Assembly (NCBI GenBank): GCA_024404815.1
Contig: JAKSPL010000013.1
Coordinates: 1 to 49,516 of the forward strand
Direction: 5' to 3'
Source: Oscillospiraceae bacterium
Lineage (GTDB): Bacteria > Bacillota > Clostridia > Oscillospirales > Ruminococcaceae
DNA length: 49,516 nt
The position numbers and the translations under genes are program-made. The notes beneath the pieces were generated by a model. It had not been told where the DNA came from, searched no databases, and was given only the letters and a program-made list of their open reading frames with translations. Below are positions 1 through 49,516 of the stretch, piece by piece (the first letter of the stretch is position 1; every line of letters begins with the position of its first letter).

Positions 1-1
1 A

Positions 2-52
2 TTTGATTGCGGAGCAATCAAAGAGGGGAAACCCCAACGAGGGGTTTCCCCT
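2..52. repeat. Two adjacent perfect palindromes (repeat-family module)
   Basis: Bases 2-10 and 14-22 form a 9-bp hairpin with a GGA loop. Bases 24-35 and 41-52 form a perfect 12-bp hairpin (AGGGGAAACCCC arm). They resemble the GGGGAAACCC...GGGGTTCCCC modules of the intergenic repeats at 18.2, 23.5 and 42.3 kb, so this is probably the end of a repeat copy cut by the window edge. Confidence 0.6.
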
Positions 53-73
53 GAAAACTGAACGGCACAAGAG

Positions 74-232
74 AAATTTGGGGACGCTGTCCTCAAACCC
101 CTGCCAAAGGGACAATGGTCCCTTTGGAATCCCATTTTAGCACGAATGTTAGTATGTTAAGGGCGGAGATACGGTTCTCTGCCCTTTTTGTATGCTGACA
201 CGGGAACTGTCCGCAGAGCGCGAAACAGCCTG
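74..232 (+). repeat. Dispersed intergenic repeat, copy 1, with terminator-like hairpin
   Basis: The segment starting TTTGGGGACGCTGTCC, with an inner CCAAAGGGAC/GTCCCTTTGG hairpin followed by ATCCCATTTTAGCACGAATG, recurs nearly base for base at 42046-42165. It carries a GGGCGGAGA...TCTCTGCCC hairpin followed by a T run (about 160-193), which would act as a terminator for an upstream gene. The tail CCGCAGAGCGCG is shared with the second module type at 18.1 and 42.2 kb. The rest of 1-313 holds only this repeat and the promoter below. Confidence 0.7.
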
Positions 233-242
233 TGATTTATGA

Positions 243-271
243 TTGACAAAAAAACGCAGTTGTGCTATACT
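243..271 (+). promoter_or_regulatory. Sigma-A promoter for the DUF2156 gene
   Basis: TTGACA at 243-248, 17-nt spacer, TATACT at 266-271, with TGTGC before the -10. The first codon of the downstream gene is about 43 nt further on. Confidence 0.75.
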
Positions 272-313
272 GATAGTATCCCAAATTGTACTTAGAAAGG
301 TGTCATCAGACGC

Positions 314-1225
314 ATGACCATATCATTTCACGCGCCGACGCTTTTAGACCGTGAAGCGGTCTGTCAGGCGGCGGAAACTGCACACGCGATGGAGAATGAT
401 GCGGCTTTTGCAAGCATCTACTTGCTCAGACGAAAATATCAGACAGAAATCGCGTTTGCAGGCGACACACTCCTGCGCCGTTATCGTGCAGGTGTCCGCA
501 AGGACTGCTTTGGTTTTCCGCTCGGTACGGAAATTCCACGCGGCATTTCGATTTGCGCGGAAGCCGCCGCCAAAGAGGGAATTCCGCTGCGGTTCGGACT
601 GCTGACACAGGAGATGTGTGCGGAACTGGAACGGCTTTACCCGTCGGGATTTCGTTTCACGCCTGCGGAAGGATATACAGAATATTTGTATTTGCAGGAA
701 AATCTTGCAGAGATGAAAGGCAGCCGCTACCACAAAAAGCGCAATCATATCGCACAGTTTCACCGCGGATACCCCGATGCGGAGATTCAGCCGCTGATTG
801 CGGAAAATGCAGACTTTGCGGTGAAAATCGCAAGGAAGTGGCTGGAGAATCGTGAAAACCCTGCCGACTTGTCCGTACAGTTGGAATTCGGCTGTATTCA
901 GGAGGCGGCGGCAAACTGGGATGCGCTCGGACTTTCTGGACTTTTGCTGTACGCCGAGGGAAAACCCATCGGCATGACCGTTGTATCGGAAATTGCAAGC
1001 GGAGTGGCAGATGTCCATTTCGAAAAAGTCATCCCGAATTATCCGCACGCATGGCCCGTTGTGGCAAATGCGATGGCGAAATGCCTGCCGAATGTGACAT
1101 ATCTCAATCGGGAGGAGGACTTGGGCGAGGGCGGAATGCGTGCCTCGAAAACATCCTATCATCCTGATTTGCTCCGCGAGAAATTTTTTGCGCAGTGGTG
1201 CGGAAAGGAGCTGCCGATTTGCTGA
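314..1225 (+). CDS. DUF2156 / phosphatidylglycerol lysyltransferase C-domain-like protein
   Basis: A 303-residue protein resembling the DUF2156 (LPG synthase C-terminal) family, which has a double GNAT-like fold. The recognisable signature is near residues 137-152, KGSRYHKKRNHIAQFH, matching the family's K-Y-H-x-KRN-H-I-x-x-F block. Members either aminoacylate lipids (MprF C-terminal domain) or have unknown acyl/aminoacyl-transfer roles; no membrane segments are visible here, so it is the stand-alone soluble form. The start at 314 is the first Met of the frame; the nearest Shine-Dalgarno (AGAAAGG, ending at 300) is 13 nt away, longer than ideal. Its last codons overlap the next gene, suggesting one transcript. 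The substrate is not predictable. Confidence 0.75.
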   Translation: MTISFHAPTLLDREAVCQAAETAHAMENDAAFASIYLLRRKYQTEIAFAGDTLLRRYRAGVRKDCFGFPLGTEIPRGISICAEAAAKEGIPLRFGLLTQEMCAELERLYPSGFRFTPAEGYTEYLYLQENLAEMKGSRYHKKRNHIAQFHRGYPDAEIQPLIAENADFAVKIARKWLENRENPADLSVQLEFGCIQEAAANWDALGLSGLLLYAEGKPIGMTVVSEIASGVADVHFEKVIPNYPHAWPVVANAMAKCLPNVTYLNREEDLGEGGMRASKTSYHPDLLREKFFAQWCGKELPIC

Positions 1226-1710
1226 GATCCGTATTTGGAGCAGAAACCTGTGCGAAATGCAGGAACTGCTGTGTATTTGAGCCGCAGAGTGCGTGGGAAC
1301 TGCCGACATTTTCCGCAGTGTCCGTACTGCGTCTTTCCGATGTGCAGGCAGAAGCGGAGGGCACACGTTACCGCATCACGCTCCCGTATGATGAAACAGG
1401 GGATGCAAAGCCGTGTCCGTTTCTGGATCCCGATTCGGGCTGTACGCTGCCTGCGGAAGAAAAGCCGTTTGCGTGCAGTATCTGGCCTTTGCGCGTCATG
1501 CGGAAAGCAGACGGGGAGATTGTCTTTGCGGTCTATCAGGGCTGCCCCGGCGTTCCCGAAGAAAAACTGCCGCAGCTTGAACAGCTCTTGGAAAACGGAC
1601 TGAAAACACGCATTTACGAAGAAGTCGGAAAAGACTCCTCGCTGATTCTTCCCTACCATCCGAAGTATCGGATTTTGCACACCAAGTTTGATTCGGGAAT
1701 GCTCCCGTAA
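1219..1710 (+). CDS. YkgJ-type CxxCxxCC metal-binding protein
   Basis: About 163 residues with the YkgJ / zinc- and iron-chelating (CxxCxxCC) layout: an N-terminal CAKCRNCC motif, then CPFL followed by CTLP and a FACSIWPLRV segment. These cysteines match the family's metal-binding set. Function in this family is poorly known. I chose TTG at 1219 because a strong GGAAAGGAG site ends 8 nt before it; the upstream GTG codons at 1195/1198 have no such site. The start overlaps the stop of the DUF2156 gene (1223-1225) by 7 nt, so the two are probably translationally coupled. Confidence 0.75.
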   Translation: MLRSVFGAETCAKCRNCCVFEPQSAWELPTFSAVSVLRLSDVQAEAEGTRYRITLPYDETGDAKPCPFLDPDSGCTLPAEEKPFACSIWPLRVMRKADGEIVFAVYQGCPGVPEEKLPQLEQLLENGLKTRIYEEVGKDSSLILPYHPKYRILHTKFDSGMLP

Positions 1711-1744
1711 CATATGATTTTCATGAAAAGAGAGGGCACGAAAA

Positions 1745-2680
1745 ATGGCAATTAACTTTCACATTCCGGGATTTACACATCACTTCAACATGAACCGAAT
1801 GCTGCTGGGACTGATGGAGCGTTATCCTGAGGCATTCTATGACGATGTCCGCGTCGATTCGATGTACGGTGTTTTTCCGCCGTCTATCTGGAACGGCGGC
1901 AGAACGATCGGCGAGATCTTCCCTGTTGAGGAGATGAAGCGCGTCATTGCAGAGATCAACGGCATGGGCATTTCTCTGCGTTATACATTCACAAATCCGC
2001 TGGTCAATCCGTCGCATCTCGACGACCGCCACTGCAACAACTGCCTGAAACTGGCAGAACGCGAGGACGGTCTGAACGCAGTCATCGTGGTATCTGACCT
2101 GCTGGAAAACTACATCCGCAAGAATTACCCCACCTACCGCATCGTATCCTCGACCTGCAAGCAGATCCGTGATTTTGATGCACTCTGCGAAGAACTGGAA
2201 AAGGACTACGCGCTGGTCGTTCTGGACTACAACTGGAACAACAACTGGGAGATGCTGGAAAAACTGCCGCACAAGGAAAAGGTGGAAATTCTGGTCAATG
2301 CAGTCTGCGAACCGAATTGTCCGCGCCGCGGCGACCACTACAAATATCTCGGCAGAACACAGATCGGCTATGTCGAGCACCTGAAAAAAGAAGGTCCCTA
2401 TAAGCCCTACAAGCTGACCGAGGATTTCACCTGTCCGCATATGGGCAGAATGATCTACGACACAACCGATTTCTGCACACACATCACACCGCAGGATATC
2501 TACGAAAAGTACGTACCGATGGGATTTACCAACTTTAAGATCGAGGGACGCTCTGCGCTGCCCGTCAATGTCATCGAAAGCTATATGTATTACATGGTCA
2601 AGCCTGAATACCGTGACAAGATGCGTATGTATTTCCACCTGTCGATGTATCAGTCGGGCATGATTGAATTCAAGGACTGA
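1745..2680 (+). CDS. U32-like protein of unknown function, paralogue A
   Basis: A 311-residue protein I do not recognise as a named product. Near the C-terminus it has MGFTNFKIEGR followed by a tyrosine-rich helix, closely resembling the FKIEGR signature of peptidase U32-type TIM-barrel proteins (YhbU, RlhA, UbiU/V). Cysteines occur as CNNC, STCK, a CEPNCPRR pair and a CPH, and could bind a metal or Fe-S cluster as in UbiU/UbiV/RlhA. It shares FPP-x-x-WNGGRT, GI-x-LR-x-TFTNP, SSTCK, LPHKEK and YVEHLK blocks with the protein at 23870-24829, so the two are clear paralogues. A GAGAGGG ribosome site precedes ATG 1745. It follows the CxxCxxCC gene by 34 nt. The U32 link is inferred from motifs only. 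Confidence 0.7.
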   Translation: MAINFHIPGFTHHFNMNRMLLGLMERYPEAFYDDVRVDSMYGVFPPSIWNGGRTIGEIFPVEEMKRVIAEINGMGISLRYTFTNPLVNPSHLDDRHCNNCLKLAEREDGLNAVIVVSDLLENYIRKNYPTYRIVSSTCKQIRDFDALCEELEKDYALVVLDYNWNNNWEMLEKLPHKEKVEILVNAVCEPNCPRRGDHYKYLGRTQIGYVEHLKKEGPYKPYKLTEDFTCPHMGRMIYDTTDFCTHITPQDIYEKYVPMGFTNFKIEGRSALPVNVIESYMYYMVKPEYRDKMRMYFHLSMYQSGMIEFKD

Positions 2681-2746
2681 TTTTGAGGCGTGATACGGCG
2701 GAAACTGTGTAAATCGCCCAAATTTGCGGCGCGGTTTCTGTATTGC

Positions 2747-2775
2747 TTGACAAAGCCACAGCCGCGTGCTATAAT
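2747..2775 (+). promoter_or_regulatory. Sigma-A promoter of the XRE-cupin/acyl-CoA ligase cluster
   Basis: TTGACA at 2747-2752, 17-nt spacer, TATAAT at 2770-2775 with CGTGC before it. This is close to consensus. Transcription would cross the 18-codon ORF at 2833 and the terminator at 2952 before reaching the XRE gene. Confidence 0.85.
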
Positions 2776-2832
2776 ATACACTAGCGTCAGTAGAATTTTT
2801 TGCTGACAATACTTAGAAAGGAACGATTTTTT

Positions 2833-2889
2833 ATGAGCTTCGCAGGATTGCTCGCGCTCGTACTTCGACTTATGGTGCTGGTACCATAG
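2833..2889 (+). CDS. Candidate leader peptide, 18 codons, Leu/Val-rich
   Basis: ATG at 2833 with an AGAAAGGAA ribosome site upstream opens an 18-residue frame, MSFAGLLALVLRLMVLVP, ending at TAG 2887-2889. Six Leu (TTG, CTC, CTC, CTT, CTT, CTG) and three Val occur in 18 residues. A 6-bp hairpin (TATGGT/ACCATA, 2871-2888) overlaps its stop. A strong terminator follows 63 nt later. Promoter, short hydrophobic ORF, terminator and then the structural genes is the layout of a transcription-attenuation leader. It may instead be a small membrane peptide, or a chance ORF. No family is recognised. Confidence 0.5.
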   Translation: MSFAGLLALVLRLMVLVP

Positions 2890-2951
2890 GCCTCTGTCGT
2901 TGTGCGCTGAGCGGTTTGCAAGCTTTCCGAAAATCGCTGAATATGCCAATG

Positions 2952-2984
2952 ACGGTGAGAGGCACGCGCTTTTCACCGTTTTTT
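2952..2984 (+). terminator. Intrinsic terminator inside the leader (attenuator candidate)
   Basis: ACGGTGAGAGGC (2952-2963) pairs with GCTTTTCACCGT (2968-2979), giving a 12-bp stem with two G-T pairs and an ACGC loop, followed by six T. It lies between the promoter at 2747 and the XRE-cupin start at 3023, so it would limit transcription into the cluster unless overridden. Confidence 0.8.
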
Positions 2985-3022
2985 CTTGCATTTGTATTTT
3001 TGAAAAAAGGAGGATTATTCTT

Positions 3023-3568
3023 ATGCAGAATATTAACGAAATCGCAGCTCGTATCCGCGAGCTGCGTGAGGTATGCGACTATACGCAGGAAGCGCTGGCG
3101 GCTGAACTGGGCATTTCTCCCGAATCCTATGCAGGCTACGAGGAGAACGGCGACTTTCCGATCAGTGTGATCTACGAAATTGCAAACAAATTTCATGTGG
3201 ATTTCAATGAACTGGTCACAGGCGAACCGAGCCGTATCGACACCTATCAGGTCGTCCGCCGCGGTAAGGGCAGAAGCATCAGCCGTTTCGAGGGCTATCG
3301 TTTCAAGGACCTCGCGTTTCGTTTCGCTGATAAGGTCATGCAGCCGCTGCTGGTCACATTGGAACCCTCCGATGAGCCTGCAAGCCTTGTAACACACGCA
3401 GGACAGGAATTTAACCTTGTCCTGAAAGGCAGCGTTGCTGTCGTCTTTGAGAACGAAGAGATCATTCTGAATGAGGGTGATTCGATTTATTTCGACCCGA
3501 CACATCCGCATGGTCAGCGGTGTGCAGGCGATTCGAAAGCGCGTTTCCTCACGATGATTGCAGAATAA
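3023..3568 (+). CDS. XRE-family transcriptional regulator with C-terminal cupin domain
   Basis: A 181-residue protein. Residues about 5-60 form an XRE/Cro helix-turn-helix (RIRELREVCDYTQEALAAEL, then the SPESYAGYE recognition region). Residues about 105-180 form a cupin_2 barrel with TLEPSDEP, HAGQEFNLVLKG and an EGDSIYFDP-x-HPHG strand that carries the usual metal/ligand histidines. Such proteins sense small molecules and often regulate adjacent genes. ATG 3023 follows AAAAAAGGAGGA, a strong site; an upstream in-frame extension to 2900 crosses the terminator and is not credible. It lies 47 nt before the acyl-CoA ligase gene, so it probably autoregulates the cluster. Confidence 0.88.
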   Translation: MQNINEIAARIRELREVCDYTQEALAAELGISPESYAGYEENGDFPISVIYEIANKFHVDFNELVTGEPSRIDTYQVVRRGKGRSISRFEGYRFKDLAFRFADKVMQPLLVTLEPSDEPASLVTHAGQEFNLVLKGSVAVVFENEEIILNEGDSIYFDPTHPHGQRCAGDSKARFLTMIAE

Positions 3569-3615
3569 AAATGTTTTCGGATTGTTTGAATCTCTGAAAG
3601 GAGTAAATAAGCATC

Positions 3616-5280
3616 ATGCTGTTAGACCGTTATCTACCGCGCATTGATTTTGATTCCTATGAGGATTTCAAGGAGAATTACCGCGTCAATGTTCCTGACA
3701 ATTTCAATTTCGGCTGGGACATTGTCGATGAATGGGCAAAGCAGGAGCCTGATAAAAAGGCACTTGTCTGGCTGTCAAAGGACATGGAGGAGAAAACCTT
3801 CACCTTTACGGACATTTCCAAGCTGTCGAATCAGACCTGCCACTATTTCAAGAGCATCGGGCTCAAAAAAGGTGACGTTGTACTGCTGATCCTGCGCCGC
3901 CGCTGGGAATACTGGGTGGTAGCGACCGCACTGCACAAGCTGGGTGTCATTCTCATCCCGGGCAACCTGCTGTTTACCACACACGACATCGCATACCGCG
4001 GCAATATGGCAGGTATCTCTGCAATTATTGCCTGCGACGATGAATATATCCGCGGACAGATCGACGGTGCCGCACCCGAGATCGCAACGCTTCGCAAGAA
4101 AATTGCCGTTGCAGAGCCGCGTGAGGGCTGGGATTTCTTCGAGGAGGAGATCGCCAAGTACCCCGATACGTTCGAGCGTCCGACAGGTGAGGAGGCTACC
4201 CGCACCGAGGACACCATGCTGATCTATTTTACGTCCGGTTCGACCGGTATGCCGAAGATGGTCTGCCATAATTTTGCGCATCCGCTCGGTCATATCGTCA
4301 CCGCGAAGTATTGGCATCAGGTACAGGAAAATAAACTCCATATGTCCATTTCCGATTCCGGCTGGGCAAAATTCGGCTGGGGCAGAATCTACGGACAATG
4401 GATCTGCGGCGCAGTCATTTTCTGCTATGACTTCATTGGCAGATTCAACGCGCAGAACATCCTGAAAGTCATCAGCGAATACAAGGTGACGACATTCTGC
4501 GCGCCGCCGACAATGTTCCGCTTCATGTTGCAGGAAGATATGACAAAGTACGACCTGTCGAGCATTGAGAACTTCTGCAATGCAGGCGAACCGCTGAACC
4601 CCGAGGTATTCAACCGCATTTATGAGCTGACAGGCAAGAAAATGCGCGAGGGATTCGGTCAGACGGAGGGTACGGTACTGGTCGCAAACTTCCCGTGGAT
4701 CGACCCGAAGCCCGGTTCTATGGGCAAGCCGTCGCCGCTTTATAATATTCATCTGATCCGTTCGGACGGCGTGGAAGCCGAGGACGGTGAAGAAGGCAGC
4801 ATTATGATCTGCGGTATTGACAAATATCATCCGACAGGTCTGTTCACAGGCTACTATAAGAATCCCGAAATGACGCACGATGTACTGGGCGGCGAGAATT
4901 ACGATACCTGCGATGTGGCATGGCGTGATTCCAAGGGCTACTACTGGTTTGTCGGCAGAAATGACGATGTCATCAAGTGTTCGGGTTATCGTATCGGACC
5001 GTTTGAGGTCGAGAGTGCGCTGCTGACGCATCCTGCGGTCGTCGAGTCGGCGATCACAGGCGCACCTGATCCGATCCGCGGTCAGGTCGTAAAGGCAACG
5101 GTCGTTCTGGCGGCAGGCTATACGCCCTCGCCCGAACTGACGAAAGAATTGCAGGATCATGTCAAGAAAGCGACTGCACCGTATAAATATCCGCGTGTCA
5201 TCGAGTATGTGGATGAACTTCCGAAAACACTCGGCGGAAAGATCAAGCGTGCAGAGATCCGCAGACACGACGAGAACTAA
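3616..5280 (+). CDS. AMP-forming acyl-CoA synthetase (ACSM/acetyl-CoA-synthetase type)
   Basis: A 554-residue adenylate-forming ligase that would activate a carboxylic acid to an acyl-AMP and then an acyl-CoA. The P-loop-like motif YFTSGSTGMPK is near residue 205, the GFGQTEGT motif near 350, and the hinge plus C-terminal domain contain YRIGPFEVESAL; the catalytic Lys of GGKIKR is near residue 541. Overall layout resembles medium-chain acyl-CoA synthetases. A GAAAGGAG site precedes ATG 3616. It is followed 46 nt later by a second ligase fused to a TIM barrel, so both probably serve one pathway. The acid substrate cannot be told from sequence. Confidence 0.88.
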   Translation: MLLDRYLPRIDFDSYEDFKENYRVNVPDNFNFGWDIVDEWAKQEPDKKALVWLSKDMEEKTFTFTDISKLSNQTCHYFKSIGLKKGDVVLLILRRRWEYWVVATALHKLGVILIPGNLLFTTHDIAYRGNMAGISAIIACDDEYIRGQIDGAAPEIATLRKKIAVAEPREGWDFFEEEIAKYPDTFERPTGEEATRTEDTMLIYFTSGSTGMPKMVCHNFAHPLGHIVTAKYWHQVQENKLHMSISDSGWAKFGWGRIYGQWICGAVIFCYDFIGRFNAQNILKVISEYKVTTFCAPPTMFRFMLQEDMTKYDLSSIENFCNAGEPLNPEVFNRIYELTGKKMREGFGQTEGTVLVANFPWIDPKPGSMGKPSPLYNIHLIRSDGVEAEDGEEGSIMICGIDKYHPTGLFTGYYKNPEMTHDVLGGENYDTCDVAWRDSKGYYWFVGRNDDVIKCSGYRIGPFEVESALLTHPAVVESAITGAPDPIRGQVVKATVVLAAGYTPSPELTKELQDHVKKATAPYKYPRVIEYVDELPKTLGGKIKRAEIRRHDEN

Positions 5281-5326
5281 GTTCCCAAAAGTTTTCCCCC
5301 GCAAATTCATGAGAGGATGAAATCCT

Positions 5327-7849
5327 ATGAAAATCTGTTTTTCGACACTCGGCTGTCCCGATTTTGATTGGTCTGACGTCTATTCGATGGCGAAGGACTT
5401 AGGCTTTGACGGTATTGAGCTGCGGTCGCTGGGCATTCCTGCCGACCCGTACCGTACCAAGCCGTTTACGGGCGCACAGCTCCCGAAAACCGTTGCCAAG
5501 CTGGAATCGCTGCATTTGCAGATTCCCTGTGTCAGCTCGAACTGCTGCCTGAACGAACGGGCGAATGAAACGCAGACCAGAGCAGAACTGCTTGGCTGTA
5601 TGGAGCTTGCACAGGCAGTCGGTGCATCCTATATCCGTGTGCTGGGCGACCGCAATCCTGAACCGTCCGAAGATGTGGACGATGCGTATGTGGCAGAATT
5701 GCTGCGTTCGCTGGCTCCCGAAGCAGAAGCGCACGGCGTAACACTTCTTGTTGAAACCAACGGCGTATACAGCAATACTGCACGCTTGAAAAATCTGCTG
5801 GACAGCGTTGGAAACCGTTTTGTGGCTGCCCTCTGGGATATGCACCATCCGTACCGTTTTGGCGGTGAAACGCCGCAGCAGACTGTTTCCACGCTCGGCA
5901 GCTATATCAAGTTTGTCCATACCAAGGACAGCGCGATGCGTGACGGCAAGCTGGTCTATGAGATGATGGGCAGCGGTGATATGCCGCTGGACGATATGAT
6001 GGCGGCACTGGAAAGCATCAACTACAACGGCTATGTGTCGCTGGAATGGGTAAAACGCTGGATGCCTTCGCTTTCGGATGCAGGTATCGTATTCCCTGCA
6101 TTTGCAGAGTATATGACGAAATACCGCAAGAAGCACAAGCATGATCTGCAAGTGAACAACCGCGGCGACGGCAATTATATCTGGCCGAAAGAACGCCTGA
6201 TCTCCTACACGTTCCCTGATGTGCTGGACCGTGTGTGCGAGGCATTCCCGAACCAGTACGCATTCCGCTATACAGAACTGGATTACACAAGAACCTATCC
6301 GCAGTTCCGTGACGATGTTGATACCTTTGCGCGTGCGCTGATCGCAATGGGCGTCGGCAAGGGTGACCATGTGGCGATCTGGGCAACAAACGTCCCTGCG
6401 TGGTATATCACATTCTGGGCAACGACCAAGATCGGCGCGGTGCTGGTTACGGTCAACACGGGCAACAAGATCCACGAAACCGAGTATCTGCTGAAACAAT
6501 CCGATACCCACACGCTGGTCATGATCGACGCTTACAAGGGTACGGACTATGTCGAGATCATGCAGACACTCTGTCCGGAACTGAAAACCTGCGAGCCCGG
6601 AAAACTCAATTCTGCAAAATTCCCGTATCTGAAAAATATCATCACCATCGAGAGCAAGCAGCCCGGCTGCTATTCGTGGGAGGAAGCTCTGGCACTCCAC
6701 GAGCAGGTACCGCTGACCGAGGTGGAAAAACGCCGCCGTGCCATCAAAAAGGACGATGTTGCGAATATGCAGTATACGTCCGGTACGACAGGCTTCCCGA
6801 AGGGCGTTATGCTGACGCACAACAATGTCATCAATAACGGCAAGGCGATCGGTGACTGTATGGACTTGTCCACCGCAGACCGCATGATGATTCAGGTGCC
6901 GATGTTCCATTGCTTTGGCATGGTGCTGGCAATGACGGCATCCGTCACGCACGGTGTCACCATGTCCCCGATCACGGCATTTTCGCCGCGCAAGGGACTG
7001 GACTGCATCAATCGCGAGAAGATCACCTGCTTCCACGGCGTCCCGACCATGTTTATTGCAATGCTTGGACACGAAAACTTCGAGAAAACAGACTTTTCGC
7101 ATATGCGCACGGGCATCATGGCTGGTTCTCCCTGCCCGATCAAGACGATGCAGGAAGTCATCGAACGGATGCATATGCCTGAGATCTGCATTACCTACGG
7201 ACAGACCGAGGCTTCTCCTGCAACGACTATGAGCAAGACGACCGATTCCCTTGAAACGCGCGTCAACACGGTCGGCGGCCCGATCTTCGGTGTCGAGTGC
7301 AAGATCGTCGATCCCGAAACGGGCGAAGAACTGGGCGACAATCAGGACGGCGAGTTCTGCGCACGCGGCTATAACATCATGAAAGGCTACTACAAGATGC
7401 CTGAGGCAACTGCGGCGGCGATCGACAGCGATGGCTGGCTGCATTCGGGCGACTTGGCACGCAGACTGCCCGACGGCAATTTCAAGATCACAGGCAGAAT
7501 CAAGGACATGATCATCCGCGGCGGTGAAAATATCTACCCGAAGGAGATCGAAGACTTCCTCTATACGCATCCCGATGTGCGTGATGTACAGGTCATCGGT
7601 GTGCCCGACAAGCAGTACGGCGAGGAGGTCATGGCTTGCGTCATCCGCAATGAGGGCGCAGAGTGTACCGAGGAGAGCCTGAAAGAGTATGTGAAAACGC
7701 ACATGGATAAGTGCAAAACACCGCGCTATATCGTATTTGTCGAGGAATTCCCGATGAATGCGGCAGGCAAGATTTTGAAATACAAGATGCGTGAGCAGGC
7801 AGTTGAACTGCTTGACCTGCATCAGGCGAACAACATTGTAACTGCATAA
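5327..7849 (+). CDS. Fusion: xylose-isomerase-like TIM barrel + AMP-forming acyl-CoA ligase
   Basis: An 840-residue two-domain protein. Residues 1 to about 275 are a sugar phosphate isomerase/epimerase-like (AP endonuclease 2) barrel with a full candidate metal set: E143 (VETNG), D171 and H174 (WDMHHP), H198 (FVHTKD) and E240 (SLEWV). Residues about 285-840 are a complete acyl-CoA synthetase with QYTSGTTGFPKG, ITYGQTEASP, GWLHSGD, GRIKDMIIRGGENIYP and a C-terminal AAGKILK lysine. No stop or frameshift separates the halves. RBS GAGAGGATG precedes ATG 5327. It is last in the cluster, before the terminator at 7859. The ligase half resembles FadD-type enzymes. Substrates are unknown; the fusion suggests that a sugar-like or hydroxy acid could be isomerised and CoA-activated, which is inference. 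Confidence 0.85.
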   Translation: MKICFSTLGCPDFDWSDVYSMAKDLGFDGIELRSLGIPADPYRTKPFTGAQLPKTVAKLESLHLQIPCVSSNCCLNERANETQTRAELLGCMELAQAVGASYIRVLGDRNPEPSEDVDDAYVAELLRSLAPEAEAHGVTLLVETNGVYSNTARLKNLLDSVGNRFVAALWDMHHPYRFGGETPQQTVSTLGSYIKFVHTKDSAMRDGKLVYEMMGSGDMPLDDMMAALESINYNGYVSLEWVKRWMPSLSDAGIVFPAFAEYMTKYRKKHKHDLQVNNRGDGNYIWPKERLISYTFPDVLDRVCEAFPNQYAFRYTELDYTRTYPQFRDDVDTFARALIAMGVGKGDHVAIWATNVPAWYITFWATTKIGAVLVTVNTGNKIHETEYLLKQSDTHTLVMIDAYKGTDYVEIMQTLCPELKTCEPGKLNSAKFPYLKNIITIESKQPGCYSWEEALALHEQVPLTEVEKRRRAIKKDDVANMQYTSGTTGFPKGVMLTHNNVINNGKAIGDCMDLSTADRMMIQVPMFHCFGMVLAMTASVTHGVTMSPITAFSPRKGLDCINREKITCFHGVPTMFIAMLGHENFEKTDFSHMRTGIMAGSPCPIKTMQEVIERMHMPEICITYGQTEASPATTMSKTTDSLETRVNTVGGPIFGVECKIVDPETGEELGDNQDGEFCARGYNIMKGYYKMPEATAAAIDSDGWLHSGDLARRLPDGNFKITGRIKDMIIRGGENIYPKEIEDFLYTHPDVRDVQVIGVPDKQYGEEVMACVIRNEGAECTEESLKEYVKTHMDKCKTPRYIVFVEEFPMNAAGKILKYKMREQAVELLDLHQANNIVTA

Positions 7850-7858
7850 AATGAAAAT

Positions 7859-7902
7859 AAGAACCGCCCCCGATTCCATTACCAATCGGGGGCGGTTCTT
7901 TT
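7859..7902. terminator. Strong intrinsic terminator
   Basis: GAACCGCCCCCGATT (7861-7875) and AATCGGGGGCGGTTC (7884-7898) form a perfect 15-bp stem with an 8-nt loop, followed by TTTT. It ends the acyl-CoA ligase transcript; being symmetric with A's on the other side, it could also stop the convergent uvrB transcript. Confidence 0.9.
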
Positions 7903-8055
7903 GTGGAGGAACTTGGGATTGCTTTTGCTTCGACGAGTCCCGATCGTCTTATGAACTCCCTCTCTATCTATATATACGGAAAACGGAAGCAAAAGGTCAC
8001 GGGTTTTTGAAAAGTTTTTCTTTGAATTTGAGCAGCGTACAAACTTATGGTTGGA

Positions 8056-10020
8056 TTATTTTCCGCGCAGAGCCTTGATCTTATCGCGTAAAAAGGCGGC
8101 GTGTTCGAATTCGAGGAGCTTTGCGGCTTCTTTCATCTGTGCAGTCAGGTCGCGGATGAGCGCTTCGCGTTCAGGCCGTGTGAGCTGTTTTGCAGATGCT
8201 TTTTCGGTGTTTTCGCGGCTTGCGATCTCAATGACATCGCGCACATCCTTGACAATGGTCTGCGGTGTGATGCCGTTTGCTTCATTGTAGGCGATTTGCA
8301 GACAGCGGCGGCGTTCTGTTTCACGAATCGCTCGCTCCATGCTGCCCGTGACGGAATCCGCGTAGAGAATGACAACACCGTGCGCATTTCTCGCGGCGCG
8401 TCCGATCGTCTGTATCAGCGAGGTTTCCGAGCGCAGAAAACCCTCCTTGTCCGCATCGAGAATCGCAACAAGCGATACTTCGGGGAGGTCAAGACCTTCG
8501 CGCAGCAGGTTGATGCCGACCAGTACATCGAATTCGCCCAGACGCAGATCACGAATAATTTCCATACGTTCAATGGTGTCGATGTCGTGGTGAAGATAGC
8601 GGACACGCACTTCCATACGGGAAAGATACGCAGTCAGGTCTTCCGCCATGCGCTTGGTCAGCGTGGTAATGAGGACACGTTCGTTTTTCTCGGTGCGCTT
8701 GTTGATCTCGGAGAGCAGGTCTTCGATCTGCCCCTCGACAGGCTTGACAATGACCTCGGGATCGACGAGTCCCGTCGGACGGATGACCTGTTCGACGACC
8801 TGCGCAGCGCGTTCGGATTCGATCTTGTTTGGTGTGGCACTCACATAGAGTGCCTCATTGATTTTCTCTGTAAATTCGGAGAAATTGAGCGGTCTGTTGT
8901 CGAATGCGCTCGGCAGTCGGAAACCATAGTCCACAAGCGTCTGTTTTCTCGCGTGGTCGCCTGCGAACATACCGCCGACCTGCGGCAGTGTCACATGGGA
9001 TTCGTCCACGATGAGAAGAAAATCCTTCGGGAAGTGGTCTAACAGCGTATAGGGACGCGAACCCGGAGCACGTCTTGCCAGCACACGCGAATAGTTCTCG
9101 ATGCCGCTGCACATACCGATCTCGCGGAGCATTTCAATGTCGTAGTTGGTGCGCTGTGCGATGCGCTGAGCCTCGATGAACTGGTTGTTGTTCTCGAAGA
9201 AAGCGACACGTTCTGTCAGCTCCTCCTGCAATTCCGCAATGGCTTCTTCCAGACGGTCGCCCGAAACGACATAGTGGCTGGCTGGAAAGATCATCGCGTG
9301 GGAGAGTGTCGCCTTGACCTCGCCCGTGACGATCTCCACCTCGGTGATGCGGTCGATCTCATCCCCGAAAAACTCGACGCGAATGGCGTCCTCGTTGGTG
9401 TTGACGGGACAGATGTCCACCACATCGCCGTGCACACGGAAATTGCCGCGTTCGAGGGCAATGTCGTTGCGCTGATATTGGATGGCAATCAGTCGTTCCA
9501 TCAGTTCTTCGCGTGACATCTCCATATTCGGGCGGAGGGACACGGTCATTTTGCGGTATTCTTCCGGGGCGCCGAGCGAGTAGATGCACGATACCGATGA
9601 CACGATAATGACGTCTGAACGCTCTGCGAGTGCCATTGTGGCGGAGTGGCGCAGGCGGTCGATGTCGTTGTTGATAGAAGAATCCTTTTCGATATAGCTG
9701 TCGGTGCTGGGAATATAGGCTTCGGGCTGGTAGTAGTCGTAGTAGGACACAAAATACTCGACTGCATTCTCAGGGAAAAACTCCTTGAATTCGGAGCAGA
9801 GCTGTGCGGCGAGAATTTTGTTGTGTGCGAGAATCAGCGTTGGTTTATTTCGTTTTGCGATGACATTTGCCATCGTATAGGTCTTGCCTGAGCCTGTGAC
9901 GCCGAGCAAAACCTGTTCGTTCTTGCCATTTTCGAAGCCTCTGACCAGTTCATCAATGGCTTTCGGCTGGTCGCCCGCAGGCGGAAACGGCGCGTGGAGT
10001 ATGAAATCACGATGTTCCAA
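8056..10020 (-). CDS. uvrB: Excinuclease ABC subunit UvrB
   Basis: A 654-residue UvrB, the damage-verifying helicase-like subunit of nucleotide excision repair that loads at lesions with UvrA and then recruits UvrC. Visible features are the N-terminal PAGDQPKAI block, Walker A GVTGSGKT near residue 40, the beta-hairpin region [15 protein letters not shown], helicase motifs including DESHVTLPQ and the IGRAARN motif, and a C-terminal UVR domain ([22 protein letters not shown]). Length is typical. It is the last gene of a minus-strand run after radC, 38 nt downstream of it. Confidence 0.97.
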
Positions 10021-10058
10021 GATCGTACCTCGTTTCGGTGGTTTGGAGATGGAAAGCG

Positions 10059-10745
10059 TCAGTCAGGCATACAGCCGCTGTCGCGCATGGAAATGACATT
10101 GTTCTCTCCGACGATGATATGGTCATGCAAAGTAATGGAGAGCGTTTTGAGGTATTCGGAGAGTTGTCTGGTGGAGATCAGGTCATCTCTGGAAACCTGT
10201 GCCCTTGCGTTCGGGTGGTTGTGTGCGAGGACAACAATGCCGCAGTGGTCGAGAACAGCGTGTTCGACGACGGTGCGGATAGACGAAGAAACATGGGTGA
10301 GCGACCCTTCTGCGAGAACATGACAGTTACGGAGGTAATACCGTTCGTCCAGACAGGCAAGCCGCAGGATTTCGCGGTTTTCGTAGGCATAGAGCTGCTG
10401 GAAATACGCGCAGAGTGCAGAGGGAGAGTCAAGCGGCAGCTGATGGTAGGTGCGTTCGGGTGCTGCGGCATAGACCGATGCGAGGAGATGCAGATAGACA
10501 GCGGCGTTTTGTGTCATGCCTTCGACCTCGGTGAGTGTGCGGACGGGTGCTGCGAGGACATCGTGCAGGCTGCCAAAACGCTGTAATAAACGGTGCGCCA
10601 GCGGATTGACGTCCACACGCGGAATCGCGTAAAAGAGCAGCAGTTCGAGAATTTCATGCTCCTGAAAGCCGTCCAGACCTGTCTGGAGAAACCGTTCGCG
10701 CATCCGTTTGCGGTGTCCTGCGTGAATCGAATCGGACAAGACCAT
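10059..10745 (-). CDS. radC: RadC family JAB-domain protein
   Basis: A 228-residue RadC-like protein with an N-terminal helix-hairpin-helix-like region ([30 protein letters not shown]) and a C-terminal JAMM/MPN+ domain. The metalloprotease-type motif is [16 protein letters not shown], with HxHP and the distal Asp. Its biological role is unresolved despite the name. The frame extends upstream, but ATG at 10745 is preceded by AGGAGGTGT and is the clear start. It sits between the pseudouridine synthase and uvrB, probably on one transcript. Confidence 0.9.
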
Positions 10746-10774
10746 ACACCTCCTATACAATGCAAATTTGCAGA

Positions 10775-10820
10775 AAACGCAAAGATCCCAATGGAAAGTA
10801 CAGGGAATCTTTGCGTTATT
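10775..10820 (-). terminator. Hairpin between rluA-type gene and radC
   Basis: AACGCAAAGAT and ATCTTTGCGTT arms, extended by CCC/GGG with one bulged base, form a stem of about 14 bp. The minus-strand side is followed only by TTTTC, so termination of the pseudouridine synthase transcript may be partial. The plus-strand side has the better T run. Confidence 0.5.
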
Positions 10821-10822
10821 TT

Positions 10823-11785
10823 TTATGGTTGACTTGAAAGAAACGGCTGGGCAAACTGCGGTGTAAAGGAAAACTCCATGCCGTTTAAGGCGGACAGACA
10901 GCAGGGTTCTGCGGAGAACGCAAAGCGCAGTCTGCACGCAGAAAGAAGCTGATGCCGCTGACCGTGTGCGATATTTTCTGCGATATTGCCGTAGCGCGGG
11001 TCGCCGAGAATCGGGCAGCCGAGTGCCGCCATCTGGACGCGGATCTGATGAGTGCGTCCTGTGTAGAGTGTGACCTGAACGAGGGAAAGACCGTCTTTTT
11101 CCGCCAGTACACGGTAGCCTGTGCGAATCTCGCGGAAACCGAATTTCGGGAGTTCCGAGAGTACCACCTGATTGTCGGAGATCTTCTTGTGGTAGGCGAT
11201 GACAATATCGGTGTCTTTCGGGAGTTTGCCGACGGTCACGCAGTAATACTGCTTCTGAATTTCGCCGTTTCGAATCTTTTCGTTCAGACAGCGGAGTGCG
11301 GCAGCGGTTTTTGCTGCCAGCACAAAGCCCTCGGTATTGCGGTCGAGCCGATTGCAGAGGGCAGGTGTAAAGCTCTGTTCCTCCTCGGGGCGGTATGCGC
11401 CTGTTTCTACGAGGTAGTGCAGAAATCTGTCTACGAGAGTGTCTTCCGTGCCGTGGTCATCCGCATGGACAGGCAGACCGACAGGCTTTCGCAGGACGGC
11501 GATCTGATCATCCTCGAAGATAATATCGGGCATTGGCAGGTCGCGCGGCTGTGTGACAGAAGCAGGCGGCTGTTTGCCTGCAAAGCAGTCCTCCGGCAGA
11601 TAGACTTGCAGCACATTGCCTTCTGCAAGAACGGTTTCGGGCGGAATGCGTTTCCCGTCGCATTTCACGTCCTTCTTGCGGAAGGTTTTGTAGAGCAGAG
11701 AGGACGGGAGCTGCGGACAGGCTTTGCGGAGAAATTTGTCCGCACGCTGTCCTGCGTCGTTCGTCCCGATGGTAAAAGTATGCAT
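10823..11785 (-). CDS. RluA-family 23S/rRNA-type pseudouridine synthase
   Basis: A 320-residue RluA/RluC/RluD-type enzyme that isomerises uridine to pseudouridine in RNA. An N-terminal S4 domain (ADKFLRKACPQLPSSLLYKTF, then DGKR) binds RNA. The catalytic core has NRLDRNTEGFVLAAK, whose Asp is the nucleophile, and the later GRTHQIRVQMAALGCPILGD block typical of the family. ATG 11785 follows AAAGGAATAGGG. It starts 22 nt after the DUF5662 gene and precedes radC. Which RNA position it modifies cannot be told. Confidence 0.92.
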   Translation of the reverse strand: MHTFTIGTNDAGQRADKFLRKACPQLPSSLLYKTFRKKDVKCDGKRIPPETVLAEGNVLQVYLPEDCFAGKQPPASVTQPRDLPMPDIIFEDDQIAVLRKPVGLPVHADDHGTEDTLVDRFLHYLVETGAYRPEEEQSFTPALCNRLDRNTEGFVLAAKTAAALRCLNEKIRNGEIQKQYYCVTVGKLPKDTDIVIAYHKKISDNQVVLSELPKFGFREIRTGYRVLAEKDGLSLVQVTLYTGRTHQIRVQMAALGCPILGDPRYGNIAENIAHGQRHQLLSACRLRFAFSAEPCCLSALNGMEFSFTPQFAQPFLSSQP

Positions 11786-11807
11786 AAACCCTATTCCTTT
11801 TGGCTGA

Positions 11808-12332
11808 TTATTTCTTCATTTTTCTGATATAGGCAAAGGTTTTCTCCTCACCCTGTTCCGCAAGCATTTTGAGGAGAAAGTGAAGCTGCTTTGCGGTTTT
11901 CGGATGAATCTTTCTGGTGTTTTTGGCACGCTCGAAGTAAGCGAGTGCATCGCCGTCGGTATAATCTTTTCCGCGGTAGACCTTGCTGGCGGCAACGCGG
12001 TCACAGAACATTTCGATGAGGTAGCGTGTCGGCATCGGCACGGGGTCCATCGTCTTTGTCTGCGGATTATAGTCGGTCCAGTATTCGAAATGGTGGCGGT
12101 TTCTGCCTTTGTGGTGCATCCACGCAGCAGAGAAACCGTTCTTTTCGCGTTCAGCCTCATTCGGAGAGCGTGTGCCCTGATAGAAGACCGCACCGGGGAT
12201 AAATTCCGTCGGTGAATATTTCGAGAGGTCATGGAGCAATCCCTGTACGGGGATGCCTGCGCGGAAGCAGTGCTGCATGACGACATGGCGGTGTCTGGTA
12301 ATGGTGCGGAAATGCGAAATGGGGTGAAACAC
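11808..12332 (-). CDS. DUF5662 family protein
   Basis: A 174-residue protein closely matching the DUF5662 pattern: an N-terminal histidine-rich helix (TRHRHVVMQHC), LLHDLSKYSPTEF, then GTRSPNEAER, WMHHKGRNRHHFEYW and a MFCDRVAASK segment. The His/Asp pairs look like a metal-dependent HD-type site, but no activity is established for the family. I chose GTG at 12332 because AAGGAGG lies 7 nt upstream; the longer frame to 12854 runs through spoIIAA on the other strand. It heads the minus-strand run leading to uvrB. Confidence 0.85.
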   Translation of the reverse strand: MFHPISHFRTITRHRHVVMQHCFRAGIPVQGLLHDLSKYSPTEFIPGAVFYQGTRSPNEAEREKNGFSAAWMHHKGRNRHHFEYWTDYNPQTKTMDPVPMPTRYLIEMFCDRVAASKVYRGKDYTDGDALAYFERAKNTRKIHPKTAKQLHFLLKMLAEQGEEKTFAYIRKMKK

Positions 12333-12362
12333 AGAAAAGCCTCCTTTTGAGATACTGAGAAT

Positions 12363-12391
12363 ATTATAGCATATTCGGTGGGATTGTGCAA
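12363..12391 (-). promoter_or_regulatory. Sigma-A promoter for DUF5662-rluA-radC-uvrB
   Basis: On the minus strand, TTGCAC (plus 12386-12391), 17-nt spacer, TATAAT (plus 12363-12368). It lies 31 nt before the GTG start. Confidence 0.75.
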
Positions 12392-12509
12392 GAGGATTTT
12401 TCGGAAATCTTTCTGCGGTGCGTTCTTTCGACAAAAAACGCAGGGGAAATGCGGTACAATCAAAGCAGGCGGTGAGATGCCGCATGAAAAATAAAAACGA
12501 AAGGTTCTG

Positions 12510-12848
12510 ATGAATTTGGTCGAACTGAAACAGGAGCCGCAGAAGCTGACGGCCGCGCTCAGCGGAGAACTTGACCACCACCATGCAAAGGAAATACGCG
12601 AAACTGTGGATCTTGCGGTACGGGAGCAGCTTCCGCCGACACTTGTACTGGATTTTACAAAGGTGACGTTTATGGACAGTTCGGGGATCGGGCTGATTAT
12701 CGGACGTTTTCACCTGATGGAGGAATGCGGCGGCGTGCTGGAGATCCACAATCCCTCGCCGCAGATTCGTAAGGTGCTGCGGCTTTCGGGGGCGGACAGG
12801 CTCGCCGTCATTCGGAACCATCTCAGCGGAAAGGCAGAAAAAGCATGA
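12510..12848 (+). CDS. spoIIAA: Anti-sigma F factor antagonist SpoIIAA (STAS domain)
   Basis: A 112-residue single STAS-domain protein. The phosphorylation loop reads FMDSSGIGLIIGR, with the Ser of DSSG matching Ser58 of B. subtilis SpoIIAA. In the forespore the dephosphorylated form binds SpoIIAB and frees sigma F. Its role is assigned by motif plus position directly before spoIIAB and sigF. GAAAGG precedes ATG 12510. The stop overlaps the start of spoIIAB by 4 nt (ATGA), so the pair is translationally coupled. I saw no convincing sigma-H promoter in 12333-12509. Confidence 0.93.
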   Translation: MNLVELKQEPQKLTAALSGELDHHHAKEIRETVDLAVREQLPPTLVLDFTKVTFMDSSGIGLIIGRFHLMEECGGVLEIHNPSPQIRKVLRLSGADRLAVIRNHLSGKAEKA

Positions 12849-13297
12849 AAACACTCAACGAAATCAAATGTACATTCCCTGCACGCTCCGAGAACGAAAG
12901 CTTTGCGCGAACGGTTGTCTGTGCGTTTGCCGCACAGCTTGACCCGACTGTCGAGGAACTTGCAGACCTGCGGACGGCAGTATCCGAGGCGGTGACAAAC
13001 AGTATTGTTCATGCCTATCGTGGTATAGATGGCGGTATGATAGCCATGACGGTGCGGCTTTTGCCTGATGCGGTCATCTATGTGCGGATCGCGGATAAGG
13101 GCTGCGGCATTGCAGATGTCCGAAAGGCAATGGAACCGCTTTATTCGAGTGCGCCTGCGGAGGAACGCGCAGGGCTTGGCTTTACGGTCATGGAGAGCTT
13201 TACGGACAAGTTGTCGGTGCATTCCAAACTCGGCAGCGGAACGACCGTAACAATGCGAAAGAAAATACGGCATGGCACAGAACACGATCGTCATTGA
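12845..13297 (+). CDS. spoIIAB: Anti-sigma F factor SpoIIAB
   Basis: A 150-residue GHKL-ATPase kinase that binds sigma F and phosphorylates SpoIIAA. The N box is LADLRTAVSEAVTNSIVHAY, the G1 box DKGCGIAD and the G2 region RAGLGFTVMESF, ending in GSGTTVTM. Length and order match the family. The 3' end overlaps sigF by 26 nt. The tail KIRHGTEHDRH lies within this overlap. The three-gene order AA-AB-AC is the conserved spoIIA operon. Confidence 0.95.
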   Translation: MKTLNEIKCTFPARSENESFARTVVCAFAAQLDPTVEELADLRTAVSEAVTNSIVHAYRGIDGGMIAMTVRLLPDAVIYVRIADKGCGIADVRKAMEPLYSSAPAEERAGLGFTVMESFTDKLSVHSKLGSGTTVTMRKKIRHGTEHDRH

Positions 13298-13928
13298 GGA
13301 ACATCTGGGACTGGTACATCTGTGCGCGAATCGGTTTCGGAACCGCGGTTTGGAGTATGAAGAACTGTATTCCGCAGGCTGTCTGGGACTGGTCAAAGCG
13401 GCAAAAGCGTTTGATGAAACGAGGGGCGTATGCTTTTCAACCTACGCTGTCCCTGTTATTATGGGCGAGATACGGCGCTTGTTTCGAGATGGCGGAACGG
13501 TGAAAATCGGGCGGCGGCTGAAAGAACAGGCGATGCGTGTGCAACAGGCGGCGGAGTCCCTGCGACAGGAAACGGGCGGTGAGCCGACAGTCCATATGAT
13601 CGCGGAGCGGCTGGGGATATCCGTACAGGAGGCGGCAGAGGCGATTTGTGCGGCACAGCCTGCGGTTTCGCTGACAGCGTATACCGAGGAGGGCGAGGCG
13701 CAGATGGATGTCCCCGTCCCATCGCCCGAAACCGCCTTGCAGGACAAGCTTGCGCTGCGGCAGGTGCTGGCACTCCTGAACGAGCAGGACAGGCTCTTGC
13801 TGCAGCTGCGGTATCAGAAACGCATGACACAGACCGCTGCCGCAAAACAGCTTGGCATGACGCAGGTGCAGGTGTCGCGCCGCGAGAAAAAGCTGCTGCT
13901 GTATCTGCGTGCGGAACTGCTGCGCTGA
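13272..13928 (+). CDS. sigF: RNA polymerase sporulation sigma factor SigF
   Basis: A 218-residue sigma-70 family factor. Region 2 contains LVHLCANRFRNRGLEYEELYSAGCLGLVKA and FSTYAVPVIMGEIRR; regions 3 and 4 follow, ending with TQTAAAKQLGMTQVQVSRREKK as the -35-binding helix-turn-helix. Position third in the spoIIA operon supports sigma F rather than sigma G. It would direct early forespore transcription. The start overlaps spoIIAB by 26 nt and has only a weak GAAAG site, consistent with coupling. The N-terminus is a little shorter than in B. subtilis. Confidence 0.94.
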   Translation: MAQNTIVIEEHLGLVHLCANRFRNRGLEYEELYSAGCLGLVKAAKAFDETRGVCFSTYAVPVIMGEIRRLFRDGGTVKIGRRLKEQAMRVQQAAESLRQETGGEPTVHMIAERLGISVQEAAEAICAAQPAVSLTAYTEEGEAQMDVPVPSPETALQDKLALRQVLALLNEQDRLLLQLRYQKRMTQTAAAKQLGMTQVQVSRREKKLLLYLRAELLR

Positions 13929-13934
13929 CAGCCC

Positions 13935-13963
13935 TTTACATTTCCCAGAAAGTGTGGTAAAAT
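13935..13963 (+). promoter_or_regulatory. Sigma-A promoter for the dipeptidase gene
   Basis: TTTACA (13935-13940), 17-nt spacer, TAAAAT (13958-13963), starting 6 nt after the sigF stop codon. Confidence 0.7.
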
Positions 13964-14001
13964 AGAATCAACCGTAAAAAATCATCCGAATGGGGGATAC
14001 T

Positions 14002-15441
14002 ATGACAGCACACGACAAGCATCTCGATGCAGTCTACGATAATTTCCGTGCGATTGCAACAATTCCGCACGGTTCGGGCAACACCGCACAGATCAGCCGA
14101 TTCTGCGTGGACTGGGCGCACGCACATCGTCTGGACGTTTCTGCGGACGCGGCAGGCAATGTGGTCATCCGCAAGCCTGCCTCCAAAGGGTACGAAAATC
14201 GTCCTGCCGTCATTTTGCAGGGACACCTTGACATGGTGTGTGCAAAGGACGACAACTGCCGCAAGGACATGGAAACCGAGGGGCTGACGCTCTGCTGGGG
14301 CAAGGAATTCCTCACGGCACAGGGTACGACACTCGGCGGCGACGACGGCATTGCCGTGGCTTATGCGCTGGCATTGCTCTCCGCAGACGATATTCCGCAT
14401 CCGCCGCTGACGGTTTTGCTGACGGTCGATGAGGAGATCGGAATGCTCGGTGCGGCGGCGGTTTCTCCCTCCGCGCTGGACGCAGACTACCTGCTCAACC
14501 TCGACTCCGAGGAGGAAGGCGTGTTCACGGTCGGCTGTGCAGGCGGCGTGCGTGTGCATCTCACCGTTCCTGTGAACATGGAAAAACAGCAGGGTGTACC
14601 GATTACCGTGAAGCTGTCAGGACTCTGCGGCGGACATTCCGGCATGGAGATCCATCGTCCGCTGATGAATGCAAATACCGCAATGGTACGTGTATTGCAG
14701 ATGATTTCCGCACCGTTTGGACTCTGCGGCTGGGAGGGCGGCATTCGGGATAATGTCATCCCGACCGAGGCTTCGGTGACGCTGCTTTGTCCGGCGGACA
14801 AGGTGCAGGATGTGCTGGATGCGGTAGAAAATGCAGGAAAATCGCTCGTCGCAGACTATCCGCTGGACACGGACATGAAGCTGACCGCCGCCGCCGCCGC
14901 AGAATCGGAATGCGATGCGGTGAATATAGTAGAAACAACGAATTTGCTTATATATCTTGCATCTCTGCCGAATGGTGTGGCCGCAATGGACGAAACGCTG
15001 CATATGCCGCAGACCTCGCTCAATCAGGGCATTTTCTCGCTTCATGACGGGGCATTCCATACAGACGCGCTGGTGCGAAGCGGTATCAATGCGGAAAAGG
15101 ACGCACTTGCAAATAAATTGCACCAACTTGCAGAGGACATGGGCGGCAGTTATGAAGATTCGGGTGACTATCCTGCGTGGGAATACATTCCGAATACGGT
15201 ACTGGAACAAACGGCGGTTGCCTGCTATCGGAACTGCTATGACGGCAAAGAGCCGCTGGTGCAGACGATTCACGCAGGACTGGAATGCGGTGTCCTTGCG
15301 GCAAAATCCGAACGTCTGACCTGTATTTCGTTTGGCCCTGACATTCTGGATATCCACACACCGCGTGAACGGCTGTCTTTGCCGTCTGTGGAACGGACAT
15401 GGACGCTGTTGTGTGAAATTCTCGCGCATTTGGGCGAATAA
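14002..15441 (+). CDS. pepD: Aminoacyl-histidine dipeptidase PepD (M20 family)
   Basis: About 479 residues of an M20 di-zinc peptidase of the PepD (carnosinase-like beta-Ala-His dipeptidase) type. Metal-site motifs are ILQGHLDMVCAK, LGGDDGIAVAYAL, VDEEIGMLGA and LNLDSEEEGVFTVGCAGG, followed by the dimerisation insert and the C-terminal lobe with the final conserved His region (IHAGLECG). It cleaves small dipeptides in the cytosol. A start at 14002 is preferred because GGGGGA lies 5 nt upstream; ATG 13990 has none. It has its own promoter. Confidence 0.9.
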   Translation: MTAHDKHLDAVYDNFRAIATIPHGSGNTAQISRFCVDWAHAHRLDVSADAAGNVVIRKPASKGYENRPAVILQGHLDMVCAKDDNCRKDMETEGLTLCWGKEFLTAQGTTLGGDDGIAVAYALALLSADDIPHPPLTVLLTVDEEIGMLGAAAVSPSALDADYLLNLDSEEEGVFTVGCAGGVRVHLTVPVNMEKQQGVPITVKLSGLCGGHSGMEIHRPLMNANTAMVRVLQMISAPFGLCGWEGGIRDNVIPTEASVTLLCPADKVQDVLDAVENAGKSLVADYPLDTDMKLTAAAAAESECDAVNIVETTNLLIYLASLPNGVAAMDETLHMPQTSLNQGIFSLHDGAFHTDALVRSGINAEKDALANKLHQLAEDMGGSYEDSGDYPAWEYIPNTVLEQTAVACYRNCYDGKEPLVQTIHAGLECGVLAAKSERLTCISFGPDILDIHTPRERLSLPSVERTWTLLCEILAHLGE

Positions 15442-15508
15442 CCGCGATTTCTGACGCATTGCTTCTGTCGTCTGCGTTTTCCGCATACATTCTGGCGGAG
15501 GGATGCGG

Positions 15509-16837
15509 ATGGAATGGGTGCGCGACTGGCTGTGGCAATGGATTTTGCCGATCGGACTGCTTGTGACAGCGGTCAGATGCGGCTTTGCACAAAAATGGAT
15601 GCCTCTGCGTGATTTTCGAAGAACAATACGAGATACCCTCGGCAGTCTTTCTGCGAAACAGACAGCAGAGGACAGGAAAGAATCTCCCTCACAGCGGCAA
15701 ATTGTAGCGACTGCTCTCGCCGCGGCGATGGGCACAGGCAATCTGATCGGTACAGCGGCAGCGATCGCGGCAGGCGGTGCAGGGGCTATATTCTGGATGT
15801 GGGTGTCCGCTTTGGCAGGCATGCTGCTGGTCTACGCGGAAAATGTGCTGGGCATCCGTTTTCGAAGGAAAACGGCAGACGGTTGGCGCGGCGGCGCAAT
15901 CGCTTGTCTGCGGTATGGTCTGCATATGCCGCTTACCGCGTGGATATTTGCGGTTTGCTGCGCGGCGGCAGGACTTGGCATGGGCAGTATGGCGCAGGCG
16001 AATGCGATCGCGGCGGCGGCAAAGGAATTATCTGTTCCGCCCCCTGCGGCAGGCGTAGTGACTGTTCTGCTTGGCGGCTGGATCTTGTGCGGCGGAACGA
16101 AGAAAATCGGGCGCGTGACCGCTTGGCTGATGCCCCTGCTGTGCGGCATTTATATGCTTGGCTGCGGCTGGCTTCTGGTGTGCCATGCCGAAAGGCTTCC
16201 TGCGGCATTTGCCCGTATTTTTCGGGAAGCGTTCGGATTTCGCGGCATGGCAGGCGGATTTTGCGCGTCCGTGCTGATGCAGAGCCTGCGTGTGGGCATC
16301 TGCCGCGGCATTTTCTCCAATGAAGCAGGACTTGGAAGTTCCGCACTTTTACATATGGAAACCGCAGAATGTGTTCCTGACAGACAGGGCAGATGGGCGG
16401 CGACCGAGGTTTTTCTCGATACGATCGTCTGTTGTACGCTGACCGCGCTGGTCGTCCTGACGGCGTCTGTCCCGACAGAGGGCGCGGACGGTGCATCGCT
16501 TCTCCTTGCAGCATTTGCGGAGAGTTTTGGCACATTTGCCGCGGATTATCTTGCTGTCATGCTGATATTATTCGCATTTGCGACATTTATCGGATGGTAT
16601 CCCTGCGGACTGGCGGCTGCACGCTATGGCTTGCGCGGCGGTGCGGAAATCTATTTGCCGCTGTATCTGCTGATAGGATTTGTGGGGGCACTTGGCGGTG
16701 CAGAACGGATTCTGATGCTCTGTGACTGCCTGAATGCCTGCATGGCGATACCGAATTTACTGGGATTATGGCTGCTGCGCGGTGAACTCGCGGCAGAAAC
16801 GGAAAGGATGCAAAAAAATGAAAATACCGAACGCTGA
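15509..16837 (+). CDS. Sodium:alanine/glycine symporter (AGCS family)
   Basis: About 442 residues and roughly ten membrane segments. AGCS-type blocks are ALAAAMGTGNLIGTAAAI, GAGAIFWMWVSALAGMLLVYAE, GICRGIFSNEAGLGSS and the late helices. The NEAGLGS motif is diagnostic of the sodium:amino acid (alanine) symporter family. ATG 15509 has GGAGGG 6 nt upstream, better than ATG 15503. It lies 67 nt after pepD, so amino acids released by the dipeptidase and this transporter may be linked. The substrate is inferred from the family. Confidence 0.88.
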   Translation: MEWVRDWLWQWILPIGLLVTAVRCGFAQKWMPLRDFRRTIRDTLGSLSAKQTAEDRKESPSQRQIVATALAAAMGTGNLIGTAAAIAAGGAGAIFWMWVSALAGMLLVYAENVLGIRFRRKTADGWRGGAIACLRYGLHMPLTAWIFAVCCAAAGLGMGSMAQANAIAAAAKELSVPPPAAGVVTVLLGGWILCGGTKKIGRVTAWLMPLLCGIYMLGCGWLLVCHAERLPAAFARIFREAFGFRGMAGGFCASVLMQSLRVGICRGIFSNEAGLGSSALLHMETAECVPDRQGRWAATEVFLDTIVCCTLTALVVLTASVPTEGADGASLLLAAFAESFGTFAADYLAVMLILFAFATFIGWYPCGLAAARYGLRGGAEIYLPLYLLIGFVGALGGAERILMLCDCLNACMAIPNLLGLWLLRGELAAETERMQKNENTER

Positions 16838-17060
16838 CTCGCTGGACGGAGCGCAGAAATTTGTAACGATTCTGAATCTGATCGTATTTCTGGTCGTGTT
16901 CCTCGGATTATATCTGATCGTGCGGCAATATGTACACAATCTGTTTTTGCGGATCCTGTGTCTGGCGGCGGATTATTTTATCACATCGCTTTTGGTCTAT
17001 TGTGTGATACGTCCGTTGTCGGACAAAGCGGCAGACGCTTTGCGGCAGATGAAAAAATGA
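16818..17060 (+). CDS. Small two-helix membrane protein, unknown
   Basis: An 80-residue protein starting at ATG 16818 after GGAAAGGA. Two hydrophobic stretches (about 15-35 and 43-65) suggest two membrane helices with a charged C-terminus. It overlaps the 3' end of the AGCS gene by 20 nt, so it is probably co-translated and might be an accessory part of that transporter. No family recognised. Confidence 0.65.
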   Translation: MKIPNADSLDGAQKFVTILNLIVFLVVFLGLYLIVRQYVHNLFLRILCLAADYFITSLLVYCVIRPLSDKAADALRQMKK

Positions 17061-17098
17061 TGCTGACAATTCTCGACGCAGATAGACCGCGGCTGGCA

Positions 17099-17127
17099 TT
17101 GATGAAACTGTATCTATTTGGTATAAT
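17099..17127 (+). promoter_or_regulatory. Sigma-A-like promoter before the spo0A homologue
   Basis: TTGATG (17099-17104), 17-nt spacer, TATAAT (17122-17127), 75 nt before ATG 17203. No clear 0A box or sigma-H site was seen. Confidence 0.7.
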
Positions 17128-17202
17128 AAATAAGCCAATCGCGCGATGGATGAGTGTTAAGAGAAAAGAGAAAAAGGGTACCAGAACATTTAGGAGCAGC
17201 AT

Positions 17203-17862
17203 ATGGAACAAATTGTAAAAATTCTAATCGGAGATGACGGAAGTCCATTTTCCGTCACATTGGCACAGAAATTGCGTGAATTCGGATTTTATGCGGTTAC
17301 CAGACTGCAAAAAGCCGCAGCACTTCAACAGGCAATTCGAAAAGAGATGCCTGATGTCCTGCTGTTGGATCTATCCAATCTGGCGGCAGAGGAACTGTGT
17401 GAGATCATGGAACTGGTGCGCGGAAACAGGATACAGACTGCTGTGATACTGCCGCGTGAAAACACCATGCTGCAGCGGCAACTGATGAAAACCGGAATTC
17501 GCATCTGTTTGACAAAGCCGCTGGATGCCGCAAGACTGGCGGATGAGATCAAGCGGTACTATCCGAAAAAAGCGGAGCAGCCGAAGCCTGCTGCGGTGCC
17601 GGAAGTGAAACAGACGGCAGAATTGCCGCTGACAGAGTCACCGACGCCGGAATATACGGTTGCGGCGATGATGCAGCGGTTGGGGATCCCTGCGAATTTG
17701 CAGGGGTATCAATATCTCCGCGAGGCGATTCTTGCCGTGTATGTGCAGCCGCAGCTGACATACAGCGTCACAAAAAAACTGTATCCACTTGTGGCAAATC
17801 ATTTCGAAACAACACCTTCCAGAGTGGAACGGTCGATTCGCCATGCGATTGACCTGGCGTAG
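17203..17862 (+). CDS. spo0A: Truncated Spo0A homologue with degenerate receiver domain
   Basis: The frame reads 219 residues and then TAG. The C-terminal part (about 150-219) is clearly the Spo0A DNA-binding domain: LGIPANLQGYQYLREAILAVY, VTKKLYPLVANHF, TTPSRVERSIRHAIDLA. The stop falls where Spo0A normally has Trp (AIEVAWxRG), and the same frame continues for 47 codons into a Spo0A-like tail. The receiver keeps the acidic pair D11 D12, D56 (LLLDLSNL) and K105, but has Pro84 where Thr/Ser is expected and lacks the MP-x-x-DG loop, so phosphorylation is doubtful. AGGAGC lies upstream of ATG 17203. As read, the product lacks the end of the effector domain and is probably non-functional unless the amber codon is read through or is an error. 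Confidence 0.85.
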   Translation: MEQIVKILIGDDGSPFSVTLAQKLREFGFYAVTRLQKAAALQQAIRKEMPDVLLLDLSNLAAEELCEIMELVRGNRIQTAVILPRENTMLQRQLMKTGIRICLTKPLDAARLADEIKRYYPKKAEQPKPAAVPEVKQTAELPLTESPTPEYTVAAMMQRLGIPANLQGYQYLREAILAVYVQPQLTYSVTKKLYPLVANHFETTPSRVERSIRHAIDLA

Positions 17863-18003
17863 GAGCGCGGCGCAGGGGAACAGCCGCCGTTGGAATATCT
17901 TGGGATACCGCTTCCTGTATTCCGAAAGAAACCGACGAACTCCGAGCTGATCGCATTGATCGCGGACCAGCTTCGGGTGTTGCAGCCGACCTATCTGAAA
18001 TAA
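17863..18003 (+). pseudogene. spo0A: Severed C-terminal tail of spo0A, in frame after TAG
   Basis: Directly after TAG 17860-17862, the same frame is open for 47 codons to TAA 18001-18003. It includes KPTNSELIALIADQL, the near-invariant end of Spo0A (KPTNSEFIAxxADKLR). Joined through the stop the protein would be 266 residues, the usual Spo0A length. A single G-to-A change of TGG to TAG explains the break. Confidence 0.85.
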
Positions 18004-18009
18004 ACAAAA

Positions 18010-18052
18010 AAGCGCAGAACGATGGGACTGAACATCGTTCTGCGCTTCTTTT
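18010..18052 (+). terminator. Terminator after spo0A, duplicated at 18246
   Basis: AAGCGCAGAACGAT (18010-18023) and ATCGTTCTGCGCTT (18034-18047) form a 14-bp stem with loop GGGACTGAAC and then TCTTTT. The same sequence, loop included, recurs at 18246-18285 with one mismatch. Confidence 0.85.
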
Positions 18053-18084
18053 GTCGATCAAGTACGCTGACCAATCCTCTTATG

Positions 18085-18235
18085 AAAAGTTTTGGTCAAG
18101 CTTTTCCAAAAGCTTGCAGGGTTCGAAGGGGCGGCGCCCCTCGCCGCGCTCCGCAGAGCGCGGAACACCCCCTCCTTCCAAAAGGTCAGGAGGGGGAATG
18201 GGGGAACCCTACCAAGGGGTTCCCCCATATCTTTT
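18085..18235 (+). repeat. Dispersed palindromic intergenic repeat, copy 2
   Basis: Chain of palindromes: AAGCTTTTCC/AAAAGCTT, GGGGCGGCGCCCC, CGCGCTCCGCAGAGCGCG, CCCCCTCCT/AGGAGGGGG and GGGGGAACCC/GGGGTTCCCCC. The same order occurs at 42180-42330 (same strand) and 23485-23710 (opposite strand). Frames running through it are artefacts of the repeat. Confidence 0.8.
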
Positions 18236-18245
18236 TGACATACGA

Positions 18246-18285
18246 AAGCGCAGAACGATGGGACTGAACACCGTTCTGCGCTTTT
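18246..18285 (-). terminator. Second copy of the duplicated terminator hairpin
   Basis: AAGCGCAGAACGAT...ACCGTTCTGCGCTTTT repeats the 18010 hairpin. It stands immediately after the stop (18294) of the convergent PIN/NYN gene and can terminate that transcript on the minus strand. The repeat at 18085-18235 lies between the two copies. Confidence 0.75.
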
Positions 18286-18293
18286 GTGTAGAA

Positions 18294-18977
18294 TCAGTAA
18301 CCTGCGGCAGCAAAAAACGGCTTCATCATACGGTAGTAATCTTTGGAGTCGTCATTGTCAAAGAATTGCTGCAAGGCGTTGTGGAATTCTGTCTTGCTGT
18401 GGCTCTGGAGCAGACAGTCCAGGATACGCTGTGCGTTTTCCTCGCTGATGTTGGGCACCAGCGCGAGCACATCAGAAATGCCGATGCGTGCTGTTTCGAT
18501 GGCAGGCGTCATCGTTTCCGGCTGCTTCTGTGTTTTCACGGCGGTCACGTTCATCGGCTGCACCTGAATCACGGTCTTGCGCTTCCGCACGCTGACGGAG
18601 GCGGATTTTCCGTTCAGCGTCGATTGGATGGAAGGACGAAGCTGAACCTTGGTTTTCAGGTGTTCCTTGCAGAATGCTGCGACTGCGGAGAAACCGCTGT
18701 CTTTGCTGATGATGAAGTATTCGTCTGCTTCATGGTTGGCAATCAGACAGCCGAGCAGGGTGGAAAGCTGGAAATCCAGCGCATTTTTGCCCGATTGTGC
18801 AATACAGATGCGTTCGGGCATGACCTTTCCGCTGAGCATTTCGTCCATCACTTCGAACGAAAGCGTGTTGGCGGAATGGCTGTAAAAGAGGATGACGCGG
18901 TCATGGGACGGAAGCTGTCCGATGCCGCATAAACCTGCGGAATTGACGTTTTCATAGTCAATGAGATAGAGTCGCAT
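18294..18977 (-). CDS. PIN/NYN-like nuclease-domain protein
   Basis: A 227-residue protein. The N-terminal half (1 to about 115) looks like a PIN/NYN ribonuclease fold: RLYLIDYENVN supplies the first acidic residues, NALDFQLSTLLG the middle Asp, and YFIISKDSGFSAV the third conserved KD-x-G-F site. The rest is basic and low in recognisable features until a helical C-terminus (about 150-225). A role in RNA cleavage is inferred from the family. ATG 18977 is 9 nt after GAAAGG; ATG 18983 would be too close. It is 13 nt downstream of the lipid kinase gene. Confidence 0.75.
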   Translation of the reverse strand: MRLYLIDYENVNSAGLCGIGQLPSHDRVILFYSHSANTLSFEVMDEMLSGKVMPERICIAQSGKNALDFQLSTLLGCLIANHEADEYFIISKDSGFSAVAAFCKEHLKTKVQLRPSIQSTLNGKSASVSVRKRKTVIQVQPMNVTAVKTQKQPETMTPAIETARIGISDVLALVPNISEENAQRILDCLLQSHSKTEFHNALQQFFDNDDSKDYYRMMKPFFAAAGY

Positions 18978-18990
18978 AATCATAATCCTT

Positions 18991-19950
18991 TCAGAGATTT
19001 GATGCACTGCGCTCCTGCGAATCAATTTCATTGGATTCGGTGTTGTAGGGACCGTTTTCACCCACACAGAATGTGATGGCACGATTGAGATTGTGGACTT
19101 CGCTGTATGTGGAACTGCCGCCGTATTCTCCGTCGAGCGTCCACGGGATCTCCTCCTCGGAGAAAAAGCGGATGCTGTTTGTACGGAAATACAGGACATG
19201 GTTGGTATCAATGTCCTCCTCAATATTCATCAAAGAAGTAATGATACGCTGGAGTTCCACAGGATTCGAAGGTTTCCGAATCAGCATGACTTCGAAAGTA
19301 CCATCGTCCAGCATGAAGTTTTTGAGTTTCAGCAGACCTGCAACCGAAGCGGTATTGCTGACCATGCCGTAAATAAAGTCGTCTTCGATCGTATTGCCTT
19401 CGTATTCGATTTTCATATGGAGCGGTCGAATGGTATTCAGCTTCGAAATACCGTGCAGAATATATGCCATATGACCGATGACATTCTTGACATTCTGCGG
19501 TGTTTCGTAGACAGTCGATGTGAAAGCACCGAATGCGGCAACATAGAGGAAATAGCTGGAATTGAACGCACCGACATCACAGGTGAACAGATGCGGATTG
19601 GTCAGCATCCAGCTTGCAGCGTCCTCGATGTCCGAGGGAATGCAAAGACCTTTTGCAAAGTCGTTGGTCGAACCGCAGGGGATATAGCCCAGCGGAAGCG
19701 GCGATTGGCTGTGTACCAGTCCCTGCACAGCCTCATTGAGTGTGCCGTCTCCGCCCGAACAGACTATCATATCAAATTTCCCGCTCAGACAGGCATATTC
19801 AGCCGCCGCACAAGCATCCATACGAGCCTGCGTGGTACGGACGGTGACTTCATAGCCTGCAGCGGTAAACGAGTCGATCACAGCAGCAATTTTGCTGCGG
19901 ATCGCGCTTTTTCCCGATTGCAGATTCGTGATGAAATAGAGCTTTTTCAT
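18991..19950 (-). CDS. Diacylglycerol/lipid kinase family protein (DagK/YegS/BmrU type)
   Basis: A 319-residue cytosolic lipid kinase-like protein. The N-terminal nucleotide-binding domain has CSGGDGTLNEAVQGL, the family's GGDGT signature, and PLGYIPCGSTNDFAKGL. The C-terminal beta-sandwich ends with PWTLDGEYGG, which matches the DGE motif. It probably phosphorylates diacylglycerol or a related lipid; paralogues vary in substrate. ATG 19950 follows GGAAGC. It is the first gene of a two-gene minus-strand transcript with the PIN/NYN protein. Confidence 0.9.
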   Translation of the reverse strand: MKKLYFITNLQSGKSAIRSKIAAVIDSFTAAGYEVTVRTTQARMDACAAAEYACLSGKFDMIVCSGGDGTLNEAVQGLVHSQSPLPLGYIPCGSTNDFAKGLCIPSDIEDAASWMLTNPHLFTCDVGAFNSSYFLYVAAFGAFTSTVYETPQNVKNVIGHMAYILHGISKLNTIRPLHMKIEYEGNTIEDDFIYGMVSNTASVAGLLKLKNFMLDDGTFEVMLIRKPSNPVELQRIITSLMNIEEDIDTNHVLYFRTNSIRFFSEEEIPWTLDGEYGGSSTYSEVHNLNRAITFCVGENGPYNTESNEIDSQERSASNL

Positions 19951-20062
19951 TTGCAACGCTTCCTTTACGCCAATGAAAATGAGAATGAAAACGCAGGGGT
20001 GCGGGGCATCCCTTCGATACGGCTGAGCAGAAATCGGAAGGAATCTGACACAGCCTGCAATC

Positions 20063-20091
20063 ATTATACCAAATTTGCACAGAAAATGCAA
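20063..20091 (-). promoter_or_regulatory. Sigma-A promoter for lipid kinase-PIN/NYN
   Basis: Minus strand TTGCAT (plus 20086-20091), 17-nt spacer, TATAAT (plus 20063-20068). Confidence 0.75.
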
Positions 20092-20139
20092 GTGCTTTTT
20101 GTGAAAATAAAAAAATTTCAGTTTTTTTCAAAAAAGGAC

Positions 20140-20168
20140 TTTACAAATCAGAAATCTTGTGCTATAAT
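20140..20168 (+). promoter_or_regulatory. Promoter of tRNA-Gln
   Basis: TTTACA (20140-20145), 17-nt spacer, TATAAT (20163-20168) preceded by TTGTGC, 33 nt before the tRNA. Confidence 0.85.
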
Positions 20169-20200
20169 AATCTAGTCGTCAAGAGAACGACAGAAAATAT

Positions 20201-20276
20201 TGGGGTGTCGCCAAGTGGTAAGGCAGCGGACTCTGACTCCGTTATTTCGAGGGTTCAAATCCTTCCACCCCAACCA
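20201..20276 (+). tRNA. tRNA-Gln (anticodon CUG)
   Basis: A cloverleaf folds by eye. The acceptor TGGGGTG pairs with CACCCCA, discriminator A 20273, and CCA is encoded (20274-20276). The D arm contains GCCAAGTGGTAAGGC. The anticodon stem GCGGA/TCCGT holds loop CTCTGAC, with anticodon CTG reading CAG. The T arm GAGGGTTCAAATCCTTC has the TTCAAAT loop. The TGGGGT acceptor and the overall pattern match bacterial tRNA-Gln. Confidence 0.95.
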
Positions 20277-20282
20277 AACGTG

Positions 20283-20317
20283 AATCGGTTAGAACATTTC
20301 GTTCTAACCGATTTTTT
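20283..20317 (+). terminator. Terminator of tRNA-Gln
   Basis: AATCGGTTAGAAC (20283-20295) pairs perfectly with GTTCTAACCGATT (20301-20313) around loop ATTTC, followed by more T's. Confidence 0.92.
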
Positions 20318-20333
20318 GTATAGGAGAAAAATG

Positions 20334-20780
20334 ATGGAACTGACTGCATATGATGAAAAGTACGAATCGAAGCTGTATGCGTTTCTGGCGGTGTGCCTGC
20401 CCGAATCGGGGAGATGTCTGGATTTAGACGGGCGGCACCAATATTATCGGGATATCCGCAATCATTTTATCGGTTTCTGGTGTATGTGGGATGCTGACAA
20501 TATCATCGGAAGTGTTGCCATCTCTGAATTGACAAAGGAAAACTGCGAATTAAAATCGCTGTATCTTCTTGAAAAATATCATCGCAACGGATACGGCAGG
20601 CAAATGCTTGCCCATGCGATCGCGACGGCACAAGAGCATGGCTATCGGAAAATGTATCTGGATTCTTTATCAACGAGCACGAACGCTGTGGCACTCTATC
20701 GCAAAATGGGATTTGTGGATACAGAAAAATACAACAACAGCCGATTTTCCGATGTGTTTATGGTACGAGAACTGCAATAA
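20334..20780 (+). CDS. GNAT family N-acetyltransferase
   Basis: A 148-residue single GNAT domain. Motif A reads CELKSLYLLEKYHRNGYGRQMLAHAI, with the RNGYG acetyl-CoA pyrophosphate loop, and motif B includes NAVALYRKMGF. The substrate is unknown. The two first codons are ATG ATG at 20331 and 20334; TAGGAG is better spaced for 20334. It starts 17 nt after the tRNA terminator, so it may depend on readthrough from the tRNA promoter. Confidence 0.87.
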   Translation: MELTAYDEKYESKLYAFLAVCLPESGRCLDLDGRHQYYRDIRNHFIGFWCMWDADNIIGSVAISELTKENCELKSLYLLEKYHRNGYGRQMLAHAIATAQEHGYRKMYLDSLSTSTNAVALYRKMGFVDTEKYNNSRFSDVFMVRELQ

Positions 20781-20787
20781 CGAAAAG

Positions 20788-20823
20788 AACAGGGAACGCA
20801 AGAAGAAAGCGTTCCCTGTTTCT
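20788..20823. terminator. Bidirectional terminator between convergent genes
   Basis: AACAGGGAACGC (20788-20799) and GCGTTCCCTGTT (20809-20820) form a perfect 12-bp stem, with T-rich flanks on both strands. It serves the GNAT gene and the convergent DUF3592-like gene. Confidence 0.85.
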
Positions 20824-20832
20824 GAATGGGTA

Positions 20833-21819
20833 TTATTCTTTGTTTCTGAGCTTTTTGAACAGCCGGAAAGCGGCAGCTACACCGAAGACAAAGCAGATGA
20901 AACCAATACCGGTGAAGATCGCATCGACTGATTCATCCAGAACTGCGCCGAGGATAAAGCCGATGACTGCCAGCACCAGAGAGACCACAAGGGCAAGCAA
21001 TGTGATGCGGAACGATGTGCTTTTTTCCTCCTGCTGATCCATAGGAAGCGATTTCAGGTACTGGATCTCTGCCGCACGTTCCGGAACATCTTCTTCACGG
21101 ACCGTATCTGTCAGGTCGAATCTGCAGGCATTTGGTGAGGACGCATTCGCACGGACAGGCAGTACGGTTCCCTCAGCGATCGCGCCGCAGCTGCCATATA
21201 CACGTTTCCAGAACGGTTCATTGTTGATCGAATACGCAATGAGGTAGCCGTAGTAGTTGTCGAAGAATATGAGATTCAGCGGATAGCACCGCTTGACAAC
21301 ACCTGTATAAGTCTCCGCATTGATCAGTGTACGCGAACCGAAAACAGAATTGCTGGTTGCTTTGCGGTAGAGGAAGACACCAGCGGCGGTGAGCAGAAGT
21401 CCGACAAGGAATGTGCCGATGGCTTTTCGTTTGTCTGCTTTCGGATATGTAATGTCGGCGGTCTGCTGACCATTGGATTCGTATGTTTTGAGGACTGTAA
21501 TTTTGATCTCATCGCCCTCTTTTGCCTTTCCCGCCTCTTTCAGCGGCACATTCTGATAGACAGTACCTTTATATGCAAATGTTACATAGTACTGTTTTTT
21601 CGGTTCTTTTTTGGTTTCTTCCGTGTCATTGTCAACGACAAGTTCCTGAATGTATTCATAATGTGTGATCTGTGCTTTAACGGTTTTGCTGCGTTTGCTC
21701 ATGACGGATGCTTTGCCGATCTGGAAAAATGCAACAAGAACGATGAGCACACCGAAAAAGAGAAATGCAAATGCGGTGCGGATATCTTCGGCTGTGGACT
21801 TTTTTTTCGTTTCTGCCAT
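20833..21819 (-). CDS. DUF3592-like membrane protein
   Basis: A 328-residue protein with about four membrane helices (near 17-36, 140-158, 277-300 and 303-320). A soluble region after the first helix, TVKAQITHYEYI through YYVTFAYKGTVYQN and GDEIKITVL, resembles the beta-rich DUF3592 domain, and a second soluble part follows the middle helix. No activity is known. ATG 21819 has AAGGAGG 8 nt upstream; the longer frame beginning at 21846 starts before this site. It has its own promoter at 21882. Confidence 0.7.
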   Translation of the reverse strand: MAETKKKSTAEDIRTAFAFLFFGVLIVLVAFFQIGKASVMSKRSKTVKAQITHYEYIQELVVDNDTEETKKEPKKQYYVTFAYKGTVYQNVPLKEAGKAKEGDEIKITVLKTYESNGQQTADITYPKADKRKAIGTFLVGLLLTAAGVFLYRKATSNSVFGSRTLINAETYTGVVKRCYPLNLIFFDNYYGYLIAYSINNEPFWKRVYGSCGAIAEGTVLPVRANASSPNACRFDLTDTVREEDVPERAAEIQYLKSLPMDQQEEKSTSFRITLLALVVSLVLAVIGFILGAVLDESVDAIFTGIGFICFVFGVAAAFRLFKKLRNKE

Positions 21820-21881
21820 GGATTGTTCCTCCTTGTTTATAGACATGATGATAGGAAATCATGCGGAATAATTGTAATCTG

Positions 21882-21910
21882 ATTGTATCATAGCCGATGT
21901 GTTTTGTCAA
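21882..21910 (-). promoter_or_regulatory. Sigma-A promoter for the DUF3592-like gene
   Basis: Minus strand TTGACA (plus 21905-21910), 17-nt spacer, TACAAT (plus 21882-21887). Confidence 0.8.
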
Positions 21911-22001
21911 GCAGTTTCAAGACTTTTTCGACTGCGGATTCCGCAGGACGCGAAAGAAGACCTCGCTCTGCAAAAACATTGGCGAACCGTCCGGCAGATA
22001 G

Positions 22002-22030
22002 TTGACAACGAAAGAAAATTGTGATACAAT
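22002..22030 (+). promoter_or_regulatory. Sigma-A promoter for serS
   Basis: TTGACA (22002-22007), 17-nt spacer, TACAAT (22025-22030). The 57-nt leader is too short for a T-box, and no T-box sequence (AGGGTGG) is present. Confidence 0.85.
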
Positions 22031-22086
22031 GAAGGGTAGATTCTGCGGATATGCAGAAGTTTGAATGGAAAATAAGGAGAATCGTT

Positions 22087-23415
22087 ATGCTTGATATGAA
22101 CTTTTTAATGAGCAATCCCGAAGCGGTCAAAGAAAACATCCGCAAAAAGTTTCAGGATGAAAAACTGCCGCTGGTGGATGAGGTCATCGAACTGAACACC
22201 AAGCGGAAAAAGCTCGTTGCTGCCTCCAATGAGATTCAGGCACTTCGCAATAAGCTTTCGAAGCAGAACGGCGGACTCTACGGCAGACTCAAAAAGACCG
22301 AGGACGAAGCAGAACGCGCAGAAATTCAGAAGCAGATCGATGCAAATACCGCTGCTGTCAAAGAGAGCGATGCAGAACTGCCTGCAATGCTCAGCGAAAT
22401 TTCTGATCTGGACGCAAAAATCAGCAAGATTATGATGACGATTCCGAATATCATTGACGCTTCCGTGCCGATCGGCAAGGACGACAGCTTCAATGTGGAA
22501 GTCGAACGCTTTGGCGAGCCGATCGTGCCCGACTATGAGATTCCGTACCATGCAGACATTATGACTGCGCTGGGCGGTCTGGACAAGGAAGCAGCAGGCC
22601 GTGTTGCAGGCGAAGGCTTCTACTATCTCATCGGCGACATTGCGCGTCTGCATGAGGCAATTCTTGCGTATGCGAGAGATTTCATGATCAATCACGGCTT
22701 TACTTACTGCATTCCGCCGTTTATGATCCACGGCAACATCGTCAACGGCGTTATGTCCTTTAAGGAAATGGGCGCGATGATGTATAAGATCGAAGGCGAG
22801 GACCTGTACCTCATCGGTACATCCGAGCACAGCATGATCGGCAAATATGTAGACCAGATCATCGACGAGAATTCGCTTCCGCTCACACTGACATCCTATT
22901 CTCCCTGCTTCCGCAAGGAAGTCGGCGCACACGGTATGGAGGAGCGCGGTATCTACCGTGTTCACCAGTTCGAAAAGCAGGAAATGATCGTTATCTGCAA
23001 GCCGGAAGAAAGCATGGACTGGTACAATAAGATGTGGAAACTCTCTGTGGAACTGTTCCGCAGCATGAATATTCCTGTCCGTCAGCTGGAATGCTGTTCC
23101 GGCGACCTCGCAGACCTGAAAGTCAAGTCCTGCGATATTGAGGCATGGAGCCCCCGTCAGCAGAAGTATTTCGAAGTATGCAGCTGCTCGAATCTGGGTG
23201 ACGCACAGGCACGCCGTCTGAAGATCCGCAGCAAGTTCGATGGCAGTGTACAGCTTGTACATACGCTCAACAACACCGTTGCAGCACCGCCCAGAATGCT
23301 GATCTCCTTCCTTGAGAACAACTATCAGGCAGACGGTACTGTTACGATCCCTGAGGTGCTTCGTCCGTATATGGGCGGCAAGGACAAGCTCGAACGTGCA
23401 AAGAAAATCCAGTAA
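22087..23415 (+). CDS. serS: Seryl-tRNA synthetase, atypical class II core
   Basis: A 442-residue SerRS that charges tRNA-Ser in the cytosol. Residues about 30-110 form the long coiled-coil arm (K/E-rich heptads). Motif 2 and surroundings read TSYSPCFRKEVGAHGMEERGIYRVHQFEKQEM, and motif 3 is near the C-terminus (PPRMLISFLENN), ending in PEVLRPYMGG. Instead of the usual bacterial IPTAEVPLTN the serine-site loop is IGTSEHSMI, and TLNNTVAAPPRM replaces TLNGSGLAVGR. These are closer to archaeal/eukaryotic-looking variants, so it is a divergent SerRS, possibly of transferred origin or a second type. RBS AAGGAGA precedes ATG 22087. Confidence 0.92.
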   Translation: MLDMNFLMSNPEAVKENIRKKFQDEKLPLVDEVIELNTKRKKLVAASNEIQALRNKLSKQNGGLYGRLKKTEDEAERAEIQKQIDANTAAVKESDAELPAMLSEISDLDAKISKIMMTIPNIIDASVPIGKDDSFNVEVERFGEPIVPDYEIPYHADIMTALGGLDKEAAGRVAGEGFYYLIGDIARLHEAILAYARDFMINHGFTYCIPPFMIHGNIVNGVMSFKEMGAMMYKIEGEDLYLIGTSEHSMIGKYVDQIIDENSLPLTLTSYSPCFRKEVGAHGMEERGIYRVHQFEKQEMIVICKPEESMDWYNKMWKLSVELFRSMNIPVRQLECCSGDLADLKVKSCDIEAWSPRQQKYFEVCSCSNLGDAQARRLKIRSKFDGSVQLVHTLNNTVAAPPRMLISFLENNYQADGTVTIPEVLRPYMGGKDKLERAKKIQ

Positions 23416-23433
23416 TTGATATGATTTTTGACT

Positions 23434-23467
23434 GCGCATCCTCTGTTTTGGAGGGTGCGCGGTTTTT
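23434..23467 (+). terminator. Terminator of serS
   Basis: GCGCATCCTC (23434-23443) and GAGGGTGCGC (23451-23460), loop TGTTTTG, followed by GGTTTTT. Confidence 0.85.
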
Positions 23468-23484
23468 GTCCGCACATAAAAAGT

Positions 23485-23710
23485 ATGGGGGAACCCCTTG
23501 ATAGCGTACACGGTATGCTTCGCATACCTACGAGAAACTGCGTTTCTCGCCCCAAGCCCCCTCCTGATCTTTTGAAAGGAGGGGGTATTTCGCGCTCTGC
23601 GGAGCGCGATGAGGGGAGCAGTACGGCAAGCCGATGAGTTTGCAAGCAAACTCACCCCCTCAACCCCTGCGATTTTTCGAGAAAAATCGAGTAAAGCTTT
23701 TGATATGAGA
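23485..23710 (-). repeat. Dispersed palindromic intergenic repeat, copy 3 (inverted)
   Basis: Read on the minus strand it has the order of copies at 18.1 and 42.2 kb: AAAGCTT-type arm, CGCGCTCCGCAGAGCGCG, CCCCCTCCT/AGGAGGGGG and GGGGTTCCCCC. Extra small hairpins are inserted: GAGAAACGCAGTTTCTC, GGTATGCGAAGCATACC and GAGTTTGCTTGCAAACTC. The gene-free stretch 23416-23869 holds this, the serS terminator and the two palindromes below. Confidence 0.75.
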
Positions 23711-23732
23711 ACCTTTCATATGCGATTCGTAG

Positions 23733-23751
23733 GGGCGACCTTTGGTCGCCC
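23733..23751. repeat. Short REP-like palindrome GGGCGACC-TTT-GGTCGCCC
   Basis: A perfect 8-bp hairpin inside GTAGGGGCGACC...GGTCGCCCGC, a form known as a scattered REP-like element in many Firmicutes genomes. Only one copy is seen in this window. Confidence 0.5.
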
Positions 23752-23805
23752 GCATTCTATACACGATTCCTGCCGTAATTGCAGATACAATTTTATCGAC
23801 AAGCT

Positions 23806-23838
23806 GAGGGCGGAGTATAGACACTCCGCCCTCTTATA
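23806..23838. terminator. Hairpin downstream of U32-like paralogue B
   Basis: GAGGGCGGAGT (23806-23816) pairs perfectly with ACTCCGCCCTC (23823-23833). The T-rich side (TTATAT) is on the plus strand, so its use for the minus-strand gene ending at 23870 is uncertain. Confidence 0.45.
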
Positions 23839-23869
23839 TCTGATGCCCATAAAATGAAATCTCAATGCT

Positions 23870-24829
23870 TCAGTCGATTTTAATGACACCATTGCGCTCA
23901 AGATTGTGAAGAAACATAAAGCGTGCCTCATCGCGGCATTCAGGCTTTATCAAATAGTACATATAGTTTTCGATGAGAAACAGATTACTTGCGGTGCGTC
24001 CTTCGATTTTGAACTGGTTGAAGCCCATCGGGAGATACTTTTCCCAGATCGCTTCGGGACTGATATGATGCGGACGCTTTTTGCTGTCATAGATGTTGTT
24101 GCCGTTGGAGGGACATTTGATGTTCTTCTTGACGGTAAAGTCGGAGTAGTCGGACATATTGAACGGCTTATTCGGGTATTTTTTCAGATGTTCCACATAT
24201 GCGATCTGCTGCAATCCGACATGATAGTATTCTTCGCTTCTGTGCGGACAATTCGGAACACAGCAGGAATTGATGAGCAGTTCGCATTTTTCCTTGTGGG
24301 GGAGTTGTTCGAGAATGTCAAATTTGTTGTTGAGGTCGTAGTCCAGAACGACAACATGGTAATCTTTATTCAGTTCCTCCGCGACTTTTTCGGGGTCTAC
24401 CAGTCGTTTGCAGGTCGAACTGGTGATTTTATACCGCGGGTATTTTTCACGGATATAGGCTTCAAGCAGCGGCGACATGACAATGACTTCGTTCATACCG
24501 TTGTCCGCAAGCTGCATCAGGCGGTTACAGAACGGGTCTTTGAGGTGTTCCTCTTTGAGTGCGGGGTTTGTGAATGTAAACCGCAGGGGAATGCCCTTGT
24601 CGTTGAACGCCTTGACGACATTTTTGATAAAGGTTTCGTCGGAGAGGTAGCCGCCGACCGTGCGGCCGCCGTTCCAGAGTGCAGGCGGAAAAATACCGTA
24701 GAATGAAGCGATTTCCGCACCTTCACGGAAAAATTCCGGCACATTCTGCATCATATTCAGGAAAACAAGATTGAATTTGGTATGCAGCGCGAAGCTGGGC
24801 AGGTGAAATCTGACTTTACTCTGTTCCAT
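23870..24829 (-). CDS. U32-like protein of unknown function, paralogue B
   Basis: A 319-residue paralogue of the protein at 1745-2680. Shared blocks are FPPALWNGGRTVGG, GIPLRFTFTNPALK, SSTCKRL, VVLDYDLNN, LPHKEKCELLIN, a CVPNCPHR pair, YVEHLKK, CPSNGNNIYD, MGFNQFKIEGR and ENYMYYLIKPECRDEA. The CNNC motif of paralogue A is CNRL here, so those two Cys are not essential, whereas STC, C-x-x-x-C and CP persist as candidate metal ligands. The FKIEGR motif again points to the U32 superfamily. ATG 24829 has AAAGGAG 7 nt upstream. It stands alone with its own promoter. Function not known. Confidence 0.7.
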   Translation of the reverse strand: MEQSKVRFHLPSFALHTKFNLVFLNMMQNVPEFFREGAEIASFYGIFPPALWNGGRTVGGYLSDETFIKNVVKAFNDKGIPLRFTFTNPALKEEHLKDPFCNRLMQLADNGMNEVIVMSPLLEAYIREKYPRYKITSSTCKRLVDPEKVAEELNKDYHVVVLDYDLNNKFDILEQLPHKEKCELLINSCCVPNCPHRSEEYYHVGLQQIAYVEHLKKYPNKPFNMSDYSDFTVKKNIKCPSNGNNIYDSKKRPHHISPEAIWEKYLPMGFNQFKIEGRTASNLFLIENYMYYLIKPECRDEARFMFLHNLERNGVIKID

Positions 24830-24861
24830 CGTGTTACTCCTTTGGTAGCATTTCTTTTCAT

Positions 24862-24890
24862 ATTCTACCATATTCTTTGCGGAATGTCAA
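24862..24890 (-). promoter_or_regulatory. Sigma-A promoter for U32-like paralogue B
   Basis: Minus strand TTGACA (plus 24885-24890), 17-nt spacer, TAGAAT (plus 24862-24867). Confidence 0.75.
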
Positions 24891-24932
24891 TATCGTGGGA
24901 ACGCACAAAACGCTGAACAATGCAGATTTCGC

Positions 24933-24972
24933 AGAAAACAAAAGCATCGGTGTTGTTTTCCACCGATGCTTT
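24933..24972 (-). terminator. Terminator of the VanY-type gene
   Basis: AAAGCATCGGTG (24941-24952) and CACCGATGCTTT (24961-24972), 12 perfect base pairs. On the minus strand it is followed by TGTTTT, 5 nt after the stop codon at 24978. Confidence 0.88.
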
Positions 24973-24977
24973 GTTTG

Positions 24978-26009
24978 TTATTCAGTGACAGCGGTCGTTT
25001 CGGTTTCCTTCGTCAGATATGTGACGATCACGCCGTTCTGGTTGTCGCCGGAAAGCGAATAGTCTGTGTCGGCAGGAATCGGGATCTCAAAGATACCTGC
25101 GTCATCCACGTTGATGATCGGCACATAGAATGCCGCATACTTGTTACCGTTGGCAGAGAGTGAAAGCTTCTCGCCGTCGTAGGTGTAATTTTTGAGAATG
25201 GCGAGATATTCTTCCAGACAGAGATTGTTTTCTTTCATATATTGGGCGTGTTCTGCGCCGACATAGCGGAAGTGCCAGGGTTCTGCCTCAAAGCCTGTGA
25301 GTTCGGTTTTGTCAGCAGGGTACCTCTGGATAAAGCCGTATTCTGCACAGTGTTCGACAAGCCATGCGTAATCGCCCGAACCGTCAAACTCAGTAATTGT
25401 GCCGTCACTGTAAATATTGAGGTCAAAGGAAAGACCTGTTTCGTGGTCGCTGTGACCTGCGGCTGCGGTATTGGTTTCAGTATTGTTGACGGTTGCTTTG
25501 TCGTAGAGGGATTTCTGCTTTGCTTCTGTGCGGTAGCCGTCGATAATCTGAATATCTTCGTGCCCTGTAGCCTGATAGAAGCCGTCCATCATTTCGGCAA
25601 GCTTCTGTGCAGGGGTTTCCAGCAACTTGACATCGGTGCTGCTGACACCGAAATGTTCATTGCGGTATGAATAGACGGAAACGAGTCCCTCCTGAATATC
25701 GGTGATGGCAAACTCGCGGTTGACGAGTACTAAAAAGCCTTTTGAGGCATCAAAATCAGAACCGAAGAACGCCTGATAGGAGAATACGGTCTGGTCTGTC
25801 GGGGGCGCAGTGGTTTCTGTGGGAATGATAATTTCTGTGTCATCGGTCTGCTGAGGGAGCGGATCGGTGTTGACGATGGGACGGATATTGCCCCAGACGC
25901 GTGTACCGAAATATGCGCCGACAATGCCGATGGCAACGAGAATTCCGAGCGCGATGATGCCCTTCGGGGATTTGCGAAGTTCCTTGCCTGTTGAGCGGTA
26001 ATCAGCCAT
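24978..26009 (-). CDS. Membrane-anchored D-Ala-D-Ala carboxypeptidase (VanY/M15B)
   Basis: About 343 residues from ATG 26009. A single N-terminal membrane helix (IIALGILVAIGIVGAYFGT, about 18-36) anchors it, followed by a Pro/Thr-rich spacer. The M15 peptidase domain (about 140-265) contains DGYRTEAKQ, GHSDHETGLSFDLN (HxxxxxxD zinc motif) and EPWHFRYVG with the third zinc ligand. It would trim peptidoglycan stem peptides outside the cell. An extra C-terminal domain of about 75 residues follows. The start is uncertain: AAAGGA abuts an in-frame GTG (26042), while ATG 26009 is separated from it by a 7-bp hairpin (GCTCTGT/ACAGAGC). Confidence 0.88.
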   Translation of the reverse strand: MADYRSTGKELRKSPKGIIALGILVAIGIVGAYFGTRVWGNIRPIVNTDPLPQQTDDTEIIIPTETTAPPTDQTVFSYQAFFGSDFDASKGFLVLVNREFAITDIQEGLVSVYSYRNEHFGVSSTDVKLLETPAQKLAEMMDGFYQATGHEDIQIIDGYRTEAKQKSLYDKATVNNTETNTAAAGHSDHETGLSFDLNIYSDGTITEFDGSGDYAWLVEHCAEYGFIQRYPADKTELTGFEAEPWHFRYVGAEHAQYMKENNLCLEEYLAILKNYTYDGEKLSLSANGNKYAAFYVPIINVDDAGIFEIPIPADTDYSLSGDNQNGVIVTYLTKETETTAVTE

Positions 26010-26196
26010 AATTGCATGCTCTGTGCAGGGGGACAGAGCCACTCCTTTCTTTGAACATAACGCTGTATGCCTGCGGAATCTGAAACTATTATACCATAGC
26101 TTTTTCCAAAAATAAAATATTTCCGCCGAGAATCGTCATTATCGACAGAAATAGTCCAAGAATACATGATAAAGTGACGAAATTGTTTACAAAATA

Positions 26197-26225
26197 TTGA
26201 CAAAACAGGAAGAATATGGTAATCT
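26197..26225 (+). promoter_or_regulatory. Sigma-A-like promoter for the zinc-ribbon gene
   Basis: TTGACA (26197-26202), 17-nt spacer, TAATCT (26220-26225), about 46 nt before ATG 26272. Confidence 0.6.
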
Positions 26226-26271
26226 GTAAGCATTAGAAGCGTGGGTTCTGCGCTTGAAAGGAATGAGGAAA

Positions 26272-26532
26272 ATGCGTCCCCTGATTTGCCCGAACTGCGG
26301 AGAAGTTGTCGAGTCCAAGCATAGTTTCTGTGTTGTATGCGGAGCAGATTTGACGGAAAAACGCATACAGCAAACGGATTCCTCAGAGGAACGTGTCCGC
26401 GGAATGTTTCGAAAACCGATCGCACTGCGCCCGAATGCGCAGCGTGTAGTGCAGGAACATCAGCAGAAACTTGCCAAACGCCAAGAGACCCCTTCCGCCG
26501 ATGAAGCGGCGATTCTGCCTGACTTCATTTGA
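26272..26532 (+). CDS. Small zinc-ribbon protein
   Basis: An 86-residue protein starting MRPLICPNCGEVV; two CxxC pairs (CPNC and CVVC, 12 residues apart) form a zinc ribbon of the double-C type. The rest is charged and probably helical/disordered. ATG 26272 has AAAGGA 9 nt upstream; alternatives at 26254 (TTG) and 26263 are less well placed. No function can be given. Confidence 0.65.
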   Translation: MRPLICPNCGEVVESKHSFCVVCGADLTEKRIQQTDSSEERVRGMFRKPIALRPNAQRVVQEHQQKLAKRQETPSADEAAILPDFI

Positions 26533-26571
26533 ATGATTTTGACGAATATCGTTTCCCGTGGTATTTGTCAT

Positions 26572-26605
26572 ACTGCCGCAGCGGTTTTGCTGGGGCAGTT
26601 TTTTT
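26572..26605 (+). terminator. Terminator after the zinc-ribbon gene
   Basis: ACTGCCGCAGC (26572-26582) and GCTGGGGCAGT (26589-26599) pair with one G-G mismatch, followed by a run of seven T. Confidence 0.85.
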
Positions 26606-26678
26606 GCGCCTGCGGAGATTGTTGCAGTATGTGCAAAAACAAACGACATAATCCGCGAAATTTCGTCAATCTGCGCAG

Positions 26679-26707
26679 ATGCTTTTTTGTTGGTTTTGTG
26701 CTATAAT
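26679..26707 (+). promoter_or_regulatory. Extended -10 promoter for mscL
   Basis: TATAAT (26702-26707) preceded by TTTTGTGC, with no good -35 at 17 nt. The position 57 nt before mscL supports it. Confidence 0.6.
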
Positions 26708-26763
26708 AGGAAATGGAAATTGCGCGGGCAAACGCGTAATAAAGAGAAAGGATGTAAATTACT

Positions 26764-27198
26764 ATGGCAGACGTAAAGAACGCTGCATCCGCAGCAAAAG
26801 ACAAGGGCAAAGGCTTTATCGCGGAATTTAAGGAATTCGCACTCAAGGGCAATGTGATGGATATGGCAGTCGGTGTTATCATCGGCGGCGCATTCGGCAA
26901 CATTGTTACCGCATTTACTGAGGATTTCATCAATCCGCTGATCGCCTGCATCGGCGGCACAGATGTTGCCGGCGTCATTAAGCTCGGCAGCACAGGTCAG
27001 GTTCTCAACTGGGGTCATTTCGTGACCGCGATCATCAACTTCCTCATCATGGCATTCTGCATTTTCATGATGGTCAAGGCTGTCAACAAGCTGATGAGCC
27101 TCGGCAAGAAGAAGGAAGAAGAAAAGCCCGAAGAACCTCCGAAGCCCAGCAACGAAGAAGTTTTGCTGACCGAGATCCGCGATCTTCTGAAAAAATAA
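26764..27198 (+). CDS. mscL: Large-conductance mechanosensitive channel MscL
   Basis: A 144-residue MscL, a homopentameric pore that opens under membrane tension to release solutes on osmotic downshock. The N-terminal amphipathic helix EFKEFALKGNVMDMAVGVIIGGAFGNIV leads into TM1, and TM2 is FVTAIINFLIMAFCIFMMVKAVNKL. The C-terminal helix is Lys/Glu-rich (KKEEEKPEEPPKPSNEEVLLTEIRDLL). The N-terminal tail of about 20 residues is Lys/Ala-rich and longer than in E. coli. AGAAAGGATG precedes ATG 26764. Confidence 0.95.
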   Translation: MADVKNAASAAKDKGKGFIAEFKEFALKGNVMDMAVGVIIGGAFGNIVTAFTEDFINPLIACIGGTDVAGVIKLGSTGQVLNWGHFVTAIINFLIMAFCIFMMVKAVNKLMSLGKKKEEEKPEEPPKPSNEEVLLTEIRDLLKK

Positions 27199-27213
27199 TT
27201 AGAATCAACCGAG

Positions 27214-27248
27214 TCAGCACTCTGAGTATTCAGGGTGCTGATTTTTTT
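27214..27248 (+). terminator. Terminator of mscL
   Basis: TCAGCACTCTGA (27214-27225) and TCAGGGTGCTGA (27230-27241), loop GTAT, then seven T. Confidence 0.9.
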
Positions 27249-27338
27249 ATTCCGTTTGAATCTGATGCTCATAGACTCCAATTTGTATGTGTTCAAATTG
27301 GGCAAGTTGATGAATTTGAAAAGCTTTTTGAATTTCTC

Positions 27339-27367
27339 TTGACAAATAACAGGGAAACTGCTATAAT
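27339..27367 (+). promoter_or_regulatory. Sigma-A promoter for nrdG-nrdD
   Basis: TTGACA (27339-27344), 17-nt spacer, TATAAT (27362-27367). The NrdR boxes begin 10 nt after the -10. Confidence 0.88.
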
Positions 27368-27376
27368 CATTATTGC

Positions 27377-27424
27377 GCACAGTTTATAGTGTGTGAAATA
27401 ATTCACAAACACAACATATAGTGT
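27377..27424 (+). promoter_or_regulatory. Tandem NrdR boxes
   Basis: GCACAGTTTATAGTGT (27377-27392) and ACACAACATATAGTGT (27409-27424) both match the NrdR-box pattern ACAC-x6-x-x-TAGTGT. They are 32 bp apart, three helical turns, as is typical. They overlap the transcription start and initial leader, so bound NrdR-(d)ATP should repress. This agrees with the ribonucleotide reductase genes downstream. Confidence 0.88.
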
Positions 27425-27507
27425 GTAACGCGGAAAATATGGAGAAAAGTCTGCATCCACTCAGCAGACTTTGTTTGCATATAAAACATTTTTTGAAGAA
27501 GTGAGGA

Positions 27508-28206
27508 ATGAGCGTGAAAATCGCAGGATTACAAAAGTTAACACTCCTTGATTATCCTGAACATACCGCTTGTACCGTCTTTCTTTGGGGATGTAACTAC
27601 CGCTGTCCGTTTTGTCATAATGCACGGCTTGTGACTGCAAAATGCGAGGAAATGCTTTCGGAAGAGGAGTTTTTTGCTTTCCTTCGCAAACGGCAGGGAC
27701 TGCTTGACGGCGTCTGCATCACAGGCGGCGAACCGACACTCAACCCCGAACTTGCGGATTTCATTCGGAAGATTCGTGCGCTTGGGTATCAGGTGAAGCT
27801 CGACACAAACGGAACCAATCCCGAACTGCTGAAACAGCTTTGTGCGGAGGGACTTGTGGATATGGTGGCGATGGACATCAAAAATTCGCCCGAAAAATAT
27901 CCGCTGACCGCAGGCACAGAGCATTGCGGCATGAACGCTGTCAACGAGAGCATACGGTTTTTGATGCAGGGGACTGTCCCTTATGAATTCCGTACCACCA
28001 TCGTGAAAAATTACCATACGCCTGCGGATCTGCAGCGCATCGGTCAATGGATTCACGGGGCGGCGGCGTACTATCTGCAAGGGTTTCAGGATTCGGGCGA
28101 ACTGATCGCAGAAGGACTTTCAGGCTGTACGCCTGCGGAAATGCAGACGCTGCTGGACGCGGTACTTCCCGATGTACCGAACGCAAAGCTGCGCGGCGTA
28201 GACTGA
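27508..28206 (+). CDS. nrdG: Anaerobic RNR-activating radical SAM enzyme NrdG
   Basis: A 232-residue radical SAM protein that generates the glycyl radical on NrdD. The cluster motif GCNYRCPFCHN gives CxxxCxxC at about residues 29-36. GGEPTLNP is the SAM-binding GGE motif, and VKLDTNGT and DMVAMDIKNS follow as in the NrdG/PflA-like activase group. It lies directly before nrdD and behind the NrdR boxes. GAAGTGAGGA precedes ATG 27508. Some proteins of this type are called pflA-like; the neighbour decides for NrdG. Confidence 0.93.
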   Translation: MSVKIAGLQKLTLLDYPEHTACTVFLWGCNYRCPFCHNARLVTAKCEEMLSEEEFFAFLRKRQGLLDGVCITGGEPTLNPELADFIRKIRALGYQVKLDTNGTNPELLKQLCAEGLVDMVAMDIKNSPEKYPLTAGTEHCGMNAVNESIRFLMQGTVPYEFRTTIVKNYHTPADLQRIGQWIHGAAAYYLQGFQDSGELIAEGLSGCTPAEMQTLLDAVLPDVPNAKLRGVD

Positions 28207-28288
28207 TCGACCGTGCGAACAAAAAAGAAAACGCATGTGTAAACAAAAAAAGCGGACAAAAAGAAAAATATGAATGGAGGAGTTTCCC

Positions 28289-30664
28289 ATGTACAAGGTA
28301 ACGAAACGCGATGGTAAAATCGTTGAATTCGAGATCTCCAAAATCGCAGAGGCAGTCCGTAAGGCTTTTGAAGCCACCAACAAACAGTATCATCCCTCGA
28401 TCATTGATATGCTGGCACTTCGCGTGACCGCACATTTCGAGCCGAAGATCAAGGACGACATGATCGCCGTTGAGGAGATTCAGGACAGCGTCGAAGCCGT
28501 GCTGAGTGAAGCAGGCTACGCCGATGTTGCAAAGGCGTACATCCTCTACCGCAAGCAGCGCGAAAAGCTGCGTAATATGAAATCCACGATTCTGGACTAT
28601 AAAGATACCGTGGATAGTTATGTGAAGGTTACCGACTGGCGCGTCAAAGAGAATTCCACCGTCACTTATTCTGTCGGCGGTCTGATCCTCAACAACTCGG
28701 GCGCAATTACCGCAAACTACTGGCTTTCCGAAATCTACGATGAGGAGATCGCAAACGCACACCGTTCGGGCGATATGCACATTCATGACCTCTCTATGCT
28801 GACAGGCTACTGCGCAGGCTGGTCGCTCAAACAGCTCATTCAGGAAGGCTTGGGCGGCGTGGAAGGCAAAATCACTTCTGCCCCTGCAAAGCACCTCGCA
28901 ACCCTCTGCAACCAGATGGTCAACTTCCTCGGCATCATGCAGAATGAATGGGCAGGCGCACAGGCATTCTCCTCGTTTGATACCTATCTTGCACCGTTCG
29001 TTAAGGCTGACAATCTGCCTTACGACCAAGTGAAAAAGTGCATCGAATCGTTTATTTTCGGCGTCAACACCCCGTCCCGCTGGGGTACACAGGCACCGTT
29101 CTCCAACATCACCCTCGACTGGACAGTCCCGAACGATCTGGCAGAACTCGATTGTATCGTCGGCGGCAAGCCCGCAGGCTTCAAGTACAAGGACTGCAAA
29201 AAAGAGATGGACATGATCAACAAGGCGTTCATCGAAACCATGATCGAAGGCGATGCACACGGCAGAGGCTTCCAGTATCCGATCCCGACCTATTCCATCA
29301 CCAGCGATTTCGACTGGTCGGAAACCGAAAACAACCGCCTCCTGTTCGAAATGACATCCAAGTACGGCACTCCGTACTTCTCGAACTATATCAACAGCGA
29401 CATGGAGCCGAGCGATGTTCGTTCGATGTGCTGCCGTCTGCGTCTTGACCTGCGTGAACTCCGCAAAAAGACGGGCGGTTTCTTCGGCAGCGGCGAATCC
29501 ACAGGTTCGATCGGTGTTGTTACCATCAATATGCCGCGTATCGCATATCTCGCAGCAGACGAAGCAGACTTCTATCACCGTCTGGACAAACTGATGGACA
29601 TTGCGGCACGTTCGCTGAAAATCAAGCGTACGATCATCTCCAAGCTGCTTGCAGAAGGCTTGTACCCGTACACCAAGCGGTATCTGGGCAGCCTTGATAA
29701 CCACTTCTCGACCATCGGTCTGATCGGTATGAACGAAGTCGGTCTGAATGCAAAATGGCTCCGCAAGGACATGACACACCGCGAAACACAGGTATTCACC
29801 AAGCAGGTGCTCGACCATATGCGTGAGCGTTTGTCTGATTATCAGGAGCAGTACGGTGATCTCTACAACCTCGAAGCAACCCCTGCGGAATCGACGACCT
29901 ATCGTCTTGCAAAGCACGATATTGCGAAGTATCCCGATATCATCACCGCAGCAAAAGAGGGCGATACCCCGTACTATACCAACAGTTCGCACCTGCCTGT
30001 CGGCTATACGGAGGACATCTTCTCCGCGCTCGATATTCAGGACGAATTGCAGACCTGCTACACTTCCGGTACAGTATTCCATGCATTCCTCGGCGAAAAG
30101 CTGCCTGACTGGAAAGCAGCCGCAACGCTGGTGCGCAAGATCGCACAGAACTACAAACTCCCGTACTACACGCTTTCCCCGACCTATTCGGTCTGCCGCG
30201 AACACGGCTATCTGGTCGGCGAGCAGCACAGCTGTCCGCACTGCGGCAAGGAAACCGAAGTATACAGCCGTATCACAGGCTATTACCGCCCTGTCAAGAA
30301 CTTCAACGATGGTAAGGCGCAGGAATTCAAGGACCGCAAGGTATACAACATCGAGCGTTCCGTATTGAAGCACGAGGGCGCACTGCCTGAGACGGCGGAC
30401 GTTCAGACCGCTTGTGCAGACAACTGCGGCGAAGTCCTGCTGTTTGCGACAAGAACCTGTCCGAACTGCAAAATGGCAGCGACTTTCCTTGAAAAAGCAG
30501 GAATTGCTTACAAAAAGCTGATTGCAGATGAGGAGCCTGAGCTGGTGGCAAAATACGGCATCAAGCAGGCACCGACATTGATCGTGGAAAACGGCGGCGA
30601 ATTTGAACGCATTGTGAATGTGTCGAATATCCGTAAGTTTACCGAATCTGTCTGCGTGAAATAA
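28289..30664 (+). CDS. nrdD: Anaerobic ribonucleoside-triphosphate reductase NrdD with C-terminal glutaredoxin domain
   Basis: A 791-residue class III ribonucleotide reductase that makes dNTPs without oxygen. An N-terminal ATP-cone (about 1-95; VTKRDGKIVEFEISKI) gives allosteric control. The catalytic barrel follows, with a zinc site formed by C649-PH-C652 and a second Cys group, and the glycyl radical site G664 (YSRITGYYRP). An extra domain after about residue 710 contains FATRTCPNCKMAATF (C724, C727) and APTLIVENG, a glutaredoxin/thioredoxin fold. This fused NrdH-like domain suggests thiol rather than formate as reductant. TGGAGGAG precedes ATG 28289. Confidence 0.95.
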   Translation: MYKVTKRDGKIVEFEISKIAEAVRKAFEATNKQYHPSIIDMLALRVTAHFEPKIKDDMIAVEEIQDSVEAVLSEAGYADVAKAYILYRKQREKLRNMKSTILDYKDTVDSYVKVTDWRVKENSTVTYSVGGLILNNSGAITANYWLSEIYDEEIANAHRSGDMHIHDLSMLTGYCAGWSLKQLIQEGLGGVEGKITSAPAKHLATLCNQMVNFLGIMQNEWAGAQAFSSFDTYLAPFVKADNLPYDQVKKCIESFIFGVNTPSRWGTQAPFSNITLDWTVPNDLAELDCIVGGKPAGFKYKDCKKEMDMINKAFIETMIEGDAHGRGFQYPIPTYSITSDFDWSETENNRLLFEMTSKYGTPYFSNYINSDMEPSDVRSMCCRLRLDLRELRKKTGGFFGSGESTGSIGVVTINMPRIAYLAADEADFYHRLDKLMDIAARSLKIKRTIISKLLAEGLYPYTKRYLGSLDNHFSTIGLIGMNEVGLNAKWLRKDMTHRETQVFTKQVLDHMRERLSDYQEQYGDLYNLEATPAESTTYRLAKHDIAKYPDIITAAKEGDTPYYTNSSHLPVGYTEDIFSALDIQDELQTCYTSGTVFHAFLGEKLPDWKAAATLVRKIAQNYKLPYYTLSPTYSVCREHGYLVGEQHSCPHCGKETEVYSRITGYYRPVKNFNDGKAQEFKDRKVYNIERSVLKHEGALPETADVQTACADNCGEVLLFATRTCPNCKMAATFLEKAGIAYKKLIADEEPELVAKYGIKQAPTLIVENGGEFERIVNVSNIRKFTESVCVK

Positions 30665-30667
30665 TAC

Positions 30668-30703
30668 AAAAAGGAGAACCTCTCGTCAGGGGTTCTCCTT
30701 TTT
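30668..30703. terminator. Terminator between convergent nrdD and trxB
   Basis: AAAAAGGAGAACC (30668-30680) and GGTTCTCCTTTTT (30691-30703), 13 perfect pairs with A/T tails usable on either strand. Confidence 0.9.
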
Positions 30704-30744
30704 ATATAGTACTATATATATTATAGGTATTCGGCGCGGAAACG

Positions 30745-31653
30745 TTACAGGCTGTCGAGATACCGACAAGCGGCGAGTGCTGCGACTGCACCGTCCGAAG
30801 CGGCGGTGACGACCTGACGGATCGCTTTTGTGCGGCAGTCGCCTGCAACAAACAGTCCTGCGGTTTGGGTCAGACAGCGTTCGTCTGATACTGCATAGCC
30901 GTAGCTGTCCAGTTCTGCAAACTCTGAAAATGCGTCGTTTTCAGGTTTCTGCCCGATGGCGACAAACACACCCGTCACAGGAATCTGTTCGGTATTGCCT
31001 GCACGGTCGATGGTGATGCTTTCCAGCGAATCATCGCCGTTTAATGCGGTAACTGTCGCATTGACGATGATTTTCACATTCGGGAGCTTCGTAATCTTAT
31101 CCTGCAAAGCCTGTTCGCCTGTCAGCGTCGGGAGATTCTGCACAATGGTCACGGATCTGCAAAGTTCTGCGAGTAAAACGGTGTCCTGCAATGCGGTGTT
31201 TCCGCCGCCGATGACTGCCACATCCTGCCCTTTGAAAAACGCACCGTCACAGACTGCGCAGTAGCAAACGCCTGAACCTACGAGGTTTTCCTCGTTTGGA
31301 AGTCCCAGTGTGCGGTGCTTGGAGCCTGCCGCGAGAATGACGGTTTTCGCAAGATACTCGCCGTAGTCACCCGTCAGCGTAAAGCCGTCCGCGTCCTTGG
31401 AAATCGCAGTAATATGGTCCATTTCCAGCTCTGCGCCCTGCGCCTGCACTTGGTCGAGCATCTGCTCGGAAAGCTCTGCGCCGCTGAGTGCCTTGTGTGT
31501 CGGGTAGTTTTCCACCTTCGGGGAGAATGTGATCTGTCCGCCGAAGTTTTCTTTTTCCAGTACCAGCACGCTTTTTCCTGCGCGTCTGGCATAGAGTGCC
31601 GCGGTCAGTCCCGCAGGTCCGGAGCCGATGACCGCAATATCATAGCGTGCCAT
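30745..31653 (-). CDS. trxB: Thioredoxin reductase TrxB-type
   Basis: A 302-residue FAD/NADPH disulfide reductase of the low-molecular-weight thioredoxin reductase type. FAD motif GSGPAGLTAALYA is at the N-terminus, NADPH motif GGGNTALQDTVLLAE in the middle, the redox-active CAVCDG near residue 135, and the late FAD motif GLFVAGDC near the end. It would keep thioredoxin (or the NrdD-fused redoxin domain) reduced. Its ATG overlaps the stop of the aminotransferase gene by one base (TAATG), so the pair is translationally coupled. Confidence 0.93.
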   Translation of the reverse strand: MARYDIAVIGSGPAGLTAALYARRAGKSVLVLEKENFGGQITFSPKVENYPTHKALSGAELSEQMLDQVQAQGAELEMDHITAISKDADGFTLTGDYGEYLAKTVILAAGSKHRTLGLPNEENLVGSGVCYCAVCDGAFFKGQDVAVIGGGNTALQDTVLLAELCRSVTIVQNLPTLTGEQALQDKITKLPNVKIIVNATVTALNGDDSLESITIDRAGNTEQIPVTGVFVAIGQKPENDAFSEFAELDSYGYAVSDERCLTQTAGLFVAGDCRTKAIRQVVTAASDGAVAALAACRYLDSL

Positions 31654-32867
31654 TATGCTTCACCGTGAACGCCGTATGCTTCTGCGAGCTTTTTGAATGC
31701 AGGCAGACTGCGCTCGATCATTTCTGTGGTGACACAGTAAGCGATGCGGAGGAAGCCTTCGCAGCCAAAGCTGTCGGACGGTACAAGCAAAAGCTCAAAT
31801 TCTCGTGCTTTCTGGCAGAATGCGTTGGCATCCGCTTCGAGTGCTTCCACAAAGAGATAGAACGCACCGTCAGGATGAATGCAGCGGTAGCCGTAAGAGG
31901 TGAGGGCATTGTAAAGCAGGTCACGGTTCTTGCGGTAGACGGAAAGGTCAGCGGTCTTGCCGACGTTTTCCGCAACGACACGCTGCATCAGACTCGGCGC
32001 ACAGACAAAGCCGAGCGCACGGCCTGCACCGCAGACTGCTGCATAAAGCGCACGATTCTCCTGCATTTTCGGGGATACAACGATATATCCGATACGTTCA
32101 CCAGGCAGAGAAAGCGATTTACTGAACGAATAGCAGACAAAGGTATCATCGTAGAGATTGGTGAGATACGGCACAGAAGCGGTATCATCGTAGACCAGTT
32201 CACGGTAGGGTTCGTCTGCCAGCAGATAGATCGGGTGACCGTATTCTGCTTCTTTCTGACGGAGCAGATCGCAGAATTTCTGCAGGTTTTCCTCGGTGAA
32301 GATAACGCCTGTGGGGTTGTTCGGGGTATTGATGATGATGGCTTTCGTTGCAGGGGAAACCAGTTCCGCGAAAGCGTCAAGGTTCATCTGGAAATTCTGT
32401 GTGTCGGCAGGAACAGGGGTGAATTTCGCGCCTGTTGCCTCGACGAACACGCGGTACTCAGGGAAAAACGGTGCAAAGGTCATGCATTCGTCGCCGTCAC
32501 AGAGGATCGCGTTGAGTGTGACCGTCAGAGAGGCTGCTGCACCGCAGGTCATGTAAATATCTGCCGCAGAGATGCCTGCGCTGTAACGTGCATTGATGTC
32601 ATCTGCGATGGCTTTTCTGGTCGGTTCTGCGCCGACAGCGGAGGTGTAGCCGTGCAGCAGGACAGAATCGGTATCGCTTAACAGGCGGCGGATGGATTCG
32701 TCTACGGAATCGGGTGCAGGAACACTCGGATTGCCGAGGCTGAAATCAAACACATTTTCTCTGCCGATTTCGGCAGCGCGGCGGTTGCCGTATTCGAATG
32801 TTTCACGAATGACGGACGGTGCCTGACCGAGGGCAAGCATTGCGGAATTATAGGGCTTGAAAGACAT
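31653..32867 (-). CDS. Class I/II pyridoxal-phosphate aminotransferase
   Basis: A 404-residue fold-type I PLP enzyme of the aspartate aminotransferase group. Visible marks are FSLGNPSVPAP, the TCGAAASLTVTL phosphate-binding turn, NTPNNPTGVIF, DEPYRELVYD and SFSKSLSLPGERIGY with the Schiff-base Lys. The substrate amino acid is not clear. GAGGT precedes the ATG at 32867. It is transcribed before trxB on one message from the promoter at 32929. Confidence 0.9.
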   Translation of the reverse strand: MSFKPYNSAMLALGQAPSVIRETFEYGNRRAAEIGRENVFDFSLGNPSVPAPDSVDESIRRLLSDTDSVLLHGYTSAVGAEPTRKAIADDINARYSAGISAADIYMTCGAAASLTVTLNAILCDGDECMTFAPFFPEYRVFVEATGAKFTPVPADTQNFQMNLDAFAELVSPATKAIIINTPNNPTGVIFTEENLQKFCDLLRQKEAEYGHPIYLLADEPYRELVYDDTASVPYLTNLYDDTFVCYSFSKSLSLPGERIGYIVVSPKMQENRALYAAVCGAGRALGFVCAPSLMQRVVAENVGKTADLSVYRKNRDLLYNALTSYGYRCIHPDGAFYLFVEALEADANAFCQKAREFELLLVPSDSFGCEGFLRIAYCVTTEMIERSLPAFKKLAEAYGVHGEA

Positions 32868-32928
32868 AGCAAAAACCTCGTTTCATACGAAAAATAGTGT
32901 GCGGCATCCCACCGCGATGTACTTTCTT

Positions 32929-32957
32929 ATCATACCAGAAAACAGCAGATTTGTCAA
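32929..32957 (-). promoter_or_regulatory. Sigma-A promoter for aminotransferase-trxB
   Basis: Minus strand TTGACA (plus 32952-32957), 17-nt spacer, TATGAT (plus 32929-32934). Confidence 0.75.
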
Positions 32958-33064
32958 CTGTCTGCGAGGGATTCCGATGCACGAAAATCAATGGCGAATC
33001 ATCCAAAAACAGGTGTTTGTTTGCGCAGTTTTCCTTGCGACATAGAAAAAAGTGCGATACCCCC

Positions 33065-33092
33065 TTGACAAAATCGGGAAAAGTAGTAAAAT
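33065..33092 (+). promoter_or_regulatory. Sigma-A promoter for pfkA
   Basis: TTGACA (33065-33070), 16-nt spacer, TAAAAT (33087-33092). The divergent intergenic stretch 32868-33173 holds this and the opposite promoter; I see nothing else in it. Confidence 0.75.
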
Positions 33093-33173
33093 AATAATAG
33101 GCGTATTTTGCGCGTGTTTTAGAACGGGATGGAATGAACCGCACTATCCGCGGAATATAGGAGGATTATTAAG

Positions 33174-34133
33174 ATGAAAAGAATCGGTGTACTTACAAGC
33201 GGCGGCGACGCACCGGGTATGAACGCAGCGATCCGTGCAGTCACCAGAACCGCGCTCTTTAAGGGCATGGAGGTCATCGGCATTCGCAGAGGCTATAATG
33301 GTTTGATCAACGGCGACGTTTTTGAAATGAACAAGCGTACCGTTTCTTCGATTATTCAGCGCGGCGGCACCTTGCTGTTCACCGCTCGCTGTGAGGAATT
33401 CAAGGAAGAAGCCGGCGTTCTGAAGGCAGTTGAGACCTGCAAGAAGCTCGGCATCGAAGGTCTGGTCGTGATCGGCGGCGACGGTTCCTACCGCGGCGCA
33501 GGCGACCTTTCCGCACACGGCATCCCCTGTATCGGTATCCCCGGTACCATTGACAACGACATCACCAGCACCGATTATACCATCGGTTATGATACAGCCA
33601 TGAACACCGTCATGGAACTGGTCGATAAGCTCCGCGACACCAGCCACAGCCACGACAGATGCTCTGTTGTTGAGGTCATGGGCAGACGCGCAGGCTATAT
33701 CGCAGTCAATACCGCAGTAGCCTGCGGCGCGACCAATGTTCTTTGCCCCGAGAGAGATTACAATCTGGATGACATTGTCAACAAGATCCAGGAAACCCGT
33801 AAGCTCGGTAAGCAGAACTTCATCATCATTGTTGCAGAAGGTGTCGGTCACTCCGAGGAGATTGCAAACTACATCACCGAAAAGACCGGCGTTGCTGCAA
33901 GAGCAACCATTCTCGGCCACGTTCAGCGCGGCGGCAGCCCGACAGTCCGTGACCGTGTTCTTGCCTCCCAGATGGGCAACTATGCAGTCAATCTGCTCGA
34001 ACAGGGCGTCGGCAACCGTGTTGTCGGTGTGCGCGGCGACAAGCTGGTAGACTTTGATATTCAGGAAGCATTGAAGATGCAGAAGGAATTCGACGAGAAT
34101 CTCTACAAGCTTTCTGATATCATCAGCATCTGA
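33174..34133 (+). CDS. pfkA: ATP-dependent 6-phosphofructokinase
   Basis: A 319-residue PfkA, phosphorylating fructose 6-phosphate in glycolysis. ATP-site motifs LTSGGDAPGMNAAIRA and GGDGSYRGA are present (Gly-Asp-Gly, typical of ATP- rather than PPi-dependent enzymes). The catalytic loop GTIDNDITSTDYTIGYDTA and GRRAGYIA follow, and the sugar-phosphate site has GHVQRGGSP. Length is that of the B. subtilis/E. coli enzyme. TAGGAGGA precedes ATG 33174. Confidence 0.96.
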   Translation: MKRIGVLTSGGDAPGMNAAIRAVTRTALFKGMEVIGIRRGYNGLINGDVFEMNKRTVSSIIQRGGTLLFTARCEEFKEEAGVLKAVETCKKLGIEGLVVIGGDGSYRGAGDLSAHGIPCIGIPGTIDNDITSTDYTIGYDTAMNTVMELVDKLRDTSHSHDRCSVVEVMGRRAGYIAVNTAVACGATNVLCPERDYNLDDIVNKIQETRKLGKQNFIIIVAEGVGHSEEIANYITEKTGVAARATILGHVQRGGSPTVRDRVLASQMGNYAVNLLEQGVGNRVVGVRGDKLVDFDIQEALKMQKEFDENLYKLSDIISI

Positions 34134-34183
34134 TTTCAGGTATCGTGATGCTTTCGCGTGAGCCGCATGGTTCATGCCGCATC

Positions 34184-34283
34184 AGAGTAGAAAATTTCGC
34201 GTTAAGTGTCGGCTGGACGGGGAGTTGTCAGCTGAACGAAAAGCAGTTTTGCTTGCGGTGAAATTTTCGCATCCCGCTGACGC
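34184..34283 (+). ncRNA. Tetrahydrofolate (THF) riboswitch
   Basis: AGAGTAG...CGCGTTAAGTGTC, a GGGAGTTGTCAGCTGAACGA-type core and GGTGAAATTTTCGCATCCCGC reproduce the THF-riboswitch consensus (GAGAGUAG, CGUUAAGUG, GUUGUC...AACGA, GCGGUGAA, GCAUCCCGCU). The arm AAAATTTCGC pairs with GGTGAAATTTT, and GTCGGCTG...CAGCTGAAC forms an inner hairpin. The gene downstream is a folate ECF transporter component, the usual target. No promoter was seen in 34134-34184, so it may be transcribed from the pfkA promoter. Confidence 0.9.
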
Positions 34284-34299
34284 ATAAGGGAATATGAGA

Positions 34300-34346
34300 A
34301 CACTCCTTTGTGCATTAACGGAAGTAACAAAGGAGTGTGATTTTTT
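34300..34346 (+). terminator. Riboswitch expression platform: terminator that also hides the ribosome site
   Basis: ACACTCCTTTGT (34300-34311) pairs perfectly with ACAAAGGAGTGT (34327-34338), followed by GA and six T right up to ATG 34347. The 3' arm contains AAAGGAG, the Shine-Dalgarno of folT. Folding would therefore both end transcription and mask translation when folate is plentiful. Confidence 0.85.
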
Positions 34347-34961
34347 ATGAAGCTGTTTCGTATGTTTCAGGAGTCCGCAAAGGAATTTCGGAATCTCCGC
34401 AGTATCTTGGTCACGGGTATGCTGATTGCCGTGTCCTATGTCATTGAGTCGTTCACGATCGAACTGGGCTTTGCGAAGATCAATTTCGCATTTCTGGCAA
34501 TTGCTGCGATCGGTATGCTTTACGGTCCGACAATTTCGCTGTTTGCCGGCGGCATCTGTGATCTGGTTGGTTTTGTGGCGCATCCAGACGGCGCATTTTT
34601 CCCGCTCTATACCGTTATTGCAATGGTACAGGGTTTGATCTACGGCTTGATCGCCTATCGGAAATTCCGCCTGACGACACCGAAATCGAATCTTTCGCGC
34701 AAGCTGGATGTGGAAATGTGCATTCGCCTTGCCATTGCAAGAATCGTCGATGTTGTGGTCATCAACATTATCTGCAACACCGCTGCGAATTACCACTACG
34801 GCTTTGGTGTCAACGGCAGAACGCTCGGCGCAATGATCGCGGCGCGTGTTGTCAAGAATCTCATTGAGCTTCCGATCGACATTGCACTGATCGCGGTCGT
34901 GTTGGTCGCGGTGCTGAAAGCATATGAAACTGTGTTCGGCAGACAGAAAGCTGCTGCGTAA
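34347..34961 (+). CDS. folT: Folate ECF transporter S component FolT
   Basis: A 204-residue integral membrane protein with about six helices. The pattern LVTGMLIAVSYVIESFTIELGFAKINFAFLAIAAIGMLYGP, AGGICDLVGFVAHPDGAFFPLYT and later ARIVDVVVINIICNT matches S components of the folate family, which bind the vitamin and dock with the shared EcfT/EcfAA' energy module. That module is not in the window. The THF riboswitch directly upstream supports folate as the substrate. Confidence 0.92.
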   Translation: MKLFRMFQESAKEFRNLRSILVTGMLIAVSYVIESFTIELGFAKINFAFLAIAAIGMLYGPTISLFAGGICDLVGFVAHPDGAFFPLYTVIAMVQGLIYGLIAYRKFRLTTPKSNLSRKLDVEMCIRLAIARIVDVVVINIICNTAANYHYGFGVNGRTLGAMIAARVVKNLIELPIDIALIAVVLVAVLKAYETVFGRQKAAA

Positions 34962-34985
34962 CACGGTGAAAGGAAGAATTGGATT

Positions 34986-35798
34986 ATGACCATCGGTTTT
35001 CTCGGTGCAGGCAATATGGGCAGCGCGATGCTGCACGGCATTGCCGCATCTGAACTTTGCAAAAACGGCGAAATTACTGACATTTTTGCGTATGATGCCA
35101 ATGCAGAAAAGCGTGAGGCACTCGCAAAAGAGGGCGTTAAGGTCTGTGAAAATGAACAGGCACTCTGTGACGCTGTTGATTTCCTGATTCTTGCGGTGAA
35201 GCCGCAGGTGCTGGCAGGCGTACTGGACGGTGTAAAACTTCGTTCGGAACAGGTCGTCATCTCCATCTGCGCAGGCATCTCCGCAGAATTTATCCGTTCG
35301 CATACCATCCCCGATGCGAAAATCATTCTTGTCATGCCGAATACACCGCTGATGCTCGGAGAGGGTGCGTCCGCACTCGCAAAGTGCAATGGTGTATCCG
35401 ATGCGGAATTCGCGCTCGCCATGAAAATGTTCTCTACTTGTGGCGTTGCGGAGGAAATTCCCGAAAACAAAATGCGTGAGATCATCGCAGTCAACGGTTC
35501 GAGCCCAGCATTTCTGTACCTCTATGCCAAGGCATTCCTTGACTATGCGGCATCGGAAAACATCGACGAAAAGGCAGCACTTTCGCTGTTTGCACAGTCG
35601 ATGATCGGCTCGGCAAAAATGCTGACCGATTCGGGTTACAGCGTGGACGAACTGATTAAAATGGTATCTTCTCCCGGCGGCACAACGCTTGCAGGTCTGG
35701 ACAGACTCTACGAGGGCAAACTGAGCGACACGGTGAAAAACTGCTGCGAAAGCTGCACCGCGCGCGCCTACGAGCTGGCAGGTGCCAAGAAAGCATAA
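34986..35798 (+). CDS. proC: Pyrroline-5-carboxylate reductase ProC
   Basis: A 270-residue enzyme for the last step of proline synthesis, reducing pyrroline-5-carboxylate with NAD(P)H. The N-terminal Rossmann motif is IGFLGAGNMGSAMLHG, then AVKPQVL and MPNTPLMLGEGASAL. The C-terminal helical domain has GSSPAFLYLY and the signature VSSPGGTTLAGLDRL. Length is standard. GAAAGGAAG precedes ATG 34986. It begins 24 nt after folT and is probably on the same folate-controlled transcript, for which I see no metabolic reason. Confidence 0.95.
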   Translation: MTIGFLGAGNMGSAMLHGIAASELCKNGEITDIFAYDANAEKREALAKEGVKVCENEQALCDAVDFLILAVKPQVLAGVLDGVKLRSEQVVISICAGISAEFIRSHTIPDAKIILVMPNTPLMLGEGASALAKCNGVSDAEFALAMKMFSTCGVAEEIPENKMREIIAVNGSSPAFLYLYAKAFLDYAASENIDEKAALSLFAQSMIGSAKMLTDSGYSVDELIKMVSSPGGTTLAGLDRLYEGKLSDTVKNCCESCTARAYELAGAKKA

Positions 35799-35802
35799 TG
35801 AT

Positions 35803-35840
35803 GATAAGGCAGGCGGATCAACACCTGCCTTATCTGTTCT
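35803..35840 (+). terminator. Terminator after proC
   Basis: GATAAGGCAGG (35803-35813) and CCTGCCTTATC (35824-35834), 11 perfect pairs, followed by a weak T-rich tail TGTTCT. Confidence 0.7.
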
Positions 35841-35885
35841 AAATCCCTCTGACGCGGCATATGCTGGGGTGTGGAGGGATGCAAT

Positions 35886-36533
35886 ATGCGATTATTTTAC
35901 CGAACATTATCCTGTCGGACAAGCGACAAATCAGCGGATTCGGGGATTCAGCCGATGCTGCTCTGGATGCTGGGCGGTGTGGGCGCAGGGACGGTTTTCT
36001 GGATGCAATACAGAGAGACGTTTCCTGCGGTATGCACCTGTTTGCTGAAATTTTGCGGCGGACTGGCTGTGTCGGAGCAGGCGCGGACACTTTGGAATGT
36101 GTACTGTTGTGCGGCATTGCCTGTGCTGCTGCTGCTGGTCGGACTGCTGTACGCAGGCAGTTCTGCGGTCGGACAGCCCCTTGCGGCGGCGGTTTTGGTA
36201 CTGCGCGGCGCGGCGGTGGGAATCGCAGGGGCGGAGTGCTTTTCGGCGTATGGCTTGCGGCAGGGCGTTATACTCGCAGGTACAATGATTTTACCCGATG
36301 CGTTCCTGACTGCGATGCTGCTGGCATATGCGGCGAGAGATGCCCAAAAGCTGTCAAATTTCGGCTTTGGCTATCTGTTCCGCGGCAGTACCGAGGCGGA
36401 GATCTGTTCGGTGCGGAAAAATATTCATCTGAAATGGCTGGCATTTGCCGCGCTGACGCTGGCGGTGACAGCCTTACATACCGCGCTGGTCTGGGGCTTT
36501 GCAGAAAAGCTGTCAGGCAGCGGCGGAATTTAA
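35886..36533 (+). CDS. SpoIIM-like integral membrane protein
   Basis: About 215 residues with five or six hydrophobic helices. The arrangement resembles stage II sporulation protein M: an N-terminal helix with GGVGAGTVFW, then SSAVGQPLAAAVLVLRGAAVG, a glycine-containing loop (AYGLRQGVILAGTMILP) comparable to SpoIIM's GLPLILLLLFLKGFVVG and GWKGFLLALVSILP. Similarity is by eye and weak. SpoIIM acts with SpoIID/SpoIIP in peptidoglycan remodelling during engulfment. ATG 35886 lies 7 nt after GGAGGG. It could be an unrelated membrane protein. Confidence 0.55.
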   Translation: MRLFYRTLSCRTSDKSADSGIQPMLLWMLGGVGAGTVFWMQYRETFPAVCTCLLKFCGGLAVSEQARTLWNVYCCAALPVLLLLVGLLYAGSSAVGQPLAAAVLVLRGAAVGIAGAECFSAYGLRQGVILAGTMILPDAFLTAMLLAYAARDAQKLSNFGFGYLFRGSTEAEICSVRKNIHLKWLAFAALTLAVTALHTALVWGFAEKLSGSGGI

Positions 36534-36567
36534 CAGACATTGTGGAAAACGAAAGGAGATGCGTCCA

Positions 36568-37479
36568 ATGGGTTTATTTGGAAGCTATGAAAATGCAGGC
36601 GCGGGCATCAATCCGTATGCGCCGAAAAAGAAACCGTTTGCGCGGTTCTGGGAATTGCTCTGGCGAAACAGCGGAAAGATTTTTCTGCTGAATGTTATTT
36701 TTTCCGGTTTCCAGATCCCGATGATGCTGGCGCTGGTTTTCTACATTGAAACGAACAATAAGCTGACAGTTCCCATGTGCATCCTTTTGCTGATCATTCA
36801 GGCATTTCTGGAAGGGCCTGTCATGGCAGGCTGTGCAAGAGTGCTTCGGCTTTGCGTGCTGGACAAAGCGTTTTTCCTCTGGGAGGAATTCAAAAAAGGG
36901 TTCCAGCAGAATGTCGGTGTGTCTGTGCTGGTCTTTGCGATTGACCTGCTGGTGGCAGCGTCGGTCTGGTGCGGCTGGCATATGTATCCGCAGCTTGCAG
37001 AAAATACAGGCTCGAAAATCGTCTATGTCCCGTTTGTCATTTCGCTGGCAGTTGCATTGGTTGTCCTGTTTATGAATTTCTTCCTGCTGCCGATGCAGGT
37101 CGCAACCAAACTCAGCAAGAAGAATGTGTTCAAGAATTCGTTCATGCTTGCGTGTCTTTCTCCGAAAACTTGCGTTCTGACATTTGTTTGTATCGCGGTG
37201 ACATTGGCACTCTGCGTTGGAGTGATGATGCTCAGCAGTTATCTGATGTTTATTTTCGTCTTTTTCCCAGCGGCATTTATCGGCTATACGGTCATGTTCA
37301 TCAACTATCCTGTGATTCAGCGGTATGTCATCAAACCGTACTATGAGTCAAGCGGCGAGCAAAACCCCGAAGCTGATCCCGTGATCCCTGAAGAAGAACG
37401 AATCTTCACCGACCGCGGCGGCTCCGAAACCCCGATCAAAAAAGAAAAATCCAAACGCCGCGGCAAGACGATTTCGTGA
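36568..37479 (+). CDS. DUF624-like membrane protein
   Basis: A 303-residue protein with about five membrane helices. The N-terminus NPYAPKKKPFARFWELLWRNSGKIFLLNVIF and the block ALVVLFMNFFLLPMQVATKLSKKNVFKNSFMLA resemble DUF624 (YesL-type) proteins. The C-terminal 55 residues are charged and basic (GTPIKKEKSKRRGKTIS-like), probably cytoplasmic. Function unknown. ATG 36568 has AAAGGAG 9 nt upstream. It follows the SpoIIM-like gene by 34 nt. Confidence 0.65.
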   Translation: MGLFGSYENAGAGINPYAPKKKPFARFWELLWRNSGKIFLLNVIFSGFQIPMMLALVFYIETNNKLTVPMCILLLIIQAFLEGPVMAGCARVLRLCVLDKAFFLWEEFKKGFQQNVGVSVLVFAIDLLVAASVWCGWHMYPQLAENTGSKIVYVPFVISLAVALVVLFMNFFLLPMQVATKLSKKNVFKNSFMLACLSPKTCVLTFVCIAVTLALCVGVMMLSSYLMFIFVFFPAAFIGYTVMFINYPVIQRYVIKPYYESSGEQNPEADPVIPEEERIFTDRGGSETPIKKEKSKRRGKTIS

Positions 37480-37496
37480 TACGGGTATATTTATAT

Positions 37497-37650
37497 TGAG
37501 GCTCCGCCTCAAACTCCGCTCAAGGGACTGCGCCCCTTGAGAATCCCATTTATAAAAAAGCTCAGACTGCCGAGGCAGTCTGAGCTTTTTTATCTATGAG
37601 GTTTCCAAAGGGAATCATTCCCTTTTGCAGTGGTTTGGGGGCAACATTCC
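37497..37650 (+). repeat. Degenerate dispersed repeat, copy 4
   Basis: GAGGCTCCGCCTC, CTCAAGGGACTGCGCCCCTTGAG then AATCCCATTT repeats the layout of the 42.1-kb element (hairpin followed by ATCCCATTTTA), though with different arms. CAAAGGGAATCATTCCCTTTTG after the terminator is another hairpin of the same type in opposite order. Confidence 0.5.
37554..37591. terminator. Strong bidirectional terminator
   Basis: AAAAAAGCTCAGACTGC (37554-37570) and GCAGTCTGAGCTTTTTT (37575-37591) pair perfectly around CGAG. It lies between the convergent DUF624-like and feoAB genes. Confidence 0.92.
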
Positions 37651-37669
37651 TATTATAAATGCAGCCTTA

Positions 37670-40021
37670 TCACAAAATCGCCATGGCGAGGAGGTGGGTA
37701 AGGAGGGCACAGAGCCATGCGATCGCGCATTGTTCGATTACGATAAGGCACGCCCATTTTTTTCCGAGTTCACGGGCAATGGCAGAAATCGCTGCGACAC
37801 AGGGGGTATAGAGCAGGCAGAACACGAGAAGTGCGGCGGCGGCGGCTGGGGTAAGAATTGTCGCCGCGGATGTGTCCTGAAACAGGACGGTGAGCGTGGA
37901 AACAACGCTTTCTTTTGCGATAAATCCTGAAATCAGCGCGGTGACGCATTCCCAATGGCCGAACCCGAGCGGCTTGAAAATCGGGGCGAGGACACCTGCG
38001 AGAACGGCAAGAATGCTGGTACGGGAATCCTCAACAACCGCCAAATGGAAATCAAAGGTTTGCAGGAACCAGACAACAATCGACGCGATGAAAATGACGG
38101 TGAATGCACGCTGGAGGAAATCTTTGGCTTTCTCCCAGAGCAGGTGCAGGACATTTTTTGCACCAGGCAGGCGGTAGTTGGGCAGCTCCATAACAAACGG
38201 GACTGCTTCGCCGCGGAATACCGTGCTTTTTGTCAGCAGGGCAACGAGTATTCCAACGAGAATGCCCAGCACATACAGCCCGATCATAATCAGACCGCTG
38301 TATTTCGGAAAGAAAGTTGATGCGAAAAAGCCGTAGACAGGAAGTTTTGCGGTACAGCTCATAAAGGGTGTCAGCATGATGGTCATTTTTCGGTCACGTT
38401 CTGAGGGGAGTGTGCGGCTGGACATGACCGCAGGGACAGTACAGCCGAATCCGATCAGCATCGGGACAATGCTTCGTCCTGAAAGACCAATCTTACGCAG
38501 CAGTTTATCCATGACAAATGCCACACGCGCAAGGTAGCCGCTGTCTTCGAGCATCGACAAAAAGAAGAACAGCACCACAATGATCGGGACAAAACTCAGG
38601 ACACTGCCGATGCCGCCGAAGATACCATCTATAATGAGGGAATGGAGGACATCGTTGATACCGCCGCGTGTCAGGGCGTTGTCAACGAAATTTGTCAGGG
38701 CGGAAATGCCTGTTTCGAGGAGTCCCTGCATCCACGCACCGATGACATTGAACGTCAGCCAGAACACCAATGCCATGATCAGCAAAAAGGACGGGATAGC
38801 CGTGTATTTTCCTGTCAGCACGCGGTCGATGCGGCGGCTTCGGATATGTTCTTTGCTTTCTTTCGGCTTGACAACTGTTTCGTCACAAAGCTTTTTGATG
38901 AACGAAAAGCGCATATCTGCGATGGCTGCTGCACGATCCAGACCGCTTTCCTGCTCCATTTGCAAGATGATGTGGTCGATCATTTCACGTTCGTTCTCGT
39001 CAAGGTGAAGGCTTTCCAGCATCGGCGCATCGCCCTCGATCAGCTTGCTTGCTGCAAACCGCAGGGGAATTTCCGCCGCTTCTGCGTGATCTTCGATCAG
39101 GTGCATGATACTGTGGAGCGCACGGTGAACCGCGCCGCCCTTGCTGTTTTTGTCACAGAAATCGGTGCGCCCTGGACGCTCCTGATACTGTGCGACATGG
39201 AGTGCGTGGGCAACGAGTTCATCGACACCCTCGTTTTTCGCAGCAGAAATCGGGACAACTGGAATACCGAGCATCGCTTCCATTTCGTTGATGCGGATGG
39301 TACCGCCGTTGCCGCGCACCTCATCCATCATGTTGAGGGCGAGTACCATCGGTTTATCCAGTTCGATAAGCTGCATGGTCAGGTAGAGATTTCGCTCGAT
39401 ATTTGTTGCATCTGCGATATTTATGATACCCGTCGGCTTTTCTTCGAGAATGAATTGTCGGGAAACGATCTCCTCGCTTGTATAGGGCGACAGGGAATAG
39501 ATGCCGGGGAGATCTGTGACAAGGGTGTTTGCTTCGCCGCGGATCGCACCGCTTTTCTGGTCAACGGTCACACCTGGGAAATTTCCGACGTGCTGGTTGG
39601 AACCTGTCAGCTGATTGAACAGAGTCGTTTTGCCGCAGTTCTGGTTGCCTGCGAGGGCAAAGGTCAGCTTTGTGCCTTTCGGGAGCGGATTTTCGCCTGC
39701 CTTGACATGGTAGATACCGCCCTCGCCCAGACCGGGGTGATGCGATTTTTTATGCGGTTTTTCGTCCTTCGGCGATTCGGCAGGCGGTTGTGTCGGTTCT
39801 ATGGGTTCTATTTCGATCTGTGCGGCATCCGCAAGCCGAAGTGTCAGTTCATAGCCGTGGATACGCAGTTCCATCGGGTCGCCCATCGGGGCATATTTCA
39901 TGAGTGTCACTTCCGCACCGGGAATGACGCCCATATCGAGAAAATGTTGACGGAGAGAGCCTTCGCCGCCGACAGCCGTAACGGTGCCTGATTTGCCGAT
40001 TTGCAATTCTTTGAGGGTCAT
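37670..40021 (-). CDS. feoB: Ferrous iron transporter, FeoA-FeoB fusion
   Basis: A 783-residue protein. Residues 1 to about 75 are a FeoA/SH3-like domain (GSLRQHFLDMGVIPGAEVTLMKYAPMGDPMELRIHGYELTLRLADA), normally a separate protein. After an acidic Pro/Glu/His linker comes the FeoB G-protein domain (LAGNQNCGKTTLFNQLTG for G1, DLPGIYSL for G3) and its helical GDI region, then the membrane part with two gate-like repeats including GFGCTVPAVMSSRTL. It imports Fe2+ across the cytoplasmic membrane. GAAAGGAAGAG precedes the ATG at 40021. It is controlled by the operator-promoter at 40037-40125. Confidence 0.95.
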   Translation of the reverse strand: MTLKELQIGKSGTVTAVGGEGSLRQHFLDMGVIPGAEVTLMKYAPMGDPMELRIHGYELTLRLADAAQIEIEPIEPTQPPAESPKDEKPHKKSHHPGLGEGGIYHVKAGENPLPKGTKLTFALAGNQNCGKTTLFNQLTGSNQHVGNFPGVTVDQKSGAIRGEANTLVTDLPGIYSLSPYTSEEIVSRQFILEEKPTGIINIADATNIERNLYLTMQLIELDKPMVLALNMMDEVRGNGGTIRINEMEAMLGIPVVPISAAKNEGVDELVAHALHVAQYQERPGRTDFCDKNSKGGAVHRALHSIMHLIEDHAEAAEIPLRFAASKLIEGDAPMLESLHLDENEREMIDHIILQMEQESGLDRAAAIADMRFSFIKKLCDETVVKPKESKEHIRSRRIDRVLTGKYTAIPSFLLIMALVFWLTFNVIGAWMQGLLETGISALTNFVDNALTRGGINDVLHSLIIDGIFGGIGSVLSFVPIIVVLFFFLSMLEDSGYLARVAFVMDKLLRKIGLSGRSIVPMLIGFGCTVPAVMSSRTLPSERDRKMTIMLTPFMSCTAKLPVYGFFASTFFPKYSGLIMIGLYVLGILVGILVALLTKSTVFRGEAVPFVMELPNYRLPGAKNVLHLLWEKAKDFLQRAFTVIFIASIVVWFLQTFDFHLAVVEDSRTSILAVLAGVLAPIFKPLGFGHWECVTALISGFIAKESVVSTLTVLFQDTSAATILTPAAAAALLVFCLLYTPCVAAISAIARELGKKWACLIVIEQCAIAWLCALLTHLLAMAIL

Positions 40022-40036
40022 ATATACTCTTCCTTT

Positions 40037-40090
40037 CGGTTAGCATAGGCGAACTGTTCCGCCTGATAAAAGGTTAGCTCCTGCTAACCT
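40037..40090 (-). promoter_or_regulatory. Palindromic metalloregulator operator, one perfect and one degenerate copy
   Basis: AGGTTAGC-TCCT-GCTAACCT (40071-40090) is a perfect inverted repeat just downstream of the feoAB -10. GGTTAGC-ATAG-GCGAAC (40038-40054) repeats it imperfectly with the same 4-nt spacing, about three helical turns away. AGGTTAG/CTAACCT half-sites match DtxR/IdeR/MntR-type iron-responsive boxes, though the usual spacing is shorter. Repression by iron is inferred. Confidence 0.7.
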
Positions 40091-40096
40091 GATTTT

Positions 40097-40125
40097 AGTA
40101 TACAACAATTCGCTGAAAATGTCAA
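40097..40125 (-). promoter_or_regulatory. Sigma-A promoter of feoAB
   Basis: Minus strand TTGACA (plus 40120-40125), 17-nt spacer, TATACT (plus 40097-40102). The operator begins 6 nt downstream of the -10. Confidence 0.88.
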
Positions 40126-40197
40126 GTACGAATCGTAATTTAATGGAGATTTCAGGGAAAAAGGAGCTTTTTGTCCATATTTTATGGAAAATGTGCA

Positions 40198-40227
40198 TTG
40201 ATTTTCCTTGTGCAATAGATGTACAAT
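40198..40227 (+). promoter_or_regulatory. Possible promoter of the esterase gene
   Basis: TTGATT (40198-40203), 18-nt spacer, TACAAT (40222-40227). It leaves a 107-nt leader before ATG 40335. Confidence 0.5.
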
Positions 40228-40334
40228 ATGAGATGATGGGAAGAATACACAAAAAAGGGGCTTTCCGTTGACGCGTAAACTTTTAGATTGGTTTTATGGG
40301 GGTAAAACACAAAAATCGAAAGGATGAGTTACAC

Positions 40335-41972
40335 ATGAGAAACAAACAACTGGCAGCCTCAGCCATTGCGCTGAGTATGCTGACGGCATCTGTCACCCCG
40401 ATGTATGCCGCCAACGCAGCAGGGGGAGAGATCTTCCACACCACCTTTGAAGATGGTATGGACGACTGGGGAGAGCGCAGTGCTACTGTCGCACGTTCGA
40501 CTGAATCTGCATCCGCAGGTTCCTACTCCGCAGCCGTAACAGGCAGAACAGACAGCTGGAACGGTATCGCAAGAACTCTTAGCACAAGCGATTTCACCGC
40601 AGGCAACTCGTACAGCTTTAGTGCAATGGTCATGCAGAAAAGCGGTTCGACCGTTCACTTCAAGATGACACTCCAGTATGGCAACGGGATGAACAATTCC
40701 TATGACACGTTTGCAGAAATTGATGCACCATCGGGTGAGTGGGTGCAGCTTGCAAACACGCAGTACACCATTCCATCGGGCGCACAGAATTGTGTGCTGT
40801 ACATCGAAACAGACTCTTCGACCGTCGATTTCTATGTGGATGAACTGGTCGCCGCTCAGGGCGGTACCGTCATTACACCCGGCGGCAACAGCAATCCTTC
40901 TGCGAGCAAGGGCGATGTCAACGGCGACGGCAAGGTCACTTCGGCTGACGCACAGGAACTGGTCGCGTTCCTCAGCACAAAGCGCTCGTCCATCTCGACC
41001 GCAGCCGATGTTGACGGCAACGGAAAAATCAATGTCACAGACCTGACGCTTCTGAAACGTCTGGTATTCAATCCGCCCGTCACAACGACAACAACGACTA
41101 CGACCACCACGACTACGACAACAACCAGCAATCCCACAGGCGGCAAAAGTCCGACCGAGTACATGGCGGAAGTCCGCAAGACGGCAAATGCGTCTACACC
41201 GGGCGGCATTACCTCCGCACAGTCCGCTAAGGGTACGCTGACACATATCACTTACCACTCCCAGTATGCAAACCGCGATAAGGGTGCGAATGTCTGGACA
41301 CCGGCAGGTTATTCTTCCAGCAAGAAATACCCCGTTGTCTACTGCAACCACGGTATCATGGGCAGTGAGAACGATATGCCCGGCATGGGTGTTCCCGAAA
41401 TCGCCGCAAATCTTATGGCAAAAGGCGAGGCAGAGGAATTTATCATTGTATTCCCGCAGATGTATACCAGCAAGCAGTCCGCAAGTCCCAGCGGCATCAA
41501 CCAGCAGAGCTGTGTCGGCTACGATGACTTTGTCTATGACATCGCAGACAGCCTGATGCCTTATGTCGAATCGCATTACAGCGTCAAGACGGGCAGAGAG
41601 AACACCGCGATCTGCGGCTTCTCGATGGGCGGCAGAGAATCGCTCTATATCGGTCTTGTCCGTGCTGACCTGTTCGGCTATATCGGCTGTGCGGCACCTG
41701 CTCCGGGCGTTACTCCCGGTCAGGATATGTTCATGACGCACCCCGGCTGTATGCAGGAGAGCGAACTGAAATTCACAAAAGATAAGCCGTATCTGCTGAT
41801 GATCTACGGCGGTACGAATGATTCTGTTGTCGGCACATTCCCTGAGCAGTACCACAATATCCTGACCAGAAACGGTGAGGATCACGTTTGGGTTTCCGTT
41901 CCGGGCGCAGGCCATGACGGCAGCACCGTAACACCTCTGATGTACCACTTCCTGAAGAATATCTTCAAATAA
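40335..41972 (+). CDS. Secreted cellulosomal esterase: CBM22 - dockerin - CE1
   Basis: 545 residues. A signal peptide (1 to about 28) precedes a CBM22/CBM4-9-type carbohydrate-binding module (about 32-180; FEDGMDDWGER, YSFSAMVMQKSG, FYVDELVA). A type I dockerin (about 192-247) has two calcium loops, DVNGDGKVTSADAQELVAF from D194 and DVDGNGKINVTDLTLLKRL from D225. A 17-Thr linker leads to a CE1 esterase domain (about 275-545) with nucleophile S430 in GFSMGG and a late GAGHDG His. It likely removes acetyl or feruloyl groups from xylan while docked on a cohesin. The dockerin sits between the modules, not at an end. The first codon at 40335 follows GAAAGGATGAG. Confidence 0.9.
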   Translation: MRNKQLAASAIALSMLTASVTPMYAANAAGGEIFHTTFEDGMDDWGERSATVARSTESASAGSYSAAVTGRTDSWNGIARTLSTSDFTAGNSYSFSAMVMQKSGSTVHFKMTLQYGNGMNNSYDTFAEIDAPSGEWVQLANTQYTIPSGAQNCVLYIETDSSTVDFYVDELVAAQGGTVITPGGNSNPSASKGDVNGDGKVTSADAQELVAFLSTKRSSISTAADVDGNGKINVTDLTLLKRLVFNPPVTTTTTTTTTTTTTTTSNPTGGKSPTEYMAEVRKTANASTPGGITSAQSAKGTLTHITYHSQYANRDKGANVWTPAGYSSSKKYPVVYCNHGIMGSENDMPGMGVPEIAANLMAKGEAEEFIIVFPQMYTSKQSASPSGINQQSCVGYDDFVYDIADSLMPYVESHYSVKTGRENTAICGFSMGGRESLYIGLVRADLFGYIGCAAPAPGVTPGQDMFMTHPGCMQESELKFTKDKPYLLMIYGGTNDSVVGTFPEQYHNILTRNGEDHVWVSVPGAGHDGSTVTPLMYHFLKNIFK

Positions 41973-42045
41973 TCGGGATTATGCAGACTTTGATGCCGCA
42001 TCCCCTTCCGTTGTGAGCTTTTCATAACGCGCGGCATTTTTGGGG

Positions 42046-42165
42046 ACGCTGTCCCAAAACCCTTGCCAAAGGGACATTGTCCCTTTGGCATCCCATTTTA
42101 GCACGAATGATAACATGAAAAGGGCGGAGACAAAGTTCTTCGCCCTTTTTGTATGTGAACACGCG
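42046..42165 (+). repeat. Dispersed repeat, copy 5a (near-identical to 74-190)
   Basis: GGGGACGCTGTCC, CCAAAGGGACA/TGTCCCTTTGG hairpin, ATCCCATTTTAGCACGAATG and a GGGCG...CGCCC hairpin followed by five T match copy 1. The last hairpin can terminate the esterase transcript. Together with copies 5b and 5c it fills most of the gene-free stretch 41973-42694. Confidence 0.8.
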
Positions 42166-42179
42166 AAGCGCAACAAAAG

Positions 42180-42330
42180 TTTCGGTCAAGCCTTTTCAAA
42201 GGCTTGCGGGTTCTTAGGGCAGAGCCCTAAGTCGCGCTCCGCAGAGCGCGAAACACCTTTCTCGTCCAAACAAATCAGGATGGGGGGCATGGGGGGAAAC
42301 CCTATTAAGGGGGTTCCCCCCATACAAGAG
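42180..42330 (+). repeat. Dispersed palindromic repeat, copy 5b (like 18085-18235)
   Basis: GGTCAAGCCTTTTCAAAGGCTTGC, TAGGGCAGAGCCCTA, CGCGCTCCGCAGAGCGCG and GGGGGGAAACCC/GGGGGTTCCCCCC follow the same order as the 18-kb copy, with arms changed but pairing kept, which argues for selection on structure. Confidence 0.8.
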
Positions 42331-42357
42331 GGTGCAAACTTTGAAAAGGTAGGGCGC

Positions 42358-42400
42358 GTTTGGGGACGCTGCTTCAAGCTCTTGCCATTCCATTTTAACC
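42358..42400 (+). repeat. Truncated repeat copy 5c
   Basis: TTTGGGGACGCTGCTTCAA...TTGCCATTCCATTTTA is a shortened form of 5a that has lost the CCAAAGGGAC hairpin. Confidence 0.6.
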
Positions 42401-42537
42401 GTGCATATTGGCGGTATTGTGAGAATTCCATTGCAAAATGTTATTTTCAGATAGTACGCGAAACTGGAAAAGTGAACGGAAAACGAACCGAAAAAATGCG
42501 AAAAACCGCAGAAATGGCAAGAATCAGACGGATTCCC

Positions 42538-42566
42538 TTGACAAATCAGCCGAAACGTGCTATAAT
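42538..42566 (+). promoter_or_regulatory. Sigma-A promoter of the Sel1-repeat gene
   Basis: TTGACA (42538-42543), 17-nt spacer, TATAAT (42561-42566) preceded by CGTGC. Confidence 0.85.
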
Positions 42567-42611
42567 ACCCTCTATGCGTGACGAAAATGTCAGCAGATGT
42601 TTTCGAATTCC

Positions 42612-42655
42612 AACCGAAAGTTCCCGCCTGTGCGGAAATGAGCTTTCGGGTTTTT
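42612..42655 (+). terminator. Terminator-like hairpin in the Sel1 leader
   Basis: AACCGAAAG (42612-42620) pairs with CTTTCGGGTT (42643-42652), with an inner TTCCCGC/GCGGAAA pairing, followed by TTTTT. It lies between the promoter at 42538 and ATG 42695, so it would attenuate the gene or release a short RNA of about 85 nt. Confidence 0.65.
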
Positions 42656-42694
42656 CATGTTATCCTGTATGCAGGAAAGGAGTACCGATCCCAA

Positions 42695-43477
42695 ATGACG
42701 ATTTCTTATCTTCCCGCAGTCCGTGTGGACTTTGAAGCCGCCGACGGCAGACCGCCGATCTCGGTATTCCGTCCGTATGCTGCGATTCCGCTCGAACAGC
42801 TTCTGGAACGTGCGGAACAGGATGAATGCGGTTCTTTGCTGGAACTGGGCGAACGCTATTATTTCGGAACGGGTGTGGAACAGAATTACGAAACCGCACT
42901 CGGCTATCTGCGCCGTGCGGCAGAGCAAAACGCACAGGATGCGGAATATCTCGTGGCGGAATGTTACCGCTGCGGATACGGCGTCGCACAGGATTATACA
43001 CAGTATTTCGATTGGATCTTCCGTGCTGCTGAGCACGGTTCCTGGATGGCAATGTTTAATGTATCTGCCGCCTACCGCGAGGGAAAAGAAGCCTATGGCG
43101 GTGCAGGTGTGGAAAAGGATATGGAGCAGTGCTTTGCATGGAGTCTGGAAGCAGAAAAATCCATTCGTGCATACTGGCTGTTCTATTCGCCCAAGTCGTT
43201 CGTCGATTTTGTCGAATTGAAGAGCAGACTGCTGCGTGCCTATGTGCAGGCGGCAAGTCAGCTGTCAGGACATTATGAACAGGGTGTCGGTACGGCAAAA
43301 GACCTGAAAAAAGCGGTTTACTGGCTGAAACGCGGCAAGAAATTTGTCACTTCCGCCATCGGCGACCGCGAGATCCCGATGCTTGACAACCGAATCGCAG
43401 AGCTGAATGCACAGATCGCTGCGGAAAAATCGTCCGCAGACGGCACCCCTGCGAAAAACGGTATTACGCAATCTTAA
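42695..43477 (+). CDS. Sel1-like repeat (tetratricopeptide-type) protein
   Basis: A 260-residue protein without signal peptide. Three Sel1-like repeats are visible: LLELGERYYFGTGVEQNYETALGYLRRAAEQ, AEYLVAECYRCGYGVAQDYTQYFDWIFRAAEH and a longer one ending GVEKDMEQCFAWSLEAE, then a diverged fourth (LSGHYEQGVGTAKDLKKAVYWLKRG). Such repeats form alpha-alpha superhelices for protein binding. The partner is unknown. AAAGGAG lies 12 nt before ATG 42695, rather far. It is 54 nt upstream of typA. Confidence 0.8.
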   Translation: MTISYLPAVRVDFEAADGRPPISVFRPYAAIPLEQLLERAEQDECGSLLELGERYYFGTGVEQNYETALGYLRRAAEQNAQDAEYLVAECYRCGYGVAQDYTQYFDWIFRAAEHGSWMAMFNVSAAYREGKEAYGGAGVEKDMEQCFAWSLEAEKSIRAYWLFYSPKSFVDFVELKSRLLRAYVQAASQLSGHYEQGVGTAKDLKKAVYWLKRGKKFVTSAIGDREIPMLDNRIAELNAQIAAEKSSADGTPAKNGITQS

Positions 43478-43531
43478 ATGTCACGGACGGTTCGCCGTTC
43501 GGGACATTAAAATAGGAATGGAGGCATACAC

Positions 43532-45349
43532 TTGGTTCGCAATAATTTGCGTAACATCGCGATTATCGCACACGTTGACCACGGTAAGACCACTTTGGTC
43601 GATGAGATGCTCAAACAGAGCGGTGCGTTTCGTGAAAATCAGAGCGTCGCAGAGCGCGTGATGGATTCCAATGACATCGAGCGTGAACGCGGCATCACCA
43701 TCCTTGCGAAAAACACCTCGGTCATGTACAATGATATCAAGATCAACATCATTGACACACCGGGACACGCGGATTTTTCCGGCGAGGTAGAGCGCGTCCT
43801 CAACATGGTGGACGGCGTTTTGCTGCTGGTCGATGCGGCGGAGGGCCCGATGCCGCAGACAAGATTCGTACTTTCCAAGGCACTTGAAATGGGACAGAAG
43901 ATCATTGTTGTCGTCAACAAGATCGACCGCCCCGATGCCCGACTCGATGAGATCGGGGACGAGGTACTGGAACTCCTGCTTGATCTGGATGCAAACGAAG
44001 AACAGCTCGAAAGCCCTGTTCTTTTCTGCTCGGGCAGAGCCGGTACTGCATCACTCAGCCAGTACGAAACAGGTACGGATTTGAAACCGCTGTTTGATAC
44101 GATCATCAATTATATTGATCCGCCGACGGGCAATGAAACAGGTCCGCTGCAAATGCTCGTTTCGTCCATCGACTACAACGAGTATGTCGGCAGAATCGGT
44201 ATCGGCAGAATCCTGCGCGGTACTGCGACTGTCGGTCAGCAGGTGCAGGTCGGCAACTTCCACAGTGATGAAAAACCGAAGAATGCAAAACTCGTGACGC
44301 TGCTGCAGATCGAGCAGCTTCAGCGTGTGTCCGCAGAAACCGCGACTGTCGGCGATATCGTCTGGGTATCGGGTATCGAGGGCATCAACATCGGCGATAC
44401 GATTTGTGCAAACGGCAGTTTTGACCCTGTGGACTTCACAAAGATCAGCGAGCCGACTGTTGAAATGACCTTCTCCGTCAACGACAGTCCGTTTGCAGGA
44501 CAGGAGGGCAAATTTGTCACCTCCCGTCAGCTCCGCGAACGTCTGTACCGCGAACTGCTCCGCGATGTATCGCTGCGCGTGTCCGATACGGATTCCACGG
44601 ATTCCTTTATCGTCGCAGGAAGAGGCGAAATGCACCTCTCTATTCTCATTGAGAATATGCGCCGCGAGGGTTATGAACTGGCAGTATCTCCTCCGCACGT
44701 ACTCTATAAAGAGGAGAACGGCAAGCGCATGGAGCCGATCGAGCGTCTGGCAATCGACGTTCCTGAGGATTGCGTCGGTGCAGTCATGGAAAAGCTGGGC
44801 GGCAGAAAAGCGGAATTGCAGGAAATGCATCCGCAGGGCAGCAGAATGCGTCTGGAATTTCTGGTGCCGTCCCGCGGATTGTTCGGCTATAAGAGCGAAT
44901 TTCTGACCGACACCAAGGGCGAGGGCATCATGTCCGCCGTCTTTGAGAAATACGAACCGTTCAAGGGAGAGATTCCGCGCAGAAGCGTTGGTTCTCTGAT
45001 TTCCTACGAAACAGGCGAGGCTGTTACCTATGGTCTGTTCAATGCACAGGAGCGCGGCAGTCTGTTTATCGGCGCAAGCACCCCTGTCTATGAGGGCATG
45101 GTTGTCGGCGAATCTCCGAAATCCGAGGACATTGTGGTCAATGTCTGCAAGAAAAAGCATTTAACAAACACGCGTGCAAGCGGCAGCGATGATGCCCTTC
45201 GACTGATTCCGCCGAAAACGCTGAGTCTGGAAGATTGTCTGGAATTTCTTGCTGAGGATGAACTGCTGGAAGTCACACCGAAGAGCCTTCGTATCCGCAA
45301 GCAGATCCTCGACAACAACCAGCGCATGAAAGCACGTTTCAAAAAATAA
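43532..45349 (+). CDS. typA: Ribosome-associated GTPase TypA/BipA
   Basis: A 605-residue translational GTPase that binds the ribosome and aids growth under stress and cold. G1 is AHVDHGKTTLVDEM, the switch I region ERERGITILAKNT, G3 DTPGHADFSGEVERV and G4 NKIDRPDAR. Domains II, III and V and the BipA-specific C-terminal domain (GLFGYKSEFLTDTKGEGIM onward) follow. The start is TTG 43532, seven nt after GGAGG, with no ATG nearby. An inverted repeat (AATGTC...GACATT, 43475-43510) spans the gap after the Sel1 gene. Confidence 0.96.
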   Translation: MVRNNLRNIAIIAHVDHGKTTLVDEMLKQSGAFRENQSVAERVMDSNDIERERGITILAKNTSVMYNDIKINIIDTPGHADFSGEVERVLNMVDGVLLLVDAAEGPMPQTRFVLSKALEMGQKIIVVVNKIDRPDARLDEIGDEVLELLLDLDANEEQLESPVLFCSGRAGTASLSQYETGTDLKPLFDTIINYIDPPTGNETGPLQMLVSSIDYNEYVGRIGIGRILRGTATVGQQVQVGNFHSDEKPKNAKLVTLLQIEQLQRVSAETATVGDIVWVSGIEGINIGDTICANGSFDPVDFTKISEPTVEMTFSVNDSPFAGQEGKFVTSRQLRERLYRELLRDVSLRVSDTDSTDSFIVAGRGEMHLSILIENMRREGYELAVSPPHVLYKEENGKRMEPIERLAIDVPEDCVGAVMEKLGGRKAELQEMHPQGSRMRLEFLVPSRGLFGYKSEFLTDTKGEGIMSAVFEKYEPFKGEIPRRSVGSLISYETGEAVTYGLFNAQERGSLFIGASTPVYEGMVVGESPKSEDIVVNVCKKKHLTNTRASGSDDALRLIPPKTLSLEDCLEFLAEDELLEVTPKSLRIRKQILDNNQRMKARFKK

Positions 45350-45399
45350 GGTATGAATGTTTCGGATGGTGCATACGCTGAACCGAAAGGGGGATGCGG

Positions 45400-45585
45400 A
45401 TGCAGATTCCGAAACGGCAAAATTATCACATAGAATCGCAGATTCAGGCGGGTGAAAAACGATGTTCCCTTTGGATACCGAAGCGCAGTCAGGGCGCAGC
45501 GGAATCCGAAGAACGGCGGCTGGGAATGCTGCTGTGCCAGAGTGTCTTTGCTGCGAACGACAAAAACCGGTACGGCAAAAGCTGA
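45400..45585 (+). CDS. Small basic hypothetical protein
   Basis: A 61-residue frame starting at ATG 45400, about 7 nt after AAAGGGGG, 50 nt downstream of typA. The product is basic and polar with no membrane segment and no recognised motif. It is supported only by the ribosome site and its place. The rest of 45350-45808 holds the promoter and leader of the cohesin gene. Confidence 0.35.
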   Translation: MQIPKRQNYHIESQIQAGEKRCSLWIPKRSQGAAESEERRLGMLLCQSVFAANDKNRYGKS

Positions 45586-45666
45586 AATCTCAGTTGCTTG
45601 TGTAGAGTGCACAAAAAATATGCTGTTTTTTCTACGCAAATCGTCTTGGAAATCTTTTCTCTCCCC

Positions 45667-45695
45667 TTGACTTGTGAGAAAAAATGTGATAAAAT
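45667..45695 (+). promoter_or_regulatory. Sigma-A promoter of the cohesin gene
   Basis: TTGACT (45667-45672), 17-nt spacer, TAAAAT (45690-45695). The leader is about 107 nt. Confidence 0.8.
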
Positions 45696-45753
45696 ACATA
45701 TTAGTTAGTTGGAACGAATTCTAAACCAATTCGATTCGAACAACATATCACGG

Positions 45754-45777
45754 TATCAGTACCTCCCTGTGCTGATA
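45754..45777 (+). other. 5' leader stem-loop of the cohesin mRNA
   Basis: TATCAGTAC (45754-45762) and GTGCTGATA (45769-45777) form a 9-bp stem with loop CTCCCT and one G-T pair. There is no T run, so it is not a terminator; it may stabilise the mRNA. Confidence 0.5.
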
Positions 45778-45808
45778 TACGAAAAAATCTGAAAGGATTG
45801 AAACAAAT

Positions 45809-46708
45809 ATGAAAAAGTTTTCTATGAAGAAAATTGCTGCTGTTGCTTGCAGCGCAGTCGCTGTCCTTGCTCTGGGCGCAATCAATGCTTCCGCAGCAGA
45901 CATCGAAATGAAGGGCCAGAAAATCGAGATTTCTCTCGACGAACTGAAGGCTGCTAACTATCAGGTTCAGTGGGGCGTAGAGCTGACCGGTAACCCCGGT
46001 TACTCCAACTCCGGCGCTTATGTCATCCACGACAAGGCTCTGAAGGCTGAGTACACCACTCAGACCGTTGGCGCTACCACCAGAGTTATCCCGACCGTTA
46101 CCCAGGGCCCTGCTGCTGAAGGTCTGACTGTTGCAGCTACCTATTCCGAAGCTGATCAGAAGCTCGGTTGGTCCACCATGGGCGGCTTCAACGTTGCTAC
46201 CAAGGACGGCGTTATCGTTGCTTTCAACTTCACCGTTCCTTCTGATGCACAGCCCGGCGACATCTACAATATGGAAGTTTCTCTGAACCAGCTCAGCACT
46301 GGTCAGTCCAACCACTATGAAGATCAGATCACTCCTGAAGCTGGCTACATCAAGATCGTAGGCGCTGAGACCACTACTACTACCACCGAGACCACCACTT
46401 CCGAGACCACCACTACTACTGAGAAGACCACTGCTTCTATTGACACCACTTCTACCACTGAGAAGACCACTGCTTCTTCTATTGATACCACTACCACCAC
46501 TTCTTCTACTTCTAAGTCCACCACTACTACCACCACTACCACTAAGGCTACCACAAAGGCAACCACCACTACCGCTAAGGCTACCACAAAGGCAACCACC
46601 ACTACCGCTGCTGGCACCAAGACTGGTGACGCTGGTGTAGCTCTTGCAGTTGCTGGTATGCTGGCTGCTGCTGGTACTGCTATCGTTCTTCGCAAGAAGG
46701 AAGACTAA
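45809..46708 (+). CDS. Cell-surface cohesin protein (candidate anchoring scaffoldin)
   Basis: 299 residues. A signal peptide (1 to about 29, ending ASA) is followed by one cohesin-like domain (about 30-187): VELTGNPGYSNSGAYVIHDKAL, then DGVIVAFNFTVPSDAQPGDIYNMEV, both typical of ruminococcal cohesins. A Thr/Ser-rich stalk (about 190-270) leads to GTKTGDAG, a hydrophobic helix and RKKED. This ending resembles a sortase signal but lacks a clear LPxTG. It would present one dockerin-binding domain at the cell surface, like ScaE-type anchors. Codon use is strongly GCT/ACC/ACT-biased compared with neighbours, suggesting high expression. RBS GAAAGGATTG precedes ATG 45809. Confidence 0.8.
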   Translation: MKKFSMKKIAAVACSAVAVLALGAINASAADIEMKGQKIEISLDELKAANYQVQWGVELTGNPGYSNSGAYVIHDKALKAEYTTQTVGATTRVIPTVTQGPAAEGLTVAATYSEADQKLGWSTMGGFNVATKDGVIVAFNFTVPSDAQPGDIYNMEVSLNQLSTGQSNHYEDQITPEAGYIKIVGAETTTTTTETTTSETTTTTEKTTASIDTTSTTEKTTASSIDTTTTTSSTSKSTTTTTTTTKATTKATTTTAKATTKATTTTAAGTKTGDAGVALAVAGMLAAAGTAIVLRKKED

Positions 46709-46743
46709 TTCCTGACGACAACGTCATGAATTCCTAGCAATTC

Positions 46744-46778
46744 AAAAGACGGCACACGAAATGTGTGCCGTCTTTTTT
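46744..46778 (+). terminator. Terminator of the cohesin gene
   Basis: AAAAGACGGCACAC (46744-46757) pairs with GTGTGCCGTCTTTT (46763-46776), loop GAAAT, followed by more T's. Confidence 0.93.
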
Positions 46779-46783
46779 GTCGT

Positions 46784-46812
46784 TTGACATTCGTGAGATT
46801 TTGTGGTATACT
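46784..46812 (+). promoter_or_regulatory. Sigma-A promoter for mrp-prmA
   Basis: TTGACA (46784-46789), 17-nt spacer, TATACT (46807-46812). Confidence 0.85.
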
Positions 46813-46857
46813 AATGAAAGCCGAAGTGCACTATGATTTGAAAGGAAGAATAGAAGA

Positions 46858-47700
46858 ATGAGTGAATGTACGCACGATTGCTCGTCCTGCTCCGCAAACT
46901 GCGCAAGCAGAGAAAAACAGGATTTGCATGAAGCACCCAATGCCCTCAGCCGCATCGGCAAGGTCATCGGTGTTGTCAGCGGAAAGGGCGGCGTTGGAAA
47001 GTCCCTTGTTACCGCGCTGACTGCTGTTTCCGTCAAGCGCACGGGCGCAACTGTCGGTATCCTCGATGCGGATATTACAGGCCCGTCCATCCCCAAAATG
47101 TTTGGCGCAAATGAAAAACGCGCAGAAGCTGATGAATCGGGAATTTACCCCGTCAAGTCGCCACTGGGCATCGACCTGATGAGCGTCAATCTCCTGCTCG
47201 AAAATCCGAGTGATCCTGTTATCTGGCGCGGCCCTGTTATCGCTGGCGCGGTCAAGCAGTTCTGGACGGATGTTGTCTGGGGCGATGACGATTTTCTCTT
47301 TGTAGATATGCCTCCGGGAACGGGCGATGTGCCGCTGACTGTGTTCCAGAGCATCCCTGTGGACGGCATTCTGATCGTTGCCACGCCGCAGGAACTCGTT
47401 TCGATGATCGTCGAGAAGGCTGTCAAAATGGCAGAAGCGATGAATATTCCGATTCTCGGTGTTGTTGAAAATATGAGCTATGTGGAATGCCCTGACTGCG
47501 GCAAGAAGATTCAGGTCTTTGGCGAAAGCAAGCTGGATGCCGTAGCAATGGAGCACCACATCCCTGTTCTCGGCAGAATCCCGATGAACCCGAAGCTGGC
47601 AGGTGCCTGCGATAAGGGCATGGTCGAACTGTTTGAGGGTGATTGGCTGGAGCCTGCGGTCAATGCGGTTCTGGCATTGCAGGACGGTGACAAAGCGTGA
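46858..47700 (+). CDS. Mrp/Nbp35-type Fe-S cluster carrier ATPase
   Basis: A 280-residue P-loop ATPase of the Mrp/ApbC/Nbp35 group, which assembles and passes on 4Fe-4S clusters. The N-terminus has a Cys set, CTHDCSSCSANC, like the ferredoxin-type motif of Nbp35. The deviant Walker A is SGKGGVGKSLVT, Walker B VDMPPGTGD, and the C-terminal CPDC is the bridging cluster site. AAAGGAAGAAT precedes ATG 46858. Its stop overlaps the GTG start of prmA (GTGA). Candidate clients here are NrdG and the U32-like proteins. Confidence 0.93.
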   Translation: MSECTHDCSSCSANCASREKQDLHEAPNALSRIGKVIGVVSGKGGVGKSLVTALTAVSVKRTGATVGILDADITGPSIPKMFGANEKRAEADESGIYPVKSPLGIDLMSVNLLLENPSDPVIWRGPVIAGAVKQFWTDVVWGDDDFLFVDMPPGTGDVPLTVFQSIPVDGILIVATPQELVSMIVEKAVKMAEAMNIPILGVVENMSYVECPDCGKKIQVFGESKLDAVAMEHHIPVLGRIPMNPKLAGACDKGMVELFEGDWLEPAVNAVLALQDGDKA

Positions 47701-48665
47701 ACTGGACAGAAGTACGCATTGAAACAGCGGCAGAGGGTATTGACACCCTCTGCGCCCTGTTGACGGATATTGGTTTCAAGGGCTTTGCAATCGAAGACCC
47801 TGCCGATTTTGACGAACTGATGGCAGGCAAAGTCGGACATTGGGATTATCTCGAAGAAGGGCTGATGGAACAGCTGACGGGCGGTGTCCCAACGGTTATT
47901 GTCTATGTCCCTGAGAATGCGCAGGGAGTCGAACAAATGGCATCTCTGCGGACCTTCCTGAAAGCGATGCGCGAAAGCGAAAACGCGGCGATGTACGGCA
48001 CGCTCACGATGTCCGCAAAGGGCATCCGCGAGGAGGACTGGGCAAACAACTGGAAACAGTATTTTCAACCGCTTTGTGTCGGTGAACGCCTCTGGGTAAC
48101 CCCGACTTGGGTGGATGCCGAAGTGCCTGAGGGACGTACTGCTTTGCATATCGATCCCGGTTCCAGCTTTGGCACAGGACAGCATGATACGACGCGCCTT
48201 TGTCTGGGATTGCTGGAAACCTGTGTGACAGACGGCTGTAAGGTGATCGACATCGGCTGCGGCAGCGGTATTTTGTCCATTGGCGCGATGCTGCTGGGTG
48301 CAGGCGAAGTGCAGGCGATCGACATTGAACAAAATGCAGCGGATTCCGCACTTGAAAACGCGGTTAGAAATGGTATTGATGCAAAGAAATATCACGCCTA
48401 CTGCGGAAATATTCTGGAAGATGCAGAGCTTGTGGCGAAGCTGGGCGATGGCTATGATGTAGTCTGTGCGAATATCGTTTCGGACATACTGATCGCTATG
48501 CGTGAACTGTTTTTGCATTTTATGCGCGATGGCGCGACACTTTTGCTGTCGGGCATTATTGATGAACGTCTGGACGAGGTCATTGCGGCGATGAAAGAAG
48601 TCGGTTTTACCGTGAATTGCATTGAGCAGAGCGCAGGATGGGCTGCTGTCAAATTAACAAAATAA
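47697..48665 (+). CDS. prmA: Ribosomal protein L11 methyltransferase PrmA
   Basis: A 322-residue class I SAM methyltransferase that trimethylates ribosomal protein L11. The N-terminal substrate domain contains DWANNWKQYFQPLCVGERLWVTPTW. Then come the PrmA marks DPGSSFGTGQHDTTRLCL and motif I VIDIGCGSGILSIGAMLLGA, and CANIVSDIL as the NxxxxxL-type motif IV. Length fits the family. GTG 47697 overlaps the mrp stop by 4 nt; translational coupling is likely, as only a weak site precedes it. Confidence 0.95.
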   Translation: MNWTEVRIETAAEGIDTLCALLTDIGFKGFAIEDPADFDELMAGKVGHWDYLEEGLMEQLTGGVPTVIVYVPENAQGVEQMASLRTFLKAMRESENAAMYGTLTMSAKGIREEDWANNWKQYFQPLCVGERLWVTPTWVDAEVPEGRTALHIDPGSSFGTGQHDTTRLCLGLLETCVTDGCKVIDIGCGSGILSIGAMLLGAGEVQAIDIEQNAADSALENAVRNGIDAKKYHAYCGNILEDAELVAKLGDGYDVVCANIVSDILIAMRELFLHFMRDGATLLLSGIIDERLDEVIAAMKEVGFTVNCIEQSAGWAAVKLTK

Positions 48666-48672
48666 AAGCAAG

Positions 48673-48697
48673 AGCCGTAGCAATGCGGCTTTTGTTG
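48673..48697 (+). terminator. Weak hairpin after prmA
   Basis: AGCCG (48673-48677) and CGGCT (48686-48690), followed by TTTGTTGT. It is short and may only partly end transcription before the GNAT gene. Confidence 0.4.
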
Positions 48698-48712
48698 TAT
48701 CAGGAGGTAAAA

Positions 48713-49251
48713 ATGGAAACGGAACGATTATCTTTTCGTCGTTGGCAGGATTCTGACGCGGCAGAACTATTTCGCTATGCAGTTGATCCATCTGTTGGAC
48801 CGATTGCGGGATGGCCGCCGCACAAAAGCATAGATGATAGCCTGTGGACCATTCAGAATGTATTTCCGAAAGATGATACATATGCAATGATACTGAAAGA
48901 GACAGGCTTGCCGATTGGCTGCATCAGTCTGATGACCAGTTCTACGCATGACATACAAACCAGCGAGTATGAACTGGGGTACTGGCTGGGCAAGCCGTAT
49001 TGGGGCAAGGGGCTGATGACAGAGGCGGCGCAGGAAATTGTTCGATATGCCTTTGAAGAACTAAATACAGAAAAAATCTGGTGCGGATACTATGAGGGCA
49101 ATCAACGATCGGCGGGGTGCAGGAGAAAATAGGATTTGTACCGTATTGTATTAATGAGAATGTAGATGTTCCACTGATGGGTGAACAGCGCACGGAGTAT
49201 TTGTCATTGCTGACCAGAGAAAACTGGGTTGAGTTGCAACAGAATCTCTGA
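48713..49251 (+). pseudogene. Frameshifted GNAT acetyltransferase (RimJ/RimL type)
   Basis: ATG 48713 follows CAGGAGG. The first frame gives a normal RimJ/RimL-like start (ETERLSFRRWQDSDAAELF, later GYWLGKPYWGKGLMTEAAQEIVRYAF and YEGNQRS) and then stops at 49132. The expected continuation VQEKIGFVPYCINENV lies in another frame from 49117 and runs to TGA 49249-49251. Family members read NQRSARVQEKIGF, so one base is missing in CGGCGGGGTGC (49110-49120). It is probably a pseudogene, or an assembly error in the G run. Confidence 0.8.
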
Positions 49252-49307
49252 CGGTGTGTGCCGATTTTGTGCATAAGGTAGAATGGAAGAAAATGTCGGA
49301 AAAGGGG

Positions 49308-49336
49308 TTGACTTTTCCTGCCGGATATGGTATTAT
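49308..49336 (+). promoter_or_regulatory. Promoter P1, probable rRNA operon
   Basis: TTGACT (49308-49313), 17-nt spacer, TATTAT (49331-49336). A GTCGCC/GGCGAC hairpin follows. Confidence 0.7.
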
Positions 49337-49403
49337 ATATAAGTCGCCGAACGAAGGCGACAACGGCACTTCGAAAAAAGTTTGAAAAAGTTTTCAAAAA
49401 GGC

Positions 49404-49432
49404 TTGACAAACTCAAAAAGATGTGCTATAAT
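49404..49432 (+). promoter_or_regulatory. Promoter P2, probable rRNA operon
   Basis: TTGACA (49404-49409), 17-nt spacer, TATAAT (49427-49432) with TGTGC before it, the best promoter in the window. Tandem strong promoters about 96 bp apart are typical of rrn operons. Confidence 0.85.
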
Positions 49433-49516
49433 AGATAAGCTTTCTGATTGAGAAAGCGTTCACGGCACCTTGAAAATTGAACAATGCTTCAAAGAAAAGA
49501 ACCCTTGAAGATTCCT
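49433..49516 (+). other. Start of a probable rRNA operon leader
   Basis: CTTTCT/AGAAAG forms a small hairpin at 49440-49456. CACCTTGAAAATTGAACAATG resembles the pre-16S leader sequence seen before Firmicutes 16S genes. The 16S gene itself is not in the window, so the call rests on the leader and the tandem promoters. Confidence 0.55.

Follow-up and report, generated by a model that had tools for sequence, protein, structure and literature searches.

An in-frame amber codon within a divergent Spo0A paralogue of an Oscillospiraceae draft genome that carries an intact canonical spo0A

Organization of the locus

The window analysed here is the whole stretch of 49,516 nucleotides from an Oscillospiraceae draft genome (own genome, G000; 1.97 Mb in 59 contigs, 84% complete), and it contains a Spo0A-like gene whose reading frame is interrupted by a TAG codon between a sporulation operon and a diacylglycerol-kinase family gene (Table 1). 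The putative promoter and the terminator-like hairpin flank the frame that ends at TAA, so that the transcription unit appears to be arranged for the full-length frame; both are consensus matches from a region with 4 promoter-like and 6 terminator-like sites against 1.5 and 1.7, respectively, expected from shuffled sequence. The 0A-box motif TGTCGAA occurred nine times in the window against 9.4 expected, with no copy directly upstream of the Spo0A-like gene.

Table 1. Features of the locus around the interrupted Spo0A-like gene (window coordinates)
Feature	Position	Strand	Remarks
spoIIAA-spoIIAB-sigF	12510..13928	+	uninterrupted; ~3.3 kb upstream of paralogue
alsT-type sodium:alanine symporter	15503..16837	+	synteny marker
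small ORF	16818..17060	+	no Pfam match; synteny marker
sigma-70-like promoter, TTGATG-17-TATAAT	17099..17127	+	10/12 matches, by consensus only; possible own promoter of paralogue
Spo0A-like paralogue, open part	17203..17862	+	219 aa, ATG 17203 to TAG; divergent receiver (~1-120), linker, first two thirds of Spo0A_C
in-frame TAG	17860..17862	+	Trp at the aligned site in all 27 canonical rows of the genus and in 20/27 full-length paralogues
Spo0A tail KPTNSELIALIADQL	17863..18003	+	frame of the gene continues for 46 codons to TAA 18001-18003
terminator-like hairpin, 15 pairs	18010..18047	+	directly 3' of TAA, i.e. of the full-length frame; consensus match only
NYN-like protein (Pfam PIN7)	18294..18977	-	synteny marker, 3' side
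diacylglycerol-kinase family protein (dagK)	18991..19950	-	synteny marker

Coding sequence on both sides of the amber codon

The open part of the gene encodes a product with the C-terminal residues SRVERSIRHAIDLA directly before TAG, and the codons that follow the TAG translate as ERGAGEQPPLEYLGIPLPVFRKKPTNSELIALIADQLRVLQPTYLK. The open part alone matched the Spo0A_C family (PF08769) at 81 bits (cut-off 25) through residues 154-218, corresponding to positions 2-66 of the 104-position profile, and a match across the TAG reached 105.6 bits over the entire profile (1-104/104) with exactly one stop inside. Neither a further stop nor a frame-breaking gap was found before or after the TAG. As coding sequence the post-TAG tail scored +0.15 per codon in the frame of the gene and below zero in each of the other five, and 27 of 45 of its residues were identical to those of the orthologue in genome G013. 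The coding tail behind the TAG is not a product of chance.

A sequence-only reading of this DNA had described an amber codon at a conserved Trp, followed by 47 open codons with the characteristic tail of the family. The in-frame amber codon at this position is present in the assembled sequence with the Spo0A_C match spanning it, and the family-type tail was borne out by the match to the last profile position and by the identity to the orthologue. The frame is open to TAA as described, but it holds 46 codons, and the Trp, invariant among canonical proteins, is replaced by another residue in 7 of 27 full-length paralogues and is not strictly required at this site.

A canonical spo0A on another contig

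The same reading had regarded the interrupted gene as the spo0A of its genome and the stop as crippling the master switch of sporulation. Neither claim is supported in view of a second Spo0A_C match of the same draft genome, located on contig C15, which is open and canonical and scored 153.2 bits against 105.6 bits for the window copy. The alternative named in that reading, an intact second spo0A with the window gene as a relic paralogue, was encountered in this C15 copy, and loss of the master switch is rejected because the intact canonical gene exists. Against the NCBIfam Spo0A equivalog TIGR02875 (cut-off 200 bits), the canonical C15 copy scored 264.5 bits, while the intact orthologue from G013 (148.9) and the window open part (106.3) both fell below the cut-off. 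Phylogenetic analysis placed 27 canonical rows on one side of a branch with 100/99 support, and the window gene formed a clade of its own with the G013 paralogue (100/100) apart from the canonical rows; the tree tool warned of long branches, and the deep placement of the paralogues is unsure. The window gene is a divergent paralogue of Spo0A and not the master regulator.

Spo0A_C proteins across the genus

Our survey of 30 genomes of the genus identified Spo0A_C matches in 28 genomes with 80 rows in total. By reading of the resulting table, 28 rows were canonical, in 27 genomes (one genome having a second, partial row), and 52 were non-canonical, in 26 genomes with one to three such rows each. 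G025 had a non-canonical row only, G018 and G021 had canonical rows only and G019 and G022 had no Spo0A_C row, so that four of the 30 genomes, several of them incomplete drafts, had no non-canonical Spo0A_C protein. Many of the Spo0A_C proteins of the genus lie in short frames, down to ~105-204 residues (e.g. loci L036-L044 and L052-L071).

Residues were compared in the window gene, in 27 canonical rows and in an equal number of full-length paralogues; the counts leave out 24 non-canonical rows that were short or partial, four of which entered the alignment, and the extra canonical row of G001. The phosphoacceptor Asp was kept in all 27 canonical rows compared with 7 of 27 paralogue rows, where it was often replaced by Asn (16 rows), and the receiver Lys was kept in 27/27 and 4/27, respectively; G005parB, G024par and G024parB align poorly in the receiver and their single entries are unsure. 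The window receiver retains the acidic pair DD11-12, the phosphoacceptor Asp56 and Lys105 and has lost the Thr/Ser position (Ile-Leu); it matched Response_reg at 27.1 bits, below the cut-off of 30.2.

A stop inside the Spo0A_C match was found in the window row only (1/80), and an amber codon shared across the lineage is therefore rejected. In the wider family, with 100 genomes searched, two Spo0A_C rows out of 36 had a stop inside, namely the window gene and one from G056, a 99% complete genome of another genus. The latter is a canonical-type Spo0A with the TAG in its receiver (L132, around 2045-2779), and this different place indicates that the stop is not a shared feature. Another Spo0A_C match of G056, on contig C95, is split over two frames, and this genome possibly represents a lineage that is losing sporulation.

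Orthologue, synteny and rate of sequence change

The orthologue in G013, a near relative, is intact with 252 residues and has Trp at the equivalent of 17860-17862, and its locus shares with the window the order spoIIAA-AB-sigF, alsT, small ORF, paralogue, NYN-like/PIN7 and dagK. This G013 locus is identical over the paralogue to that of MAG RGIG6435 from sheep rectum, and the window and G013 paralogues are about 60-64% identical over their common part. The window gene thus has an intact syntenic orthologue and, in the assembled sequence, a single disabling change, as would be expected of a nonsense pseudogene.

More diverged paralogues were found between alsT and NYN-dagK in G012 and adjoining the small ORF and pepD in G024. 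The L101 locus (MAG SIG542) retains alsT, the small ORF, NYN and dagK and has ~120 bp at the paralogue site, an empty site in which no paralogue or visible remnant was seen between the flanking genes. Of 22 named loci found via the NYN neighbour, the paralogue adjoins NYN in two (L100, from G013, and L102, from G012); at least one of the other 20, L106, has fewer than 400 bases on the paralogue side and is not a clean absence. The absence at L101 and the occurrence in 2 of 22 NYN loci indicate a lineage-specific gene that relatives may lack.

Between G000 and G013, the canonical Spo0A gene showed pN of 0.013 and pS of 0.571, compared with pN of 0.237 and pS of 0.663 for the paralogue before the TAG and pN of 0.255 and pS of 0.603 after it. 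Before the TAG, the pN/pS ratio was 0.36 for the whole sequence and 0.25 for the retained portion of the DNA-binding domain. By these values the paralogue evolves fast, and it looks dispensable from the four genus genomes without a non-canonical Spo0A_C protein and from the empty site at L101. The tail is as divergent as the sequence before the TAG, where 53% of 46-codon windows were at least as divergent, which argues that the stop is young relative to the split of G000 and G013 or is not real; synonymous sites are near saturation in this comparison and bound the age of the stop loosely.

Effect of the stop and its probable origin

In alignments to the DNA-binding domain structures 1FC3 and 1LQ1, the Trp at the TAG site ends the stretch RVER-IRHAI--AW, which we take to be the recognition helix. 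A 219-residue product would keep the helix-turn-helix and lose 38 of 104 Spo0A_C profile positions, a segment that in Spo0A presumably packs the domain and contacts RNA polymerase. The effect of the truncation is argued from these alignments and from known structures.

The presence of an intact canonical spo0A elsewhere and of a fast-changing spare copy in the window suggests that the TAG most likely stems from a sequence error or from a recent gene loss of an ordinary kind. We favour a real and recent loss-of-function change in a divergent, dispensable paralogue with the canonical copy in charge, and assign this reading a probability of somewhat more than one half (about 0.56). According to this reading, a nonsense codon would have arisen in the lineage of G000 where the DNA-recognition helix of a spare Spo0A paralogue ends, a 219-residue protein would be made without the last 46 residues, and the gene would most likely be a young pseudogene that leaves sporulation control to the canonical spo0A on the other contig. 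The paralogy, the intact canonical copy and orthologue, the empty site in a relative and the gene-like tail are observed, and from them we infer that the living strain has the stop, that the change is recent and that function has been lost. Two observations count against the young pseudogene: the frame is clean on both sides of the TAG, as it would be too if a functional gene carried an error, and 2 of the 57 release-factor matches from drafts of the genus contain an in-frame stop.

Alternatively, the paralogue may be intact in the population, and the TAG may have entered this metagenome assembly through an error of sequencing or consensus calling or from a minor strain variant. We consider this a serious rival to a real nonsense change and a tangible possibility, albeit one that we do not favour. 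The two release-factor stops just mentioned, each single, are an in-frame TGA in the RF1 gene of G012 (L154), at a site that is otherwise basic (25 Lys and one Arg among 26 further RF1 loci), and an in-frame TAG in the RF2 gene of G010 (L183), where three other RF2-type loci have Lys. RF1 and RF2 should be essential, and these stops are therefore unlikely to be true null alleles, so that stops that are false or stem from minor variants appear to occur in such drafts; the RF1 gene is interrupted by a codon that RF2 reads, and vice versa. Overall, the five families searched for in the genus gave 242 rows, of which 3, the window included, have an in-frame stop (Spo0A_C 80, SpoIVA 27, GPR 52, SASP 26 and RF1/RF2 57 rows, some genes giving two rows). 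That the post-TAG tail is as conserved as the part before the TAG also agrees with an error. However, the two release-factor stops lie in genomes other than G000, and a crude scan of 359 kb of the latter gave 49 stops flanked by coding-like sequence, among which only the window TAG looked like a split gene, as judged by eye for all 49 places. This scarcity of split genes mildly favours a real stop. No paper on false stops in metagenome assemblies was found in our literature search.

A third reading, that the 219-residue product is functional as a receiver and helix-turn-helix protein lacking the activating tail and that it competes or cooperates with canonical Spo0A, appears improbable. The clean frame before the TAG and its pN/pS ratios would agree with it, as would the promoter-like and terminator-like sites and the many short or receiver-degenerate Spo0A_C proteins in the genus. 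Yet the stop is limited to one genome and to one of the 80 Spo0A_C rows, the selection observed is largely older than the stop, and the tail is without decay.

A broader hypothesis extends from this gene to its relatives. Ruminant-gut Ruminococcus-type bacteria might maintain a standing set of fast-evolving Spo0A-like DNA-binding proteins beside canonical Spo0A, most of which have lost the phosphoacceptor Asp and would act as phosphorylation-independent modulators or competitors at Spo0A target sites; truncated right behind its recognition helix, the window copy would then represent an extreme form that binds without activating. We regard this as speculative and rather unlikely. If Spo0A-like paralogues did act on Spo0A sites, they would constitute an unstudied layer of sporulation control in common gut bacteria. 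For the genome that carries it, the interrupted gene is of little consequence since the sporulation switch is intact, and its value lies more in being a warning and a lead.

Stop codon usage and amber decoding

The sequence-only reading had also suggested that the amber codon might be suppressed or decoded, which would yield a full-length paralogue. We consider this highly improbable. TAG is rare in G000, ending 6 of 233 genes called in 359 kb (the window paralogue not being among them), and RF1, present in 27 of 30 genomes of the genus, was not found in the assembled part of this 84% complete genome, which speaks weakly for decoding. However, TAG is similarly rare in relatives (8/196 and 8/157 genes, in sets drawn partly from the same genomes), where RF1 is nearly universal. 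Two other genomes likewise gave no RF1 match above the cut-off, as expected of incomplete drafts: G019 (77% complete) had none, and G028 (82%) had fragments below the cut-off only. TAG serves as an ordinary terminator in G000, as in the gene that immediately precedes spoIVA (L151, 1716-3255), and also occurs as a tandem TAGTAG. The six TAG-ended genes had no clear coding-like run-on, the top downstream score being +1.8 over 14 codons.

The 28 tRNAs found (27 by ARAGORN, one by eye) include no CTA anticodon; no tRNA-Trp was found either, and the tRNA list of this genome is therefore incomplete. No PylS match over the cut-off was obtained, which speaks against pyrrolysine at the TAG, and stop usage like that of the relatives speaks against an amber-recoded genome.

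Sporulation status

The claim that spoIIAA, spoIIAB and sigF near the interrupted gene look intact held in that all three are open, with spoIIAB above its equivalog cut-off and spoIIAA (93.5 of 114.75 bits) and sigF (187 of 321.45) below theirs. The suggestion that sporulation is being lost, with the window stop as the first lesion, is not supported given that canonical spo0A, spoIVA and gpr and the spoIIAA-AB-sigF genes are present and open, even though no SASP match was found in the 84% complete assembly. SASP matches are also missing from G005, G012 and G026, which are incomplete drafts with canonical spo0A. Within the genus, SpoIVA was found in 26, GPR in 26 and SASP in 24 of 30 genomes. 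G019 and G022 lack any Spo0A_C, SpoIVA, GPR or SASP match, which would agree with sporulation loss and makes it probable that such loss has occurred in other members of the genus, though none is visible in G000. One of these two genomes is 96% complete.

Relation to known systems

The window gene resembles Spo0A (TIGR02875; PF08769) in its layout of receiver and Spo0A_C domain and in keeping the acidic pair, the phosphoacceptor Asp56 and Lys105, and the alignment of its G013 orthologue with the solved structures 1FC3 and 1LQ1 covers almost all of their DNA-binding domain. It differs from Spo0A in scoring below the equivalog and receiver Pfam cut-offs, in the Thr/Ser replacement by Ile-Leu, in its fast evolution and non-canonical placement and in the TAG interruption. 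Response regulators with atypical or pseudo-receivers form another class for comparison. The paralogues of the genus resemble this class, being mostly without the Asp and the Lys, whereas the window copy still has both.

Non-sporulating variants of Clostridioides difficile ribotype 078 carry premature spo0A stops, one of them at codons 162 and 227 (PMC6757067). They are comparable to the window gene in having a stop in a Spo0A-type gene, in one case near the same place of the domain, but differ in that the spo0A that drives sporulation was hit there, whereas here a paralogue was hit and the canonical gene is intact. In other studies, Spo0A_C is taken as unique to Spo0A (PMC6136694), R. bromii is described as forming endospores with the key regulator Spo0A named in the singular (PMC5814915), and Spo0A-positive non-spore-formers are reported to exist (PMC3533761); the passages of PMC9871927 consulted mention no Spo0A paralogue. 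Within the portion of the open-access literature covered, which falls short of a full survey, no description of Spo0A paralogues in this bacterial group was found.

Other elements of the window

A dispersed repeat of ~150 bases lies 3' of the paralogue at 18082-18235, with further copies near 23550-23619 and 42175-42320 of the window and at six more loci of the same genome (L140, L142, L144, L146, L147 and L149). The copy beside the paralogue sits between two terminator hairpin copies (18009-18057 and 18245-18292) that are 92% alike, and since G013 has one hairpin copy only, this arrangement resembles an insertion accompanied by a duplication. A tetrahydrofolate riboswitch was identified on the forward strand at 34181-34281 with a score of 94.5 bits.
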